From NCBI RefSeq assembly GCF_034087045.1, contig NZ_CP139247.1, positions 2,630,001-2,694,000 on the forward strand: DNA of 64,000 nt, written 5' to 3'. The notes under the pieces were generated by a model. The model was not told the origin of the DNA. It ran no database searches and was given only the letters and a program-made list of their open reading frames with translations. The stretch is from Chitinophaga sancti. Lineage in GTDB: Bacteria; Bacteroidota; Bacteroidia; Chitinophagales; Chitinophagaceae. Below, piece by piece: positions 1-64,000 of this stretch. How positions within the stretch are numbered: position 1 is the first letter of the stretch; every line of letters starts with the position of its first letter. The translations under genes and the position numbers were made by a program.

Positions 1-1
1 T

Positions 2-610
2 GAACTTTATCCTACCGAAGGGGCACTGAAAATGGCGGAAGTAGTACGTATCATCTCTGAACGTACCGAAGGTAAAGCAGTACTGGTTACAGACGTAGGT
101 CAGCACCAGATGATTGCCAGCCGTTACTACCGCTTCAAGGATCCAAATACCAATATTACCAGTGGTGGTATGGGTACTATGGGTTTCTCACTGCCAGCTG
201 CCATGGGTGCTAAGATGGGTGCTCAGGAAAAAGAAGTAGTAGCAGTGATTGGGGATGGTTGTTTCCAGATGACCTTACAGGAATTAGGTACGATTTACCA
301 GTCACAGATTGGTGTGAAGATCGTGATCCTGAACAACAACTTCCTGGGTATGGTGCGTCAGTGGCAGCAGCTGTTCCATGACAAGCGTTATTCTTCCACC
401 GAAATGACTAACCCTGATTTCGTACAGATTGCGAAAGGGTTTTACATTCCTGGCAAGAAGGTAACTGACCGTGCTGATATTGTGGCGGCCGTTGATGAAA
501 TGATCTCCCACGATGGTGCTTACCTGCTGGAAGTGGTTGTAGAAAAGGAAGACAACGTATTCCCGATGGTACCAGCTGGTGCTCCAATTGCTCATATCAG
601 GCTCGAGTAG
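2..610 (+). CDS. ilvB: Acetolactate synthase large subunit, C-terminal part
   Basis: Partial gene cut by the left edge; the open frame runs in from base 2, so the internal Met at 32 is not the start. About 200 C-terminal residues of a family of about 570 are present. They hold the thiamine-diphosphate fold: the GDG motif (GDGCFQMTLQEL) followed at the usual distance by the Asn pair in VILNNNFLGMVRQWQ, and the C-terminal LEVVVEKEDNVFPMVPAG. The enzyme joins two pyruvates, or pyruvate and 2-oxobutyrate, in the cytoplasm as the first common step of Val/Leu/Ile synthesis. The regulatory subunit ilvN follows after 28 bases. Confidence 0.95.
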   Translation, partial: ELYPTEGALKMAEVVRIISERTEGKAVLVTDVGQHQMIASRYYRFKDPNTNITSGGMGTMGFSLPAAMGAKMGAQEKEVVAVIGDGCFQMTLQELGTIYQSQIGVKIVILNNNFLGMVRQWQQLFHDKRYSSTEMTNPDFVQIAKGFYIPGKKVTDRADIVAAVDEMISHDGAYLLEVVVEKEDNVFPMVPAGAPIAHIRLE

Positions 611-638
611 TAAACCTTTTTAACAACGAAGAATTTTT

Positions 639-1229
639 ATGCAAAAAGAATATACAATCACGGTATATACAGAAGACAGGATCGGTATCACGAACCGTAT
701 CACTGTTATCTTTACGCGCCGTCGAATCAATATCACCAGCCTCACAACCGCACCAACGGAGATTGAGGGTGTTTACAAGTTCATCATCACTGTACTGTCA
801 GAAAGATCGCTACTGGATAAAGTAGTGGGGCAGATAGAGCGACTGGTAGAAATTCATCGTGCATTTGTACATGAAGAGGATGAAGTGGTATACCAGGAGC
901 TGGCACTGTATAAGATCTCTACCAAGGCATTGAAGAATGGCAGCATCGAAAAGCTGATCCGGGAAAATGCGGCAAGGATCCTGACCATTACAGACGAATA
1001 CTTTGTATTGGAGAAGACCGGTCACCAGGAGGAGCTGATAGCGCTACAGGCTAAACTGGCTCCTTATGGACTGATAGAATATTCCAAGAGCGGTCGCGTG
1101 GCGATCGTGAAATGGAGTCGTCGTTTCCATGATCATTTGAAAAATCTGTCCGAACAGGAGACAGATGATCTGGCCGAAGTGGATTATACACACGGACAGC
1201 CAGGTTCACATCAGGCAGAGAGTATCTAA
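639..1229 (+). CDS. ilvN: Acetolactate synthase small (regulatory) subunit
   Basis: 196 residues, close to the family length. The N-terminal ACT domain (about 1-80) carries YTEDRIGITNRITVIFTRRRINI, the fold that binds valine for feedback inhibition; the rest matches the C-terminal domain that contacts the catalytic subunit. The last 25 residues are polar and probably disordered. The ATG at 639 follows ilvB closely, so the two are co-transcribed and form the holoenzyme. The preceding sequence is A-rich without a strong Shine-Dalgarno, as is usual in this phylum. Confidence 0.93.
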   Translation: MQKEYTITVYTEDRIGITNRITVIFTRRRINITSLTTAPTEIEGVYKFIITVLSERSLLDKVVGQIERLVEIHRAFVHEEDEVVYQELALYKISTKALKNGSIEKLIRENAARILTITDEYFVLEKTGHQEELIALQAKLAPYGLIEYSKSGRVAIVKWSRRFHDHLKNLSEQETDDLAEVDYTHGQPGSHQAESI

Positions 1230-1246
1230 TAACTAAATAAAATTCA

Positions 1247-1279
1247 TTAGGGCTGACTGTATGGTCAGCCCTAATTCTT
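1247..1279 (+). terminator. Hairpin between ilvN and ilvA
   Basis: Perfect 11-bp stem TTAGGGCTGAC (1247-1257) with GTCAGCCCTAA (1264-1274) and a 6-base loop. Only a weak T-rich tail follows, so it may be partly read through and set the ilvA level. It also covers an upstream in-frame ATG (1261), which argues against that codon as the ilvA start. Confidence 0.6.
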
Positions 1280-1290
1280 ATCTCAATCAC

Positions 1291-2547
1291 ATGTCCCAGG
1301 TATTAACAAGTGTTAATCCGCTCAATATTCTCGATGCAGCGGTGAAGTTGAAACCAGTGGTGAACCGAACACCGCTGACCTATAGTCCAACATTGTCACG
1401 CAGGTACAATGCTGATATTTATCTGAAAAGAGAAGATATGCAGATTGTACGCTCGTATAAGCTGCGTGGTGCTTACAATAAGATCAGTAGTCTTGACAAA
1501 GATCTGCTGGCCAAAGGCGTAACATGCGCCAGCGCAGGGAATCATGCGCAGGGTGTTGCATATGCCTGTCGTCAGCTGGATATTAAAGGCGTCATCTTCA
1601 TGCCGATCATTACCCCGAAGCAGAAGGTGAACCAGGTAAACATGTTTGGCGGAGATAATATTGAGATCAGGCTGGTGGGAGATACATTTGATGATTGTTC
1701 TGCCGAAGCGCAGGCGTATACAAATGCGCACGGTATGACATTCGTTGCCCCTTTTGACGACCCTAAGATCATAGAAGGACAGGGTACAGTAGCAGTAGAG
1801 GTACTGGAAGACCAGTCTCATATTGATTATATCTTTGTGCCCATCGGTGGTGGCGGCCTCGCTGCCGGTACCGGTACTTATTTTAAAACATACAGTCCGC
1901 ATACTAAAGTGATCGGGGTAGAACCTAAAGGTGCTGCGTCTATGACTGCAGCACTGGAAAAAGGTGAACCTGTAACGCTGGGCGAAATTGAGCGCTTTGT
2001 AGACGGTGCTGCTGTGAAGAGAGTGGGTACGCTGAATTTCGAAATCTGTAAAGATGTGCTGGATAAAATGCACACCGTAGCAGAAGGTAAGGTTTGTACT
2101 ACCATCCTGAAATTGTACAATGAAGATGCGATCGTAGTGGAGCCGGCTGGCGCATTGTCTATCGCAGCACTGGACGATTTTGCCAAAGAAATTGAGGGCA
2201 AGAAAGTAGTATGTATAGTAAGTGGTGGTAACAATGACATTGATCGCATGCAGGAGATCAAAGAAAGGTCTTTACTGTATGAAGGGCTGAAACATTACTT
2301 CATCATCCGCTTTGTACAGCGCCCGGGAGCCCTGAAAGAGTTTGTAAACCATGTACTGGGCCCTGATGATGATATTACAAGATTTGAATTTATACAGAAG
2401 CATAATAAAGAAATGGGTCCTGCCCTGATTGGGGTGGAGCTGAAAAAGAAAGAGGATTATGATATTCTGATAGCCAATTTTTCGAAGTACGGTATTCATT
2501 ATACTGCACTGAATGAAGATGATGACTTATTTGGTTACTTAGTGTAA
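1291..2547 (+). CDS. ilvA: Threonine ammonia-lyase (threonine deaminase), biosynthetic
   Basis: 418 residues from the ATG at 1291; the earlier in-frame ATG at 1261 lies in a hairpin loop and stem and is unlikely. It converts threonine to 2-oxobutyrate, the entry step of isoleucine synthesis. The fold-type II PLP core is visible: RSYKLRGAYNK with Schiff-base Lys57, SAGNHAQGVAYAC, and the phosphate loop PIGGGGLAAG. A single ACT-like domain follows residue about 335 (HYFIIRFVQRPGALKEFVNHV), so this is the short regulated form. It belongs with ilvBN just upstream. Confidence 0.93.
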   Translation: MSQVLTSVNPLNILDAAVKLKPVVNRTPLTYSPTLSRRYNADIYLKREDMQIVRSYKLRGAYNKISSLDKDLLAKGVTCASAGNHAQGVAYACRQLDIKGVIFMPIITPKQKVNQVNMFGGDNIEIRLVGDTFDDCSAEAQAYTNAHGMTFVAPFDDPKIIEGQGTVAVEVLEDQSHIDYIFVPIGGGGLAAGTGTYFKTYSPHTKVIGVEPKGAASMTAALEKGEPVTLGEIERFVDGAAVKRVGTLNFEICKDVLDKMHTVAEGKVCTTILKLYNEDAIVVEPAGALSIAALDDFAKEIEGKKVVCIVSGGNNDIDRMQEIKERSLLYEGLKHYFIIRFVQRPGALKEFVNHVLGPDDDITRFEFIQKHNKEMGPALIGVELKKKEDYDILIANFSKYGIHYTALNEDDDLFGYLV

Positions 2548-2578
2548 GGTGTTGCAATATATCTGGTAACAAGAAATT

Positions 2579-2606
2579 AACCTCCTGTATTACGCAGGAG
2601 GTTTTA
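2579..2606 (+). terminator. Intrinsic terminator after ilvA
   Basis: Stem AACCTCCTG (2579-2587) with CAGGAGGTT (2595-2603), a 7-base loop and a T-rich tail. It ends the ilv transcript. Confidence 0.85.
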
Positions 2607-2648
2607 TTTTGCCCCTTTTAATTACATTTAGATAAATAATTCCGGAAG

Positions 2649-3605
2649 ATGAGCAATCTCATGCGCGCAGCCCTGCTGCGGGAATTTGGCCCTGCCAGTA
2701 ACCTGACTATCGAAAGAATACCCGTACCCCTGCCAGCTGCAGGTCAGTTACTTATAAAAGTACGCGCCGTAGGTATTAATCCTGTTGACTATAAAACCCG
2801 TAATGGTAAAGGTATAGCTGCCAAAGAACTGGTACTCCCTGCTGTACTTGGCTGGGATATAGCCGGTGAGGTGGTGAGCCTGGGCGATGGTGTAAGCCGT
2901 TTTGACAGAAATGAACGTGTGTTTGGGATGAGCAATTTTCCACATGCGGGGAATGCGTATGCAGAATACGCGATTGTGCAGGAAGATGAATTTGCCCTGA
3001 TACCCGCTTCGGTGAGTAATGAGGTAGCAGCAGCTACCCCGTTGGCGGCACTCACAGCCTGGGAGGCATTGTTTGACCATGGCCAGCTGGCTGGGGGGCA
3101 AAAAGTATTGATCCATGCAGCAGCGGGTGGCGTAGGCCATATTGCAGTACAACTGGCTAAATGGAAAGGTGCTTATGTAGTAGGTACAGCTTCGCAGCAG
3201 AATCATGGTCTGCTGAATGAACTGGGTGTGGATCTGCCGGTGGATTATAACACACAGGATTTTACTGTTATTGCAAAGGATATGGATGTGGTGCTGGATG
3301 GTATAGGTGGTGAAAACTCACTTCGTTCTATAGATGTATTGAAACCCGGGGGTGTATTGGTATGCCTGCCTTCGATGTATAAAGATGATCCGGCGATCCT
3401 GGAGAAAGCTGCTTCCAAAGGAGTGGTGGTGAAATGGATGATGGTAACCCCATCTGGAGAAAGAATGGAGCAACTGGCCGATCTGCTGGCGGTGGGTGAT
3501 CTGAAAGTAAAAGTTGACCAGACTTTCCCACTGGAAGATGTGGGGAAAGCACATGAAACTGTGGAAACGGGTCATGTAACCGGCAAGGTTGTGCTGGTGA
3601 TCTAA
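2649..3605 (+). CDS. NADP-dependent zinc-free alcohol dehydrogenase/quinone oxidoreductase (MDR family)
   Basis: 318 residues. The N-terminal GroES-like domain has VGINPVDYKTRNGKG; the Rossmann domain has HAAAGGVGHIAVQLAKWKG (nucleotide loop near 158-163). The structural-zinc cysteines of classical alcohol dehydrogenases are absent, which places it with zeta-crystallin-type quinone or enone reductases. The substrate cannot be read from sequence. An alternative start at Met5 (MRAALL) is equally plausible. It is followed after 10 bases by a FAD oxidoreductase, probably in the same transcript. Confidence 0.88.
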   Translation: MSNLMRAALLREFGPASNLTIERIPVPLPAAGQLLIKVRAVGINPVDYKTRNGKGIAAKELVLPAVLGWDIAGEVVSLGDGVSRFDRNERVFGMSNFPHAGNAYAEYAIVQEDEFALIPASVSNEVAAATPLAALTAWEALFDHGQLAGGQKVLIHAAAGGVGHIAVQLAKWKGAYVVGTASQQNHGLLNELGVDLPVDYNTQDFTVIAKDMDVVLDGIGGENSLRSIDVLKPGGVLVCLPSMYKDDPAILEKAASKGVVVKWMMVTPSGERMEQLADLLAVGDLKVKVDQTFPLEDVGKAHETVETGHVTGKVVLVI

Positions 3606-3615
3606 AAGATAAATT

Positions 3616-4725
3616 ATGCTCAGTTACTGGGAAAAACAATCACTTCTTCAATACGATTACATTATTGCCGGCAGTGGAATCGTGGGTTTGTCTACGGCTA
3701 TCAGTCTGCGCGAAACGCAGCCGCAGGCTCGTGTGCTTGTATTGGAGAAGGGCGTGTTGCCAACAGGGGCGAGTACAAAGAACGCGGGGTTTGCCTGTAT
3801 AGGGAGTTTGACAGAGTTGCTGGCAGATTTGCGACAATTGCCAGCTGCTGAAGTATTGGCATTGTTGGAGTTGCGTTGGCAAGGGTTGCATGCCTTGCGG
3901 CATCGTGTGGGTGATCAGCATATGGATTACAGGGAGAATGGGAGTTATGAGCTGATAGGAGAGAAGGAGCTGCCTGCACTTTCAGAAATCGACGGCATGA
4001 ATGACTTGTTGCGGCCTATGTTGGGGGGAGATGCGTTTACGTTGGTTTCCAGTGATTTCGGGTTTAATAAGTCGTATGTAAAGGCTTTGATCAGGAATAA
4101 TTTTGAGGGGGAGTTACATACGGGGAAGATGATGCGCCGGTTGATAGACCTGGCGCTTTTTTATGGGGTAGAGATTAAGACGGGGTGTACGATTTCAGGT
4201 ATTTCGGAATCAGATGGTGGTGTATATGTGTCAGTGGGGGAGTATTCCTTTATGGCAGGTCAGGTAGGAATCTGTACAAATGCATTTACCCGTGAGCTGA
4301 TCCCTGAACTTGATGTAGTACCTGGCAGGGGGCAGGTATTAATAACCGATCCTATCCCAGGATTACCTTTTAAAGGCATCTACCATATGGACGAGGGGTA
4401 TTATTACTTCAGGGAGCTGGAAGGCCGTGTACTATTCGGGGGAGGTCGTAATATGGACTTTGCCGGAGAGGCAACCACTGCTTTTGAATTGAATACCCCA
4501 ATTCACACAGAGCTGGAAAACCGTTTACGCCATATTATTTTGCCGGGTTTTTCGTTTAATATTGCTGACCGCTGGGCGGGCATCATGGCTTTTGGCCAGA
4601 ACCGGCAGCCGGTTATCCGCCGTCATTCACCCCGAATCGCGCTGGGCGTAAGAATGGGCGGTATGGGTGTTGCAATTGGAACCGCTATAGGGGCACAATT
4701 AGCCGCTATCCTTATCAAAGAATGA
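3616..4725 (+). CDS. FAD-dependent amine oxidoreductase (DAO family)
   Basis: 369 residues. It begins with the dinucleotide-binding strand YDYIIAGSGIVGLSTAI (GSGIVG at 19-24) and ends with the family's second FAD motif near GVRMGGMGVAIGTAIGAQLA. The overall layout matches D-amino acid oxidase/glycine oxidase-like proteins; the exact amine substrate is unknown. There is no signal peptide. It lies 10 bases after the quinone oxidoreductase gene and seems unrelated to the xylose genes that follow. Confidence 0.85.
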   Translation: MLSYWEKQSLLQYDYIIAGSGIVGLSTAISLRETQPQARVLVLEKGVLPTGASTKNAGFACIGSLTELLADLRQLPAAEVLALLELRWQGLHALRHRVGDQHMDYRENGSYELIGEKELPALSEIDGMNDLLRPMLGGDAFTLVSSDFGFNKSYVKALIRNNFEGELHTGKMMRRLIDLALFYGVEIKTGCTISGISESDGGVYVSVGEYSFMAGQVGICTNAFTRELIPELDVVPGRGQVLITDPIPGLPFKGIYHMDEGYYYFRELEGRVLFGGGRNMDFAGEATTAFELNTPIHTELENRLRHIILPGFSFNIADRWAGIMAFGQNRQPVIRRHSPRIALGVRMGGMGVAIGTAIGAQLAAILIKE

Positions 4726-4755
4726 TCACGATCAATTCCACCACTGAAATAATTT

Positions 4756-4798
4756 TTAAATGTAAATTTTACGTTTAATAAAAATGTTACTATATTGA
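4756..4798 (+). promoter_or_regulatory. Operator-like palindrome and putative promoter of the xylose module
   Basis: Bases 4756-4778 form a 23-bp near-perfect palindrome: arm TTAAATGTAAA, central T, then TTTACGTTTAA, with one mismatched pair. A weak promoter overlaps it: TTTA (4768-4771), 19 nt, then TATATTGA (4791-4798), 31 bases before the symporter ATG. A repressor bound here would cover the -33 element. No regulator gene is adjacent, so the binding protein is unknown. Confidence 0.45.
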
Positions 4799-4828
4799 CC
4801 AACAATTATTTTATACCACGTTGATTTT

Positions 4829-6526
4829 ATGCAAAAGAGTTTACAATTCCTCGATTATGTTGTCTTTTTGGTGTATTTCGCGATAGTTGCCGGTTACGGT
4901 ATATATATCTACCAGAAAAAGAAACGAAAAACTACTGACTCCAAAGACTTTTTCCTGGCAGAAGGATCCCTTACATGGTGGGCCATTGGTGCTTCCCTGA
5001 TCGCTTCCAACATCTCTGCGGAGCAGTTTATAGGTATGGCCGGTTCCGGTTTTAATATAGGTCTGGCGATTTCCACTTACGAATGGATGGCTGCTGCTAC
5101 CCTGATTATCGTAGCGGTATTTTTCCTCCCTATTTACCTGAAAAACAAGATTTATACCATGCCGCAGTTCCTGCTGCGCAGGTATAACCAGACAGTGAGT
5201 ACCATTATGGCGGTATTCTGGTTGCTACTCTATGTAGTGGTGAACCTGACTTCCATCCTGTACCTGGGAGCACTGGCAATCAACACTATTTCAGGAATAG
5301 ACTTTAATGTTTGTATGATATTGCTGGCCGTCTTTGCCGTGTTTATCACGCTGGGTGGTATGAAGGTGATTGGTTATACAGACGTGATCCAGGTCTTCTT
5401 CCTGATCCTGGGTGGTCTGGCTACTACTTACCTGGCCCTGAACCTGGTATCTGAGCATTTCGGCACAACTGGTGTGCTCAAAGGTTTCCACCTGATGACA
5501 GAACATGCTGGTGATCACTTCCATATGATCCTGGACAAAAAAGATCCTCACTACCTGGATCTGCCTGGATTATCTATCCTGGTAGGTGGTATGTGGATTG
5601 TAAACTTAAACTATTGGGGTTGTAACCAATATATTACACAGCGTGCATTGGGTGCTGATCTGAAAACAGCGCGTTCTGGTCTGCTCTTCGCAGGTTTCCT
5701 GAAACTCCTGATGCCACTGATCGTGGTAATACCTGGTATTGCTGCTTATGTATTGCATAGCCGCGGTCTATTCCAGGCCGAAATGATGAAGGGTGGTGAA
5801 CTCAATCCTGACAATGCATATCCGGTGTTAATGAACCTGTTGCCAATCGGTATGAAAGGGCTGGCATTTGCTGCGCTGACAGCTGCGGTAGTTGCTTCCC
5901 TGGCTGGTAAGGCAAACAGTATTTCTACCATCTTCACACTGGATATCTATAAAGAACACTTTGCGAAAAATGCGGATGAAAAGCATGTGGTACGTACAGG
6001 TAAAATCGTGGTAATTGTTGCGATGATCCTGGCGATTATCATCTCTCCGTTCCTGGGTATTGATAAGAAAGGCGGTTTCCAGTTTATACAGGAATACACG
6101 GGTTTCGTATCACCAGGTATCTTTGCGATGTTCCTGCTGGGATTCTTCTGGAAACGTACTACTTCAGGTGCAGCGCTGTTTGCAATGATCGGTGGTTTTG
6201 CACTTTCTATCATCCTGAAGTTCCTGCCAGGTTGGGCTGATCTTTCTGCTTTGAATAGCATTGGCTTTTCCGTACCGGCAGCAAACGGTATCTATGAAAT
6301 TCCGTTCCTGGATCGTATGGGTATTGTATTCGTAGTGTGTGTGATTGGTATGATCCTGATTTCACTGGTAGCTCCTGCTAAGGTGAAAGTGGCGGGTGCT
6401 GAAATGGTAGATGAGTCTAAAGGTCTGGAAGTGGATGCTTCTATGTTCAGGACATCTATGCCATTTGCCATCACAGCGATTTTGATCTGCGGTATCCTGG
6501 TAGCATTATATACCATTTTCTGGTAA
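4829..6526 (+). CDS. Sodium/solute symporter (SSS family), probable xylose transporter
   Basis: 565 residues, almost wholly membrane-spanning segments in the SGLT/LeuT-like pattern. Family landmarks are FFLAEGSLTWWAIGASLIASNISAEQF in the first helices, the central LNYWGCNQYITQRALGA, and the conserved TAAVVASLAGKANSISTIFTLDIY. It imports a solute with Na+. The substrate is inferred as xylose or another pentose because xylB and xylA follow directly. A hairpin terminator separates it from xylB, suggesting transporter mRNA is made in excess of the downstream enzymes. Confidence 0.88.
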   Translation: MQKSLQFLDYVVFLVYFAIVAGYGIYIYQKKKRKTTDSKDFFLAEGSLTWWAIGASLIASNISAEQFIGMAGSGFNIGLAISTYEWMAAATLIIVAVFFLPIYLKNKIYTMPQFLLRRYNQTVSTIMAVFWLLLYVVVNLTSILYLGALAINTISGIDFNVCMILLAVFAVFITLGGMKVIGYTDVIQVFFLILGGLATTYLALNLVSEHFGTTGVLKGFHLMTEHAGDHFHMILDKKDPHYLDLPGLSILVGGMWIVNLNYWGCNQYITQRALGADLKTARSGLLFAGFLKLLMPLIVVIPGIAAYVLHSRGLFQAEMMKGGELNPDNAYPVLMNLLPIGMKGLAFAALTAAVVASLAGKANSISTIFTLDIYKEHFAKNADEKHVVRTGKIVVIVAMILAIIISPFLGIDKKGGFQFIQEYTGFVSPGIFAMFLLGFFWKRTTSGAALFAMIGGFALSIILKFLPGWADLSALNSIGFSVPAANGIYEIPFLDRMGIVFVVCVIGMILISLVAPAKVKVAGAEMVDESKGLEVDASMFRTSMPFAITAILICGILVALYTIFW

Positions 6527-6538
6527 GACATATTTGAC

Positions 6539-6580
6539 AAAGCTGGCTAACAACATCCTGTTTAGCCAGCTTTCTTTTTT
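6539..6580 (+). terminator. Intrinsic terminator between symporter and xylB
   Basis: 12-bp perfect stem AAAGCTGGCTAA (6539-6550) with TTAGCCAGCTTT (6562-6573) and a long T tract. It is strong. Expression of xylB and xylA then needs read-through or a promoter I cannot identify in the 20 bases before xylB. Confidence 0.85.
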
Positions 6581-6598
6581 TATAAACCTGCAAGCGTT

Positions 6599-8065
6599 AT
6601 GAGGTATACGATAGGTTATGATATAGGATCGTCTTCAGTAAAGGCGGCCCTGCTGGATACTGATACAGGAAAATGTGTGGCTACGGCTATCAGCCCTGCC
6701 CAGGAAATGCCCATGCATGCGCCGGTGGCGGGATGGGCAGAACAGGATCCTGAGATGTGGTGGCAGGAAGTTCAAAATGCAACGAAAAAGTTACAACAAA
6801 TTCACCCTTTTGATGGATCGGCTGTAGCAGGTATAGGCATTGCCTATCAGATGCATGGGCTGGTATGTGTGGATAAGGATCAGCAGGTTTTGCGTCCTGC
6901 AATTATCTGGTGCGACAGCAGGGCAGTTGAAATTGGGAATACAGCTTTTGAAAAGCTGAGCCCTAACTGGTGTCTGCAATATCTCTTAAACTCTCCCGGA
7001 AATTTTACAGCTTCTAAATTACGTTGGGTACAGGAGTTTGAACCTGCCATTTATGAGCGCATTGACAAAGTGATGCTCCCCGGCGATTTCATTGCTATGC
7101 GCCTTACGGGTGATGCAGCTACTACTATTTCTGGTTTGTCTGAAGGGATCTTCTGGGATTTTAGTCTGCACCAGGTATCGCCGGTGTTGCTAAAACATTA
7201 TGGTATCAGTGAGAAGCTGTTGTCAGATGTGGTTCCTACTTTTGGCTTACAAGGCAAGGTGACTGCGCAGGCAGCGTCGTTGCTGGGATTGGCGCCAGGT
7301 ACACCGGTCACTTACCGTGCGGGTGACCAACCGAATAATGCTTTTTCGCTGAATGTATTACAACCTGGTGAAGCTGCGACTACAGCAGGTACTTCGGGTG
7401 TGGTATATGCAGTACATGATCATATTGCATTTGATGCAGAGAGCAGGGTAAATACTTTTATACATGTGAATGATACAGCCACTGCACACCGCAATGGCGT
7501 ACTTATGTGCCTGAATGGTACGGGTATTTTGAATAGCTGGATGCGGCAACTGGTAGGCAAACCATCTTACGAAGAGATGAATGCACTGGCAGCAGTAGCA
7601 CCTGTAGGTTCACGTGGATTGAAGATCTACCCGTTTGGCAATGGTGCAGAACGTATTCTTGCTAACAAGGAGATTGGTGCGGAGTTCAAAGGACTCAACT
7701 TCAATATTCATGGCAGGGAACATATGCTGCGTGCCGCACAGGAAGGGATTGTATTTGCACTGAAATACGGGATGGATATTATGCAGGATATGGGATTGAA
7801 TATTTCCCGGGTGAGAGCTGGCCATGCGAATATGTTCCTGAGTCCATTATTCAGAGAGGTATTTGCAAATACAGCTGATGTGGTGATTGAGTTGTACAAT
7901 ACAGATGGTGCGCAGGGTGCTGCAAGAGCAGCGGGTGTGGGAGCTGGATTGTATGCCGTTGAGGATGCATTTAAGGGGATGGAGTGTCTGGCTACGATAG
8001 AGCCGGAGGCGAATAATCCGTATAAGGGTATTTATGAAGAGTGGTTACAAGGATTGAAATTTTAA
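6599..8065 (+). CDS. xylB: Xylulokinase
   Basis: 488 residues, typical of the FGGY carbohydrate kinases. The N-terminal ATPase fold starts [18 protein letters not shown] (phosphate 1 motif); [22 protein letters not shown] and the C-terminal nucleotide site around [14 protein letters not shown] are visible. It phosphorylates D-xylulose with ATP in the cytoplasm. xylA follows after 43 bases that contain a short CA repeat. Together with the symporter this gives uptake, isomerisation and phosphorylation of xylose into the pentose phosphate pathway. Confidence 0.93.
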
Positions 8066-8108
8066 CACACACACACATAACACGTTAGGATCAAAAAAAA
8101 CACTGACA

Positions 8109-9437
8109 ATGAGCATTACAATTGGAAACAAGGAATACTTCAAAGGCATTGGCAAAATCGCCTATGAAGGTCCTCAGTCAAACAACCCATTTGCTTACAA
8201 ATGGTACGATGAGAACAGAAAGATCGGTGGTAAAACCATGAAGGAACTCTTCCGGTTTGCGGTGTCTTACTGGCACACCTTCTGCGGAACCGGCGGCGAC
8301 CCATTCGGTCCGGGCACCAAACAATTCCCATGGCTTACAGCGCCAGATGCTGTGCAGAGTGCGAAAGACAAAATGGATGCAGCGTTTGAATTCATTACCA
8401 AACTGGGTCTTCCTTACTACTGCTTTCACGATGTAGACCTGGTAGACGAAGGTGCAAACATTGCTGAATACGAAAGCCGCATGCAGGCAATCGTAGCGTA
8501 TGCAAAAGAAAAACAAAAAGCCAGTGGTGTAAAACTGCTCTGGGGTACTGCGAATGTATTCAGCAATCCCCGGTATATGAACGGTGCCAGTACCAACCCT
8601 GACTTTTCTGTAGTTGCATATGCAGGTACACAGGTAAAGAACTCCCTGGATGCGACTATCGCACTGGATGGTGAAAACTATGTATTCTGGGGTGGCCGCG
8701 AAGGTTACATGACCCTGCTGAACACTGATATGAAGCGTGAGCAGGACCACCTGGCGAAATTCCTTGGCATGGCGCGTGACTATGCACGCAAACAAGGTTT
8801 CAAGGGTACGTTCTTCATCGAGCCTAAACCTTGTGAGCCTACCAAACACCAGTACGATTATGATTCAGCTACTGTGATCGGTTTCCTCCGTCACTATGGT
8901 CTGGACAAGGATTTCAAACTGAACATTGAAGTAAACCATGCTACACTGGCAGGTCATACCTTCCAGCATGAGCTGCAGGTGGCCGTTGATGGTGGGTTCC
9001 TGGGCAGCATTGATGCGAACCGTGGTGATACACAAAATGGTTGGGATACTGACCAGTTCCCAATGAACCTGAATGACCTGATCGAAGCGATGCTGGTGAT
9101 TTTACCAGCGGGTGGATTTGCAGGTGGTGGTGTGAACTTCGATGCGAAAGCACGTCGTAACTCTACAGACCTGGAAGACATTTTCCATGCACACATCGGT
9201 GGTATCGATTCATTTGCACGCGCAGCGATCGTAGCTGAAAAGATCCTGGAGCAGTCTCCTTACAAACAATTCCGTAAAGACCGTTATGCATCATTTGATA
9301 GCGGTAAAGGAAAGGAATTTGAAGATGGTAAACTGACGCTGGAAGATCTGCGCAGCATTGCAATTGCGAATGGCGAGCCAAAGATGATCAGTGGCAGACA
9401 GGAATGGTTAGAAAATATCATCAATCAGTATATCTAA
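8109..9437 (+). CDS. xylA: Xylose isomerase
   Basis: 442 residues, the long class II form. It converts D-xylose to D-xylulose. Catalytic landmarks are the His/Asp pair in YYCFHDVDL, the metal-site stretch [18 protein letters not shown], and [14 protein letters not shown]. Later metal ligands lie in the [19 protein letters not shown] region. No signal peptide, so cytoplasmic. It ends the xylose transcript just before a clear terminator. Confidence 0.96.
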
Positions 9438-9455
9438 ATTTAACTGATTATATAG

Positions 9456-9486
9456 AAGGGCCGCTACATTGTAGCGGCCTTTTTTG
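9456..9486 (+). terminator. Intrinsic terminator after xylA
   Basis: Stem GGCCGCTAC (9459-9467) with GTAGCGGCC (9471-9479), extended by A-T and G-T pairs, a 3-base loop and a T run. Confidence 0.88.
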
Positions 9487-9517
9487 TGTAACTTGGTATT
9501 ATATCCAATTCAACACT

Positions 9518-10468
9518 ATGTTTTCCATTCAAACATATCATCAATCAGGCTTTGATATTATCGCTCTTATCGATGGCGACACTGGTACACGGGCAGAAAT
9601 CATTCCGGCACACAGCGCATTGCTGCATGCGTTTAAAATACCGTATGGAGAAAATTTCCTGAACATTATCGATAGTTATGAAAGTCTGGAGGATTACAAG
9701 GTGAACCTGCCGGAATACTATAAGAGCGCCAAGCTAAGTCCTTTCGCTTGTCGCATTCCTTCCGGCACCTATCGCTGGGAAGAACAGGATTATACTATTG
9801 TCAAAACACTCAGTTCCGGCAATGCCATTCATGGTCTGCTCTTCGATGTACCGTTTGAAATAGTGAGCCAGAGAGCTGATGAAAAAGGTGCGGTGCTGAC
9901 ATTGCGCCATACTTATACAGGGAATGATGCAGGATATCCGTTCCCCTATGACTGTGAGGTGAAGTATCACCTGGAACCCGGTCAGCAGCTACGTATCTCA
10001 ACTTTTATACTGAACAATGCAGACAGGCCTATTCCTGTTATGGACGGTTGGCATCCTTATTTTAGTACAGGTACCCCGGTCGATGAGCTGGAATTGCAAT
10101 TTGCTTCGGAACAAATAGTAGAATTTAATGCGCAACTGATACCAACCGGCAATGTGTTGCCTTACGACAGGTTCCTGGAAGCCCAAAGTCTGGCAGGCAT
10201 ACCGCTGGACAACAGTTTTGTTTTAGATTTCAGCAGGCATAGCGCCCTGGCCACACTGCGGGATCCGCGGAAACGGGTATTGATCCATTTTTACCCGGAA
10301 CCATGTTATCCGATCTTACAGATCTATATCCCTAATCACCGCAACAGTATTGCGATTGAGCACCTCACCGGTGCCCCGAATGCCTTTAATAACGGCATGG
10401 GGCTGGTGACGCTGGAACCCGGTGAAGAACGGGTATTCAGCACAGCCATCACAGCTATAGCATATTAG
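9518..10468 (+). CDS. Aldose 1-epimerase family protein (mutarotase)
   Basis: 316 residues from the ATG at 9518; an upstream open frame runs into the xylA terminator and is not used. The galactose-mutarotase-like beta-sandwich is indicated by GNAIHGLLFDVPFEI (catalytic His in NAIHG), MDGWHPYFSTG (second conserved His) and the late IAIEHLTGAPNAFNNGMGL with the catalytic Glu region. It interconverts alpha and beta anomers. Its position after xylA suggests xylose as one substrate, though it is separated by a terminator and may have its own promoter. Confidence 0.85.
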   Translation: MFSIQTYHQSGFDIIALIDGDTGTRAEIIPAHSALLHAFKIPYGENFLNIIDSYESLEDYKVNLPEYYKSAKLSPFACRIPSGTYRWEEQDYTIVKTLSSGNAIHGLLFDVPFEIVSQRADEKGAVLTLRHTYTGNDAGYPFPYDCEVKYHLEPGQQLRISTFILNNADRPIPVMDGWHPYFSTGTPVDELELQFASEQIVEFNAQLIPTGNVLPYDRFLEAQSLAGIPLDNSFVLDFSRHSALATLRDPRKRVLIHFYPEPCYPILQIYIPNHRNSIAIEHLTGAPNAFNNGMGLVTLEPGEERVFSTAITAIAY

Positions 10469-10536
10469 TAACTTGTCTCCTCTGGCATAGTCTTTGAATT
10501 TTGTAAAGCATTGTTTCACCCAAAAAAGTTAATGTT

Positions 10537-10722
10537 ATGGATACTTTACAAATAAAAGGTGCCTGGAACGAGATTAAGGGCAAGATTAAACAGAAATACG
10601 CAGATCTGACGGACGATGATTTGTTGTATGAAGAAGGACAGGAAGATCGGTTGATCGGTAAAATTCAGCAAAAGCTTGGCAAGAGCAGGGACGAAGTTAT
10701 TAAAATGCTAAAATCTGTGTAA
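10537..10722 (+). CDS. CsbD family stress protein
   Basis: 61 residues matching the CsbD family along its length: [24 protein letters not shown], then a second helix pair ending [16 protein letters not shown]. It is soluble and highly charged. CsbD proteins are induced by general stress in many bacteria, but their molecular function is not known. The next gene starts after one base, so the two are translationally coupled. Confidence 0.9.
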
Positions 10723-10723
10723 A

Positions 10724-10873
10724 ATGGGAAGTCTATTATATATTATTGCGGTAATACTTATTATCGGTTGGTTGTTAGGCTTCTTTGTATATTCCGCAGG
10801 TGGGTTAATCCACATTCTGTTGGTAATAGCGATTATAGCCATTCTTTTACAGGTAATAAGAGGGTCCAGTTGA
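10724..10873 (+). CDS. Small membrane protein, lmo0937-like
   Basis: 49 codons, read directly from the sequence: ATG at 10724, TGA at 10871. The peptide has two hydrophobic segments, LLYIIAVILIIGWLLGFFVY and LIHILLVIAIIAILLQVI, joined by SAGG and ending with IRGSS. This is the layout of the lmo0937 family of tiny two-helix membrane proteins, often found beside CsbD genes. Function unknown. The 1-base gap to csbD implies a shared transcript. Confidence 0.8.
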   Translation: MGSLLYIIAVILIIGWLLGFFVYSAGGLIHILLVIAIIAILLQVIRGSS

Positions 10874-10909
10874 GTAATCATACTTTAACTGTGGCAAAAT
10901 AATCATGTA

Positions 10910-10937
10910 AAATCCCCCTGGCAACGGGGGGATTTTT
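10910..10937 (+). terminator. Intrinsic terminator of the CsbD-membrane protein pair
   Basis: Stem AAATCCCCC (10910-10918) with GGGGGATTT (10927-10935) and a T-rich tail. Confidence 0.85.
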
Positions 10938-10978
10938 AGTTTTTTTAAGGAACTTGGTGGAATAAACAGAACAGATAT

Positions 10979-11689
10979 ATGAAACAATTGCCCTTATTGC
11001 TCCTGCTGGTACTTTGCAGTCTACTGGCAGAAAAGAGCCAGGCACAGGTTACCCTCACCGGTACGATTATAGACAAGGAGAATGGATTAGTACTGCCATA
11101 CGCAAGTATTACAAACAAGACAACCGGGCGAAGGTCCTATTCTGATAAGGGCGGTTTTTACAAGATTTCAGCGAAGAAGGGAGACATGGTAGTGTTTGCT
11201 TTTCTTGGGTACAATCCCGATAGCCTGTTAGTCAGTGCCGACAATGGGATCGTAACGAGGGAGATTCACCTGGTAGTAGAAAGCCGGCAATTGCATGGGG
11301 TAGAGGTGACCACGAAATTCACACCTTATCAGCTGGACTCCATCAACAGGCGGGATCTGTTCGGGTATATACTGGATAATCCTAACAAGCCATTGGCAGG
11401 TGGTAGTACACCGGTAGGCGCAGGGATCGTGTTTAGTCCATTCACCCGGTATTCAAGAAGGGAGAAACAGAAGCGAGAGTTCAAGAAGATTTATGCCAAG
11501 GCTGAAAAGGACAGATACATCGATTCAAGGTATACTCCGTTATTTGTGAGTAGGGTGACCACATTGAAAGGTGATAGCCTGAGACTGTTTATGATGGAGA
11601 ATTATCCTGACTATGATACGCTGAGAATGATGCCGACAGAGGATCTGATGTATTGGATTACGGATAAGTATAAAGCGTGGAAGAAGTAG
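10979..11689 (+). CDS. Secreted CarboxypepD_reg-like domain protein
   Basis: 236 residues. A Sec signal peptide (about 1-22, ending KSQAQ) precedes a carboxypeptidase-regulatory-like beta-sandwich (about 24-105) with TLTGTIIDKENGLVLPYASI and SDKGGFYKISAKKGDMVVF, the fold seen at the N-terminus of SusC/TonB receptors. The remaining 130 residues are basic (KREFKKIYAKAEKDRY) and not recognised. Likely periplasmic or outer-membrane associated; function unknown. It stands alone, flanked by terminators. Confidence 0.75.
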   Translation: MKQLPLLLLLVLCSLLAEKSQAQVTLTGTIIDKENGLVLPYASITNKTTGRRSYSDKGGFYKISAKKGDMVVFAFLGYNPDSLLVSADNGIVTREIHLVVESRQLHGVEVTTKFTPYQLDSINRRDLFGYILDNPNKPLAGGSTPVGAGIVFSPFTRYSRREKQKREFKKIYAKAEKDRYIDSRYTPLFVSRVTTLKGDSLRLFMMENYPDYDTLRMMPTEDLMYWITDKYKAWKK

Positions 11690-11753
11690 TGAAAAAGAAA
11701 TATCAGCAAAAATTCAATAAAGGTATTTTGTTTTAGAAAACTCATTAAATAAG

Positions 11754-11787
11754 AACGGCCACCCTGAATCCAGAGTGGCCGTTTTGG
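11754..11787. terminator. Bidirectional terminator between convergent genes
   Basis: Stem AACGGCCAC (11754-11762) with GTGGCCGTT (11775-11783), an inner CTG/CAG pair, and T tracts usable on both sides. It serves the CarboxypepD_reg gene (+) and the protease gene (-). Confidence 0.8.
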
Positions 11788-11816
11788 TTGCAGAGGCCAA
11801 TAGAAAAAATATATTA

Positions 11817-12896
11817 TCAGTTGTAGACTTTCACCATATATACGAAGTCTTCCAGCTTTTTGATCTGTTCTACGCGGGTCAGATTCTCAAGGCGATTCTT
11901 GTGATTCCATTTACCCATCTTTTCTTTCGGCATTTCTTCCAGCAGGCGTTTCAGCTGTGCTGATTTCACTGCGAAAGCAATCCCGTCAGCAGTTGTTTGT
12001 TTGCCGGTTACAATACCTACTACATCACCCTTTGCATCCATCAGCGGTGCACCACTGTTGCCTGGGTTTACAGGTATAGAAACCTGGTAAGCGGCAGAGT
12101 CTCCATTGAAACCAGTCTGTGCACTGATATAACCTTCTCCATAAACAATCTCGTCACGTGGATAACCCAGTGTAAAGACTTTCTCGCCACGCAGGGCTTT
12201 CTGGAATTTTACAGAATAAGGAATAGGCTGGCTTCTGAAGGTGCTATCTGTGATCTTTAAGATCGCCAGATCGCTGGAGATGTCTTCGAATACGCTGGTA
12301 GCTTTGTAAGCTTCCCCTTTGGTATTCTGGATATAGATAGAATCAGCACCTGCAACCACATGGTAGTTAGTGACCACATACCCATTGTCGGTAATGGCAA
12401 AACCTGTGCCTCCGTAAGTGCCGGGGTTGACAGGTAACCGTTTCTTGTTATTAATATCGTTGATAAGGGCGTTCTGAGAGCGCTGAATATTGTTCAGCAC
12501 CCGTCTTACATCCTCATATTGTGCGGTAGTTTTTTGCCTGTTAGCTTTCTGGATAAGTGCGATCGTGCTCAGCGAGGTAACGAGGGCGATACAGGCAGCG
12601 GCCGCAACGTTAGTAAGCAACCTTCTGCGGAAAGGGATAACCCTGGCTGGAGCAGGAGAGGCTGCATTGCGCAGCATGTCCATATCGAGGGAGGCATGGA
12701 TATGATCCATTTTCTCCTGTAGCGCCAATCTGCGGCCGTAACTTTCCAGCTGTGCCGTAATGTGCTGATGGGCTTTCAACTGCTCATTTACTACCGGGTT
12801 GGATTGACACAGCGCTTCGAATGCAGTTTTTTCCTGCATATTCATGTCGCCTTCCAGATAGCGTTCAATATCACGAATTAAATTTGTATCATTCAT
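11817..12896 (-). CDS. Membrane protein: anti-sigma-like N-terminus fused to trypsin-like serine protease
   Basis: 359 residues in three parts. Residues 1-90 are cytoplasmic and helical (IRDIERYLEGDMNMQEKTAF then NPVVNEQLKAHQ), resembling anti-sigma N-termini of Bacteroidota. A membrane helix spans about 94-115. Residues about 155-320 form an S1C/HtrA-like protease with an intact triad: His179 in TNYHVV, Asp209 in SSDLAIL, Ser281 in NPGNSGAPL. No PDZ domain follows. The ECF sigma gene lies 35 bases upstream on the same strand, so the N-terminus probably holds that sigma factor while the protease domain faces the periplasm. The sigma-binding role is inferred. Confidence 0.78.
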   Translation of the reverse strand: MNDTNLIRDIERYLEGDMNMQEKTAFEALCQSNPVVNEQLKAHQHITAQLESYGRRLALQEKMDHIHASLDMDMLRNAASPAPARVIPFRRRLLTNVAAAACIALVTSLSTIALIQKANRQKTTAQYEDVRRVLNNIQRSQNALINDINNKKRLPVNPGTYGGTGFAITDNGYVVTNYHVVAGADSIYIQNTKGEAYKATSVFEDISSDLAILKITDSTFRSQPIPYSVKFQKALRGEKVFTLGYPRDEIVYGEGYISAQTGFNGDSAAYQVSIPVNPGNSGAPLMDAKGDVVGIVTGKQTTADGIAFAVKSAQLKRLLEEMPKEKMGKWNHKNRLENLTRVEQIKKLEDFVYMVKVYN

Positions 12897-12931
12897 CGCC
12901 TGTAAACCACTTTGCGGGTCCTGTAGGGGCC

Positions 12932-13501
12932 CTATAATTTATATTTATCAAAAAAGAGTTTCTTCAATCGCATCAGGCACTTATACTTCTGATTCTTTGC
13001 ATTTTCCGCGTTTGTGTACCCGAATTTCTCTGCTATATCTGCCATGGAGAGTTTCCTGATATAATAATCTTCCAGGATGGTCTTGCAGGGTTCTCCCATG
13101 TTACCCAAAGATTGCTCCATGATGCGGAACTGTTCGTCCTTTTTATCATGGTCTTCCATGTGGTTGTCTGCCGGTATTACTGCTTCCAATTCCTCCGGCA
13201 GGGAGAGCTGCCAGCTGCCTGACTGGAGTTTTTTGAGCCAGAGGTGGCGGCAGATGGCGTATAAATAGGTCTTGAGTTTACTATAGAGATCAAATTCGCT
13301 TGTCTGTGCTTTCTCATATAGTACGATCATGGCCTCCTGGAAAAGATCTTTTGCATCATCCTCAGAACCTTTATGCTGTAAAACCATTCTTAATACGGCC
13401 GGAAAATTTTCCACGTAAATGGTAGACAGCGCTTTATCGTCATTCCGGGTAAGTCCCAGTAATAATTCCCGATCCCTTTCTATGTTCAGATTATGCTTCA
13501 C
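12932..13501 (-). CDS. ECF-type RNA polymerase sigma factor
   Basis: 189 residues. Region 2 spans about 25-95 (DDAKDLFQEAMIVLYEK, KLKTYLYAICRHLWLKKL), region 4 about 130-185, with the helix-turn-helix KLSMADIAEKFGYTNAENAK. No region 1.1 or 3, as expected for ECF sigmas. The start appears to be GTG at 13501; there is no early in-frame ATG. It is transcribed ahead of the membrane protease/anti-sigma-like gene, forming a two-gene signalling unit. Its regulon is unknown. Confidence 0.88.
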   Translation of the reverse strand: MKHNLNIERDRELLLGLTRNDDKALSTIYVENFPAVLRMVLQHKGSEDDAKDLFQEAMIVLYEKAQTSEFDLYSKLKTYLYAICRHLWLKKLQSGSWQLSLPEELEAVIPADNHMEDHDKKDEQFRIMEQSLGNMGEPCKTILEDYYIRKLSMADIAEKFGYTNAENAKNQKYKCLMRLKKLFFDKYKL

Positions 13502-13753
13502 TTATTAATACTATTATATCGCTTTGGTAACCCAAAGTAGGGGAAAAAAAATAAGTTTTCAGCCATGTGATAGATGCAGACTGCCATCTTTTTTCATATA
13601 AACTTATAATTTATATAATTAAAAACCTTGCCTATGGCTGGTTTTATTTAAAAAATAGATTTTTTGAAAAATATTTCTGAAAAGCTGGGTTACCTTTCTT
13701 TCATCCTGGTATAAAGAAGAAACAATATTTCAAAAAACCTAAAAAATAAAAAA

Positions 13754-13981
13754 ATGAAGAACGCACTGAAAATTGGTTTCTTAGCATTAGCACTGGGTGT
13801 ATTTGTAACTGCATGTGGCGGTGGCGCAAGCGAAACTGCTACTGATTCTACAGCTGCAGCTACACAGGCAATCGATTCAGTAGCAAACGCTGCTAACGAT
13901 TCTATCACTGCTAAAGCTGATACCGCTAAAGCTGCAACCGATTCTATCGCTGCTGCTGCTAAAGATTCAGTTAAGCACTAA
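13754..13981 (+). CDS. Small alanine-rich lipoprotein
   Basis: 75 residues. A lipoprotein signal peptide ends at the lipobox VTAC (Cys21), followed by GGG. The mature 55 residues are almost only Ala, Thr, Asp, Ser and Lys. Asp-Ser or Asp-Thr pairs recur at 31, 41, 49, 56, 63 and 71, spacings of 7 to 10, consistent with one long amphipathic helix as in small Lpp-like envelope proteins. No domain is recognised and the function is unknown. The AT-rich upstream region and A-rich start context suggest high expression. Confidence 0.8.
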   Translation: MKNALKIGFLALALGVFVTACGGGASETATDSTAAATQAIDSVANAANDSITAKADTAKAATDSIAAAAKDSVKH

Positions 13982-14014
13982 TCTTACTCCGCAAGCAATA
14001 AAGCTTTTTATATG

Positions 14015-14045
14015 CCGCTCTGCAACCGTAGGGCGGTTTTTTTTT
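14015..14045 (+). terminator. Intrinsic terminator of the Ala-rich lipoprotein gene
   Basis: Stem CCGCTCTGC (14015-14023) with GTAGGGCGG (14028-14036), including two G-T pairs, followed by a run of nine T. Confidence 0.85.
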
Positions 14046-14134
14046 ATCTACAGGGGTAGGGAAGCCATCATTTTTGAATAAATCATTGAATTTCCGGTCT
14101 TTTATTGAACAGAATGTAATTTTTAATAAAAGTG

Positions 14135-14165
14135 CTTGGACAATTCAAATCCTGATGTATTTTTG
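14135..14165 (+). promoter_or_regulatory. Promoter of the aromatic amino acid operon
   Basis: -33 element CTTG (14135-14138), 19-nt spacer, -7 element TATTTTTG (14158-14165), an exact match to TAnnTTTG. The start should fall near 14172, about 14 nt before the first leader peptide. The motif GGACAATTCAA (14138-14148) recurs as GGGCAATTCAA (14168-14178), one copy at the -33 side and one at the start site. Confidence 0.75.
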
Positions 14166-14185
14166 TTGGGCAATTCAAGCAAATT

Positions 14186-14248
14186 ATGATACAGCAAACA
14201 ACCTTTGGTTACTTTTATGGTTTCTACTTTTTCTGGTACCAGAATTAG
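14186..14248 (+). CDS. Leader peptide 1, Phe/Tyr/Trp-rich (attenuator)
   Basis: A 20-codon frame read directly: ATG 14186, TAG 14246-14248, peptide MIQQTTFGYFYGFYFFWYQN. Ten of residues 7-18 are aromatic (5 Phe, 4 Tyr, 1 Trp). It starts about 14 nt after the predicted transcription start. Its stop codon overlaps the antiterminator strand GGGAGGTC. Such aromatic runs ahead of an intrinsic terminator and aromatic biosynthesis genes are the signature of translation-coupled attenuation: a ribosome slowed by scarce charged tRNA-Phe or tRNA-Tyr would free the antiterminator. The peptide itself probably has no other role. Confidence 0.82.
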   Translation: MIQQTTFGYFYGFYFFWYQN

Positions 14249-14325
14249 GGAGGTCGTTTGTAGTACTTAAACATAAAAAGAAACTAACAAAAAGGCCTCC
14301 CGATAAGGGAGGCCTTCTTTTTTTT
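14248..14325 (+). promoter_or_regulatory. Attenuator 1: antiterminator strand and intrinsic terminator
   Basis: Terminator stem AAGGCCTCCC (14292-14301) with GGGAGGCCTT (14307-14316), loop GATAA, then C and a run of eight T. The 5' arm GGCCTCCC (14294-14301) can instead pair with GGGAGGTC (14248-14255), eight pairs including one G-T. A ribosome at the leader stop codon (14246-14248) would mask that strand and let the terminator form; one stalled in the aromatic codons would leave it free. Confidence 0.8.
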
Positions 14326-14339
14326 AAATAACTCGATAT

Positions 14340-14420
14340 ATGTTACGCCGTTTCAGTCTTTACTTCTTTTACTTTTTTTACTTTTTCTTTTACGTCGTAA
14401 AGGCCGGGACTCTCTTGTAA
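14340..14420 (+). CDS. Leader peptide 2, Phe/Tyr-rich (attenuator)
   Basis: A 26-codon frame: ATG 14340, TAA 14418-14420. Residues 5-18 read FSLYFFYFFYFFFY: 8 Phe and 4 Tyr in 14 positions, followed by VVKAGTLL. It begins 15 bases after the T tract of attenuator 1, too close for an independent standard promoter, so it should be reached only by transcripts that pass terminator 1. Its last third overlaps the second antiterminator strand. Sensing of Phe and Tyr charging is inferred from codon content and from pheA and tyrA downstream. Confidence 0.85.
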   Translation: MLRRFSLYFFYFFYFFFYVVKAGTLL

Positions 14421-14480
14421 AAAATGCACTAAACATATAACTGCACTTTAAAGGGTCCCGGCTCAACCGGGGCCCTTTTT
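14403..14480 (+). promoter_or_regulatory. Attenuator 2: antiterminator strand and intrinsic terminator
   Basis: Terminator stem GGGTCCCGG (14453-14461) with CCGGGGCCC (14467-14475), loop CTCAA, then five T. The 5' arm plus one base (GGGTCCCGGC, 14453-14462) can pair with GCCGGGACTC (14403-14412), ten pairs including one G-T. That strand lies inside leader 2 just before its stop codon, so a terminating ribosome would cover it and favour the terminator. Confidence 0.82.
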
Positions 14481-14537
14481 CATTTTATCCGGTAGTTGTT
14501 GTAGCAACTATCAAATACAAACAAATCAAATTAAACG

Positions 14538-15359
14538 ATGCACATCGCAATTCAGGGATTCGAAGGGTGTTTTCACCAAATAGCGGCACAAGGATACTAT
14601 GGAAAGGATATAACGATCGAATGTTGTGCTTCATTCGCGGAATTGATTAAAAAAGTAAAAACGCAGGTAGCCGATGCAGGTGTGATGGCCATCGAAAACT
14701 CGATTGCCGGAAGTATTCTTCCAAACTACACGCTGCTGAAAAACTCGAACCTGCATGTGGTAGGAGAAGTATACCTGCATATCAAACAGCATCTGATGGC
14801 GCTACCCGGTACGCCATTGGACGATATCAGGGAAGTACACAGTCATCATATGGCGCTGTTGCAGTGTACTGACTTCCTGGACAAGTATCCGCAAATGAAG
14901 CTGGTGGAAACTGAAGATACCGCCCTGAGTGCAAAACATGTGGCTACCAAGAAATTGAAAACCACAGCAGCTATCGCGGGCAAACTGGCAGCTGAAATTT
15001 ATGGTCTGGAAATCATTGCACCAAACATCCATACCATCAAAAATAACTATACCCGTTTTCTGGTGATCTCTCCAAATGGGGTAGAACCTGCGGCCGATTC
15101 CAACAAAGCATCTGTATACTTCCAGACGTCTCACGAATCTGGTAGTCTGGCAAAGGTGCTGACACAGGTAGCAAGTACAGGTATTAACCTGAGCAAACTG
15201 CAGTCTTTCCCAATGCCAACCAAAGAGTGGAACTATTATTTCCATGCCGATTTCGAATTCGAAGATCTGGCTACTTTCCAGAAAGGCATCAGCAAAATCA
15301 CACCGCTGACTGAACATCTGAAAGTGCTCGGTATCTACAAAAAAGGCAAAACATTATAA
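14538..15359 (+). CDS. pheA: Prephenate dehydratase
   Basis: 273 residues, monofunctional (no fused chorismate mutase). Residues 1-178 form the dehydratase domain, starting IAIQGFEGCFHQIAA, with the catalytic Thr-Arg-Phe in NYTRFLVIS (172-174). An ACT domain follows (about 192-268). It converts prephenate to phenylpyruvate. The Phe-binding ACT motif, usually ESRP, reads LQSFP (221-225), so feedback inhibition may be altered. First structural gene of the operon, 58 bases after attenuator 2; a TAGTTG/CAACTA hairpin lies in that gap. Confidence 0.9.
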   Translation: MHIAIQGFEGCFHQIAAQGYYGKDITIECCASFAELIKKVKTQVADAGVMAIENSIAGSILPNYTLLKNSNLHVVGEVYLHIKQHLMALPGTPLDDIREVHSHHMALLQCTDFLDKYPQMKLVETEDTALSAKHVATKKLKTTAAIAGKLAAEIYGLEIIAPNIHTIKNNYTRFLVISPNGVEPAADSNKASVYFQTSHESGSLAKVLTQVASTGINLSKLQSFPMPTKEWNYYFHADFEFEDLATFQKGISKITPLTEHLKVLGIYKKGKTL

Positions 15360-15381
15360 TCCTATTTTTCAATCTTACGAT

Positions 15382-16542
15382 ATGAACTTACAGGTAGCAA
15401 AACGGTTGCAACAAACAGAAGAATACTACTTCTCCAAAAAACTGAGAGAAATAGATGAAATGAACAGGGCTGGTGCCAAAGTGATCAACCTTGGTATTGG
15501 TAGTCCTGATCTGCCCCCGCATCCTTCTGTGATCGAGGCATTGACTGACAATGCTCATCGCCCCGATACGCATGCCTATCAAGGGTACAAAGGGATCCCT
15601 GCTTTGCGCCAGGCAATGGCCAGCTGGTATCAGCGCTACTACAGCGTGACCCTGGACCCTGAGAAAGAAGTATTGCCACTGATCGGTTCCAAAGAAGGTA
15701 TTATGCACATATGCATGACCTACCTGCAGGAAGGTGATGAAGCCCTGGTACCCAACCCGGGTTACCCTACCTACCGTTCTGCTGTGAACCTGAGTGGTGC
15801 TACCGTAAGAGACTATGACCTGGAAGAAAAAAACGGATGGTTGCCTGATCTCGATGCACTGGCTAAAACTGACCTGAGCAAGGTGAAACTGATGTGGGTA
15901 AACTATCCGCATATGCCAACCGGTGCCCGTTTCAACACTACCTTTGCAGAAAAGCTGATCAGATTTGCCAACGATCATAATATCCTCATCTGCCACGACA
16001 ATCCTTACAGCTTTATCCTGAATGCACAGCCACAAAGCTTATTGCAAACACCAGGGGCGAAGGATGTGGTACTGGAACTGAACTCACTGAGCAAATCATC
16101 TAACATGGCCGGATGGCGCGTGGGTATGCTGGTGGGTAAACAGGAGTGGATCAACGAGGTACTGCGTTTCAAAAGTAATATGGATTCCGGTATGTTCCAG
16201 CCATTGCAAATGGCCGCTGTAAAAGCACTGGAACTGGGGCCTGAATGGTATGCAGCGCTAAATGAGATCTATACCGGCCGCCGTCAGAAAGTATTTGAAC
16301 TGCTGGAATTGCTGAACTGTACTTTTGATCGTGACCAGGTAGGTATGTTCGTATGGGCTAAGATACCAGCAACTGCGAAAGACGGATTTACTGTGACGGA
16401 CGAAATTCTGCAGAAAGCGCAGGTATTTATCACACCGGGTGGTATCTTCGGTAGTAACGGTAACGGATATATAAGGGTGAGCCTTTGTAAAGATGAAAAA
16501 GTATTTGACGAAGTGTTGCAACGGATCAGGGCAATTAAATAA
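15382..16542 (+). CDS. Class I/II PLP aminotransferase, probable Phe/Tyr aminotransferase
   Basis: 386 residues of fold-type I aminotransferase. Visible are the substrate/PLP stretch INLGIGSPDLPPHPSV, AYQGYKGIPALRQAM, VNYPHMPTGA (usual form NYPNNPTGA), and the Schiff-base Lys238 in NSLSKSSNMAGWRVG. Sequence alone would also fit LL-diaminopimelate-type enzymes. Its place between pheA and tyrA, with gaps of 22 and 12 bases, makes transamination of phenylpyruvate and hydroxyphenylpyruvate the likely job. Confidence 0.85.
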   Translation: MNLQVAKRLQQTEEYYFSKKLREIDEMNRAGAKVINLGIGSPDLPPHPSVIEALTDNAHRPDTHAYQGYKGIPALRQAMASWYQRYYSVTLDPEKEVLPLIGSKEGIMHICMTYLQEGDEALVPNPGYPTYRSAVNLSGATVRDYDLEEKNGWLPDLDALAKTDLSKVKLMWVNYPHMPTGARFNTTFAEKLIRFANDHNILICHDNPYSFILNAQPQSLLQTPGAKDVVLELNSLSKSSNMAGWRVGMLVGKQEWINEVLRFKSNMDSGMFQPLQMAAVKALELGPEWYAALNEIYTGRRQKVFELLELLNCTFDRDQVGMFVWAKIPATAKDGFTVTDEILQKAQVFITPGGIFGSNGNGYIRVSLCKDEKVFDEVLQRIRAIK

Positions 16543-16554
16543 ACAGACAAAGTT

Positions 16555-17397
16555 ATGATCGTAACGATAGTTGGTACTGGTTTAATCGGTGGATCTCTGG
16601 CCATCAGCCTGAGAACAAAGAGTGTGGCCACCCACATCATCGGTGTGGACCACAACGAAGATAATCTTAAAAAGGCGCAGGAGCTTGGCATCATCGATGA
16701 AGGTGCTACCCTGGAAGCAGCCATGCAGCGTTCAACAGTGGTCATACTTGCAATACCTGTAGACGGTTTGCTGAAAGTGTTGCCTGCTATATTGGATAAC
16801 GCGGGACCACAACAGGTGATCATGGATGTGGGCTCTACAAAAGAAAAAATATTAGCACTCGTTGCCGGTCATCCCCACAGAGGACGCTTTGTAGCTGCCC
16901 ACCCGATGGCCGGCACGGAGTATTCCGGCCCCGAAGCTGCCATACCGAACCTCTTCACCAACAAGACCATGGTGCTGTGCGATGTGAAAAACAGTGATGA
17001 AGACGCCGTGGAAATTGTTGAGGATATGGTAGACAAACTGCAGATGCGTCTCGTATATATGAATGCGGAAGAGCATGACCTGCATACAGCCTACGTATCG
17101 CACATCTCTCACATCACCTCCTTTGCACTGGCACTGACCGTACTGCAAAAGGAAAAAGAGCACGGACGGATCTTTGAACTGGCAAGTGGTGGTTTTGAAT
17201 CAACCGTACGTCTGGCCAAGAGCTCTCCTGATATGTGGGTACCGATCTTTAAGCATAACCGTCATAATGTGCTGGATGTACTGGATGAACATATCCACCA
17301 GCTGCAACAGATGAAGGACCTGCTGGAAAATGAAGATTATGACGCTTTTTATAAACTGATCCAGAAATCAAATAAGATCAGAAAGATCTTAAAATAA
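16555..17397 (+). CDS. tyrA: Prephenate dehydrogenase
   Basis: 280 residues. The N-terminal NAD(P)-binding fold has TIVGTGLIGGSLAISLRTK; the catalytic region has AAHPMAGTEYSGPEAA, and the helical C-terminal domain includes YVSHISHITSFALAL and ELASGGFESTVRLAKSS. It oxidises prephenate to 4-hydroxyphenylpyruvate. There is no ACT domain and no fused mutase, so regulation probably lies elsewhere, for example in the leader and the DAHP synthase fusion downstream. Confidence 0.92.
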   Translation: MIVTIVGTGLIGGSLAISLRTKSVATHIIGVDHNEDNLKKAQELGIIDEGATLEAAMQRSTVVILAIPVDGLLKVLPAILDNAGPQQVIMDVGSTKEKILALVAGHPHRGRFVAAHPMAGTEYSGPEAAIPNLFTNKTMVLCDVKNSDEDAVEIVEDMVDKLQMRLVYMNAEEHDLHTAYVSHISHITSFALALTVLQKEKEHGRIFELASGGFESTVRLAKSSPDMWVPIFKHNRHNVLDVLDEHIHQLQQMKDLLENEDYDAFYKLIQKSNKIRKILK

Positions 17398-17416
17398 GTA
17401 ATCAATCGTTCGTGGG

Positions 17417-17483
17417 CTATAGTCGATGGCTCATAGCAACAAACCAAATAATCAAATCAAACACTATGGACTATCGACTATAG
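17417..17483 (+). repeat. Long inverted repeat between tyrA and the DAHP synthase gene
   Basis: Arms of 20 bases: 17417-17436 (starts CTATAGTCGAT) and 17464-17483 (ends ATCGACTATAG). Seventeen positions are complementary, two more can pair as G-T. The 27-base loop is A/C-rich. The arms are built from near repeats of GACTAT. No T tract follows, so it is not a normal terminator; it may be an mRNA stability or processing element or a member of a dispersed repeat family. Confidence 0.7.
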
Positions 17484-17507
17484 TCTGTGGACTAAAAAAC
17501 TACAACG

Positions 17508-18605
17508 ATGGTATTAGCAGACATCCTCTCCAACACGAAATTCTCTGATCCGGGCTCAGATAAGAAGCCGTTGATCATTTCCGGCCCTTGCAGCGCTGAA
17601 ACTGAAGAGCAGGTACTTGAAACCGCACAGCGCCTGGCTAAGACAGGTAAAGTAGATGTACTGCGTGCTGGCATCTGGAAACCACGTACCCGCCCAGGTT
17701 CCTTCGAAGGTATTGGTGTACAGGGTCTGCCATGGTTACAGAAAGCAAAAGCCCTGACCGGTTTACCAGTAGCTGTGGAAGTAGCTACCCGTCAGCAGGT
17801 GGAAGAAGCCCTGGCACATGATGTAGATATCCTGTGGATTGGTGCACGTACCACTGTGAACCCATTCTCTGTGCAGGAAGTAGCTGATGCGCTGAAAGGT
17901 GTGGATACAACTGTATTGATCAAGAACCCAATCAACCCGGACCTGGAACTGTGGGTAGGTGCAGTAGAGCGTGTGCGTAACTCCGGCATTACCAAAATTG
18001 GTCTGATCCACCGTGGATTCTCCAGCTATGGCAATACTGAATACCGTAATGCACCGATGTGGCACCTGCCAATCGAAATGAAACGTCGTATGCCAGAACT
18101 GCCTATCGTGTGCGATCCTAGTCACATTGGTGGTCGTCGTGACATACTGCAGGAAATCGGTCAGGAAGCAATCGACCTGGATTACGATGGTCTGATGCTG
18201 GAATCACATATTGATCCGGACAAAGCATGGAGCGATGCGAAACAACAGGTTACTCCTGAAAGACTGGCAGAAATTTTGGATGGTATCAAGTGGCGCCATG
18301 AACGTACCGATGTAAAAGAATTCAACTCTGCACTGGATAAACTGCGTGGTCAGATCAACCAGATTGATGATGAAATTCTGCTGTTGCTGGGCAATCGTAT
18401 GAAGATTGCTGAGAAGATTGGTCTCTACAAGAAAGAGAACAACGTGACCATCCTGCAAACGAACCGCTGGAATGAAATCCTGGAGCGTGGTATCGCTAAG
18501 GGTGACAAACTGGGTCTGACAAAGGATTTCATCCTGAAATACTTCGATGCAGTTCACCTGGAATCAATCAACAGGCAGAACAGAGTAATGAACGAAGGCA
18601 AATAA
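17508..18605 (+). CDS. Bifunctional DAHP synthase / chorismate mutase
   Basis: 365 residues. Residues 1-265 are type I-beta 3-deoxy-7-phosphoheptulonate synthase: LIISGPCSAETEEQV, RPGSFEGIGVQGL, VCDPSHIGGRRDI. Residues about 278-362 are an AroQ-type chorismate mutase with LDKLRGQINQIDDEILLLLG, RMKIAEKIGLYKK and a late Gln/Arg helix. The mutase lies at the C-terminus, as in the Porphyromonas and Prevotella enzymes, where prephenate binding to the mutase part controls the synthase. It catalyses the first step of the shikimate pathway and the branch to prephenate. Confidence 0.93.
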   Translation: MVLADILSNTKFSDPGSDKKPLIISGPCSAETEEQVLETAQRLAKTGKVDVLRAGIWKPRTRPGSFEGIGVQGLPWLQKAKALTGLPVAVEVATRQQVEEALAHDVDILWIGARTTVNPFSVQEVADALKGVDTTVLIKNPINPDLELWVGAVERVRNSGITKIGLIHRGFSSYGNTEYRNAPMWHLPIEMKRRMPELPIVCDPSHIGGRRDILQEIGQEAIDLDYDGLMLESHIDPDKAWSDAKQQVTPERLAEILDGIKWRHERTDVKEFNSALDKLRGQINQIDDEILLLLGNRMKIAEKIGLYKKENNVTILQTNRWNEILERGIAKGDKLGLTKDFILKYFDAVHLESINRQNRVMNEGK

Positions 18606-18645
18606 ATGGCGTCCTGAGTAATCAGGCACAACCATACATCATTAT

Positions 18646-19671
18646 ATGAGAACATTATCTTACCAGTTCCAGCACAGTGCTACCAAATATTACCTGGGAG
18701 AGAGCCTCCACCAGCTGGGCAATTATGCAGATCCATCCCGTACCGTACTGGTTGTGGATGATAATGTGGATAAACTCCACGGAATGAAATTGCAGGGTTG
18801 GAGGAAGCTGGTGATTCCGGATGGAGAAGAGAATAAAAGTGAGGAAGTACTCGAACAGATCATTGATGGGCTCATAGAGCTGGAAGCTGACCGCAAGACT
18901 ATGCTCGTTGGTATAGGCGGTGGCATGACCACAGATTTAACAGGTTATGCCGCCAGCATATATATGCGTGGTATGCCGGTAGGTTTCGTACCTACTACGC
19001 TGCTCGCACAGGTAGATGCATCTATCGGTGGCAAGAACGGTATCAACCATGGTAAACATAAGAATATGCTGGGCACCATCCGGCAACCGGAGTTTATCCT
19101 GTTTGACTATTCACTGCCACTGACCATGCCTGACGAAGAATGGCATAATGGTTTTGCGGAGATCATTAAGTATGCCTGCATCATGGATGCAGGTATGTTC
19201 ACTTACCTCGAAGAAAACCGGGATAAGGCCATGCAAAAGGATGTAGCCGTTCTGGAATACCTGGTAGAACGCTCTGTAGAGCTGAAGACCAAGGTAGTAC
19301 TGGAAGATGAATTTGAGCAGGCGTCTCGTCGCTGGCTCAACTTTGGCCACACCCTGGGGCATGCAGTAGAAAAAATTGAGAACATCGCCCATGGTAAAGC
19401 GGTGGCAATCGGGATGGTGGCAGCAGCCAAAATTTCTGAGAAGCTCTCTACTTTGCCAGTAGAACAAACAAACCGGTTGATCAGGCTGATCAATGATTAC
19501 CAGTTGCCGGTGACCCTGACTTCCAACAAAGAAGAGATGTATGACATCTTCAAGCTGGATAAGAAAAGGGAAAAGGATGCGATCAATTTTGTGCTGCTGG
19601 AACAATTAGGTAGCGCGCATACAAAGGCTGTACCGCTGGCAACGCTGAAGCAGTTGCTGGAGGAGCTATAA
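18646..19671 (+). CDS. aroB: 3-dehydroquinate synthase
   Basis: 341 residues, NAD- and metal-dependent. The NAD site shows VGIGGGMTTDLTGYAASIYMRG and PTTLLAQVDASIGGKNGIN; the metal-binding part includes NGFAEIIKYACI (Glu) and NFGHTLGHAVE (His pair). It closes DAHP to 3-dehydroquinate. Genes for the next steps (aroD/Q, aroE, aroK) are not in the window, so the operon holds the first two and last two common steps. Confidence 0.94.
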   Translation: MRTLSYQFQHSATKYYLGESLHQLGNYADPSRTVLVVDDNVDKLHGMKLQGWRKLVIPDGEENKSEEVLEQIIDGLIELEADRKTMLVGIGGGMTTDLTGYAASIYMRGMPVGFVPTTLLAQVDASIGGKNGINHGKHKNMLGTIRQPEFILFDYSLPLTMPDEEWHNGFAEIIKYACIMDAGMFTYLEENRDKAMQKDVAVLEYLVERSVELKTKVVLEDEFEQASRRWLNFGHTLGHAVEKIENIAHGKAVAIGMVAAAKISEKLSTLPVEQTNRLIRLINDYQLPVTLTSNKEEMYDIFKLDKKREKDAINFVLLEQLGSAHTKAVPLATLKQLLEEL

Positions 19672-19687
19672 ACAACCAAACACACAC

Positions 19688-20977
19688 ATGCAAGTAACAA
19701 TATTACCCGGCAGCATTCATGGCACCGTAACTGCCAATCCTTCCAAAAGCGCTATGCAAAGGGCAGTAGCCGCAGCGTTGCTGAGCAATGGTAAAAGCAT
19801 TATCCGGAATCCGGGCTTGAGCAATGACTGTCTCGCAGCACTGGATGTAGCCAGCAAACTGGGTGCAACTATCAATCGTCAGGAAGATTATATCGGGATT
19901 ACCAGCAATGGTATTCACCCGGTACAGTCTGCAGATAACGAAATTAATTGTGGAGAATCCGGTCTTGGTATCCGCATGTTTACACCGATCGCATCTTTGT
20001 CTGCACTGCCTATTACCATCAATGGTCATGGTAGTCTGACCACCCGTCCTATGAACTTCTTCGAAGAAGTTTTACCACAGGTGGGGGTAAAGATCAGCAG
20101 CCGTGAGGGCAAGCTGCCTTTGCACATTCAGGGCCCATTACAGGCGCAGAATATTACGATTGATGGTTCACTTAGCTCACAGTTCTTAACAGGCTTATTA
20201 ATGGCCTTTGGTGCTGTTGCAGAAGATGTGACTATCACCGTTAAAGACCTGAAGAGTAAACCTTATATCGCCCTTACCCTGCAGCTCATGGAGCAATTTG
20301 GGGTACAGGTGAAAGAGGAGAACTTTGAGCGTTTCTCATTTGGTAAGAAACAGGCATATAAAGCCGGCGAATATACTGTAGAAGGAGATTGGAGCGGTGC
20401 TGCGTTCCTGCTGGTGGCTGCTGCTGTAGCTGGTAAGGCAGAGGTACACCACCTCAATACACAATCTGCACAATCTGATAAAGCGATACTGGAAGCACTG
20501 GAAAAAGCAGGCGCTGGTCTGATGTCAGGTGTATTCACTGTGAATGTGGAAAAGCAACAATTAAAAGCGTTTGATTTCGATGCGACTGATTGTCCTGATC
20601 TGTTCCCTCCACTGGTAGCGCTGGCAGCTAATTGCGAAGGCACTACGAAAATACTGGGTGTGAGCAGGCTGGCACACAAGGAAAGTGACCGTGGTAAAAC
20701 CTTACAGGAAGAATTTGGTAAACTGGGTATCAGTATTGACCTGCATGGCGATGAAATGCTGGTGCATGGTGGTACTGGTATTACCGGTGGTACTGTTCGC
20801 TCTCACAATGATCACAGGATTGCCATGGCATGTGCAGTAGCTGCACTGACAGCGAGTGGTCCGGTAGTGATTGAAGATGCGGAGGCGATTAACAAATCTT
20901 ATCCTGAATTTTACGAACATTTGCAGAAGTTAGGCGGTGTAGTAAAACAGGAAGGAGCCACCAGTCAGGTACATTAA
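19688..20977 (+). CDS. aroA: 3-phosphoshikimate 1-carboxyvinyltransferase (EPSP synthase)
   Basis: 429 residues. Two inside-out alpha/beta domains are indicated by NPSKSAMQRAVAAALL at the N-terminus, INCGESGLGIRMFTPIASL, GSLSSQFLTGLLMAF and HKESDRGKTLQEEF. A Gly-Asp-Trp-Ser segment and HNDHRIAMACAVAAL follow. It transfers enolpyruvyl from PEP to shikimate-3-phosphate. The usual NAGTA-type glycine loop reads NCGESGLGIR, the variant seen in many Bacteroidota. It starts 16 bases after aroB. Confidence 0.93.
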   Translation: MQVTILPGSIHGTVTANPSKSAMQRAVAAALLSNGKSIIRNPGLSNDCLAALDVASKLGATINRQEDYIGITSNGIHPVQSADNEINCGESGLGIRMFTPIASLSALPITINGHGSLTTRPMNFFEEVLPQVGVKISSREGKLPLHIQGPLQAQNITIDGSLSSQFLTGLLMAFGAVAEDVTITVKDLKSKPYIALTLQLMEQFGVQVKEENFERFSFGKKQAYKAGEYTVEGDWSGAAFLLVAAAVAGKAEVHHLNTQSAQSDKAILEALEKAGAGLMSGVFTVNVEKQQLKAFDFDATDCPDLFPPLVALAANCEGTTKILGVSRLAHKESDRGKTLQEEFGKLGISIDLHGDEMLVHGGTGITGGTVRSHNDHRIAMACAVAALTASGPVVIEDAEAINKSYPEFYEHLQKLGGVVKQEGATSQVH

Positions 20978-21003
20978 CACGACATTGATAAATCAGCATA
21001 CTA

Positions 21004-21999
21004 ATGAACAGTTTCGGTAGATTATTCCGGGTAAATGTTTTTGGAGAGTCGCATGGCGCTAGTGTAGGCGTGAATATTGACGGTGTACCGGCAGGTATTC
21101 CGCTGAAGCAGGAAGATTTCCTGCCAGACCTGGACAGGCGCAAAGCGGGCGCCAAAGGCACCACACCGCGTAAGGAAGATGATCTGCCTTACATCAAATC
21201 AGGCGTTTTCAATGACCATACAACTGGTGCGCCGATTACAATTTTGTTTGAGAACAACAATACGCGTAGTACTGACTATGAGAAGCTGCGTGAGTTTCCA
21301 CGTCCCGGTCATGCAGATTTTGTAGCTACACATAAGTATGGTGGCTTTGAAGATTACCGTGGTGGCGGACACTTTAGCGGCAGGCTTACACTGAACCTGG
21401 TAGCTGCTGGTGTAATAGCCAAGAAGATATTGGGGGAAAGCATTAAGGTAACAGCAACTTTGAAAGAAGTGGCAGGATTGCCTGATGCAGCGCAGGGACT
21501 GGAAGCAGCGATTGCTGCAAAAGACTCTGTAGGTGGTATCGTAGAATGCGTGGTAGAAGGGCTGCCAATCGGATTGGGAGAGCCTTTCTTTGACTCCGTA
21601 GAGTCTTGTATTGCACATGCGGTGTTTGCTATTCCGGCAATCAAAGGCATTGAGTTCGGTGCAGGGTTTGCTGCGGCAAAGATGAAAGGGATAGAGCATA
21701 ACGATGCGATACTGGATGCCAGTGGGAAGACTGCTACAAATAATGCGGGTGGTGTAGTAGGGGGTATTACCAACGGGAATCCTTTGGTATTCCGTGTGGC
21801 GGTGAAACCTACTTCAAGCACGCCTAAGGAGCAGCATACATTGAATATTAAGAGTGGACAGGTAGAGGCTTTTAGTGTGAAGGGAAGACATGATTTGTGT
21901 ATAGCGCTGAGGGTACCGGTGGTGTTGGAAGCTGTGGCGGCGATGGCGCTGGCAGATTTGATGATGGTGGAGCAGCGGAGTCCCAGAGTGTGGAAATAA
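21004..21999 (+). CDS. aroC: Chorismate synthase
   Basis: 331 residues, slightly short of the usual 350-360. The FMN-dependent fold is clear: FGRLFRVNVFGESHGASVGV, LDRRKAGAKGTTPRKEDD, FPRPGHADFVATHKYG, DYRGGGHFSGRLTLNLVAAG and NAGGVVGGITNGNPL. It removes phosphate from EPSP to give chorismate. Last gene of the aromatic operon, before a strong bidirectional terminator. Confidence 0.95.
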   Translation: MNSFGRLFRVNVFGESHGASVGVNIDGVPAGIPLKQEDFLPDLDRRKAGAKGTTPRKEDDLPYIKSGVFNDHTTGAPITILFENNNTRSTDYEKLREFPRPGHADFVATHKYGGFEDYRGGGHFSGRLTLNLVAAGVIAKKILGESIKVTATLKEVAGLPDAAQGLEAAIAAKDSVGGIVECVVEGLPIGLGEPFFDSVESCIAHAVFAIPAIKGIEFGAGFAAAKMKGIEHNDAILDASGKTATNNAGGVVGGITNGNPLVFRVAVKPTSSTPKEQHTLNIKSGQVEAFSVKGRHDLCIALRVPVVLEAVAAMALADLMMVEQRSPRVWK

Positions 22000-22007
22000 C
22001 TTAAAAC

Positions 22008-22041
22008 AAAAAGGGGAATTACAATCGTAATTCCCCTTTTT
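22008..22041. terminator. Bidirectional terminator between aroC and the FKBP gene
   Basis: Stem AAAGGGGAATTAC (22010-22022) with GTAATTCCCCTTT (22027-22039), loop AATC, flanked by A and T runs that serve both strands. Confidence 0.9.
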
Positions 22042-22043
22042 TA

Positions 22044-22760
22044 TTACTTCTCGATGTCTAATAATTCCACATCAAAAATCAGTGCGCTATTTGGTCCGAT
22101 CTTCGGCCCTGCCTGGCGTTCACCATAAGCAAGATCAGCAGGTATAAACAACCTCCATTTAGAACCTACAGGCATCAACTGCAGCGCCTCAGTCCAACCC
22201 TTAATTACTCCACCCACGGGGAAGGAGATAGGCTGACCTCTTTCTACAGAACTATCAAACACAGTCCCGTCGATCAGGGTACCATGATAATGTGTTTTTA
22301 CCTTATCTGCCGCGGTTGGTTTTGGACCATTACCTTCTTTCAGAATCTGGTATTGTAAACCGCTAGGTAGTGCTACTACCCCTGGTTTGGTCTTATTCTC
22401 TGCCAGGAATTTTTCACCTGCTTCTTTGTTCTTTTGCATCTTTTCCGCTTTTATCTGTTGGAGATAATTACTGATACTCATATTTGCTATTTCTTTTGCT
22501 ACTAACGTTGTATCCTTCAGTGCATCCTCGATCGCATGTCTCAGTACATTCAGGTTCAGGCTATCCAAACCCTGTGTCTTGAGGGTATTGCCGATATCCT
22601 GACCAATGCCATAGCTTACGGTGTCGATCTTAGTCTGCAATAATGGTGCTACAGGAACAACAGTTTGCTCCTTGTCTTTGTTCTTTTTAGATCTTTTCTG
22701 CGCAAATCCATTCAGGGATATGACGCCGAGTGCTCCCAATAATAGGGCTTTTTTAATCAT
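22044..22760 (-). CDS. FKBP-type peptidyl-prolyl isomerase, exported
   Basis: 238 residues. A Sec signal peptide (about 1-20, ending NGFAQ) and a basic linker precede an N-terminal helical dimerisation region (about 45-125, Mip/FkpA-like; DTVSYGIGQDIGNTLKTQ). The C-terminal FKBP domain (about 130-236) has VKTHYHGTLIDGTVFDSS, GVIKGWTEALQLMPVGSKW and FIPADLAYGER. It should assist folding of periplasmic or outer-membrane proteins. Monocistronic as far as can be seen. Confidence 0.92.
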   Translation of the reverse strand: MIKKALLLGALGVISLNGFAQKRSKKNKDKEQTVVPVAPLLQTKIDTVSYGIGQDIGNTLKTQGLDSLNLNVLRHAIEDALKDTTLVAKEIANMSISNYLQQIKAEKMQKNKEAGEKFLAENKTKPGVVALPSGLQYQILKEGNGPKPTAADKVKTHYHGTLIDGTVFDSSVERGQPISFPVGGVIKGWTEALQLMPVGSKWRLFIPADLAYGERQAGPKIGPNSALIFDVELLDIEK

Positions 22761-22827
22761 AAAATAGTAGTTATCAATGGTAATGGACTTACGAAATTTA
22801 CATATCTGAACGCCCGCAAGTTAAATT

Positions 22828-24726
22828 TTATTTCAACACCGGCAATTCTATAGCGGATGGATGGCCTGCATCGTGATAGATACGGATGGTTGCCTTCTTA
22901 AAATCCTTGTCTGTAGCATGGTAGATATCGGTAAATACCTGTGGGTTACGATCTACCAGCGGGAACCAGCTGCTCTGTACCTGAACCATGATCTTGTGCC
23001 CTTTCTTAAATGTATGAGCTACATCCGGCAGGGAGAAATCTATATTGACAGGTGCATCTGGTGTGAAAGGAACTGGTTTCTCAAAGCTCTCTCTGTATTT
23101 ACCTCTCATGATTTCGCCTCTTACCAGCATTTCATAACCGCCCATCGGATAGGTAGATGATGGTACTCTGCGGTGTTCGCTGGGTGCTTTGTCTTCATAT
23201 TTGAAATCATAAGGGAACACATCGATCAGCTTTACGATGAAGTCAGCATCTGTACCACTGGTGCTGACTACCAGTTTCGCTGTGAGCGGACCTGCCAGTG
23301 TAATATCTTCTGTCAATACATCAGTTGAAAAAGTAGCTACATCCGGACGGCGCTCAGCAAAACGCTGATCGTCTGTCATATAATTGATAGTACGATCGAA
23401 ATGTACATCCTGTGTGTAAGGCACTGGTTTAGCCGGGTCGCTTACGTATTCAGAGAAGCTGTTGCCACCCAGGGGTTTGGAGAAGTCCAGTTTGCCATTG
23501 GCCTGCATGTAGATGGATTGTGCCTGTACATTGGCAGGAGGCCATTGCCGGAACTTGCGCCATTGGTTTTCGCCGGTGAAGAACACGGTTGCTTCTGCGA
23601 TATCAGGTGATGCACCTTTACCTTTCAGGTAATAGTTGAAGAAGGGAACTTCGATATTATCCTGGTAGTATTCAGATGTATTGCTATCGAAATGAACATT
23701 GCCTAAGTGCGTACCATCATTGCTGCCCCACTGACCATGATACCATGGACCCATTACGATACGATTGCTGGCATCAGGACTCAGTTTCTCGATGGCCTTA
23801 TAAGTATTCCATGCACCGAAGCAGTCTTCTGCATCGAAGACACCACCAACTGTCAGTACAGCAGGCTGTATACCTTTCAGGTATTGTCTTACATCTCTGG
23901 CTTTCCACCATGCGTCGTAGTCGCCATGGTTCATAAGGTCATTCCAGAATGCAATGCTGTCTCCCATCAATTTAGAGAAATTAGGCAACGCACCTGTTTT
24001 GAGATAGAACTCGTAATTATCTTCTGAGGTGAAGTATTTAAAACTGGTAGGACCTACTGTAGTCGGCTTAGGTCTTGGCTGCCCGAAACCGGAGTAAAAA
24101 GAGAAGGCATCTGAAATGAAAAATGCACCGTTGTGGTGAAAGTCATCACCATGGTACCAGTCAGTAACCGGTGCCTGCGGACTAACAGCCTTCAGTGCTG
24201 GATGGCCGCTCAATGCAGCCATAGTACTGTAGAAGCCGGGGTAAGAGGTGCCGAATACACCTACTTTACCATTGTTGTTGGCAATGTTCTTCACCAGCCA
24301 GTCGATGGTGTCGTAAGTATCACTTGCTTCATCGATCTCATTTTTGCCCTTTTTAGCCGGATTATAAGGACGAACATCCATGAAGGTACCTTCACTCATC
24401 CAACGGCCACGCACGTCCTGTATGACCATGATATAGCCTTCGTGCAGGTATGTATTGGTATACCTTGCATAGAAAGGTCTGAACTCTTTATCTCCATAAG
24501 GAGAGCAGGAGTAAGGAGTGCGTGTCATCAGAAAAGGATGCTTCTCTGTATTGTCTTTAGGTATATAAATGGATGTAAACAGTTTTACACCATCCCGCAT
24601 AGGGATATATACTTCTTTTTTAGTGTAATGTTCGTACATCCACAATGAGTCTGTATCGATGGCTTTTACCTTTGAATGAAAGGCGATAATCACCACAAAC
24701 AGCCATAAGATCCGTTTCATAAGCAT
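22828..24726 (-). CDS. CocE/NonD family hydrolase (X-Pro dipeptidyl-peptidase S15-like)
   Basis: 632 residues with a signal peptide (about 1-22). The alpha/beta hydrolase domain has MRDGVKLFTSIYIP, VIQDVRGRWMSEG and the nucleophile motif GTSYPG (Ser161); acid and His candidates are in FDAEDCFGAW and GPWYHGQWG. A C-terminal jelly-roll domain (from about 410) is typical of S15/CocE enzymes. Substrates may be peptides or amino-acid esters; the fold does not decide. Its start overlaps the stop of the YjbR gene (TAATG), so the two are translationally coupled. Confidence 0.88.
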   Translation of the reverse strand: MLMKRILWLFVVIIAFHSKVKAIDTDSLWMYEHYTKKEVYIPMRDGVKLFTSIYIPKDNTEKHPFLMTRTPYSCSPYGDKEFRPFYARYTNTYLHEGYIMVIQDVRGRWMSEGTFMDVRPYNPAKKGKNEIDEASDTYDTIDWLVKNIANNNGKVGVFGTSYPGFYSTMAALSGHPALKAVSPQAPVTDWYHGDDFHHNGAFFISDAFSFYSGFGQPRPKPTTVGPTSFKYFTSEDNYEFYLKTGALPNFSKLMGDSIAFWNDLMNHGDYDAWWKARDVRQYLKGIQPAVLTVGGVFDAEDCFGAWNTYKAIEKLSPDASNRIVMGPWYHGQWGSNDGTHLGNVHFDSNTSEYYQDNIEVPFFNYYLKGKGASPDIAEATVFFTGENQWRKFRQWPPANVQAQSIYMQANGKLDFSKPLGGNSFSEYVSDPAKPVPYTQDVHFDRTINYMTDDQRFAERRPDVATFSTDVLTEDITLAGPLTAKLVVSTSGTDADFIVKLIDVFPYDFKYEDKAPSEHRRVPSSTYPMGGYEMLVRGEIMRGKYRESFEKPVPFTPDAPVNIDFSLPDVAHTFKKGHKIMVQVQSSWFPLVDRNPQVFTDIYHATDKDFKKATIRIYHDAGHPSAIELPVLK

Positions 24727-25079
24727 TATTTATTTTTCAATTCTTCTTTTGTTTTTTTGGGTAATGATTCTACTACGAGGTCATATGAATCCCTGATCCA
24801 CTGATAGATCAGCTTATCAGAAATACCGGCATGTACATCGACAGTATTCCAGTGTTTCTTGTTCATATGATATCCCGGTGAGACACCATCATAGCGTTCG
24901 CGCAGCTCTACAGCGATTTCAGGATCGCATTTGAGATTGATGCTTTCGAAACTATCGAGGCTGGTGAGTGTAAACATTTTTCCCATCACCTTGTACACAA
25001 GTGTTTCTTCACCAAAGGGAAACTCTTCTGTGACACCCGGCAGGGCGAGGCAAAAATCACGGAACTGTTCAATATTCAT
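24726..25079 (-). CDS. MmcQ/YjbR family DNA-binding-type protein
   Basis: 117 residues covering the whole family: LPGVTEEFPFGEETLVYKV, KMFTLTSLDSFESINLKCDP, and PGYHMNKKHWNTVDV near the end. The CyaY-like fold of this family has been proposed to bind DNA, but no role is proven. The stop codon overlaps the start of the CocE/NonD hydrolase gene, which suggests a two-gene transcript from the -7 element at 25103-25110. Confidence 0.9.
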   Translation of the reverse strand: MNIEQFRDFCLALPGVTEEFPFGEETLVYKVMGKMFTLTSLDSFESINLKCDPEIAVELRERYDGVSPGYHMNKKHWNTVDVHAGISDKLIYQWIRDSYDLVVESLPKKTKEELKNK

Positions 25080-25102
25080 AAGGCATTGAATCTAAGTGCG
25101 TC

Positions 25103-25110
25103 CAAAGGTA
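25103..25110 (-). promoter_or_regulatory. -7 element upstream of the YjbR-hydrolase pair
   Basis: TACCTTTG on the minus strand, an exact TAnnTTTG, 23 bases before the YjbR start codon. No good -33 element is visible because the expected position falls inside the neighbouring terminator stem. Confidence 0.5.
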
Positions 25111-25111
25111 T

Positions 25112-25150
25112 AAAAAAACCGGGGCAGACAGTATACCTGTTGCCCCGGTT
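25112..25150 (-). terminator. Intrinsic terminator of the 25.2-kb membrane protein gene
   Basis: Stem AACCGGGGCA (25117-25126) with TGCCCCGGTT (25141-25150) plus an inner ACAG/CTGT helix; the run of seven A at 25112-25118 gives the T tract on the minus strand. Confidence 0.85.
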
Positions 25151-25208
25151 GTGTATTGTAAAAAATAAATAGCTACATGCAGTTGATATGGTTGTTTTTT
25201 ATGAATGA

Positions 25209-25727
25209 TCAGGCTTTGCTGATGTTGAGAATGATGCGCGAATAACGACCGTATACTATCTCTACTTCCTGTCCTGATTTATAATCGTCGAGCCGGCCGC
25301 GCATCCAGTAAAAAAGCCTTTTTCTTTTTCTTATACCTTCCTGTTTTACAATAAAGCTGGTCTGCATATCATTGTTACCCTGATATACATGTTCCAGGGG
25401 GACCCTGATCTGTCCTTTCTGAAGGAGGGTCAGGTCTTTCTTGATCGTAAAGTACCGGACATCAGTCACCTTTATCAGCGCGAAGATAAGTACGAGTACG
25501 AAAGAGAGCAACCATACCCAAAACCAGGTATTTCTGTAACTGAACATGGTGGCATCGATTTCTTCGTCGGAATACCTTCTTTTGAGAAAAAATTGTGGTA
25601 CGTATGCTGCGATGAGCACTAAAGTGAGGCCAATCAACAAGAACTTAATGATTTGCCTTTTGTTCTTTTTCAACGCATCCTGAAGGAGAAAGATCTCCTC
25701 GATGGTCATAAAAGAGTAATCCTGCAT
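25209..25727 (-). CDS. Hypothetical two-helix membrane protein
   Basis: 172 residues, not recognised. Two hydrophobic helices lie at about 27-48 (FLLIGLTLVLIAAYVPQFF) and about 68-88 (FWVWLLSFVLVLIFALI). A C-terminal cytoplasmic part of about 80 residues is rich in beta pattern and basic residues (FTIKKDLTLLQKGQIRVPL), resembling a small membrane-anchored PH-like or SH3-like domain; this is only a shape guess. The start may be Met1 or Met7. It has its own terminator. Confidence 0.7.
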   Translation of the reverse strand: MQDYSFMTIEEIFLLQDALKKNKRQIIKFLLIGLTLVLIAAYVPQFFLKRRYSDEEIDATMFSYRNTWFWVWLLSFVLVLIFALIKVTDVRYFTIKKDLTLLQKGQIRVPLEHVYQGNNDMQTSFIVKQEGIRKRKRLFYWMRGRLDDYKSGQEVEIVYGRYSRIILNISKA

Positions 25728-25860
25728 AGATAAGGGTTTTTCTTATTTCTAATATATGTAAAATTTTTCTAAATATAAGTAACTCTTAATACGATCAGAT
25801 AGTACTTTTAGTATGCGTGTGAATAAAAAAATGTTAGGTTTTTGTCATTTGTAAATAAAA

Positions 25861-25892
25861 AAACGGCTAAAAGCATTCGCTTTTAGCCGTTT
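25861..25892 (-). terminator. Intrinsic terminator after gcvP
   Basis: Perfect 14-bp stem AAACGGCTAAAAGC (25861-25874) with GCTTTTAGCCGTTT (25879-25892), loop ATTC; the upstream A run is the T tract on the minus strand. Confidence 0.9.
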
Positions 25893-25913
25893 GCGTATAA
25901 GTTAATTTTTTTC

Positions 25914-28784
25914 TTAAGCTTCTGCTTCTGCGTAAGCGCTTACAGGCTCGCAGGTACAGATCAGGTTTCTGTCGCCATGTGTATTGTTTACACGGCTTAC
26001 AGAAGGCCAGAACTTATTGAGTTTCACATATTCCAGTGGGTAAGCTGCCTGTTGGCGGCCGTAAGGACGGTTCCACTCTTCGGCAGTGATAACGAACTGG
26101 GTATGAGGTGCATGCTTCAATGCATTGTTTGCTTTGTCAGCTTTGCCTGTTTCTACAGCGCTGATTTCTGCACGGATAGCCAGCAGCGCATCGCAGAAGC
26201 GGTCCAGTTCAGCTTTGTCCTCACTCTCAGTAGGTTCAATCATGATTGTACCTGGAACAGGGAAGCTCATAGTTGGTGCGTGGAAACCGTAGTCCATCAG
26301 GCGTTTTGCCACATCTTCCGCTTCTACACCAGCAGTAGCTTTGAATGGACGGAGGTCTACGATGAACTCGTGTGCACAGGTACCGTTGCTGCCGCTATAA
26401 AGGATTTCGTATGATTTTTCCAGACGGGCTTTCATGTAGTTAGCATTCAGAATCGCATTTTCAGATGCTTTCTTCAGGCCTTCTGCACCTAGCAGGCGGA
26501 TGTATGCATAAGAGATGAGCAGGATACTTGCAGAACCATAAGGTGCCGCAGATACTGCGTTTGCAGTTTTCTTGTCAGTCAGGTTTACGTGACCAGGCAG
26601 GTAAGGAGCGAGGTGTTTAGCCACGCAGATCGGACCCATGCCAGGGCCACCCCCACCGTGAGGAATTGCAAATGTCTTGTGAAGGTTCAGGTGACAAACG
26701 TCAGCACCGATCAGACCAGGAGCAGTTAAGCCTACCTGCGCATTCATGTTGGCGCCATCCATATATACCTGACCACCAAATTCGTGTACGGTGTTGCAGA
26801 TGTCTTTTACGCTTTCCTCATAGATACCGTAAGTAGAAGGGTATGTGATCATGATACCTGCCAGGCTATCAGCATACTGTGCTGCTTTTGCTTTCAGGTC
26901 AGTTACATCGATGTACCCGTTTTCCAGTGCTTTTACTACTACCACTTTAAATCCGGCCATTACTGCGGATGCAGGGTTGGTACCGTGAGCGGAGATAGGG
27001 ATCAGCATTATATTACGATGTCCTTCATTTCTGCTTTCATGATATTTGCGGATCACGAGTAAACCAGCGTATTCACCCTGTGCACCACTGTTTGGCTGCA
27101 GGCTGCAGGCATCAAAAGCAGTGATCTTGCAGAGGTATTCGCCCAGTTCATCTACGATCTGCTGGTAACCACCTGTCTGCGCTTTTGGGGCAAATGGGTG
27201 CATCCTGCTCCAATGAGACCAGCTCAAAGGAATCATCTCTGTCGCAGCATTCAGCTTCATGGTACAGCTACCCAGAGAGATCATGGAAGTGTTGAGAGAA
27301 AGGTCTTTATTTTCCAGCATCTTGATATAACGCATCATCTGAGACTCGCTGTGATGACTGTTAAATACAGGATTGGTAAGGAAGTCAGAAGTACGCACCA
27401 GTTCTGCAGGTATAGCAGTTGCAGTCAGACTGTTTGTGTCTGAGGACAGGGTGCCTGCATTAAAGATTGCGAGGATATCGTTCACATCCTGGATGGTAGT
27501 GGTTTCATCGAGAGAGATGATCACCTTGTCAGCATCCGGATAGAAGAAGTTGATACCTGCACCTTCAGCTTTTGCTTTGATATCAGTAACTGCTTTTACG
27601 GTTACTTCGAGGGTATCAAAGTAATTGTTAGCCGCAAGTGCATATCCTTTTGCCTGCAGGGCAGCACCCAGGGCATTGGCCAGGATAGCTACGCGGGTAG
27701 CGATATTTTTCAGACCGGCAGGACCGTGGTAAACGGCGTACATAGCGGCCATGTTAGCCAGCAATGCCTGTGCGGTACAGATGTTTGATGTTGCTTTTTC
27801 ACGTTTGATGTGCTGCTCGCGGGTTTGCAGTGCCATACGGAGTGCACGGTTACCCTGTGCATCTACGCTTACACCGATGATACGGCCTGGGATGGCGCGT
27901 TTGAACTCATCTTTTACTGCAAAGAAAGCAGCGTGTGGACCACCAAAACCTAATGGTACACCAAAGCGCTGTGCAGAACCCAATGCTGCATCAGCCCCCA
28001 GTTCACCAGGAGAGGTGAGGAGCGTCAGTGCCAGCAGATCGGTGGCCATTGCTACGTAAGCACCAGCAGCATGTACTTTCTGTACAAAACCCTGGTAATC
28101 TTCCACAGCACCTACGCTGTTAGGATACTGTACCAATGCACCAAAGAAGGACTCATCGAAAGCAGCAGTTTTATAGTCGCCGGTTACTACTTCGATGTGC
28201 AGCGGAGTAGCACGGGTGATAATTACATCTTTTGTTTGTGCGAACACATTTTCGTCCACGAAGAATTTAGGACGAGCCAGGTTGTCATGGTCTTTGTTCA
28301 GTGCGCTGAAGAACATGCTCATGGCTTCGGCAGCAGCCGTCGCCTCATCCAGCAGCGATGCATTGGCAATAGGCAGACCTGTGAGGTCGCTGACCATAGT
28401 CTGGTAGTTCAGTAAGCTTTCCAGGCGCCCCTGGGAGATCTCCGCCTGATAAGGAGTGTACTGTGTATACCATCCTGGATTCTCGAAGATGTTGCGCAGG
28501 ATCACACTTGGTGTGATGGTATCGTAATATCCCTGACCGATGTAGGTACGGAATACTTCGTTCCTGAGTGATACTTCTTTGAGATGACGGAGGTAATCAC
28601 TTTCACTCATTGCCGCAGGTACTGCCAGCGGGTGGTTCATGCGGATAGCACCAGGTACGGTCTTGCTGATTAATGTTTCCAGCGAAGATACACCGATAGT
28701 CTCCAGCATGTGGTTGGTCTCTGTTTCGTTAGGCCCAATGTGGCGACCTAGGAACTCATTTTGTTGTATATCAAAAAGATTCAT
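25914..28784 (-). CDS. gcvP: Glycine dehydrogenase (decarboxylating), P protein
   Basis: 956 residues from the ATG at 28784 ([18 protein letters not shown]); the open frame extends 60 codons upstream but runs through the promoter. This is the single-chain form, with two homologous halves. The active PLP lysine is Lys703 in [19 protein letters not shown]. It decarboxylates glycine and passes the aminomethyl group to lipoyl-GcvH. gcvT and gcvH are not adjacent here; lipA, needed for the lipoyl group, lies at 45.3 kb. Confidence 0.95.
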
Positions 28785-28816
28785 GATGTGAAAGCAGGTA
28801 TGATAATAAGAATGTG

Positions 28817-28848
28817 CAAAGGTATTTTGTTTTTTAGCAATAGCCAAA
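28817..28848 (-). promoter_or_regulatory. Promoter of gcvP
   Basis: On the minus strand: TTTG (28845-28848), 20 nt, TACCTTTG (28817-28824). Both elements match the Bacteroidota consensus exactly. The predicted start is near 28810, leaving about 25 nt before the ATG; this supports 28784 as the start codon. Confidence 0.75.
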
Positions 28849-28916
28849 CCTGCCGCGGGCTTGTGGAAATTGTGGTGATAATTGAGGGTTGGATATTTCC
28901 GGGAATTGTCACATGA

Positions 28917-28945
28917 TTGTCGTATGGTGGAGAGTATTACCTTTG
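28917..28945 (+). promoter_or_regulatory. Promoter of the YkgJ gene, possibly giving a leaderless mRNA
   Basis: TTG (28917-28919), 18 nt, TACCTTTG (28938-28945). Only six bases separate the -7 element from the ATG at 28952, so transcription should start at or within a few bases of the start codon. Confidence 0.6.
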
Positions 28946-28951
28946 CAGCAA

Positions 28952-29443
28952 ATGGATGAATCACTAAATAACTGGAAGCAGCGGGCGACTGAGCAGCAAA
29001 AAGCCAATAAACAGTTTCTGCAGAAGCTACAGACGAAAAAGGGCAGGGGGGTAGAGAAGCTATTGCCTGACCTGCATGAGGAGGCTTTCAGCCACATCGA
29101 TTGTCTGCAATGTGCAGGTTGCTGTAAGTCAATCAGCCCAAGGTTCAAAACCCCTGATATCAAGCGTATTTCAAAATACCTGGGCATGCGGGAATCTGTG
29201 TTTATTGAGACTTACCTGCGACTGGATGAAGATGGGGATTATGTGGTGAAAAGCAGTCCCTGTCCGTTTTTGGGTGCAGACAATTATTGTAGCATTTATG
29301 ATGCAAGGCCGGGAGATTGTGAAAACTATCCTTACACAGACAGCTATGAGTTTGTGAAGCGGCCGAATACCACTTACCTGAACAGTACTATCTGCCCCGC
29401 GGTATTCTATGTGTTAGAGAAGTTGCGGGATGTAGTGAAGTAA
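28952..29443 (+). CDS. YkgJ family cysteine-cluster protein
   Basis: 163 residues from the ATG at 28952; an earlier in-frame ATG overlaps the promoter. After a charged N-terminal helix comes the cysteine cluster CLQCAGCCK, then [27 protein letters not shown] and a last Cys in STICPAVFY. This spacing defines the YkgJ/UPF0153 family, thought to bind zinc or an iron-sulphur cluster; the role is unknown. It is transcribed away from gcvP. Confidence 0.88.
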
Positions 29444-29538
29444 TAAAAAAGAAAACTCAAAAGTTAGAAACCTGATAGAGCCAGATTCCATTTTGATGTG
29501 ATGCTCAGGAGTTTCATTTATAATTACACCTTCTTTGT

Positions 29539-30804
29539 TTATGTTTTCAGGTCCAGCTTGCGCATGGCCGGCGAAATGATATAAGTTGTAATAACTACTC
29601 CCAGTGTCACACATCCACCAAACACGACAGATGGTACCAGCCCCATCATCCTGGCCATAAACCCGCTTTCGAAAGCCCCCAGTTCATTGGAAGAACCGAC
29701 AAACATAGAGCTCACCGCAGCTACACGGCCTCTCATCTCATCGGGTGTTTTCAATTGCAGGATGGTTTGACGGATGATTACGCTGATTGCATCCAGCGTA
29801 CCACTCAGGAGCAATGCAATAAAGGAGAGATAGAAGTTCCTTGACAAACCGAATATGATAATACAGATCCCGAATCCGAAGACTGCCGCCAGCAACTTGA
29901 TACCCGGTTTATGTACCAATGGTTTGTAAGCCAGTATAAACATGGTCACCAGCGAACCTACCGCAACTGCAGAGCGAAGCAAACCGAATTCCAGTGCACC
30001 TGCATGCAATACATCTGAGGCAAATACCGGCAGCATGGCTATCGCTCCCCCAAACAAAACTGCAAACATATCCAGCGCCATGGCATTTAATACCACTTTG
30101 GTATTCCATACAAAGCGCATCCCTTTGGTCAATCCATCTACAAAAGTTTCACCTTTGGCTGAATATTGTGCCGGTTTAGGTTTGATCATGATCAGGCTGA
30201 ACAGCGGCAGCAGAAAAATAGCTACCACCAGCAACATAGACCAGTGTACACCAATCGCATACACCAGCAAGCCACCCAGTGCGGGGCCGGCCATACTTCC
30301 AATCTGCCAGGCGCTGCTGGCCCAGGTAGAGGCATTGGCATATAATGTACGGGGTACGATCAGACCTTGTAAAGAGAAATTGGCAGGGCCTACAAAGGCA
30401 CGTACTATGCCTCCGCAGAATACAAGTCCATAAATACACATCAGTACCTGGTGAGTATCAAACCCTTCCACGGCTTTATCCCATGTGAGGAAGAATAGTC
30501 CTGAACCAATAATGACGTAAGCAAACACACATTTGAGGAGGATGCTTCTTTTTTCTCTCTTATCTACAATGTGCCCGGCAAAAGGTGCCAGTAGTACTGC
30601 GGGGATGACCTCGGCAAGGCCTATGAGACCAAGGGCAAAAGGATCATGATCAGAGAGGAGATTTACCTTCCACTCAATGACAATAAACTGCATTGTAAGA
30701 GCAAAGACGAGGGCGAAACGAATAATTAAGTAGTAGTTAAATTCAGGAAGACGAAGCGAAGCGTACGGGTCGTTCTTAGTGTTTGTGATAGCCGAAGTAT
30801 CCAC
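29539..30804 (-). CDS. MFS transporter, EntS-like
   Basis: 421 residues with about twelve hydrophobic helices. The conserved loop after helix 2 reads GHIVDKREKRSILL, a major facilitator signature, and the central loop carries KPKPAQYSAKGETFVDGLTKG. The profile suits drug or siderophore exporters of the EntS/DHA3 type; the substrate is unknown. The start seems to be GTG at 30804; a minus-strand TATTTTTG at 30827-30834 could be its -7 element. No nearby siderophore or drug genes help to assign it. Confidence 0.85.
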   Translation of the reverse strand: MDTSAITNTKNDPYASLRLPEFNYYLIIRFALVFALTMQFIVIEWKVNLLSDHDPFALGLIGLAEVIPAVLLAPFAGHIVDKREKRSILLKCVFAYVIIGSGLFFLTWDKAVEGFDTHQVLMCIYGLVFCGGIVRAFVGPANFSLQGLIVPRTLYANASTWASSAWQIGSMAGPALGGLLVYAIGVHWSMLLVVAIFLLPLFSLIMIKPKPAQYSAKGETFVDGLTKGMRFVWNTKVVLNAMALDMFAVLFGGAIAMLPVFASDVLHAGALEFGLLRSAVAVGSLVTMFILAYKPLVHKPGIKLLAAVFGFGICIIIFGLSRNFYLSFIALLLSGTLDAISVIIRQTILQLKTPDEMRGRVAAVSSMFVGSSNELGAFESGFMARMMGLVPSVVFGGCVTLGVVITTYIISPAMRKLDLKT

Positions 30805-31106
30805 GTAATCAGTTTTTAAGCCGCTGCAAAAATATATAATCTGAATAAATACCTTCCTGACGATTTTACAACCGGTTGCATTTAAACTGATAAGCGGTAT
30901 CGGTAAATCCGATCAGGAACCGTAATTTTATAAGACATTGGTCTGGTTTTAGTAGCAAATAATTGTAGTGAATGTGGCTGCCAGTACCGTATTAATAGCG
31001 CCTATGCTACACTCCCTGTTTCTCAATCTTTTGTTAAAGAAAACTGCCATTCTAGCACAATGGGCAATTTTATGCTATATTTGATGACGTTCAATTAGGA
31101 TTTTCT
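30805..31106. other. Intergenic region between MFS gene and protease gene
   Basis: About 300 bases between divergent genes. Apart from the TATTTTTG (30827-30834, minus strand) facing the MFS gene, I see only short weak palindromes such as ATCGG/CCGAT near 30899-30913. The protease promoter is not obvious; GCTATTTG near 31077-31084 is only a partial -7 match. No small gene or RNA could be supported. Confidence 0.5.
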
Positions 31107-33233
31107 ATGAGAAGAATGAAAGTGATTATACCAGTAGTGCTGATCACCATCTCGATGGGAGTATTGGCTTTCAGCAAACTGCGTAAAGAAGACCCCCCTG
31201 GCAAAAATGAAGTGATCATTGGTCTGGTAGGGCAAATATTAAAAGATGGGCACTATCAGCCGAAGGCTATAGACGATAAATTTTCAAAGGAAGTCTTTGA
31301 CAAGTTCCTCAAGAACCTTGACAGTGAAAAGAAATTCTTTCTGAAGAGTGATATCGAGAACCTCAAGCCATTATCGACTCACATTGATAATGAACTGATG
31401 GGTGAACCCCTGGATTGTTTTAATGCAATCAATGATCTGATTAAGAAACGTGTTGCTGAAGCAGCAGCGCTGTATCCTGAAATTCTGGCTAAGCCTTTCG
31501 ACTTCACCAAAGAAGAAAAGGTGACCCTGGATCCGGATAAGGTAGACTACCCTGCAGATGAGGCAGCCCGCAAAGAAGCATGGCGCAAGGTGCTGAAATA
31601 TCGTACCCTGGAAAAATACTCCGAACTGGTAGAAGCCCGCGACAAGCAGGATAAGAAAGATACTGCAAAGGCGAAAACCGATGTTCAGCTGGAAGCCGAC
31701 GCCCGTGCAAAGGTGAAGCAGGTATACGATCGCTACTTTGACCGTTTGAAAAACAGACAGGACGACAACGAGCGCTTCAGCACTTATGTAAATAGTATTA
31801 CTGCTACGATGGATCCACATACTGACTTCTTCCCTCCTGATGAAAAGAGAGCGTTTGAGGAGCAGATGGCAGGTAAGTTCTTCGGTATTGGTGCACAGCT
31901 GCGTGAAGAAGATGGTAAGATCAGGATCGTAAGCATCGTAACAGGTAGTCCAAGCTGGAAAGAAGGGAGCCTGAAAGCAAACGATGTGATCCTGAAAGTA
32001 GCACAGGGTGACAAAGAGCCACTGGACATTACCGGTTATGCTGTAGAAGATGCCGTAAAAGTGATCAGAGGTGAAAAGGGTACTGTGGTGAAGTTGACTG
32101 TAAAAAGCGTAGATGGTACAGTAAAAGATGTTTCTATTGTACGTGACGAGATCGTACTGGACGAAACATTTGCAAAATCAGCGATTATCGGTGGTCAACA
32201 TAAAATAGGTTACATCTACCTGCCTGAATTCTATGCAGATTTCCAGGACAGAAACGGTGCCCGTTGTGCCGAAGATGTAGCAAAGGAAATTACGAAACTG
32301 AAAGCTGAAAATGTAGAAGGTATTATCCTTGACCTCCGCTTCAATGGCGGTGGTTCCCTGCAGGATGTAGTGCAGATGGCTGGTCTGTTTATTCCGGATG
32401 GTCCGATCGTACAGGTGAAATCCCGTACTGGCGATCCAATGGTACTGCGTGACCGTGATAAGAGTGTACAGTATGGTGGTCCGCTGGCAATCATGGTGAA
32501 TGAATACAGTGCATCTGCTTCCGAAATCATGGCAGCTGCTATGCAGGATTACAAACGTGCGGTGATCATTGGTAGCTCTTCTACTTATGGTAAAGGAACT
32601 GTGCAGCGTATGTTCAGCCTGGATGAGTTCTACTCCAACAAGGAGTTAGGTCCGCTGGGTGCGATCAAATTGACACAGCAGAAGTTCTACCGTGCAAATG
32701 GTGGTTCTACACAGCTGAAAGGAGTTTCTTCCGACATCGTATTGCCAGATCCATATTATGAAGTAGCTGAGCGTAAGGATAAAGATGCACTGAACTGGGA
32801 TGAAATTCCAAAGGCAAATTATACACCTTGGGTAGACCCGGTTCCGGTAGCTGCGCTGAAAGCAAATAGCGACAAGCGCCTTGCGAACAACGAAGCGTTC
32901 AGGATGATGAATGACAATATCGCTACCCTGAAGAAGATGGATGCACAGGACAGTTATTCTCTGAACTATTCGACTTACAAAACAGAACAGAAGAATAATG
33001 CGAATGCGCTGAAACGCTATGATTCAGTAAATGATAAAGTGAAAGAACTGGAGATTTCCAGTCTGAAGGTAGACCTGGACAAGATCAGTAATGATACTTC
33101 TAAACTGGCCCGTAATAAGGATTGGTTGAAGTTCAGACAGAAGGATATTTACCTGGATGAAGCGGTGAATGTGATGAATGATCTGATTGGAATGAGTGCT
33201 TCTAAAGTACAGGGTAGGTTGGCGAATAAGTAA
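31107..33233 (+). CDS. Carboxy-terminal processing peptidase (tail-specific protease, S41)
   Basis: 708 residues, the long Prc/Tsp type. An N-terminal membrane anchor or signal (about 5-22) precedes the helical domain, a PDZ domain (about 255-345; GIGAQLREEDGKIRIVSIVTG) and the S41 protease domain. Comparison with E. coli Prc places the nucleophile at Ser470 in NEYSASASEI and the general base at Lys496 in YGKGTVQ. It degrades or trims periplasmic proteins from the C-terminus. It stands alone between terminators. Confidence 0.92.
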   Translation: MRRMKVIIPVVLITISMGVLAFSKLRKEDPPGKNEVIIGLVGQILKDGHYQPKAIDDKFSKEVFDKFLKNLDSEKKFFLKSDIENLKPLSTHIDNELMGEPLDCFNAINDLIKKRVAEAAALYPEILAKPFDFTKEEKVTLDPDKVDYPADEAARKEAWRKVLKYRTLEKYSELVEARDKQDKKDTAKAKTDVQLEADARAKVKQVYDRYFDRLKNRQDDNERFSTYVNSITATMDPHTDFFPPDEKRAFEEQMAGKFFGIGAQLREEDGKIRIVSIVTGSPSWKEGSLKANDVILKVAQGDKEPLDITGYAVEDAVKVIRGEKGTVVKLTVKSVDGTVKDVSIVRDEIVLDETFAKSAIIGGQHKIGYIYLPEFYADFQDRNGARCAEDVAKEITKLKAENVEGIILDLRFNGGGSLQDVVQMAGLFIPDGPIVQVKSRTGDPMVLRDRDKSVQYGGPLAIMVNEYSASASEIMAAAMQDYKRAVIIGSSSTYGKGTVQRMFSLDEFYSNKELGPLGAIKLTQQKFYRANGGSTQLKGVSSDIVLPDPYYEVAERKDKDALNWDEIPKANYTPWVDPVPVAALKANSDKRLANNEAFRMMNDNIATLKKMDAQDSYSLNYSTYKTEQKNNANALKRYDSVNDKVKELEISSLKVDLDKISNDTSKLARNKDWLKFRQKDIYLDEAVNVMNDLIGMSASKVQGRLANK

Positions 33234-33252
33234 TAGTCTTATTAAGATAAAT

Positions 33253-33286
33253 AAAAAAGCATCTGTCTTCAGACAGATGCTTTTTT
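33253..33286. terminator. Bidirectional terminator between protease and SirB1-like genes
   Basis: Stem AAAAAAGCATCTGTC (33253-33267) with GACAGATGCTTTTTT (33272-33286), loop TTCA; A and T runs serve both strands. Confidence 0.92.
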
Positions 33287-33318
33287 ATTTATCCGGTGGC
33301 CTGCTTTTTAAAAAGAAG

Positions 33319-34194
33319 TTATTCGCCGCTCAATAATCTTATCAGATTCTTTAATTCCTCCTGCTTGTACATGTCCTTGTCATCCTGGAAGCATTTAGCC
33401 AGTTCTTCCAATAAGAACTGGATGATCCTCGTGTTCGACTGTGGCATGTAATAAGAAGGTGTAGGAGGGAGGGACATTCTTTTCAGATAGTTTTCCACAT
33501 CCTGGTGGGAATAGATCTGTCCCTGAATAGGATCAATAAAGAACAGGATCCTGTAATCGTCCGGGTTGGCCGGCTCTGAAAAATCGTAGAAGCTATCAAA
33601 ATAGGCGAGGATAAACTGTCTTGGGATGTTCACCGCATACACAGGCAGGTCCAGCATAGCACAAAGGCTCTGGTAGACGATACCATTGGTAAGCGGATTT
33701 CCTTTCTTGGATTCCAGCACCTGGTTGATAAAGAACTGGTTCTTCCGCACATAGGCCACCTCTTCTCCTTTCAGCCCGAAGTAGTTGTAGATCATGCTGT
33801 TCAGCACATTGATCTGCTCCAGGGGGGTGAGGTAGTTATTGAGTTCCAGCCATATATTACGCTTGATCTTTTCGATTTCGTTGAGGACGGAATTTGTCTG
33901 AATATCAGGAAACTGATAGCGGGCAACCAGGATGGCTCCCTGTAGAAGATCAGGGATTTCGGCCTTATTCCACTGCTGCAAGGCCATCTGCAGGTCCATG
34001 TAGTGAACCCTGTGAATCAGTTGTTCTATTCTTTCCTGAATAGATTCATCTACGGTATTCTCCCACAGGTTCTCCAGATTTGGAATGATCTCTTTTCCAA
34101 ACAACAATATCTTGCTGGCAACGGTATCATATACCTCCTGGTCCGGATCGTCCAGAAGATGGAACAAAGCATTTATTTCTTTGGTCTCGTGCAT
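33319..34194 (-). CDS. Transglutaminase-like (SirB1 family) protein
   Basis: 291 residues. The N-terminal 75 residues look like a short helical-repeat (HEAT-like) stretch (LLDDPDQEVYDTVASKIL). The middle matches the SirB1/transglutaminase-like 2 domain: LNSMIYNYFGLKG, then KGNPLTNGIVYQSLCAMLDLPVYAVNIPRQFILAY. The usual catalytic cysteine context is not conserved, so enzyme activity is doubtful. A polar tail follows. It lies 124 bases after topA on the same strand and may be co-transcribed. Confidence 0.75.
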   Translation of the reverse strand: MHETKEINALFHLLDDPDQEVYDTVASKILLFGKEIIPNLENLWENTVDESIQERIEQLIHRVHYMDLQMALQQWNKAEIPDLLQGAILVARYQFPDIQTNSVLNEIEKIKRNIWLELNNYLTPLEQINVLNSMIYNYFGLKGEEVAYVRKNQFFINQVLESKKGNPLTNGIVYQSLCAMLDLPVYAVNIPRQFILAYFDSFYDFSEPANPDDYRILFFIDPIQGQIYSHQDVENYLKRMSLPPTPSYYMPQSNTRIIQFLLEELAKCFQDDKDMYKQEELKNLIRLLSGE

Positions 34195-34318
34195 AACAAA
34201 TCAAATGTGCCGATGTGCAAATATGCTAATCCCTGAATCATCCAAATGGTATAGGACAGGTCTTTTTGTAAAAAAAGACAGCCTTATATACACACCGGCA
34301 CATTCCTGTAGTAGCACA

Positions 34319-36673
34319 TTATTCGGCTTTTTTCTTTCTAGGAGGTGCTTTTTTCTTAGGAGGGTTGGCTTTCACATCTTCGATGATAGCTTTTGCTTCC
34401 TCCACCGTAATATCCGCAGCGGTATCGATCTTCTCCTTTGGTATTTTGTAGTTCCTTAAGCCTTGCTTAATATACGGACCATAGGGGCCTTTGAGTATCT
34501 GGATTTTTTCTTTTTCAAATACTTTGATGGTACGTTCATCTTTTGCAGTACGTTTTTCTACGATCAGCGGGGCTATTTCATCGAGTTCCACTGTGTAAGG
34601 ATCCATTTCCTTTTTCAGGGAATAGAATTTCTTATCGTGTGCTGCATATGGACCGAACCGGCCTATGTTCACTGTTACATCTTCTTCTTCAAATTTACCC
34701 AAATTGCGGGGAAGTTTGAACAGCTCCATTGCCTCATCTAAAGTAATGGTTTCGATGCTTTGTGTTGCCTTTAATTTTGCAAAGCGTGGTTTCTCCTCAT
34801 CTTCTGCCTTTCCGATCTGCACCATTGGGCCATAACGCCCCATACGTGCTACGATAGGTTTGCCGGTAGATTCTTCGGTACCCAGTTGTCTTTCTCCTTT
34901 CACCCTTTCAGCATTTTCCAGGGTGTTTTCCACATCCTTGTGGAAAGGAGTATAGAACTCATTCAGCATTTTGTTCCAGATCTTCTTACCATGTGCCACC
35001 TCGTCAAACTCTTCTTCGATCTTGGCGGTGAAGCCGTAGTCCATTACATTTCCGAAGTATTGGCTCAGGAAGTCGGTTACGATCATGCCCAGATCTGTCG
35101 GGAACAGTTTGGACTTTTCAGCACCGGTATTTTCAGCGTCTGTTACTTTAGTGAGTTTGTCATCTTTCAGCGTCAGAATGCGGAAGTCTCTTTTCACACC
35201 TTCTTTATCACGTTTTTCCACATAGTTACGCTTCTGGATGGTGGTAATGGTTGGCGCGTAGGTAGAAGGTCGGCCTATGCCCAGTTCTTCCAGTTTCTTT
35301 ACCAGGCTTGCTTCCGTATAGCGGGGAGCAGGGCGGGTAAAGCGTTCGGTCGCTTTCATTTCCTTCAGGTCCAGTACCTGTTTCAGCGCGAGTGGTGGCA
35401 GGGAACCATCCTGTTCCTCATCTTCACTTACATCTTCATCATCGCGGCCTTCCATATATACTTTCAGGAAGCCATCGAATTTCAGTACTTCACCGCTGGC
35501 AGTCAGCTCATCGTGGTTGGTAGAGATATCGATTTTGGCGATTGTTTTTTCGAGTTCAGCATCGCTCATCTGGCTGGCGATAGTACGCTTCCAGATCAGC
35601 TCATACAGTTTGCGGGTATCGCTGTCGTCTACAGAAGCATTCTCCATGTAGGTCGGGCGGATGGCTTCGTGCGCTTCCTGGGCAGACTCGTTCTTATTTT
35701 TGAACTTGCGGTGCTGGTGGTAGCGCTCCCCGTAGTTAGTTGTAATTGCTTTCTGGATATCCCCCAAAGCGGTATCTGACAGGTTGACTGAGTCAGTACG
35801 CATGTAGGTGATCTTACCACTTTCATACAGTTTTTGTGCCAGCAGCATGGTTTTAGACACGCTATAGCCGAGTTTACGGCTGGCTTCCTGCTGAAGGGTA
35901 GAAGTGGTAAAGGGAGCGGCAGGAGATTTTTTGCCGGGTTTTACCTGAATATCTTTTACGGTGTAAGCAGCACCGACACATTGCTGTAGGAATTTCTCCG
36001 CATCTTCTGCGGTTTTGAACCGGGTAGGTCCTTCGGCCTTGAAGGTAATGTTCTTACCATTCAGGTCTTTAGAAATGAAGAAAGCTTCTACTTTAAAGCT
36101 GCTTACAGCAGTAAAGCCGTTGATTTCTCTTTCCCTTTCCACGATCAGTCTTACCGCTACGGATTGCACGCGACCTGCAGAGAGGTGGTTACGCATACTC
36201 ATTTTACGCCAGAGCACCGGTGACAGCTCAAAACCTACGATCCTATCCAGGATACGTCTGGCTTGTTGCGCATTTACCAGGTTCATGTTGAGTAGGCGGG
36301 GCTGTTGCACGGCTTTTTCAATGGCGGGCTTCGTAATCTCGTGGAAAACAATACGTTTTGTAACTTCCGGGTCTAACCCCAGTACTTCACATAAATGCCA
36401 GCTGATGGCCTCCCCCTCACGGTCCTCATCCGTTGCTAACCAAACCTCTTCGGTTGTCTTGGCCAGCTTCTTCAGGTCCTTCACTACCTTTTCTTTGTCA
36501 TCGGGGATTATATACTTAGGTTTGAAGTTATTGTTGATATCAATGCCCATATCATCCTTCTCAAGGTCACGGATGTGACCAAAGCAGGATATGACCTCGA
36601 AGTCGCTGCCCAGTATTTTTTCAATCGTCTTGGCTTTGGCCGGAGACTCAACAATTACTAGATTTTTTGCCAT
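34319..36673 (-). CDS. topA: DNA topoisomerase I
   Basis: 784 residues. The toprim domain (1-115) has LVIVESPAKAKTIEKIL and the metal site TDEDREGEA; the catalytic tyrosine is Tyr290 in GKITYMRTDSVNLSD. The C-terminal part replaces zinc fingers with repeated beta domains (GRYGPMVQIGK, GRFGPYAAHDKKFYSLKKE, KGPYGPYIKQGL) and ends in a Lys/Pro tail (KKKAPPRKKKAE), probably for DNA contact. It relaxes negative supercoils. Confidence 0.96.
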   Translation of the reverse strand: MAKNLVIVESPAKAKTIEKILGSDFEVISCFGHIRDLEKDDMGIDINNNFKPKYIIPDDKEKVVKDLKKLAKTTEEVWLATDEDREGEAISWHLCEVLGLDPEVTKRIVFHEITKPAIEKAVQQPRLLNMNLVNAQQARRILDRIVGFELSPVLWRKMSMRNHLSAGRVQSVAVRLIVEREREINGFTAVSSFKVEAFFISKDLNGKNITFKAEGPTRFKTAEDAEKFLQQCVGAAYTVKDIQVKPGKKSPAAPFTTSTLQQEASRKLGYSVSKTMLLAQKLYESGKITYMRTDSVNLSDTALGDIQKAITTNYGERYHQHRKFKNKNESAQEAHEAIRPTYMENASVDDSDTRKLYELIWKRTIASQMSDAELEKTIAKIDISTNHDELTASGEVLKFDGFLKVYMEGRDDEDVSEDEEQDGSLPPLALKQVLDLKEMKATERFTRPAPRYTEASLVKKLEELGIGRPSTYAPTITTIQKRNYVEKRDKEGVKRDFRILTLKDDKLTKVTDAENTGAEKSKLFPTDLGMIVTDFLSQYFGNVMDYGFTAKIEEEFDEVAHGKKIWNKMLNEFYTPFHKDVENTLENAERVKGERQLGTEESTGKPIVARMGRYGPMVQIGKAEDEEKPRFAKLKATQSIETITLDEAMELFKLPRNLGKFEEEDVTVNIGRFGPYAAHDKKFYSLKKEMDPYTVELDEIAPLIVEKRTAKDERTIKVFEKEKIQILKGPYGPYIKQGLRNYKIPKEKIDTAADITVEEAKAIIEDVKANPPKKKAPPRKKKAE

Positions 36674-37059
36674 GAATGCCGTCTTTATGTGCTACTAGAT
36701 ACGTAAAATTCCGTATTAAATTGTATAAAACCGCTTTAAGTAAGTTCCTCAAAATTTAAGTGCTCTCTCTGGCGGGAGGATGGCCAACTGATCAAAAAGG
36801 GGCCATCCGATTTTTGCAAGTATATAAAAGAAGTGGTAGAATAAAAAATCAGTCTGTTTTAAAACATTGAATATAAATGTAATATTTTTGGGAAATCCAT
36901 TAAAAATGAATGATTAACAGTTTAATGGTTAAATTGCTGGATAACAACGCTGAACGGAAGGGAAACGTGCTGTATCATATAAATGTATGAGCCCGGCAAC
37001 CTAAATTTTGCTTTTATCTGACCGGTACACCATAATATATTAATAACCACTTTTACCCG
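36674..37059. other. Divergent intergenic region, topA to DUF2520 gene
   Basis: 386 bases. It contains a stem GGATGGCC (36778-36785) with GGCCATCC (36801-36808) and a 15-base loop, followed on the plus strand by GATTTTTG. On the minus strand it would sit in the topA leader. A plus-strand TATTTTTG (36883-36890) is a possible -7 element for the DUF2520 gene, without a convincing -33. Nothing coding is seen. Confidence 0.5.
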
Positions 37060-37824
37060 ATGAACATAGTAATTATTGGCGCGGGAAATATTGCGCATTG
37101 TTTCGGTACACTATTAAAAATACACGGACACCAGATTTTACAGGTTATAAGCCGTAAGAAAGAAAATGCTCAGATATTAGCAGAGAATTTACATGCATCG
37201 GCTAGTGACGACCTCCTGGATATCAATATGGAGGGAGACATTTATTTATTGGCAGTGAGTGATTCGGCCATTCCGGAACTCAATGACGAGCTCCGACTGG
37301 GCAAAAGGATCGTATTGCACACGGCAGGGGCCGTATCCCTGGATGCCATCAGGCGCATTTCTACCCATACCGGGGTGATGTATCCTTTACAATCTATTCG
37401 TAAGGAGGTAAAAAATTATCCTGTGATCCCCCTTTTGCTGGAAGCCAGCAATGACGAGGTAATGCGCAGACTGCAATCTATCGCACAGAGTATTTCGTCT
37501 CAGACTGAGATAGTTAGCTCCGAACAGCGGCTTCAATTACATCTGGGCGCGGTACTTGCTAATAATTTTACTAATCACCTGATCGTGAGGGCAAAACAGT
37601 TTTGTGAACAAATGGGACTGGACTTCAGTTTGCTTCAACCCATCATCAGGGAAACTTTTGACAGGCTTGAAAAGTTCGCTCCTGAAACGGTGCAAACAGG
37701 TCCTGCCATGAGAAATGATGAGGAGACGATGTCTAAACACAGAGCTTTGATCCAGGATCAGCCACACTTGCAGAAAATTTATAAGGTGATGTCTGACAGC
37801 ATTTATGATTTCTATAATGCCTGA
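37060..37824 (+). CDS. DUF2520 / Rossmann-like NADP oxidoreductase family protein
   Basis: 254 residues. The N-terminal Rossmann fold (MNIVIIGAGNIAHCFGTLLK) is followed by SRKKENAQILAENL, which suggests NADP preference. The helical DUF2520 domain follows (about 125-250), with LGAVLANNFTNHLI and the last conserved SKHRALIQDQPHLQKIYKVMSDS. It resembles ketopantoate- or pyrroline-reductase folds, but the reaction is unknown. In many Bacteroidota this gene sits before kdsC as here (51-base gap). Confidence 0.85.
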   Translation: MNIVIIGAGNIAHCFGTLLKIHGHQILQVISRKKENAQILAENLHASASDDLLDINMEGDIYLLAVSDSAIPELNDELRLGKRIVLHTAGAVSLDAIRRISTHTGVMYPLQSIRKEVKNYPVIPLLLEASNDEVMRRLQSIAQSISSQTEIVSSEQRLQLHLGAVLANNFTNHLIVRAKQFCEQMGLDFSLLQPIIRETFDRLEKFAPETVQTGPAMRNDEETMSKHRALIQDQPHLQKIYKVMSDSIYDFYNA

Positions 37825-37874
37825 CATCAAAAATCTATACTACTTTTGCGCAATACGATATTTTAATAAACGCA

Positions 37875-38396
37875 ATGAACGTTTTATCTCTTTTTAAGCC
37901 CATCACCACTTTTGTGTTTGATGTAGATGGCGTACTCACAGATGGTACTGTTCAATTATTACCAAATGGGGAGCAATCACGTAGAATGAACATTAAGGAT
38001 GGGTATGCTTTGCAGCTGGCCGTAAAGAAAGGTTACCGTATCGCCATCATATCGGGTGGACGATCTGAAAGTGTGGTAAGCCGGCTACAGGGATTAGGAA
38101 TAAAAGATATTTATACCGGCATTACTGATAAACAGGAAAAGCTGCAGGATTATGTATTCGAGAATGACCTGCAATGGGAGCAGGTCATTTTTATGGGAGA
38201 CGATATCCCGGATTACCGTGCTATGCAACTGGTAGGCTTGCCGGTATGTCCGGCCGACGCTGTACCTGAAATCAAAAGTATATCCCGTTATATCTCACCG
38301 GTAAATGGTGGTAATGGCTGTGTAAGGGAAGTAATCGAGAAGGTGCTGAAACTTAATGGGCACTGGACGATAGATGAAGAAATAGCCAGCCGCTGA
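37875..38396 (+). CDS. kdsC: HAD-family KDO-8-phosphate phosphatase (KdsC-type)
   Basis: 173 residues of the small HAD type without cap domain. Motif I is FVFDVDGVLTDG (two catalytic Asp), motif II IISGG, motif III the Lys in TDKQEKL, motif IV FMGDDIPDYRAM. The family removes phosphate from KDO-8-phosphate for lipopolysaccharide core; close paralogues exist. A TACTTTTG (37841-37848) just upstream may be its own -7 element. It precedes the UbiA and maf genes. Confidence 0.87.
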   Translation: MNVLSLFKPITTFVFDVDGVLTDGTVQLLPNGEQSRRMNIKDGYALQLAVKKGYRIAIISGGRSESVVSRLQGLGIKDIYTGITDKQEKLQDYVFENDLQWEQVIFMGDDIPDYRAMQLVGLPVCPADAVPEIKSISRYISPVNGGNGCVREVIEKVLKLNGHWTIDEEIASR

Positions 38397-38417
38397 TTTA
38401 TTTCCAATTAATTGATT

Positions 38418-39359
38418 ATGAAGTTACTGACAGCTTTTTTCAAACTGGTACGGTATCCAAACCTTTTATATATAGCACTTACGCAATATTTACTACAATA
38501 CTGTGTAGTAGCGCCTATACTCCATTATAATGGTGTGGAACCTTCCTTGTCCGTGGCATCTTTCTGCCTGCTGAGTTTATCGACAGTGCTGATTGCTGCT
38601 GCCGGTTATATTATTAATGACTATTTCGATATTAATATTGATATCATCAATAAGCCTGACAAAATGGTGCTGGACAAGGTGATCAACCGTCGCTGGGCCA
38701 TGGCCTGGCACACCATTTTTAACCTGGCAGGAGTGAGTATTGGTTTTATTGCTGCATGGAAGATCGGTCAGATCTACCTGGGCTTTACACAGGTACTGTG
38801 TTCACTGTTGCTGTGGTTTTATTCTACTTCCTTCAAGCGTCAGGCACTGATCGGCAATGTCGTTATCTCCCTGCTCACAGCGCTGGCTGTGGTAGTGGTA
38901 GGCTTTTATGAGAAACAGATCTATGAAAGCTTTGAAGCCATCATGTCTCCCGAAGGCAGAAAGCTGATTCAGATAATCGGTATCTATGCAGTATTCGCTT
39001 TTATGATTTCGCTGGTAAGGGAAATTGTAAAAGACCTGGAAGATTTAATCGGCGACAGCAAAGATGGTTGTCGCACGATTCCAATTGTATGGGGTGTGGA
39101 ACCAGCTAAGAAGATTTGCTATGGATTACTGCTGGGATTGCAGGTGCTGATTGTGGTAGTTGAGGTAAGAGTAGCACTGATAGGCTGGTATATTGCGATT
39201 GCCTACCTGGTTATTTTCGTACAGGCGCCTTGTTACTATATATATTCTTTACTGAAAAAAGCACACCTGCCGGAGCATTATCACAAAGTGAGTTCCCTGG
39301 TAAAACTGGTGATGCTGTCAGGTATTCTGTCGATGGTTTTCTTTAAATTATTCCTCTGA
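38418..39359 (+). CDS. UbiA family prenyltransferase (geranylgeranylglycerol-phosphate type)
   Basis: 313 residues from the ATG at 38418; the TTG six bases earlier is less likely. About eight or nine membrane helices. The first Asp-rich motif is NDYFDINIDIINKPDKMV; the second conserved loop is REIVKDLEDLIGDSKDGCRTIP. This pattern matches bacterial homologues annotated as geranylgeranylglycerol-phosphate geranylgeranyltransferase, although protohaem or quinone prenylation cannot be excluded. Its last base overlaps the maf start (TGATG), giving tight coupling. Confidence 0.83.
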   Translation: MKLLTAFFKLVRYPNLLYIALTQYLLQYCVVAPILHYNGVEPSLSVASFCLLSLSTVLIAAAGYIINDYFDINIDIINKPDKMVLDKVINRRWAMAWHTIFNLAGVSIGFIAAWKIGQIYLGFTQVLCSLLLWFYSTSFKRQALIGNVVISLLTALAVVVVGFYEKQIYESFEAIMSPEGRKLIQIIGIYAVFAFMISLVREIVKDLEDLIGDSKDGCRTIPIVWGVEPAKKICYGLLLGLQVLIVVVEVRVALIGWYIAIAYLVIFVQAPCYYIYSLLKKAHLPEHYHKVSSLVKLVMLSGILSMVFFKLFL

Positions 39360-39919
39360 TGTATACAGGCAAACGTGTCATACTGGGTTCCCGGTCACCC
39401 CGGCGCAAACAGCTGCTGGAGCAGGCAGGTATTCCCTTTGAAGTGAAGGTAGTAGAGACGGCAGAGACCTTTCCTGCCGATATGCACATCCCGGATATTC
39501 CCGTTCACATTGCGCGTCAGAAGGCAGTAGCCGTAGTGCCTTTGTGCCAGGCAGACGATATCATTATTACTGCTGATACGGTCGTAGTACTGGATGAAAC
39601 TATTATCGGAAAGCCAAAGGACAGGGAGGATGCAATCCGTATACTAAGTGCACTCAGTGGCAGGGAGCACCGTGTAATAACAGGGGTGATTATAATCCGC
39701 AATGGTGAGGAAGACGCTTTTTCAAAAGAAACAGCAGTACACTTCAAACCATTGACGACAGAGCAGATCACGTATTATGTAGATCACTTTAAACCCTATG
39801 ACAAGGCCGGTGCTTATGCCATACAGGAATGGATTGGTGCGGTAGGTATTGACAGAATCGATGGCTGTTTTTACAACGTGATGGGATTGCCTGTAAGCAA
39901 TGTCGTAGAAAGATTATAA
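39359..39919 (+). CDS. maf: Maf-like nucleoside triphosphate pyrophosphatase
   Basis: 186 residues, full family length. Landmarks are the N-terminal LGSRSPRRKQLLEQAGI (phosphate-binding Ser/Arg), the central ITADTVVVLDETIIGKPKD and YDKAGAYAIQEWIG. It hydrolyses non-canonical or modified NTPs, probably dTTP/UTP type, and has been linked to septum control in Bacillus. Last gene of the kdsC-ubiA-maf group. Confidence 0.93.
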   Translation: MYTGKRVILGSRSPRRKQLLEQAGIPFEVKVVETAETFPADMHIPDIPVHIARQKAVAVVPLCQADDIIITADTVVVLDETIIGKPKDREDAIRILSALSGREHRVITGVIIIRNGEEDAFSKETAVHFKPLTTEQITYYVDHFKPYDKAGAYAIQEWIGAVGIDRIDGCFYNVMGLPVSNVVERL

Positions 39920-39920
39920 A

Positions 39921-39958
39921 AAAAACGGCGCCCTGATCAGAGCAGGAACGCCGTTTCA
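39921..39958. terminator. Bidirectional terminator between maf and hom
   Basis: Stem AAACGGCG (39923-39930) with CGCCGTTT (39949-39956) plus an inner CCTG/CAGG helix, flanked by A and T runs. Confidence 0.85.
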
Positions 39959-40001
39959 TTTTGGTTGGTTAATACTTTGATACTTCCTATTAACACAATT
40001 T

Positions 40002-41183
40002 CTATTCCAATACCAGCAGGTTTACATCTGGATTATTCAGCCATTTAGCTTCCTTCAGCTTTTCCAGATTGATCACCCCAACTATATAACGCCAGGTAGA
40101 GGATTCATATTTTTCAGAGATATTGTAGAAGTCTGGCAGATGTACCTGATCGGCTGTACGATAACGCAGATAAATCTTTAACTGCACATCGTTGGTAAAC
40201 ACCGGAGAGTTAGCCTGCTTGATCTTCTTATACTCGTATCTGTAATTGTATGTCAGTGCAGAGATGTCGGAAAGCACTGCGCTACCAGTAGCGGTACCAC
40301 CGGCACCTTTACCAACAAAGAACTGCTTGTCGGTAAATGCACTTTCGAGCAGAATACCATTGTACTCATTGTATACATCATACAGCAGGTTGTGTTCCTT
40401 CACGAGATGTGGTAATACTGATGCATTCACACTCCCGTTTTGCCTTCTACAACCAGCTATGAGCTTCACTGTAGAGTTCCTTTGTTTTGCGAACTGAATA
40501 TCGAAATCATTCAGGCGATGTATACCAAAATTGAATACTTCTTCCGGTTTTACGAATGTACCAAAGGCGTGTAACAGTAAGATAACGATCTTGAATTTTG
40601 GATCGTACCCTTCGATATCCAAAGTAGGGTCAGTTTCTGCAAAACCCAGCTCCTGCGCCTTTTGAAGAGCTTCGTCAAAGCTTTGATTTTCTTCGAATAT
40701 TTTCGTGAGGATGTAATTTGTAGACCCGTTACAAATACCTTCTACTGCATTGAGCAGATCATTGTCGTAGTATTCTTCCAGGTTACGTACGATCGGAATA
40801 CTGGCACAGCTGGATGCCTCATAGAGGAAAGGCACCTTGTTTTCTACCTGTAACTGGTAGAGTGCTGGCAGGTTTTCGGCGATCATGCGTTTGCTGGCGC
40901 TTACTACTGCTTTACCATTACGCAGAGCGGTGCTTACGATTTCGAAAGCAGCTTCTGTTTCATTGATCAGTTCCACTACTACATCGATAGTAGGGTCCTG
41001 TAAGATATCATTTTTGTCTGTAGTGAAATAGCTGGCGTCGATTGGACGAGGCTTATTGGGGTCCTTGATACATATTTTCTTAATACGCGCATTGATACCT
41101 TTAGTTCTGTTCAATACTTCGTAAAGTCCTTGTCCCACACAACCAAATCCGAAAATCCCCAGATTGATAATTTTGTTTTCCAT
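40002..41183 (-). CDS. hom: Homoserine dehydrogenase
   Basis: 393 residues from the ATG at 41183 (MENKIINLG). The NAD(P) loop is GIFGFGCVGQGLYEVL; the catalytic domain has ASCASIPIVRNLEEYY, EGICNGSTNYILTKI and GFAETDPTLDIEGYD. There is no ACT domain or fused aspartokinase. It reduces aspartate semialdehyde to homoserine. It lies 50 bases after metB, so homoserine supply and its use for methionine sit under one SAM-sensing leader. Confidence 0.94.
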   Translation of the reverse strand: MENKIINLGIFGFGCVGQGLYEVLNRTKGINARIKKICIKDPNKPRPIDASYFTTDKNDILQDPTIDVVVELINETEAAFEIVSTALRNGKAVVSASKRMIAENLPALYQLQVENKVPFLYEASSCASIPIVRNLEEYYDNDLLNAVEGICNGSTNYILTKIFEENQSFDEALQKAQELGFAETDPTLDIEGYDPKFKIVILLLHAFGTFVKPEEVFNFGIHRLNDFDIQFAKQRNSTVKLIAGCRRQNGSVNASVLPHLVKEHNLLYDVYNEYNGILLESAFTDKQFFVGKGAGGTATGSAVLSDISALTYNYRYEYKKIKQANSPVFTNDVQLKIYLRYRTADQVHLPDFYNISEKYESSTWRYIVGVINLEKLKEAKWLNNPDVNLLVLE

Positions 41184-41233
41184 GTTCAATACTTAGTGCT
41201 GCATTCAGTGTCCGTTGCAAAACGGTTTTGCGT

Positions 41234-42412
41234 TTATTGTAAAACTGTAATTTGTTTACCTGCAGGCAGGTTCAGTTTATCCAGTGCCTGTTTGAGGTCG
41301 TTAATGAGATCTTCTGCATCTTCAATACCTACAGAGAGGCGGATGCAGGAATCCGCGAGACCTGTTTTCTTGCGGTGTTCTTCCGGAATATTCCGGTGTG
41401 TCATAGTAGCTGGATGATCCAGCATACTCTTTACACCACCAAAGCTTTCTGCGAGTTTAAACAGCCGGGTGGCGTTCACTACTCTGATTGCATTTTTGAT
41501 GTTGTCACTTTTGAGAGAGAAGCTCACGAGTGCACCGTATTGCTTTTGTTGCTTACGGGCGATGTGGTGGTTTTTGTGCGATGCCAGTCCGGGATAGAAA
41601 ACCTTATCCACAGCGGGATGTGCAGAGAGCCAGGCGGCGATGGCCATGGCATTGCTACATTGCTTATCGAGGCGCAGGCAGAGGGTTTCAATGCCTCTGA
41701 TCGTAAGCCATGCTTCGAAGGGACTGAGTATACTTCCTGAAATATTTTGATTGAAACGTAACTGATCGGCCAGTATTTTGGTGTTGACTACAACCAGTCC
41801 TGCGATTACATCGGTATGCCCTGCAAGATACTTGGTAGCACTATGTATCACGATGTCTGCACCCATTGGAATAGGTTGTTGCAGCAGTGGTGTACACAGG
41901 GTATTGTCTACTACCAGCAGTACGTTGTGCTGTTTGGCTATCTTGCTGATGGATTTGATATCGGATACGCGTAATGTAGGGTTGGTGGGCGATTCCAGCC
42001 AGATCATTTTTGTATTTGGCGTGATGGCAGCCAGTACTTTGTCGGTATTGCTGGTGTCTACAAAGTTTGCTTTGATGCCAAAGCGTTCAAACATATGCTG
42101 GAACATCTGGAAGATACCGCCATAAGTATCTTCGACAGCCATGATCTCATCTCCTGATTTTAATAGTTTCATTACTGCATCGATCGCGGCCATACCACTG
42201 GCAAAGGCAAAACCTGCGTGGCCTTCTTCGAGGCTGCAGATAATGTTTTCCAGCACCTTGCGGGTAGGATTGTTGGCACGGGAGAATTCAAACCCTTTGT
42301 TGATGCCGGGTGATTCCTGTACGAAGGTAGAGGTCTGATAGATGGGAACGGAAATGGCGCCCGTCAATTCATCTATCGGGATACTATGTAATAACTGTGT
42401 AGCTATTTTCAA
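41234..42412 (-). CDS. metB: Trans-sulfuration PLP enzyme, probable cystathionine gamma-synthase
   Basis: 392 residues, Cys/Met metabolism PLP family. Key parts are GISVPIY-like ISVPIYQTSTFVQ, YSRxxNPT as FSRANNPTRKVLE, SGMAAIDAVMKLL, and the Schiff-base Lys194 in HSATKYLAGHTDVIAG. Family members include cystathionine beta-lyase and O-acylhomoserine sulfhydrylase, which sequence does not fully separate. The start is TTG at 42412: a stop codon lies shortly upstream in frame, and no ATG occurs before the conserved core. Controlled by the SAM-I riboswitch. Confidence 0.88.
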   Translation of the reverse strand: MKIATQLLHSIPIDELTGAISVPIYQTSTFVQESPGINKGFEFSRANNPTRKVLENIICSLEEGHAGFAFASGMAAIDAVMKLLKSGDEIMAVEDTYGGIFQMFQHMFERFGIKANFVDTSNTDKVLAAITPNTKMIWLESPTNPTLRVSDIKSISKIAKQHNVLLVVDNTLCTPLLQQPIPMGADIVIHSATKYLAGHTDVIAGLVVVNTKILADQLRFNQNISGSILSPFEAWLTIRGIETLCLRLDKQCSNAMAIAAWLSAHPAVDKVFYPGLASHKNHHIARKQQKQYGALVSFSLKSDNIKNAIRVVNATRLFKLAESFGGVKSMLDHPATMTHRNIPEEHRKKTGLADSCIRLSVGIEDAEDLINDLKQALDKLNLPAGKQITVLQ

Positions 42413-42470
42413 CGCAAAGTAATTATACGGTTATGAACAGGTGGTTCAGAACGATAACTACCCAAAATAA

Positions 42471-42502
42471 AAAAGGCTCTTCCGTAGTTGGAAGAGCCTT
42501 TT
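42471..42502 (-). terminator. Riboswitch expression platform terminator ahead of metB
   Basis: On the minus strand an AAAAGGCTCTTCCA stem pairs with its complement across a CTACG-type loop (arms 42471-42484 and 42489-42502), followed by a T-rich stretch. It sits between the SAM-I aptamer and metB, so SAM binding should favour it. Confidence 0.88.
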
Positions 42503-42541
42503 CAGTATTATTAAGTACGATGAAAATGTCAATCTCTGCCA

Positions 42542-42663
42542 ACTTATCTATCTCCGGTTATATGTATAACCGAAGCCGGAATTAGCACCTTTCCCTCGTT
42601 TGTTAAACAAGGTTGGTTGCTAAGGCATCGCAGGGCCAAGTCCCTCCGCCTTTCTGGATAAGT
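42542..42663 (-). ncRNA. SAM-I (S-box) riboswitch aptamer
   Basis: Read on the minus strand the region shows the S-box core in order: P1 ACTTATCC, then AGAAAGGCGGAGGGA, the P2 loop ending GATGCCTTAGCAACC, AAGGTGCTAATTCC, a P4-type hairpin, GATAGATAAGT closing P1 (plus strand 42542-42548 with 42657-42663). The order and the conserved K-turn and SAM-pocket sequences are those of Rfam SAM-I. It controls metB-hom through the terminator at 42471-42502. Confidence 0.95.
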
Positions 42664-42683
42664 CATCTATAAAGAACTGGGTG

Positions 42684-42716
42684 CAAAGTTAATGGTAACT
42701 CTATCAGATTTCCAAA
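42684..42716 (-). promoter_or_regulatory. Promoter of the SAM riboswitch-metB-hom transcript
   Basis: Minus strand: TTTG (42713-42716), 21 nt, TAACTTTG (42684-42691). The start falls near 42677, about 13 nt before the aptamer P1 helix. Confidence 0.7.
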
Positions 42717-42738
42717 AAAAGAAAAATTTGGAAATCTG
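42705..42738. repeat. Perfect inverted repeat shared by two divergent promoters
   Basis: CAGATTTCCAAA (42705-42716) and TTTGGAAATCTG (42727-42738), 12-bp perfect arms around a 10-base A-rich centre. Each arm contains the TTTG -33 element of one of the divergent promoters. Confidence 0.75.
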
Positions 42739-42759
42739 GTGTTGGGAATGCTAAATTTA
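42727..42759 (+). promoter_or_regulatory. Probable promoter of the DUF2851 gene
   Basis: TTTG (42727-42730), 21 nt, TAAATTTA (42752-42759; last base differs from consensus). The ATG at 42777 lies 17 bases downstream, so the 5' leader would be about ten bases. Confidence 0.55.
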
Positions 42760-42776
42760 TTAGTAAAGATGAATTT

Positions 42777-44078
42777 ATGACCATTGTTCAGATTGCCCCG
42801 CTCCTCACAGAGGAGCTGTTCCAATATATTTGGCAACATCGTTTGTTTACCCTTTCCCACTTGCATACGATAGAAGGAGAGCCTGTGCAGGTACTTCAAC
42901 CGGGAGTACTGAATACCAATGATGGTCCGGATTTTAGCAATGCCCGGTTGCGGATAGGCGATGCTACCTGGGCTGGAAATGTAGAATTGCATTTAAAGAC
43001 TTCTGACTGGTACAGGCACAATCATCAGCGGGATTTACGGTATAAGAATGTGATTCTGCATGTGGTGTTTGAGCATGATCTGGATGAGACGACGACGCAG
43101 GGAATTCCTTGTCTGGAATTGCAGTCGGCTATTCCCAAAATGTTGCTGAACAGGTATGCGCAGCTGAAACATTCCGGTCATTTTGTGCCTTGTGGAGGGA
43201 ATGTGGCAACAGTAGAGCGGTTGATCTGGAGAAACTGGAAAGACCGCATGCTGGTAGAGCGGTTAGAAAGCAGGGCAAATATGATGAAAGAGTGGCTGAA
43301 TAAGAGCAGGAATAATTGGGAGGAGTGTTGCTACTGGGCGATTGCACACAGCTATGGGATGCCGGTAAATGGAGATGCATTTCTGAAGCTGGCCCAATCC
43401 CTGCCATATACACTGCTGGTGCGGAATAAGCATAATCTTGTACAGTTAGAAGCGCTTTTATTCGGGCAGGCGGGAATGCTGGAAGGGCAGTTTGTAGATG
43501 ATTATCCATTAGAACTGCAGGCAGAATATGTATTTCTGAAGCGGAAATATCAACTGCTGTCATTGTTGCCTCATCAGTGGAGATGGTTGCGGATGCGGCC
43601 TTCTTCGTTTCCTTCGGTGAGGCTGGCCAGCCTGGCGGTATTGTTACAGCAGGGGAGGGATCTCTTTGCCCGGCTGCTGGAAATGAAAGATCTGCAACAT
43701 TTTCAGCAGGTACTGTTTGCGCAGCCGGAGGGCTATTGGAAGGATCATTACAGGTTCGATACCCCGGCGGTGGTTATGCGCAGACCGGGCATAATGGTAA
43801 CGAGGAATGTGATCATCAATAGTATTTTACCCTTGTTGTATTTATATGGCAGGGAGAAAGGATTGCCGGAATACCAGGAAAAGGCGTTGGGCATGATGGA
43901 AACGCTGCCCGCAGAGGAAAACAGTGTGATGGAAGGCTGGAAAAAAGTGGGGATACTGGCAGGAGATGCCGCAGATTCCCAGGCATTGCTGCACCTGAAG
44001 CAGCACTACTGTGAGGAAAAGCGATGTTTGGAATGCGCTGTAGGATGCAAATTGCTGAAGACTGGCATTGCCCTGTAA
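42777..44078 (+). CDS. DUF2851 family protein
   Basis: 433 residues, a family largely confined to Bacteroidota. The N-terminal third has LFTLSHLHTIEGEPVQVLQ, GVLNTNDGPDFSNARLRIG and WAGNVELHLKTSDWYRHNH, a beta-rich region with conserved Asp, Glu and His that looks like a nuclease- or metal-site pattern, though no activity is proven. A C-terminal cysteine cluster, CEEKRCLECAVGC, could bind metal. No signal peptide. Divergent from the SAM-controlled metB-hom unit. Confidence 0.85.
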   Translation: MTIVQIAPLLTEELFQYIWQHRLFTLSHLHTIEGEPVQVLQPGVLNTNDGPDFSNARLRIGDATWAGNVELHLKTSDWYRHNHQRDLRYKNVILHVVFEHDLDETTTQGIPCLELQSAIPKMLLNRYAQLKHSGHFVPCGGNVATVERLIWRNWKDRMLVERLESRANMMKEWLNKSRNNWEECCYWAIAHSYGMPVNGDAFLKLAQSLPYTLLVRNKHNLVQLEALLFGQAGMLEGQFVDDYPLELQAEYVFLKRKYQLLSLLPHQWRWLRMRPSSFPSVRLASLAVLLQQGRDLFARLLEMKDLQHFQQVLFAQPEGYWKDHYRFDTPAVVMRRPGIMVTRNVIINSILPLLYLYGREKGLPEYQEKALGMMETLPAEENSVMEGWKKVGILAGDAADSQALLHLKQHYCEEKRCLECAVGCKLLKTGIAL

Positions 44079-44320
44079 CCATTTTACTCCGAGTGCGTTA
44101 TATCTAAGTGAAGACGAGGCCGGGGGATAAAAACAAATTTACACATGAAAGAAAAAACGTGTAGGTTTGTAATGATAAGTATACCAATATTACGCCCCTT
44201 ACGTTTATTAGTAATGGTGGGCGATACAGTTAGACTCAGGATACTTTTGTTTGTAATTCGTGATGAGGCTGGTCAATCATAATTTAATATTACTCCCTTA
44301 ACAAAAACAAATCTATACAG

Positions 44321-45175
44321 GTGAAAAAATTACACTTATTCTTGCTTTTATTGGTAGCGGCAGGTGGATTGAAGGCACAGGACAGTAGCTCGTCGGTGAA
44401 GTCAGGAGTACAGCACAGGGAGCAGAAGAAGTCTAAGCCCGTTGCCTCATTTAAACAGCAGGAAGAACTGGAAAATGTATATCAGCGTGAGTTTTCAGTA
44501 GGTGCACGTCTTAACACCGACGGTTGGAGCGGTTTTCTTGAAAAAGGATATCGCAGCAGCAGAACGAAAGTGACTTTTTTCCAGTTTGAATTTGCAGAGA
44601 AGAAAGATCCAAAAGAAGATAAGAAGTCTGGTGCGATCAAGGGAGTAGACCAATACGGATTTGTATATTCTGAAAAACCTTATATCTATGGTAAGCAGAA
44701 TAACTTTTACCAGGTGAAGATCGGTATCGGGCAGCAGAAATTGTTAGGTGGTAAGGCCAATAAGAACGGGGTGTTGGTAAATGCCTTTTACTATGGAGGT
44801 CTTTCAATTGGGTTGCTGAAACCTTATTACCTGAATGTAGTTGATCCGGATGATGGTGTAACCGTAAAGTCTATCAAATATGGTGAAAGCGTAGCTGATA
44901 ACCAGGCATTCCTGGATAGAAACTCTATCATTGGTGGCGGTGGATTTGGGAAAGGCTGGGGAGAGGTGACAATAGCGCCAGGTGTACATGCCAAAACAGG
45001 TCTTCGTTTTGACTGGGCCAGATTCAATGAAGTAGTGAGCGCGCTGGAGGTTGGTGTAAATGCTGAATATTATACCAAGGATATACCTATAATGGTTGAA
45101 AACGATCCTAAGAAGTTCTTTTTCAATGCTTATGTAGCTTTACAGTTCGGTAAGCGCTGGAATAAGAAGAAGTAA
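44321..45175 (+). CDS. Hypothetical exported protein, probable outer-membrane barrel
   Basis: 284 residues with a signal peptide (MKKLHLFLLLLVAAGGLKAQ). The start codon is GTG at 44321; no nearby in-frame ATG exists. After a polar linker with many Ser and Lys, alternating strands such as FSVGARLNTDGWSGFLEKGY, NNFYQVKIGIGQQKLLG and FFFNAYVALQFGKRW suggest a small beta-barrel, but there is no recognised family. It is alone between DUF2851 and a terminator. A TACTTTTG at 44242-44249 may be its -7 element. Confidence 0.7.
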   Translation: MKKLHLFLLLLVAAGGLKAQDSSSSVKSGVQHREQKKSKPVASFKQQEELENVYQREFSVGARLNTDGWSGFLEKGYRSSRTKVTFFQFEFAEKKDPKEDKKSGAIKGVDQYGFVYSEKPYIYGKQNNFYQVKIGIGQQKLLGGKANKNGVLVNAFYYGGLSIGLLKPYYLNVVDPDDGVTVKSIKYGESVADNQAFLDRNSIIGGGGFGKGWGEVTIAPGVHAKTGLRFDWARFNEVVSALEVGVNAEYYTKDIPIMVENDPKKFFFNAYVALQFGKRWNKKK

Positions 45176-45191
45176 AAATGAGAAATAATAT

Positions 45192-45225
45192 AAAAAACGC
45201 TTTTGCCCCGGCAAAAGCGTTTTTT
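45192..45225 (+). terminator. Intrinsic terminator before lipA
   Basis: 15-bp perfect stem, arms 45192-45206 and 45211-45225 (core ACGCTTTTGC / GCAAAAGCGT), loop CCCG, ending in a T run. Confidence 0.92.
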
Positions 45226-45226
45226 A

Positions 45227-45255
45227 TTGGATTCCCTCAAGAAGTACTATTTTTG
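45227..45255 (+). promoter_or_regulatory. Promoter of lipA
   Basis: TTG (45227-45229), 18 nt, TATTTTTG (45248-45255). The start codon at 45279 is 24 bases downstream, preceded by GAAAGGATCAGAG, one of the few purine-rich ribosome sites here. Confidence 0.6.
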
Positions 45256-45278
45256 TAATCTTAAAGAAAGGATCAGAG

Positions 45279-46202
45279 ATGCAAGAACCAATACTCACGA
45301 CCGCAACACCTTGCAGTACAGCACCTGATGCTGCACCTGCCCCCAGGACTAAAAAACCTGATTGGCTGCGTGTCAAATTACCAATAGGAGAAAACTACAA
45401 ACAGGTGCGTAGCCTGGTAGATACCCATAAATTACATACTATCTGCGAAAGCGGAAACTGCCCTAATATGGGTGAATGCTGGGGAGCCGGTACTTCTACC
45501 TTCATGATATTAGGAAATGTATGTACACGTAGCTGCGGATTCTGTGCCGTAGCCACTGGCAGACCAGAAGCAGTTGACTGGGATGAGCCTCAGCGTGTGG
45601 CAGAAGCTATCTTTCTGATGAAGGTGAAACATGCTGTGATCACTTCCGTAGACAGGGATGAGCTGAAAGATGGTGGTTCCATCATCTGGGCCAACACCAT
45701 CAAGGCTGTAAGGTCGTTGAGCCCTGAAACTACTATGGAAACCCTGATCCCTGACTTCAGAGGCCAGTGGGAAAACCTGCAGCGTATTATCGATGTAGCA
45801 CCAGAGATAGTTTCTCATAACCTGGAAACTGTGGAGCGCCTGACAAAACAGGTGCGTATCCAGGCTAAATACCACAGAAGCCTCGAGGTGATCCGCCGTC
45901 TGAAAGACGGAGGTATGCGTACCAAGAGCGGTATCATGCTGGGTCTGGGTGAAACCAAAGAAGAAGTGATCCAGGCGATGCAGGATCTGTATGATAATGG
46001 TTGTGATGTAGTGACCCTTGGTCAATACCTGCAGCCTACACCAAAACATCTGCCTGTAATACGGTTTGTTCACCCGGATGAGTTTGCAGAGTACAGAGAG
46101 ATCGGTTACGCAATGGGACTCGATTATGTTGAATCAGGACCATTGGTAAGATCCTCCTACCATGCAGAGAAGCATATCCATAGTGGGCGGCCAAATAAAT
46201 AA
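45279..46202 (+). CDS. lipA: Lipoyl synthase
   Basis: 307 residues. Two iron-sulphur sites are clear: the auxiliary cluster motif [12 protein letters not shown] and the radical-SAM motif [20 protein letters not shown] sequence reads [14 protein letters not shown], and the C-terminal RSSYHAEKH holds the conserved Ser that ligates the auxiliary cluster. It inserts two sulphurs into octanoyl chains on GcvH and 2-oxoacid dehydrogenases. Monocistronic with its own promoter and terminator. Confidence 0.96.
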
Positions 46203-46217
46203 CTGATCAAGTTTATT

Positions 46218-46246
46218 AAAATCCATCAGCGGTGATGGATTTTTTT
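46218..46246 (+). terminator. Intrinsic terminator after lipA
   Basis: Stem AAAATCCATCA (46218-46228) with TGATGGATTTT (46233-46243), loop GCGG, T run. Confidence 0.9.
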
Positions 46247-46680
46247 ATTTCCATCATATCTTCGCATCTCAATTGCGATTAGAATATATTTGTAAAAATA
46301 GGAGTGCATTTTATAACCAGCAGACCTTGAGTTACTATCCCAACTAATTCAACAGTTGTCAAAATAATAGACAATCTGTTGATTTATAGAGATAGAAAAT
46401 TTAATTGAATAGTTATCTTCGCAACACATTTTTCAAATTGTTTCAGGGAAATATGCGGATATTTCCCGGTATATGCCCATATATACGACCAGAACCGCAG
46501 CTTACACCTACATTACCTGCAACCTACCTGTTTGATTGTTAGTACATATTGATCTGTGCTTAGCCGGTATTGTGTGTCTTATTTAAATTCTTAATTATTA
46601 CTGCGCAAGCAAAGAACATACAGCATTATTGCTTTGTTCTACGATTGGTCTAAAGAAGAAACTGATTGTCAAAACCTTTT
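46247..46680 (+). promoter_or_regulatory. Long leader/control region of the RND efflux operon
   Basis: 434 bases without a gene. An operator-like imperfect palindrome CAACAGTTGTC / GACAATCTGTTG lies at 46350-46381. A possible -7 element TATCTTCG is at 46414-46421, without a clear -33. Then come two adjacent hairpins: GGGAAATAT (46446-46454) with ATATTTCCC (46459-46467), and GTATAT/ATATAC within 46469-46486. If transcription starts near 46428 the mRNA leader is about 250 nt. No leader peptide or known riboswitch was recognised. Confidence 0.5.
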
Positions 46681-48012
46681 ATGAAAAGAGTAATTTATCT
46701 GACCGCCTTGTTGGGAGCGGGGCTTATTAGCACCTCATCCTCTGCACAGCAGGTATCTGATTCCGTCATGCCGAAAGCGTCACTACAGGATTGTATCCAG
46801 TATGCGCTTATTCACCAACCAGTGATGAAACAAACATTGCTGGACCAGGAGATTGCGGAACATACCATCAAGAGCAAACTGGCAGACTGGTATCCCCAGT
46901 TGAATCTGGCCGCCGGCCTGAACCACTATCTGAAGTTGCAGACGTCTTATTTTAACGGTGCCGCTATCACCACTGGTGTGGAGAACACCTCTTCTGCAGC
47001 CTTTACTTTAACACAAAACCTGTTTAACAGGGATGTATTGCTGGCCAGCAGAACAGCTAAGGTTGTACGTCAACAGGCTGTGCAAAATACCACCAGCAAT
47101 CAGATCGATGTGGTATCCAATGTATCCAAAGCTTACTACGACATGCTGCTTACCAAAGCGCAGGTAGCCGTGCTGGATGAGGATATCGTGCGCCTGGAAC
47201 GTAGCCTCAAAGATGCCTACAATCAATACCAAAGCGGTATTGTAGACAAAACCGACTACAAGAGAGCCACTATTTCCCTGAACAATGCCAAAGCGCAAAA
47301 GAAAACAGGGGAAGAATCCCTGAAAGCCAAAAATGCTTTACTGAAACAGTATATGGGCTTCCCGGCAGACTCTGTACTGGATGTGAAATACGATACCATC
47401 CAAATGGCGCAGAGCATACAGCTGGATACCAACACAACCGTTACTTACCAGAACAGGATCGAGTACCAGTTACTGCAAACCCAGCGTTCACTCCTGGAAG
47501 CAGAACTACGCTATAATAAATGGGCTTATCTCCCTACTGTATCGGCATCCGGTAGTTATACCTTCGCCTACTTCAACAAGGATTTCGGGAAGTTGTACAA
47601 CAATAACTATCCTAACTCCCTGGTAGGTCTTACCGTATCGATGCCTATCTTCCAGGGTTTCAAACGCACCCATAATATCAAGATAGCTGAGCTGAACATC
47701 AAGCGTACCGACTGGGATGTAGAATCACTGAAGCAACAGATCAATACACAATATACCCAGGCAATGGCCTCTTACAAGAGTAACCTGAACGAATATTTCG
47801 TGCTCAGGGAAAACATGGATCTGGCCAAAGAGGTATACAACCTGATCGATCTGCAATACAGGGAGGGGATAAAGACCTACCTGGAAGTAATCACCGCCCA
47901 GACAGACCTCCGCTCAGCAGAGCTGAACTACTATAATGCTATGTACACTGTATTATCCAGCAAGATAGACCTGGAAGTGGCATTGGGTACTTTAACACCA
48001 TCAATTCAATAA
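46681..48012 (+). CDS. TolC family outer-membrane efflux protein
   Basis: 443 residues from the ATG at 46681; a TTG 15 bases earlier is less likely. A signal peptide (ending STSSSAQ) is followed by the two homologous outer-membrane-efflux repeats, rich in long helices: LQDCIQYALIHQPVMKQTLL, KAYYDMLLTKAQVAVLDEDI and the C-terminal LQYREGIKTYLEVITAQTDL. It forms the trimeric exit duct for the pump encoded next. First gene of the three-gene operon. Confidence 0.93.
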   Translation: MKRVIYLTALLGAGLISTSSSAQQVSDSVMPKASLQDCIQYALIHQPVMKQTLLDQEIAEHTIKSKLADWYPQLNLAAGLNHYLKLQTSYFNGAAITTGVENTSSAAFTLTQNLFNRDVLLASRTAKVVRQQAVQNTTSNQIDVVSNVSKAYYDMLLTKAQVAVLDEDIVRLERSLKDAYNQYQSGIVDKTDYKRATISLNNAKAQKKTGEESLKAKNALLKQYMGFPADSVLDVKYDTIQMAQSIQLDTNTTVTYQNRIEYQLLQTQRSLLEAELRYNKWAYLPTVSASGSYTFAYFNKDFGKLYNNNYPNSLVGLTVSMPIFQGFKRTHNIKIAELNIKRTDWDVESLKQQINTQYTQAMASYKSNLNEYFVLRENMDLAKEVYNLIDLQYREGIKTYLEVITAQTDLRSAELNYYNAMYTVLSSKIDLEVALGTLTPSIQ

Positions 48013-48067
48013 ATGATAAAACTGGCTGATTGCAACAATCAGTCATTGAAAGGACAAATATTTTCAG

Positions 48068-49219
48068 ATGAAAACAAAGCAACACATTCTCCTCATTGGC
48101 GCTACAGGTATGTTTTTTCTGGCTTCCTGTAAAGGTCCGGCACAAAAAGGTGCTATGGTAATGCCTCCAACCAAGGTAAATGTTACGGCTGCTACTATGG
48201 GACAGGCTATTTATTATGATAAATACCCGGCTACAGTGGTGGCGCTCAACCAGGTGGAACTGCGTGCGCAGGTAAGTGGTTATATCACCGGTATCTTTTT
48301 TAAAGAAGGGGAGGTCGTGCAGAAAGGAAAAGCCCTGTATGAAATAGACCGTCGTAAATATGAAGCTGCTGCTCGCCAGGCAGAAGCGAACCTGGCTAGT
48401 GCAAAAGCGACCCTGGTACGTGCACAGAAAGATGCGGACCGCTACCACGAACTGGCTAAGCAGGATGCGATTGCCCGCCAGACGCTGGACAATGCTGATG
48501 CAACACTCGAAACCAGCCGTGCAAGCGTAGCAGCCGCCGAAGCAGCATTGGCCTCTGCCCGCACTGACCTGGATTTCTCCATTATTAAAGCGCCTTTCAC
48601 TGGCCGTATTGGTATCTCCCAGGTAAAGCTGGGTGCACAGATCAGCCAGGGAACCACATTGCTGAACACCATGTCCAGCGAAAACCCGATTGCGGTTGAT
48701 TTCGTGGTAAGCGAAACTGATATTCCACGCTTTTCTGCCATGCAGGGTAAGACCATCACTCCTGGTGACTCTACCTTCCGCCTTACACTGCCAGGGGGTA
48801 CTGCATATTCTGAAAAGGGTAAGATCCTCGCTGTTGACCGTGGGGTGGATAACCAGACTGCTACCATCAAAGTACGTATCGAATTCGCGAATCCAAAAGA
48901 TGAGCTGAAAGATGGTATGAGCGCGGTACTGCAGGTATTGAATGCGCAGAGTGGTGAAAACGTGATCATTCCTTACAGAGCTGTAGTAGAACAGATGGGT
49001 GAGTTCTTTGTATTTGTAGCAAAAGATACAATCGCAGAGCAACGTAAGATCCACCTGGGCCCAAAAATGAGAGACCTCATCGTTGTTACAGATGGTCTTA
49101 AATCAGGCGAAGTGGTAGTGACGGATGGTTTCCAGCGTTTACGTGATGGTGGTACAATCGACACTTCAGGTGTACCGAAACAAACACAGCAGGCTCCGGG
49201 CCAGGCTCCTAAAAAATAA
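48068..49219 (+). CDS. RND efflux periplasmic adaptor (membrane fusion protein)
   Basis: 383 residues. A lipoprotein signal ends in LASC (Cys20 or 21), anchoring it to the inner membrane. The lipoyl half (RAQVSGYITGIFFKEGEVVQKG), an alpha-hairpin (about 100-165, Ala-rich repeats), the second lipoyl half (FSIIKAPFTGRIGISQVKLG) and beta-barrel domains follow in the AcrA order. A Pro/Gln-rich tail ends the chain. It links the pump at 49.3 kb with the TolC protein. Confidence 0.93.
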   Translation: MKTKQHILLIGATGMFFLASCKGPAQKGAMVMPPTKVNVTAATMGQAIYYDKYPATVVALNQVELRAQVSGYITGIFFKEGEVVQKGKALYEIDRRKYEAAARQAEANLASAKATLVRAQKDADRYHELAKQDAIARQTLDNADATLETSRASVAAAEAALASARTDLDFSIIKAPFTGRIGISQVKLGAQISQGTTLLNTMSSENPIAVDFVVSETDIPRFSAMQGKTITPGDSTFRLTLPGGTAYSEKGKILAVDRGVDNQTATIKVRIEFANPKDELKDGMSAVLQVLNAQSGENVIIPYRAVVEQMGEFFVFVAKDTIAEQRKIHLGPKMRDLIVVTDGLKSGEVVVTDGFQRLRDGGTIDTSGVPKQTQQAPGQAPKK

Positions 49220-49257
49220 TCATAACCAGTTTGAGTTTGAATCAATAGAAGAAGATC

Positions 49258-52200
49258 ATGATTGCAAATACTTTTATACGCAGACCAGTCACCGCGATAG
49301 TAATTTCTATCGTACTGGTGTTGGTAGGGATATTGGCGATGCTCAACCTGCCTATCGGTCAGTATCCCGAAATCTCACCTCCTACAGTGCAGGTAACAGG
49401 TACATATACTGGTGCGGATGCCCAGACCATTGAGCAGACCGTAGCGACTCCTGTGGAAGTACAGGTGAATGGTACGCCTGGTATGACCTACATGACCAGT
49501 AACAGTACGAACAGTGGTTCTATGAGCCTTACTGTAAACTTTGAAGTAGGTACTGATATCAACATTGCGGCACTGGATGTACAGAACCGCGTGGGTATCG
49601 CTCAGCCAACCCTGCCCCAGGAAGTACAACGTTTAGGTCTTACAGTAAGAAAACGTAACCCCAGTATCCTGATGCTGGTGGCATTATATTCTCCAAAGGG
49701 TTCACACGATGTAACCTTCCTGGATAACTATACGAACATTTTTATTAAAGATGCCTTGCTGCGTGCAAAAGGTGTGGGTGATATCTTCACCCGTGCGGAT
49801 GACTTTAGTATGCGTGTGTGGCTGAAGCCTGATAAGCTGGCTGAAATGAACGTATCTGCCGATGAAGTGAAAGCTGCCATCACAGAGCAGAACGCGCAGA
49901 TCGCAGCTGGTTCAGTAGGTGCACCTCCGCAAAAGGCTGGTCAGACTTACGAGTACAACATCTTTGTAAAAGGTCGTCTGGCAAATACCGAGGAGTTTGG
50001 CAATATCGTGATAAAGACCCAACCTAATAACGGTGGTATCGTGTACCTGAAAGATGTAGCCCGCGTAGAACTGGGTAAATTCAACTATACTGGTAACTCT
50101 TTTGTAGATGGTAAAAGAGCATCTTACCTGCTGGTTTACCAGGCACCAGGTAGTAACGCGATCGAAACTGCCGAGAATGTGACTACCGCTATGGAAGAGC
50201 TGAAGAAAGCTTTCCCTGCGGATGTGGATTATGTAGTACCATTCGAATCAGTATCTGTGGTAAAAGTGTCAATCCACGAAGTAGTGGAAACACTGCTTGA
50301 GGCCCTTTTACTGGTAGTGATCGTGGTGTTCCTGTTCCTGCAAAGCTGGAGGGCGACCATCATTCCGGTGTTGGCGATTCCGGTGTCTATCATTGCTACG
50401 TTTATCTTCTTTATACCACTGGGCTTTACCATCAATACCCTGACCCTGTTCGGTTTCGTACTGGCGATCGGTATCGTGGTGGATGATGCCATCGTGGTGG
50501 TGGAGGCGGTCCAGCATAATATGGACCATGAGCAGATGTCAGCGAAAGACGCCACCATACAGGCTATGAAAGAAATTTCCGGACCGGTTATCGCAATTGC
50601 GTTAATCCTGGCAGCGGTATTCGTACCAGTAGGGTTTATCCCTGGTATCGTAGGTCGTTTGTACCAGCAGTTTGCGATCACAATCGCGATCTCTGTACTG
50701 ATCTCCGCTTTCATCGCGTTGTCTCTGACACCTGCATTGTGTACGCTGATCCTGCGTCCTATGCACCTGGATAAGAATTCAAAAGGGCTCAACAAATTAT
50801 TCTATCGCTTCAACACCTGGTTTGGTCACGTGACCAGCCGTTATTCACTGGGGGTAAAGAAAAGTATCCGTTGGGCAAGATATGTGATGATCCTCCTCCT
50901 GTGTATCTGCGTAGGTGTGTTCATGTTGTTCAGATCTAAGTCTACCGGGTTCATTCCTACAGAAGATGATGGCCGTTTGTATATCACTTTTGACCTGCCG
51001 GAATCAGCTTCTACAGAGCGTACAGTAGAAGCGTTGCAGGGTATGATGCATGCTTTGGATAGTATACCGGGTATTGGTCACTATGCCGCATTGGGAGGTT
51101 TGAACGTAATCAGCTTTGCGACCAAGTCAAACAGTGCGACCATCTTCGTACAGCTGAAACCATGGGATGACAGAAAGTCTAAGGAAACCCAAATCCAGGC
51201 AATTGCAGCTAACATACAGGCAAAATTATCCCGTTGGAAACAGGCATCTGTTTTAGTAATTCAGCCACCGGCTATTCCGGGGCTGGGTAGTACAGCAGGT
51301 TTCTCATTTATCCTGGAGCAACGTAGTGGTGATCCTGATATCAAGGCATTTGAAGGGGTATTGCAGAAGTTTACTGCTGCGATTAACCAACGGCCGGAAA
51401 TAGCAAGGGGCTTCTCCTTCTTTACCGCACGTACACCGGGTTATCAGTTGGATATAGACCGTGAAAGAGCGAAGAAGATGGGTGTATCTATTTCTTCTAT
51501 TGCTACGGCGTTGTCCACTTATATGGGTAGCTCCTATGTAAATGACTTCACCATATACGGCCGTAACTTCCGTGTACTCACACAGGCTGATTCCAGCTAT
51601 CGTGGTGATATTAAGGATCTGAGCCAGATGTTTGTGAAGAATACAAACGGAGATATGGTGCCATTGAGTGCTGTTACTAATTATAAAGTGACAGAAACTG
51701 CGCCGGTAATCTCCCACTATAACCTGTTCCGTTCTGCGGAAATAAATGGTGCTCCTAATCCTGGTTATAGTAGTGGTGATGCGATCAATGCACTGAAAGA
51801 AGTAGCTGCACAGGTATTGCCTGAAGGGTATGGATATGAGTTCTCTGGTCTGAGCCGTGAGGAGTTGTTGTCTGGTAGTAAGACGGTGTACATCTTTGCA
51901 CTGTCTATCGTATTCGTATTCCTCTTCCTGGCGGCGTTGTATGAGAGCTGGTCTGTACCGTTCTCCGTACTGTTGGCGGTGCCGATAGGTGCGTTTGGTG
52001 CGATCCTCACGCTTACCTTCCTGCCAAAGATCAGTAATAACGTATATGCACAGATTGGTTTGATCACATTAATTGGTTTGTCGGCGAAAAATGCGATCCT
52101 GATTGTGGAGTTTGCGAAAGAGCGTGTAGATAGAGGGATGGAACTGGTAACGGCAACGGTAGAAGCGGCGAAGTTGCGTCTGCGTCCGATCATCATGACT

Positions 52201-52434
52201 TCTCTGGCGTTCCTGTTGGGTATTTTGCCGCTGGTGCTGGCTACTGGTGCGGGTGCGGAATCACGTAAGACGATGGGCTGGACTGTATTGGGTGGTATGT
52301 TTACCGCTACCTTCCTGGCAATCTTTATTGTACCAGTGTTGTTTGTAACGATTACAAGACTGGCTTATGGTAAGGAAAAGCTAAAAGAGATGCAGGATAG
52401 CTACAAGGTGATGCAGGACCATATGGATGTGTAA
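49258..52434 (+). CDS. RND multidrug efflux permease (AcrB/HAE1 family)
   Basis: 1058 residues, the family length. It starts FIRRPVTAIVISIVLVLVG and repeats the RND fold: twelve expected membrane helices and two large periplasmic loops. Helix 4 has the proton-relay Asp pair in AIGIVVDDAIVVVEAVQHN; the late LIGLSAKNAILIVEFAKE matches helix 10. QYPEISPPTVQVTGTYTGADAQTIEQTV is typical of AcrB. It exports hydrophobic toxic compounds driven by protons. Confidence 0.95.
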   Translation: MIANTFIRRPVTAIVISIVLVLVGILAMLNLPIGQYPEISPPTVQVTGTYTGADAQTIEQTVATPVEVQVNGTPGMTYMTSNSTNSGSMSLTVNFEVGTDINIAALDVQNRVGIAQPTLPQEVQRLGLTVRKRNPSILMLVALYSPKGSHDVTFLDNYTNIFIKDALLRAKGVGDIFTRADDFSMRVWLKPDKLAEMNVSADEVKAAITEQNAQIAAGSVGAPPQKAGQTYEYNIFVKGRLANTEEFGNIVIKTQPNNGGIVYLKDVARVELGKFNYTGNSFVDGKRASYLLVYQAPGSNAIETAENVTTAMEELKKAFPADVDYVVPFESVSVVKVSIHEVVETLLEALLLVVIVVFLFLQSWRATIIPVLAIPVSIIATFIFFIPLGFTINTLTLFGFVLAIGIVVDDAIVVVEAVQHNMDHEQMSAKDATIQAMKEISGPVIAIALILAAVFVPVGFIPGIVGRLYQQFAITIAISVLISAFIALSLTPALCTLILRPMHLDKNSKGLNKLFYRFNTWFGHVTSRYSLGVKKSIRWARYVMILLLCICVGVFMLFRSKSTGFIPTEDDGRLYITFDLPESASTERTVEALQGMMHALDSIPGIGHYAALGGLNVISFATKSNSATIFVQLKPWDDRKSKETQIQAIAANIQAKLSRWKQASVLVIQPPAIPGLGSTAGFSFILEQRSGDPDIKAFEGVLQKFTAAINQRPEIARGFSFFTARTPGYQLDIDRERAKKMGVSISSIATALSTYMGSSYVNDFTIYGRNFRVLTQADSSYRGDIKDLSQMFVKNTNGDMVPLSAVTNYKVTETAPVISHYNLFRSAEINGAPNPGYSSGDAINALKEVAAQVLPEGYGYEFSGLSREELLSGSKTVYIFALSIVFVFLFLAALYESWSVPFSVLLAVPIGAFGAILTLTFLPKISNNVYAQIGLITLIGLSAKNAILIVEFAKERVDRGMELVTATVEAAKLRLRPIIMTSLAFLLGILPLVLATGAGAESRKTMGWTVLGGMFTATFLAIFIVPVLFVTITRLAYGKEKLKEMQDSYKVMQDHMDV

Positions 52435-52462
52435 GAAAAAATAGCCGGATAGCTAAATAAAA

Positions 52463-52488
52463 AAAGCCCGCTCAATTGAGCGGGCTTT
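52463..52488. terminator. Palindromic terminator after the RND operon
   Basis: A perfect 26-bp palindrome, AAAGCCCGCTCA joined to TGAGCGGGCTTT through AT, flanked by A and T runs; also serves the minus-strand gene ending at 52495. Confidence 0.88.
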
Positions 52489-52494
52489 AACATT

Positions 52495-52905
52495 TTACTT
52501 ACCAATCACTTGTCTGTAGTATAGCAAAATGGCTAACAGGGACAGGGCAATCGAGGATAGAAAGAATATCAGGAATATTTTCCATCCTATATGAACAGTT
52601 ATTTTATTTGCTGGTGGCTCCACATCTGTATACACCTTACTTTGCGCACGGGATGACACGTTTGCTTGCCTGGCCGCCTCTTCCAGTGCAATTCGCTGCA
52701 TGAGAGCAGTTTTGATATATGCTGGAGGCATTGGTGCATCTTTAAATGCGGCCCGCTCCATACGACGTTCTACTTCTTCCATTTCAGTATGTAATTCAGG
52801 AAAAATGTTCAAATGAATGTGCAAGTCTTCCTCCTCTTCCATGGTGGTAAATCCAAGGAAGTGTTTTTCGATTAGGCCATCTGATATGTAACGCTCGTAT
52901 TCCAT
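52495..52905 (-). CDS. Orphan anti-sigma-like single-pass membrane protein
   Basis: 136 residues from the ATG at 52905. Residues 1-75 resemble the RskA-type anti-sigma N-terminus: MEYERYISDGLIEKHFLGF, then EEEEDLHIHLNIFPELHTEM and the MPPAYIKTALMQRI helix. A polar linker leads to one membrane helix (about 108-130, KIFLIFFLSSIALSLLAILL) and only about six residues remain outside. No sigma gene is adjacent and there is no extracytoplasmic domain. The anti-sigma role is inferred from pattern only. Confidence 0.6.
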   Translation of the reverse strand: MEYERYISDGLIEKHFLGFTTMEEEEDLHIHLNIFPELHTEMEEVERRMERAAFKDAPMPPAYIKTALMQRIALEEAARQANVSSRAQSKVYTDVEPPANKITVHIGWKIFLIFFLSSIALSLLAILLYYRQVIGK

Positions 52906-53112
52906 ATACTTATTAAGGTTTTCTCTCAAGTTAACATGTCATCCACTCAAAGGATGGAGAATAAGCAATTTTCCACGGCTTTGCTAAGGTGATAAAAATG
53001 TCAGACAAAAAGTTGTCCAAATTAGTGAAATAAGAAAAACCTCAAAAAAAATTTAGATCAAGGGTCCATTATCCCCGTTATAGGTATATATAAATGATTA
53101 TAATGTGTTCCC

Positions 53113-55800
53113 CTAGTTATTTTTCTTCTTGAAAATGTTACCTATTCCCTTTACCGCCTCTTTTCCAGCATTCTTCAAATCTTCCGTTTTGTTCGAAGTA
53201 TTAGCACTCGTTGTATCCTTCTTTCCTCCCATCAGCTGCTTGGTCAGCTCTTCTTTGGCTGCTTCTTTTACGGTGGTCACCGCCTGCTTCTTTACGGATT
53301 GTAAGGTATCTGTGATCGCTGTTTTTACTGTATCTACCTTATTTTTTACTAAACCAGCAGCTTGATCTTTCAGGTTATTTACCGTATTACCCGTAGTTTC
53401 CTGCAAGTTAGTTTTATATGTTGGTTTTAAAATATTTCCTCCCAATAAAACATTCAAATGAATACTATCACTTACGTTTACGGGTATACCTTTATTACTG
53501 GCCTGGGTGACAAGGCTGGTGATCAGGGCATCGCCCTGTTTGCCAATCACACTTCTTGGCAGAGTCATCAACATAGTATAATCCAGTGACTGGTCAAAGC
53601 CATGTGAACCACCAACCTGCATGTGCATACCATTAAAATTCACTGTGAAAGGATTGATTTTCACTCTTCCGTCTTCAAAATAGAAGTATGTTTTCAGGTC
53701 TTTCAGTGAAAGGTTTTTTAGTGCAGTTACATTCAGTGTATTTGCCAACTGGTCTACTACACCAAATTTCTGCAATGCGCCTTCCAGTACCAGCAGGTTA
53801 CCATCCCCGTTCAGGCTGCTCATTACCGGCATCATATCTTTGCCCAGCTGCCCTTTCAGGCTCAATTGAGAAGTGACCTTACCGCTAATAAATTGGGCGA
53901 TCGGCATTAATTTCTGTACTGTATTGAAGGATTTAAATGCCTGCTGAATATCTATCTGCTGTACATTGTAAGCCATGCTGATATCAGGTGTATTGGGATT
54001 TGTTTTGGTGCTGTAAGTACCATTTACTTCCATAGTACCCTGCATAGCATTGGCTTTTACCTGTTGCATGGTAACGGTTTGATCTTTTACGAGCAGTGCA
54101 CCGGTTACATTAGTCAGGTCTAGTTTGTCATAATGTACTTTATCTGCTGTAGCGTTCAGGCTCAGGTTCAGGTTTGCAGGTACGGCAAATGGTGCGCTGA
54201 GTGTATCCGTAGTAGTGGAAGTCGTTGTTTCTGTGCCCATCCATTTATCCAGATCGATCTGATCGGCTTTCACAGTCAGGTTACCATCCAATGGCTCGTT
54301 TTTGAAAGCATAGGCCAGCATGTTATTCACCGCACCATTGGCTTTGAAATTCGTACCCATGTACTGACCATCGAATGATTCGATTGTCACATTCTTAGGA
54401 TTGAATTTCATGGAGAGGTTATTCACCTTCACGCCATCCGGATAGTCTTTGCTTCGGTACAGGAGGTTGGTCACCAGGATGCTGCCTGCTGCATAGAAAC
54501 GATCGTATTGTTGCTTTTCGATCGCGCTCATATTGCCTTTGGCACTTACGTCTGCATCGACGATACCACTGAGTGCAGTTCCTTCTTCCAGTTTTACAAA
54601 CTCGGTTACTTTAGACAGGTCCAGGCTACCTTTGGCAGCACCATCCACATACATATCAGATACCGGCGTTTTTACCAGCAGGCGCAGGTCCAGCGGGGTA
54701 TTGTCCATATCCAGGTGAGCAGATGGCATGTCTACAGTCGTATGATCAGGCACACCGTCAGGATTGCTGACCTTCAGGGCGATCTGTATATTCTTTACTG
54801 GTTTTGGCAGATCAGGATATTGGAAGAATCCATCTTTTACATTCAGGTTGAGGCCAAATGCCGGCATCTGTGTAGCACTGTAAGTACCTTTTACAAAGCC
54901 GTCAAATGATGCAGTACCCGAAGTTTTGATCTTATCAAAGTCTGTCATGAAGATGGCTGGTACCAGTGAAAGGATGTCTTTGAACTGGGTGGAAGGTGCC
55001 TTCATGCTCAGGTCCATGCCATAAGTGCTATCATTTACCAGTGTAAAAGAACCCTGTGCAGTGAGCTGCAGGTTATTCAGACTGGCTTTAGCCTGCTGGA
55101 TGGTATACGTGCTGGTTTTGTTATCTACCCTGATGTCTGCATCCATTTTGGTATGGGTACGCAGCAGGTAGGGGATGAGGCCATAGCGGAAAGTGATGGC
55201 TTCTGCTTCGGTGCTCGTACTGAGGGTAAAGAGATCCTGTGTGAAATCTCCTTTGCCTGAGTGATCCAGGTTTTCGATGATGAGTCCCATATCTCCCTGG
55301 CGGTCAGTATACTCGATATACGCATCTTCGATTTTGTACTGTTGCAGGCTCATAGAAAACTTAGTCGCAGCAGTATCTGCTGGATTGGCCTGTGCAGTAT
55401 CTGGTTTGGTAATGTCCCAGTTGGCTTTACCTTCTTTGTTGATGATGGCGTGAATGCGTGGCGTCTCGATATTGATGTTGTAGATATCGTAGGTTTCGCC
55501 TTTGATTACGCTCATCAGGTTCAGTGCCACATCGATTTTTTTCACGGAGATGAGGGTATCGCCAACAAAAGGTGCGCGATTTACTACCTGCAGGTCTTCC
55601 AATGCCACCGCAAGGCGGGGGAAGTGCCTGATCAGACTGATATCAACATCTTTGAAGTCAACGTCCGCCTCCAACTGTTTATTCAATTCAGTTTTTACGA
55701 TGGACATAATCTTTCCCTTGAACAGGAAAGGAATGGCAATTGCTGCAGCTATTAATACGAACAGCAATATACCGGTTACTTTCAGGATCTTCTTTAACAT
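53113..55800 (-). CDS. AsmA family protein
   Basis: 895 residues. An N-terminal membrane helix (about 7-28) is followed by the AsmA N-terminal pattern KTELNKQLEADVDFKDVDIS and long repeating beta-strands of the AsmA/TamB bridge type, with FSLTL-like PIAQFISGKVTSQLSLKGQLG. The AsmA C-terminal domain includes NTLNVTALKNLSLKDLKTYF. A tail rich in Lys, Thr and Ala (about 815-895) is probably helical. Such proteins bridge inner and outer membranes and move phospholipids; exact role here unproven. Confidence 0.85.
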   Translation of the reverse strand: MLKKILKVTGILLFVLIAAAIAIPFLFKGKIMSIVKTELNKQLEADVDFKDVDISLIRHFPRLAVALEDLQVVNRAPFVGDTLISVKKIDVALNLMSVIKGETYDIYNINIETPRIHAIINKEGKANWDITKPDTAQANPADTAATKFSMSLQQYKIEDAYIEYTDRQGDMGLIIENLDHSGKGDFTQDLFTLSTSTEAEAITFRYGLIPYLLRTHTKMDADIRVDNKTSTYTIQQAKASLNNLQLTAQGSFTLVNDSTYGMDLSMKAPSTQFKDILSLVPAIFMTDFDKIKTSGTASFDGFVKGTYSATQMPAFGLNLNVKDGFFQYPDLPKPVKNIQIALKVSNPDGVPDHTTVDMPSAHLDMDNTPLDLRLLVKTPVSDMYVDGAAKGSLDLSKVTEFVKLEEGTALSGIVDADVSAKGNMSAIEKQQYDRFYAAGSILVTNLLYRSKDYPDGVKVNNLSMKFNPKNVTIESFDGQYMGTNFKANGAVNNMLAYAFKNEPLDGNLTVKADQIDLDKWMGTETTTSTTTDTLSAPFAVPANLNLSLNATADKVHYDKLDLTNVTGALLVKDQTVTMQQVKANAMQGTMEVNGTYSTKTNPNTPDISMAYNVQQIDIQQAFKSFNTVQKLMPIAQFISGKVTSQLSLKGQLGKDMMPVMSSLNGDGNLLVLEGALQKFGVVDQLANTLNVTALKNLSLKDLKTYFYFEDGRVKINPFTVNFNGMHMQVGGSHGFDQSLDYTMLMTLPRSVIGKQGDALITSLVTQASNKGIPVNVSDSIHLNVLLGGNILKPTYKTNLQETTGNTVNNLKDQAAGLVKNKVDTVKTAITDTLQSVKKQAVTTVKEAAKEELTKQLMGGKKDTTSANTSNKTEDLKNAGKEAVKGIGNIFKKKNN

Positions 55801-55902
55801 GTGGCAGATATAGGTTTATATATTCCGATTGAAGATAACAAGTAATACCGTATTCTTCAAATTACCTTAATTTTGCTGTTGAAATTTTATATCTAATTGA
55901 TT

Positions 55903-56490
55903 ATGACGCCTGAACGTAGAGAAAGATTATTATTCGTACTGAATAGACGCCAGGCTGGCCTTACGGTAGTACTGGACAATATAGAAGATCCACACAATGT
56001 TTCTGCAATAATGCGTACCTGCGATGCGGTAGGTATCCAGGAAATATATGTGGTGACCACCAAGGCGCCAAGGGTGAAAAAATGGGGTGTTAAAAGTTCG
56101 TCCAGTGCTGTTAAATGGCTGACAATTCATCAGTTTACCGATGTACGGGAATGTATTAAAGTATTAAGGCAGCGATATGATAAATTGATGACGACTCATC
56201 TGGCGCATGGTGCAGTAAGTTTGTATGATATTGATTTTACGGGTTCTGTAGCGTTGGTATTTGGAAATGAGCAGACAGGGGTATCGGAGGAATTGAGGGC
56301 TGCTGCGGATGGTAATTTTATTATTCCACAAATGGGGATTATTCGTTCCCTGAATGTATCAGTAGCGTGTGCGGTGAGTATCTATGAGGCCATGAGGCAA
56401 AAGACGCTGGCTGGGCATTATGATAAAAGGAATTTACCTGATGAACAATTTAATACCCTGCTAGATGAATGGGGATATGAAGAAGAATAA
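55903..56490 (+). CDS. TrmH family tRNA/rRNA 2'-O-methyltransferase
   Basis: 195 residues from the ATG at 55903; a TTG two codons earlier is less likely. The SPOUT fold shows VLDNIEDPHNVSAIMRTCDA (motif 1), ALVFGNEQTGVSEEL (motif 2) and IIPQMGIIRSLNVSVACAV (motif 3), the SAM-binding trefoil knot. The N-terminal RRERLLFVLNRRQAGLTVV and length resemble TrmH, which methylates G18 of tRNA, but the target is not certain. TAATTTTG at 55868-55875 may be its -7 element. Confidence 0.88.
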   Translation: MTPERRERLLFVLNRRQAGLTVVLDNIEDPHNVSAIMRTCDAVGIQEIYVVTTKAPRVKKWGVKSSSSAVKWLTIHQFTDVRECIKVLRQRYDKLMTTHLAHGAVSLYDIDFTGSVALVFGNEQTGVSEELRAAADGNFIIPQMGIIRSLNVSVACAVSIYEAMRQKTLAGHYDKRNLPDEQFNTLLDEWGYEEE

Positions 56491-56494
56491 AAAT

Positions 56495-56527
56495 AAAAAA
56501 GCTGTTACAAATCGCAACAGCTTTTTT
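56495..56527. terminator. Bidirectional terminator between TrmH gene and nrdA
   Basis: Stem AAAAAAGCTGTT (56495-56506) with AACAGCTTTTTT (56516-56527), 9-base loop. Confidence 0.9.
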
Positions 56528-56545
56528 ATTTTAAAGACGTTTGAA

Positions 56546-58948
56546 TTACGCACTACATGTCACACAACCCTCTTCCATGGTGCACACTGCACCTTCAATT
56601 ATCTCCACCTCATCTAACTTCGGGTCTACTTTCTTTTCGCCAACAGGTGCTGTAGCAGCAATCACTGGCTCCATATTCTGACCACCCTGTTTCTCTACTG
56701 TAAACTGTACAGCCTGTGTAGCTGCCTGTGTACGCAGATAATACATACCTGTTTTCAAACCTCTCTTCCATGAGTGGAAGTGCATAGATGTCAGCTTCGC
56801 AGCAGAAGGAGTATCTACGAACAGGTTCAGTGACTGAGACTGGCATATAAATGCACCACGATCTGCAGCCATATCGATGATTGTACGTTGTTTGATTTCC
56901 CAAACAGTTTTGTACAGCGCTTTGATGTTAGTTGGAATTTCCTGGATGTTCTGGATAGACCCGTTTGCCGCAATGATCTTGTTCTTCATATCATTATCCC
57001 ACAGGCCCAGTTCTACCAGATCTTTCAGCAGGTGTTTGTTCACTACCACAAATTCACCACTCAGTACACGACGGGTGTAGATATTGGAAGTATATGGTTC
57101 AAAACATTCGTTGTTACCAAGAATCTGAGAAGTAGATGCAGTAGGCATAGGCGCCAGCAACAGGGAGTTGCGGATACCATGCTTTTTAATGTCTGCTTTC
57201 AGTGAAGTCCAATCCCAGCGTGCAGAAGGTGTTACGCCCCACATATCAAACTGCAGAATACCTTTTGAGGCAGGTGAGCCTGGGAAGGTTTCGTAAGCGC
57301 CTTCTTTTACAGCCAGATCTTTGGAAGCGGTGAGGCCTGCAAAGTAGATAGTTTCAAAGATATCTTTATTCAGCTGTTTAGCTTCTTCACTTTCAAATGG
57401 ATAACGCATCAGGATAAAGGCATCTGCCAGACCCTGTACACCCAGTCCGATAGGACGGTGACGCAGGTTGGAGTTACGTGCCTGTTCAACCGGATAGAAG
57501 TTATTATCTATGATGCGGTTCAGGTTGATCGCTACCTGATAAGTCACATCAAATAAACGCTGGTGATCAAATTTACCATCGATCACAAAGCGAGGCAGTG
57601 CCAGGGAAGCGAGGTTACATACTGCTACTTCGTTGGCATCAGTATATTCGATGATTTCTGTACACAGGTTCGAGCTCTTGATAGTACCCAGGTTCTGCTG
57701 GTTCGATTTGCTATTGGCAGCATCTTTATACAGCAGGTAAGGGTTACCGGTTTCAATCTGTGCATCGAGAATAGCGAACCACAGGTCCTGTGCTTTCACA
57801 GTTTTGCGTGCGCGGTTTTCGCTTTCGTATTGTGTATATAATTTCTCGAAAGCTTCACCCCAGCACTCGTGCAGTCCTGGTGCTTCGTGAGGACAGAACA
57901 GGCTCCAGTCGCCATTTTCTTCCACACGTTTCATGAACAGGTCTGGCACCCATAGTGCATAGAAAAGATCTCTTGCACGCATTTCTTCTTTACCATGGTT
58001 CTTGCGCAGATCAAGGAATTCGAAGATGTCTGCATGCCATGGTTCCAGGTAGATTGCGAAAGCGCCTTTACGCTTACCACCACCCTGGTCTACATAACGT
58101 GCAGTATCGTTGAACACACGGAGCATAGGAATGATACCATTAGAAGTACCATTGGTACCACTGATGTATGAACCTGTAGCGCGGATGTTGTGAATGCTCA
58201 GACCAATACCGCCGGCACTTTGTGAGATCTTTGCAGTTTGCTTGAGGGTATCATAGATACCTTCAATACTATCGTCCTGCATGGTGAGCAGGAAGCAGCT
58301 GGACATCTGTGGCTTAGGCGTACCTGCATTGAACAGGGTAGGCGTAGCATGTGTGAACCAGCGTTCGCTCATCAGGTTATATGTTTTGATAGCAGCGTCG
58401 ATATCCTCTTTGTGTATACCAACTGCCACACGCATCAACATATGTTGTGGACGTTCCGCCACTTTCCCGTCTATCTTTAATAAGTAAGAACGTTCCAGTG
58501 TTTTGAAACCGAAATAATCGAATGCGAAATCTCGGTCGTAAATTATATTGGAGTCGAGCATCTCTGCATTCTTACTGATGATTTCCATCACATCGTCAGA
58601 GATCAGTGGTGCAGGTTTGCCGACTTTAGGATCGATATAATCATACAGGTTCTTCATTGTCTGGGAGAATGATTTCACTGTATTTTTATGCAGGTTACTT
58701 ACTGCAATGCGTGAAGCCAGCAGCGCGTAATCGGGATGTTTGGTAGTAAGCGAAGCGGCTGTTTCTGCAGCCAGATTATCCAGCTCAGTAGTATTCACTC
58801 CATCATATAAACCTTGAATTACTTTCTTGGCAACGTCGATGGCATCTACATAATCCGCATTTAATCCATAACAAAGCTTTTCAACGCGGGCAGTGATCTT
58901 GTCAAACTTTACCGCTTCTTTGCGGCCGTCGCGCTTAATTACAAACAT
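56546..58948 (-). CDS. nrdA: Ribonucleotide reductase class Ia, alpha subunit
   Basis: 800 residues. The N-terminal ATP-cone (about 1-90; [18 protein letters not shown]) gives overall dATP control. The catalytic barrel includes [29 protein letters not shown], the radical-site [22 protein letters not shown] and [22 protein letters not shown]. The C-terminal redox pair is in EEGCVTCSA. It reduces ribonucleoside diphosphates. It follows nrdB by 105 bases on the same strand, so the two form one operon. Confidence 0.96.
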
Positions 58949-59053
58949 GGTTAAATGAATTTAAAGGTTAGTATAATCGAATATGTGTGGGCAAAAAAAT
59001 GTCAGCTTATAGCTTGCAATTATTATGCCTTTATACATGAATCCGGTAATTAA

Positions 59054-60025
59054 TTAGAAATCTTCATCGAGGCTGAAAGTCTGCGTATCTTTTCCAGACA
59101 TTACACCAGCTTTCTGATAGTCACCCACCCGTTTTTCGAAGAAGTTGGTTTTACCCTGAAGAGAAATCATCTCCATGAAATCAAACGGATTTGCAGTATT
59201 ATATATTTTACTATAACCTAATTCTGATAACCAGCGGTCTGCTACGAATTCAATGTATTCGGCCATCAGCTTACTGTTCATGCCAATCAGTGCTACAGGC
59301 AACGCATCGATAATAAATTCTTTTTCAATTTCTACTGCGTTGGATATAATATGGTGAACCTGTTCTTCTGATAATTTTTGTTCCAGCATACTATAGAGCA
59401 AACAAGCAAATTCACAATGCAATCCTTCATCACGGCTAATCAATTCATTGGAGAATGTCAACCCTGGCATCAATCCTCTTTTCTTGAGCCAGAAGATAGA
59501 ACAGAAGCTACCGGAGAAAAAGATACCTTCTACCGCAGCAAATGCTACGAGGCGTTCTGCAAAGTTGCCATTCTCAATCCAGCGCAGTGCCCACTCTGCT
59601 TTTTTCTTTACAGCGGGTACGGTGTCGATGGCATGGAACAGGCGGTCTTTTTCAACCGGATCTTTTACATAAGTATCGATCAGTAATGCGTACGTTTCAG
59701 AATGGATGTTTTCCATCATGATCTGAAAGCCATAAAAACATCGGGCTTCTGGTAATTGCACTTCACTCATGAAGTTAACAGCCAGATTTTCATTTACAAT
59801 GCCATCGCTGGCAGCAAAAAATGCGAGTACGTGTGTAATAAAGTGACGTTCACCATCATTCAGATTAGCCCAGTCTTTCAGGTCCCCACTCAGATCTATT
59901 TCTTCAGCTGTCCAGAAACTGGCCTCGTGCTTCTTGTATTTTTCCCATACAGCCGGATAATTGATAGGCAGCAATACAAAGCGATCCTTATTTTCCTTCA
60001 ACAGGAGTTCATTCTCGTAGTTCAT
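59054..60025 (-). CDS. nrdB: Ribonucleotide reductase class Ia, beta subunit
   Basis: 323 residues from the ATG at 60025 ([16 protein letters not shown]); the open frame extends 57 codons further but that part has no family resemblance. Diiron and radical residues lie in [36 protein letters not shown] and the later [14 protein letters not shown]. The C-terminal tail ends FSLDEDF, the peptide that docks on the alpha subunit. Here nrdB precedes nrdA. Confidence 0.95.
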
Positions 60026-60491
60026 CAACTCAATTAATTTAATTATGGTTAACGTATATAGACATGCCAGGACATTACGGAAAGGAGACGTTCCCGCCAA
60101 TTTATTTGCTATGAACCCTTTTTCTGAAATACCCTTATTATACGCTGGTTTGTTCAGGACAGGTGGATTGCGCTGGTAATGTTTTCTCGGGGGCACAACT
60201 TCGCCATGAACTTATACAAATGTAATGATGATCTTCGCTGGCTATATTTTAAGTTATTAACGACCTGTGGAAAACACGTGTGGGTAATTATAGAATGAAG
60301 CAGGACAGGGGAATTCGCGGATGTTAATTCTATCCGCAATCGTTTTGCACATAGAAAATAATTTAGATATTATTCAGTTTTTTTTCCGGAAAATGAGCTA
60401 AAATTTTACCAATTTTTTGTTAATTCATTTACTACCAGTAAAATAAAAAAAGATATTTGTGCAATATTAGCATAAAGTATAATCATTCATT
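60026..60491. other. Divergent intergenic region, nrdB to ABC transporter
   Basis: 466 bases. A minus-strand TACATTTG (60216-60223; CAAATGTA on the plus strand) is a possible -7 element for nrdBA, with no clear -33. The right half is very AT-rich; GATATTTG about 35 bases before the ABC ATG is a partial -7 match. No NrdR box, small gene or RNA was recognised with confidence. Confidence 0.45.
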
Positions 60492-61133
60492 ATGTCGGCA
60501 CCCGTACTCCATTTAAAAAATGTGATTAAAGCCTATGAAGATCATGTAGTTCTGAATATCCCTGATCTCCAATTAGAATATGGAACCTATTGGTTATTAG
60601 GGGGAAATGGAGCCGGCAAGACTACCAGTATGAAAGTAATGGCAGCTCTGATACCTTGTCAGGGTGAAATCAGTGTGGAAAACGTGCAGGCAAAGCAGCA
60701 ACCTGTACAATTTAGACGGCTGGTGAACTATGCAGAAGCTGAGCCTGTTTATCCAGGTTTCCTCACAGGAAAAGACCTGGTGAGTTTGTACCTGAAAACC
60801 AAGGGCAAAGGATATAAAGAACTGGATGAGATCATACATTCATTAGGTATCCACGAGTTTATTCACAGACCGGTGAGCGGGTACTCCAGTGGTATGTTGA
60901 AAAAGCTGTCACTGGTACTGGCTTTTGCTGGCAGGCCAAAGGTTATTTTGCTCGATGAGCCGCTGATCACTTTGGATGTTCAAACCGTTCCTTTGATCAA
61001 TCATCTTGTGGAAGAATTCCATACAAAGTTTGGAGTTACTTTTATTATTAGTTCACATCAGCCAGTTTCGGGCAGTTCTATCCGCTTACAGGTCCAGGAT
61101 AAAAATATTGTAGCAGCTCATGGCGTTATCTAA
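60492..61133 (+). CDS. ABC transporter ATP-binding protein
   Basis: 213 residues, a single nucleotide-binding domain. Walker A is GGNGAGKTTSMKV, the signature YSSGMLKKLSL, Walker B VILLDEPLITLD, and the switch His is in IISSHQP. The chain ends soon after, so there is no extra domain. It overlaps the following membrane gene by 14 bases, which makes translational coupling and a common complex likely. The cargo is unknown. Confidence 0.92.
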   Translation: MSAPVLHLKNVIKAYEDHVVLNIPDLQLEYGTYWLLGGNGAGKTTSMKVMAALIPCQGEISVENVQAKQQPVQFRRLVNYAEAEPVYPGFLTGKDLVSLYLKTKGKGYKELDEIIHSLGIHEFIHRPVSGYSSGMLKKLSLVLAFAGRPKVILLDEPLITLDVQTVPLINHLVEEFHTKFGVTFIISSHQPVSGSSIRLQVQDKNIVAAHGVI

Positions 61134-62226
61134 AATATTTACAGCCCGTTTTTATGCAAGTAATGCGGCTATCTTTTTCCTGGTATTTTATTTCTTTTTT
61201 GGAATAGTACCGGGCAATATGTTGCCTTCGTATCACCTGGCGCTGATCAGGGGTTTTACCGGCAATGCAGATTTTCTGTGCCTGGTATTATTGGGCTGGG
61301 CTGTGTACAATGTGAAGTGCGCATTTTTTGTTTTGAAAACATTAAGTGCCAGAGAATCGTTGTACCTGTATGGAACACTGGGGGTGCTGGATGGGACACG
61401 TAAATGGACCACCTGGTATCGTATACATTTCTCACTGTATTTTCCTGCACTTGCATATAGTGCAGTTGCTGTATGCATTGCATGGAAAGATAATCATATA
61501 GGTGCTGCTGTTACTATCATATTATTTCAGTTACTGATGACAGTAATACCATTGTATTTCTATGATTATAGAATAAAACGGCCGGGTACTACTTCTATCT
61601 TTATCAGGTGGCAGCAAAAACTGAATCGCTTATTTACTAAACCCTTGTGGGCATATTATGTGTATGAGTTATTGAATAATGGCAGCCGTTCACTGTTTAT
61701 AACCAAAGGGGTGACTGGGCTCATCATTATTGTTACGTATTCACTGATGGAACAGCCATATGAATTGCGGTTTATGCTGGTAGGATTGTTACTGGTATTA
61801 CTGGCACATACGGTGCTGGTGTTTAATCACAGGCAATTTGATGATCTGAAGTTATCTATGACTATACAATTCCCTTTGCCCTTGTGGAAAAGATATGGAC
61901 ATACATCGTTAGCATATTTCGTGTTGTTATTGCCTGAATTTATTTTCCTGGCAGTGAGAACTTACCAGGTAGCTGGTCCATTAGATCAATTGTTGTTTAT
62001 CTGCCTGAGTGTTTCGATGTTGGTGATGTGGAGAAAGTTGTTATATTTTTCAAAACTGGACCAGGATAAATATTTTCGCTGGGTACTGATTTCAGTAGTA
62101 GTCGCCTTGTTCATGATATTAGGTTATTGGTACTGGTACCTTGTCATTGCATTGCAGGTGCTGGCCTATACAATATTCAGTATACGGTATTATAAGTACG
62201 AACCGCCGCTGGCAGAAGTACAGTAA
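61120..62226 (+). CDS. ABC transporter membrane protein, hypothetical
   Basis: 368 residues with about nine or ten hydrophobic segments, for example AAIFFLVFYFFFGIVPGNML near the N-terminus and LLLVLLAHTVLVF in the second half. It is not recognised as a standard ABC-2 permease, but its overlap with the ATPase gene argues that it is the permease. The length and helix count resemble Bacteroidota two-gene exporters of unknown cargo. A terminator follows at once. Confidence 0.75.
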   Translation: MALSKIFTARFYASNAAIFFLVFYFFFGIVPGNMLPSYHLALIRGFTGNADFLCLVLLGWAVYNVKCAFFVLKTLSARESLYLYGTLGVLDGTRKWTTWYRIHFSLYFPALAYSAVAVCIAWKDNHIGAAVTIILFQLLMTVIPLYFYDYRIKRPGTTSIFIRWQQKLNRLFTKPLWAYYVYELLNNGSRSLFITKGVTGLIIIVTYSLMEQPYELRFMLVGLLLVLLAHTVLVFNHRQFDDLKLSMTIQFPLPLWKRYGHTSLAYFVLLLPEFIFLAVRTYQVAGPLDQLLFICLSVSMLVMWRKLLYFSKLDQDKYFRWVLISVVVALFMILGYWYWYLVIALQVLAYTIFSIRYYKYEPPLAEVQ

Positions 62227-62244
62227 CCCTTCTCATTTTCTTAG

Positions 62245-62274
62245 AAAGTCTCTCAAAATGAGAGACTTTTTTTT
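62245..62274 (+). terminator. Intrinsic terminator after the ABC transporter
   Basis: Stem AAAGTCTCTC (62245-62254) with GAGAGACTTT (62260-62269), loop AAAAT, T run. Confidence 0.92.
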
Positions 62275-62388
62275 GTGCGTAAAAATGAACATTTTGTTGA
62301 AAGGCCTGTTAATAGAGCGTTTGAGTATTCCATGCCAGAACCGGAACAATTTTCGGCTATTATACTGCATCGAATAAACTTATACAAA

Positions 62389-63741
62389 ATGAACAACCTT
62401 TTAAGCGTACTTTTATTTGCATCTGTCCAAACATTCGCGCAGGCGCCTGATACGACCAAAGTGCCTTTTAGCGGCATGGATATGACCTGGCAAAACGGGA
62501 ATGACAGAAGGGATCAACCTAACCTGCAATCAAAGTATGTGACCGGCATCGTGATGCTGGATGTGAACTACACACATTCTTTCAATAATCCAAATGACAA
62601 CACTGTAGTGGGTTCTACTGCACTGGCACGTAACAATGAGGTAGAGGTATCCAGTGCTGCACTGGGCGGTGAGTTTAATTATAATGGGGCCAGAGGCCGT
62701 ATCATCACTCAATTTGGTACCCGTTCTATTGTCGTACCACGTAATGATTATAGTGTGTACAGAGGACAATATCAATTGGCCAATGCATACCGATATATCA
62801 GCGAGGCTTATGCAGGGTATCACTTCAACAAGTGGTATGGCATCAATGTGGATGCCGGTATGTTCATGTCTTATATCGGTCTGAACTCTTATTACCAGGT
62901 TGAAAACTGGGAATATCAGGCCAGCTTTACATCTGATAATACCCCCTGGTTTTTCAATGGTGTACGTGTACAGATCTTTCCCACCAAACACCTGAAAATT
63001 GAGCCCTGGCTCATCAATGGCTGGCAGAGTTATGGTAAATTCAATGCCATGCCTGGGCTGGGTTTTAACATTACCTATGCACCAAATGACAATGTGAAAC
63101 TGATCACCAACAACTACTATGGTTCTGATGCTGCCATGATTGCTGACCGTAAACGTTTCCACTCTGACAATAGTTTTCTGTACAGATATTATAACAAGCC
63201 AAATTCTAACGGTATAACAAAAATGGCTTTCTCCATGACCGGTGATATTGGCTTTGAAAAAGGTGGTGGTGTGAATGGTTTTTCCAATGGCGATAGTACT
63301 AAAGGACCAGCGCAATATTTCTTAAGCGCTATGTTCTATAACCGTACCTGGTTTGCCCATGATCATTTTGCATGGACGATAGGTGGTGGTGTGATGAAAA
63401 ACCCTGGCCGGTACCTGGTGCTGTATCCTACAGGTCAGGCAAGCCCACTACCTGATCCGGCAGATCCTACTAAAACAGAAGGCGCTTATCCTTTCTCTGC
63501 AAATCCCGGCGATCAGTTTGCCGCATGGGATTGTAGTACAAACCTTGACTGGATGCCTAATCAAAACCTGACTTTCAGAATCGAGTATGTACACAGACAT
63601 GCGAGCGTACCTTACTTCGCAGGCAAGGGTGGAGTAACTTCTCCTACAGGTTATACCACTACTCCATTGCCGGCGGACTGGCGTCCTGACCTGGTAAAAT
63701 CAGAAGACAGGATTATCTGTGCAATATTATTCAGGCTGTAA
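62389..63741 (+). CDS. Outer-membrane beta-barrel porin, OmpL-like (BBP2 type)
   Basis: 450 residues from the ATG at 62389, giving a clean signal peptide (MNNLLSVLLFASVQTFAQ); the open frame starts 38 codons earlier inside the preceding terminator region. The mature part has alternating aromatic strands: VMLDVNYTHSFNNPND, EVEVSSAALGGEFNYNG, AYAGYHFNKWYGINVDAGMF, VQIFPTKHLKIEPWLINGW. It ends in IICAILFRL, as barrels end in an aromatic or Leu. The pattern matches putative beta-barrel porin-2; solute unknown. Confidence 0.82.
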   Translation: MNNLLSVLLFASVQTFAQAPDTTKVPFSGMDMTWQNGNDRRDQPNLQSKYVTGIVMLDVNYTHSFNNPNDNTVVGSTALARNNEVEVSSAALGGEFNYNGARGRIITQFGTRSIVVPRNDYSVYRGQYQLANAYRYISEAYAGYHFNKWYGINVDAGMFMSYIGLNSYYQVENWEYQASFTSDNTPWFFNGVRVQIFPTKHLKIEPWLINGWQSYGKFNAMPGLGFNITYAPNDNVKLITNNYYGSDAAMIADRKRFHSDNSFLYRYYNKPNSNGITKMAFSMTGDIGFEKGGGVNGFSNGDSTKGPAQYFLSAMFYNRTWFAHDHFAWTIGGGVMKNPGRYLVLYPTGQASPLPDPADPTKTEGAYPFSANPGDQFAAWDCSTNLDWMPNQNLTFRIEYVHRHASVPYFAGKGGVTSPTGYTTTPLPADWRPDLVKSEDRIICAILFRL

Positions 63742-63771
63742 ATAATCATTTATATTCCTAAGAGAACCCGG

Positions 63772-63799
63772 ATGAGGGTTGCCACCCGGCAACCCTCAT
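63772..63799 (+). terminator. Hairpin after the porin gene
   Basis: 12-bp perfect stem ATGAGGGTTGCC (63772-63783) with GGCAACCCTCAT (63788-63799), loop ACCC. The T-rich tail is poor, so it may act as a transcript-end stabiliser as much as a terminator. Confidence 0.7.
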
Positions 63800-63890
63800 T
63801 GATATTTATAATTTCAAATTGACTATATTCGTAATTCGAGTGCGTAAACTTGGGAGACTGATCAACCAATGTCTTTAATTGAAATTATAA

Positions 63891-64000
63891 ATGGGTTTAT
63901 TTTCCAGATTATTTGGTAAGCGTAGCGAACTCGCTTCCAATGAGCAACTACCTGTAGTACATGTTCCGGATTCGGATGAGCGAATGAACTGGGCAATAGA
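63891..64000 (+). CDS. DUF2314-like protein, N-terminal fragment
   Basis: Partial gene cut by the right edge. The first 36 residues read MGLFSRLFGKRSELA, a polar stretch, then VPDSDERMNWAIE. The DSDxxMNxAI pattern is how DUF2314 (YegJ-type) domains begin, so that is the best guess; too little is present to be sure. Function unknown. TATATTCG near 63823 could be a weak -7 element. Confidence 0.5.
   Translation, partial: MGLFSRLFGKRSELASNEQLPVVHVPDSDERMNWAI

What the first reader, a model, noticed from the sequence alone, without database searches (positions are those of the whole stretch)
14135..14480. Tandem Phe/Tyr leader-peptide attenuators in front of a complete aromatic operon
One promoter is followed by two consecutive units, each with a short aromatic-rich reading frame, an antiterminator strand at or near its stop codon, and an intrinsic terminator. 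Peptide 1 (14186-14248) has 10 aromatics in residues 7-18; peptide 2 (14340-14420) has 12 in residues 5-18. In each case the strand near the stop can pair with the 5' arm of the terminator (14248-14255 with 14294-14301; 14403-14412 with 14453-14462). This is the enterobacterial trp/phe attenuation logic, here doubled, in a Bacteroidota, and placed before pheA, tyrA, DAHP synthase-mutase, aroB, aroA and aroC. I do not know of a described tandem aromatic leader of this kind in this phylum; that novelty is my judgement. Two gates in series could sharpen the response or separate Phe from Tyr sensing, since peptide 1 is nearly balanced in Phe and Tyr while peptide 2 is mainly Phe.
Basis: partly seen in the sequence, partly recalled or inferred. 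Interest (0 to 1): 0.92.

Follow-up and report, generated by a model that had tools for sequence, protein, structure and literature searches.

The report
Twin aromatic-sensing switches before pheA
Before a set of genes that make aromatic amino acids, this bacterium carries two transcription stop-switches one after the other, each built around a tiny Phe/Tyr-rich peptide and apparently opened when those amino acids run short; the switch type is known, but this doubled form, seen in every genus member examined and in some members of two other families, looks undescribed.

Summary
Downstream of one Bacteroidota-type promoter lie two complete units (aromatic leader ORF, antiterminator strand, intrinsic terminator) before pheA. 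The doublet is conserved: 78 of 78 Chitinophaga loci examined carry both leaders. Terminator and antiterminator stems show compensatory changes in both units. The promoter motif precedes leader 1 in 77 of 78 loci and the full motif never lies between the leaders. Ribosome geometry fits trp/phe-type attenuation in both units.

Two reader claims need correction. A single leader is ordinary in the rest of the family (70 of 72 loci), and Bacteroidota leader-peptide attenuation is already hinted at in print (PMC9723704). The Phe-versus-Tyr split is not supported, because the codons exchange at many positions. Unit 1 carries one Trp codon in 77 of 78, but an RNA hairpin overlaps it, so Trp sensing is unproven.

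Tandem units recur in Hymenobacteraceae (9 of 30) and family f2 of the same order (13 of 30), and in none of 77 other-Chitinophagaceae loci. Verdict: a real, probably undescribed tandem variant of ribosome-mediated attenuation. No expression data were available.

The parts
14136..14165 (+). Promoter: TTG (14136-14138) and TATTTTTG (14158-14165), Bacteroidota-type -33/-7 elements; inferred start about 14172
   Evidence: Motif TTG-N17-22-TANNTTTG upstream of leader 1 in 77 of 78 genus loci; in 14 of 1560 shuffled upstream regions; in 0 of 78 between the two leader starts, where the -7 part alone occurs in 6 of 78. Consensus recalled, from no call.
14186..14248 (+). Leader ORF 1 (20 aa, 5 Phe, 4 Tyr, 1 Trp)
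   Evidence: a counterpart with 8-10 aromatics in 14 residues in 78 of 78 genus loci; aromatic positions vary synonymously and between Phe and Tyr
14195..14203 (+). Unit 1 strand 1 (CAAACAACC), can pair with GGTCGTTTG 14252-14260 (one A-C mismatch in the window)
   Evidence: 79.9% of cells paired in 47 species but no covariation beyond shuffles; own pairing beats median swap in 40 of 47
14230..14245 (+). Small hairpin inside ORF 1 (TTTCTG-GTAC-CAGAAT; the outermost pair is missing in the window itself) overlapping the Trp codon 14234-14236
   Evidence: 98.9% of cells paired in 47 species, no two-sided changes, hence no covariation support; TTC 78 of 78, TGG 77 of 78, CAG 75 of 78
14248..14255 (+). 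Unit 1 antiterminator strand 2 (GGGAGGTC), begins at the last base of the stop codon
   Evidence: Pairs with 14294-14301; 90.9% cells paired, 13 two-sided-change cells vs 6.6 in shuffles (0 of 500 as high)
14292..14325 (+). Unit 1 intrinsic terminator (stem 14292-14301/14307-14316, then CTTTTTTTT)
   Evidence: 95.1% paired, 21 two-sided-change cells vs 6.3 in shuffles (0 of 500)
14340..14420 (+). Leader ORF 2 (26 aa, 8 Phe, 4 Tyr)
   Evidence: a counterpart with 7-12 aromatics in 14 residues in 78 of 78 genus loci; in L065 its frame is shifted part-way
14403..14413 (+). Unit 2 antiterminator strand 2 (GCCGGGACTCT), inside ORF 2 before its stop
   Evidence: 84.8% cells paired, 8 two-sided-change cells vs 3.3 in shuffles (3 of 500)
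14450..14486 (+). Unit 2 intrinsic terminator (stem 14450-14461/14467-14478 and T-rich tail)
   Evidence: 96.2% paired, 6 two-sided-change cells vs 1.6 in shuffles (0 of 500)
14538..15359 (+). pheA, prephenate dehydratase (first controlled gene)
   Evidence: PF00800
15382..21999 (+). Rest of the presumed operon: aminotransferase 15382-16542, prephenate dehydrogenase 16555-17397, DAHP synthase-chorismate mutase 17508-18605, aroB 18646-19671, aroA 19688-20977, aroC 21004-21999
   Evidence: co-transcription inferred from spacing, not shown

Best explanation
Two self-contained ribosome-mediated transcription attenuators stand in series on one transcript. In each unit RNA polymerase makes the leader ORF and a ribosome follows. 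If charged tRNA-Phe or tRNA-Tyr is short, the ribosome stalls on the aromatic run, strand 2 near the stop codon stays free and pairs with the 5' arm of the terminator, so transcription continues. If supply is good, the ribosome reaches the stop codon, covers strand 2, the terminator forms and transcription ends. Polymerase must pass both terminators to reach pheA, so basal read-through should be roughly the product of the two. Unit 1 has one nearly invariant Trp codon, in the window at the last position where a stall would still free strand 2, so it may also report Trp. Shown by sequence and comparison: frames, strands, terminators, single promoter motif, compensatory changes, geometry. Inferred: termination, stalling, amino-acid response, multiplication of the two gates.
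For: Both leaders in 78 of 78 genus loci (76 of 78 under the stricter scan). A terminator-like folded hairpin for all 226 units tested, weakest -11.4 kcal/mol. Strand 2 to terminator-arm pairing: mean z -3.99 in unit 1 (67 of 78 beat all 60 shuffles) and -5.05 in unit 2 (69 of 78). Two-sided changes in 2:3 and 3:4 of both units. Own-species 2:3 pairing beats the median swapped partner in 41 of 47 (unit 1) and 26 of 47 (unit 2); the units are orthogonal: -16.0 own vs -8.5 cross, -19.7 own vs -10.3 cross kcal/mol. One promoter for both. Geometry: strand 2 starts a median 11 nt (unit 1, 69 of 78 used) or 12 nt (unit 2, 78) after the first base of the last aromatic codon, and a ribosome at the stop covers 100% or 97% of its core. 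The genus shows the same layout at trpE (Trp leader in 29 of 30, 22 of 30 with a perfect-stem terminator too) and hisG (30 of 30 by the scan, one of them, L370, doubtful). No T-box or riboswitch match; the best Rfam hit is Phe_leader, below threshold.
Against: No transcript-end, start-site or translation data. The protector pairing 1:2 shows no covariation beyond shuffles in unit 1, and the one folded in the window is not conserved in unit 2 (52.5% paired), so the classical third state is weak, in unit 2 above all. Swap test for unit 2 is only marginal (26 of 47). Some measures do not beat their controls: number of pairs with two-sided change and pair types in unit 1 2:3 (106 and 346 of 500 shuffles as high), and slid registers sometimes give as many or more two-sided cells. 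The footprint offsets are recalled E. coli values. The close transcription-translation coupling that the model needs was not tested here.
Confidence: 0.85

Rival explanations
1. Only unit 2, the type that resembles the family's single leaders, is a regulated attenuator; unit 1 is a mostly constitutive damping terminator with a decayed or idle leader.
For: Single leaders elsewhere in the family resemble unit 2 more than unit 1 (mean z 4.61 vs 2.82 over 60 random pairs each).
Against: Unit 1 covaries at least as strongly as unit 2, its leader keeps 8 or more aromatics in 14 residues in 78 of 78, and its geometry is as precise.
Confidence: 0.08
2. The two gates read different signals: unit 1 reads all three aromatic amino acids, Trp included, and unit 2 reads Phe/Tyr, giving a logic function rather than a simple sharpener.
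For: Unit 1 has a Tyr codon at -8 and a TTC Phe codon at -6 in 78 of 78 and a Trp codon at -5 in 77 of 78 (counted from the stop; leaders with an extra AGG codon shifted by one); unit 2 has no Trp in 78 of 78. The cluster includes common-pathway enzymes that feed Trp. Trp is also sensed, it seems, at trpE.
Against: The Trp codon lies in a hairpin fixed at nucleotide level, so RNA constraint may explain it; L022 has lost Trp (TGT) and keeps the hairpin; and in a strict series a Trp-only shortage would still be blocked at gate 2.
Confidence: 0.35
3. The short ORFs encode functional aromatic-rich small proteins and the terminators are unrelated.
For: Peptides are conserved across the genus.
Against: The tail of peptide 2 follows the pairing strand (my reading); Phe and Tyr exchange at many positions; each leader is followed by a terminator whose arm pairs with it.
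Confidence: 0.03
4. Chance aromatic ORFs in T-rich DNA next to two stacked intergenic terminators.
For: The intergenic region is A+T-rich and T runs encode Phe.
Against: Both leaders in 78 of 78, codon-level conservation, two-sided changes, zero such ORFs in 30 shuffles.
Confidence: 0.01

Closest known systems
Enterobacterial pheA/trp leader attenuators (Rfam RF01859 Phe_leader)
   Same: Short cognate-codon ORF, alternative stems 2:3 and 3:4, intrinsic terminator, upstream of pheA (features of the enterobacterial case recalled)
   Different: Two units in series; Phe+Tyr(+Trp) mixed codons; Rfam score 41.1 bits, below the gathering score 55; weak or absent 1:2 pairing in unit 2
Salmonella mgtCBR tandem attenuators mgtM/mgtP (PMC3641672; abstract and section 11 read)
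   Same: Two leader ORFs in one leader mRNA, acting independently
   Different: There ATP and proline signals and no intrinsic terminators (the authors raise Rho as a possibility); here two intrinsic terminators and overlapping amino-acid signals
mefA/msrD double attenuation in streptococci (PMC10314930; start of abstract and one passage seen)
   Same: Two attenuators described as a double lock
   Different: Macrolide-induced, antibiotic-resistance genes
Structured 5' elements upstream of pheA and hisG in Flavobacterium (PMC9723704; section 19 read)
   Same: Same phylum and genes; leader-peptide attenuation upstream of amino-acid operons suggested
   Different: No tandem leader mentioned in the section read; supplements not seen
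Single Phe/Tyr leaders of other Chitinophagaceae (this work)
   Same: Same gene, same logic, resemble unit 2
   Different: One unit only in 70 of 72; none at the threshold in 2 (L114, L124)

Membership tests
Ribosome-mediated (trp-type) transcription attenuator | Short leader ORF rich in codons of the amino acid made by the operon | tested here: met
   Both units, 78 of 78
Ribosome-mediated (trp-type) transcription attenuator | Intrinsic terminator after the ORF, conserved with compensatory change | tested here: met
   (a folded terminator-like hairpin found for all 226 units tested)
Ribosome-mediated (trp-type) transcription attenuator | Mutually exclusive antiterminator 2:3 with compensatory change | tested here: met
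   weaker in unit 2
Ribosome-mediated (trp-type) transcription attenuator | Protector/pause hairpin 1:2 | tested here: inconclusive
   Unit 1 79.9% paired, no covariation excess; unit 2 not conserved as folded here, 52.5%
Ribosome-mediated (trp-type) transcription attenuator | Stall at cognate codons frees strand 2, ribosome at stop covers it | tested here: met
   Geometry only, with recalled footprint size; unit 1 in 69 of 78
Ribosome-mediated (trp-type) transcription attenuator | Read-through rises on shortage of the amino acid | not testable with these tools
   No expression data
Rfam RF01859 Phe_leader | Score at or above gathering threshold (55 bits) | tested here: not met
   41.1 bits at 14193-14322; also 35.6 on the opposite strand
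T-box or known riboswitch | Match to the Rfam model | tested here: not met
   None among 15 matches with E up to 1 in 13000-16000

The most novel reading that the evidence does not exclude
A serial two-gate attenuator in which gate 1 integrates all three aromatic amino acids and gate 2 only Phe/Tyr. Doubling itself is favoured at pheA and arose at least twice in Bacteroidota: by unit duplication in family f2 of the same order, and with less similar units in Chitinophaga and Hymenobacteraceae, the latter two perhaps sharing the pheA cluster by transfer.
Probability: 0.35. Interest if true: 0.75.

Novelty: new variant of a known kind. Interest (0 to 1): 0.6.

Why it matters
Doubled amino-acid attenuators with two intrinsic terminators would show that attenuation can be stacked to widen dynamic range or combine signals without any regulatory protein. 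With 78 Chitinophaga loci, further cases in two other families and single-unit relatives as a natural control, the question whether serial attenuators multiply, and why pheA but not trpE or hisG shows a second leader in this genus, becomes directly testable. It also implies that transcription and translation are coupled closely enough for attenuation in Bacteroidota, which as far as I recall is little tested.

Tried and rejected
Tandem leader linked to operon extension: not supported. aroB lies about 4-6 kb from pheA on the same contig and strand in relatives that have a single leader, for example G168, G143, G160 and G153 (L139, L126, L136, L131; coordinates read by eye, leaders; not tallied).

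Phe versus Tyr division of labour between the gates: rejected, codons interchange at many positions.

Unit 1 as a recent copy of unit 2 or of another leader in the genome: a covariance model of unit 1 gave 146 bits at unit 1 and at most 38.7 bits elsewhere, with unit 2 at 35.3 (150 of 4366 first-look candidates were scored), so no recent copy was seen. Pairwise tests are weaker evidence: within-genome unit 1 vs unit 2 mean z 3.28 in Chitinophaga (26 of 76 sampled, z>3 in 13), 3.12 in Hymenobacteraceae (9), 7.16 in f2 (13); cross-lineage unit pairs gave 1.3-3.0, except Chitinophaga unit 2 vs Hymenobacteraceae unit 2 (6.41) and Chitinophaga unit 1 vs Hymenobacteraceae unit 2 (4.53), which does not fit a clean split of unit types.

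Single origin of tandem units: not resolved. The pheA tree (quick method, 133 rows, 35 labelled tandem) needs 13 label changes, at least 5 forced by starred branches. Only 10 of the first 30 genus loci were used; loci L031-L150 hold too little of pheA and were left out, as were L286, L299, L302, L303, L305 and, unread by the script, L224 and L297.

Rows dropped or limited: G072 (contig begins 112 bases before pheA) is not among the 78. Two of the 78 are poor: L065 (G046, 80% complete; leader 2 frame shifted) and L078 (G064, 65% complete; pheA broken by a stop). Of 170 non-genus family genomes with a pheA hit, 72 were fetched, one to a few per genus. Tandem counts in other families rest on the 30 best-scoring pheA matches of 46 (f48) and of 39 (f2). 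The 77 other-family loci include two genomes twice (G082, G110); 73 had one leader, 4 none by that scan (L102, L114, L124, L350), one of these, L102, because its ORF exceeds the length limit. Unit 1 geometry used 69 of 78 (nine dropped because the duplex search placed strand 2 too far upstream). Alignments used 47 of 78 loci, the less redundant ones. Named loci L237-L280 were not scanned, as they repeat genus genomes.

Against genus-wide reach by name: a MAG record named Chitinophaga pinensis (L300, pheA 57% identical) has one leader before a terminator; it groups with other Chitinophagaceae in the tree, so I take the name as wrong.

Papers opened without use: PMC4833913 and PMC8632094 (passages only).

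Full report
The observation. The window lies in an 8.32-Mb single-contig genome whose genus I read as Chitinophaga: the nearest named pheA relatives are [Flexibacter] sp. ATCC 35208 (99%) and C. silvisoli (96%), and most of the close named loci are Chitinophaga. Every coordinate of the finding is exact. Downstream of a TTG/TATTTTTG promoter there are two units, each an aromatic-rich ORF, a strand at its end complementary to the 5' arm of a terminator, and the terminator itself, then pheA. Both terminators fold better than all 200 shuffles. A terminator-like site at 14014-14037 follows the upstream ORF 13754-13981, so the leader probably starts its own transcript.

Conservation in the genus. 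pheA was found in 79 of 79 genus genomes; 78 were examined upstream. All 78 have two leaders. A stricter scan counts 76 of 78 with both leaders and terminators; it misses L003 and L006, whose leader 2 frame is longer than 60 aa because of an upstream in-frame start. Aromatic positions change synonymously or between Phe and Tyr; peptide 1 has on average 4.9 Phe, 3.6 Tyr and 1.0 Trp, peptide 2 6.2 Phe, 4.1 Tyr and no Trp.

RNA structure. In 47 less redundant species the terminator stem (3:4) and antiterminator (2:3) of unit 1 show two-sided changes beyond shuffles (21 vs 6.3 and 13 vs 6.6 cells), and so do those of unit 2 (6 vs 1.6 and 8 vs 3.3). The covariation score exceeds shuffles in all four (0, 0, 2 and 1 of 500 as high) and is highest in the true register. 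Not every measure does: for unit 1 2:3 the number of pairs with two-sided change and of pair types is reached by 106 and 346 of 500 shuffles, for unit 2 3:4 by 60 and 76. As the tool warns, relatedness can exceed shuffles without structure. The slid controls are lower on percent paired in every case, though slides of +1 and +2 give more two-sided cells than the true register for unit 1 2:3 (20 and 17 vs 13), slide -1 gives more for unit 2 3:4 (7 vs 6) and slide +3 as many for unit 2 2:3 (8). Alignment-free tests agree: duplex energies beat shuffled strand 2, and each species' strand 2 prefers its own terminator arm, clearly in unit 1 (41 of 47) and weakly in unit 2 (26 of 47). The units do not cross-pair well. 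The protector pairing 1:2 is plausible in unit 1 but not shown by covariation, and not conserved in unit 2 as folded here.

Geometry. With a standard ribosome footprint (recalled; overlap of one base allowed), a stall on most aromatic codons leaves strand 2 free (mean 0.90 of codons in unit 1, 69 of 78 loci; 0.95 in unit 2, 78 loci), and a ribosome at the stop covers its core. Unit 1 has strand 2 just at and after the stop; unit 2 has it inside the ORF tail, which would explain why the tail of peptide 2 (GTLL or GTRL) is kept; that it is kept as RNA is my reading. By my own count in the window, the Trp codon is the last at which a stall would still leave strand 2 free.

One promoter. The promoter motif is upstream of leader 1 in 77 of 78 and the full motif never between the two leader starts (0 of 78; its -7 part alone in 6); the gap from terminator 1 to the second ATG is a median 25 nt, range 19-58. 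The gates therefore lie in series.

Distribution. Other Chitinophagaceae: one leader in 70 of 72 loci, none at the threshold in 2. In the class and phylum samples 29 of 40 further loci have one leader with a terminator and 11 none; these are best-scoring pheA matches, so the sample leans to close relatives. Tandem units with terminators: 13 of 30 in family f2 of the same order, 9 of 30 in family f48, which I read as Hymenobacteraceae because named Hymenobacter records group with it. I think of f2 as Saprospiraceae only by recollection of the order; no call named it. In f2 the two units resemble each other strongly (z 7.16), suggesting unit duplication there; in Chitinophaga the resemblance is much weaker (3.28).

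Context in the genus. trpE has a Trp leader in 29 of 30, and hisG a His leader in 30 of 30 by the scan (L370's ORF is doubtful). In these scans I saw one leader per locus. So leader-peptide attenuation looks routine here and, of the three operons looked at, only pheA is doubled.

What is known. [quoted passage not shown] A 2021 transcriptome of Flavobacterium reported strong clues for leader-peptide attenuation upstream of amino-acid operons and structured elements upstream of pheA and hisG (PMC9723704, section 19). B. thetaiotaomicron 5' UTRs hold short ORFs reminiscent of leader peptides (PMC7366714, passages). Tandem attenuators are known in Salmonella mgtCBR (PMC3641672, abstract and section 11) and a double lock in msrD (PMC10314930, one passage). 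No paper on tandem aromatic leaders was seen in the listings of ten searches; the library holds open-licence papers only.

Verdict. Real, conserved and mechanistically coherent; a new variant of ribosome-mediated attenuation. The response itself, the sensing of Trp and the multiplication of the gates remain untested.

Noticed in passing
L319 (G000:C1 about 2515600), L310-L339: Trp-rich leader ORF (own genome MTTFITNNHWRWHNISS) before trpE in 29 of 30 Chitinophaga, 22 of 30 also with a perfect-stem terminator in the scan.
   Followed up: partly
L391 (G000:C1 about 2511000), L367-L396: His-rich leader ORF (own genome MNANVHTHHHHHFLPRR) and terminator before hisG in 30 of 30 by the scan, one (L370) doubtful.
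   Followed up: partly
L152, L156, L180-L194: Hymenobacter-type pheA groups with Chitinophagaceae rather than with the other pheA genes of its family, suggesting horizontal transfer.
   Followed up: no
L286: A MAG labelled Bacteroidetes bacterium has two aromatic-rich frames and two terminator-like sites before pheA, but the second frame runs on past its terminator, so it was not counted as tandem.
   Followed up: partly
G155, G214, G259, G295 (genus g78): All four genomes listed from this genus show one TAA inside the pheA match; not examined.
   Followed up: no
14230-14245: Near-invariant small hairpin in the end of leader ORF 1, covering the Trp codon; function unknown, possibly a pause hairpin.
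   Followed up: partly
18646-19671: A second aroB-like match is counted in all six Chitinophaga genomes.
   Followed up: no
11817-13501: Sigma-70 region 2 protein (12932-13501, -) next to a protein that looks like a trypsin-like protease (11817-12896, -; judged by eye).
   Followed up: no
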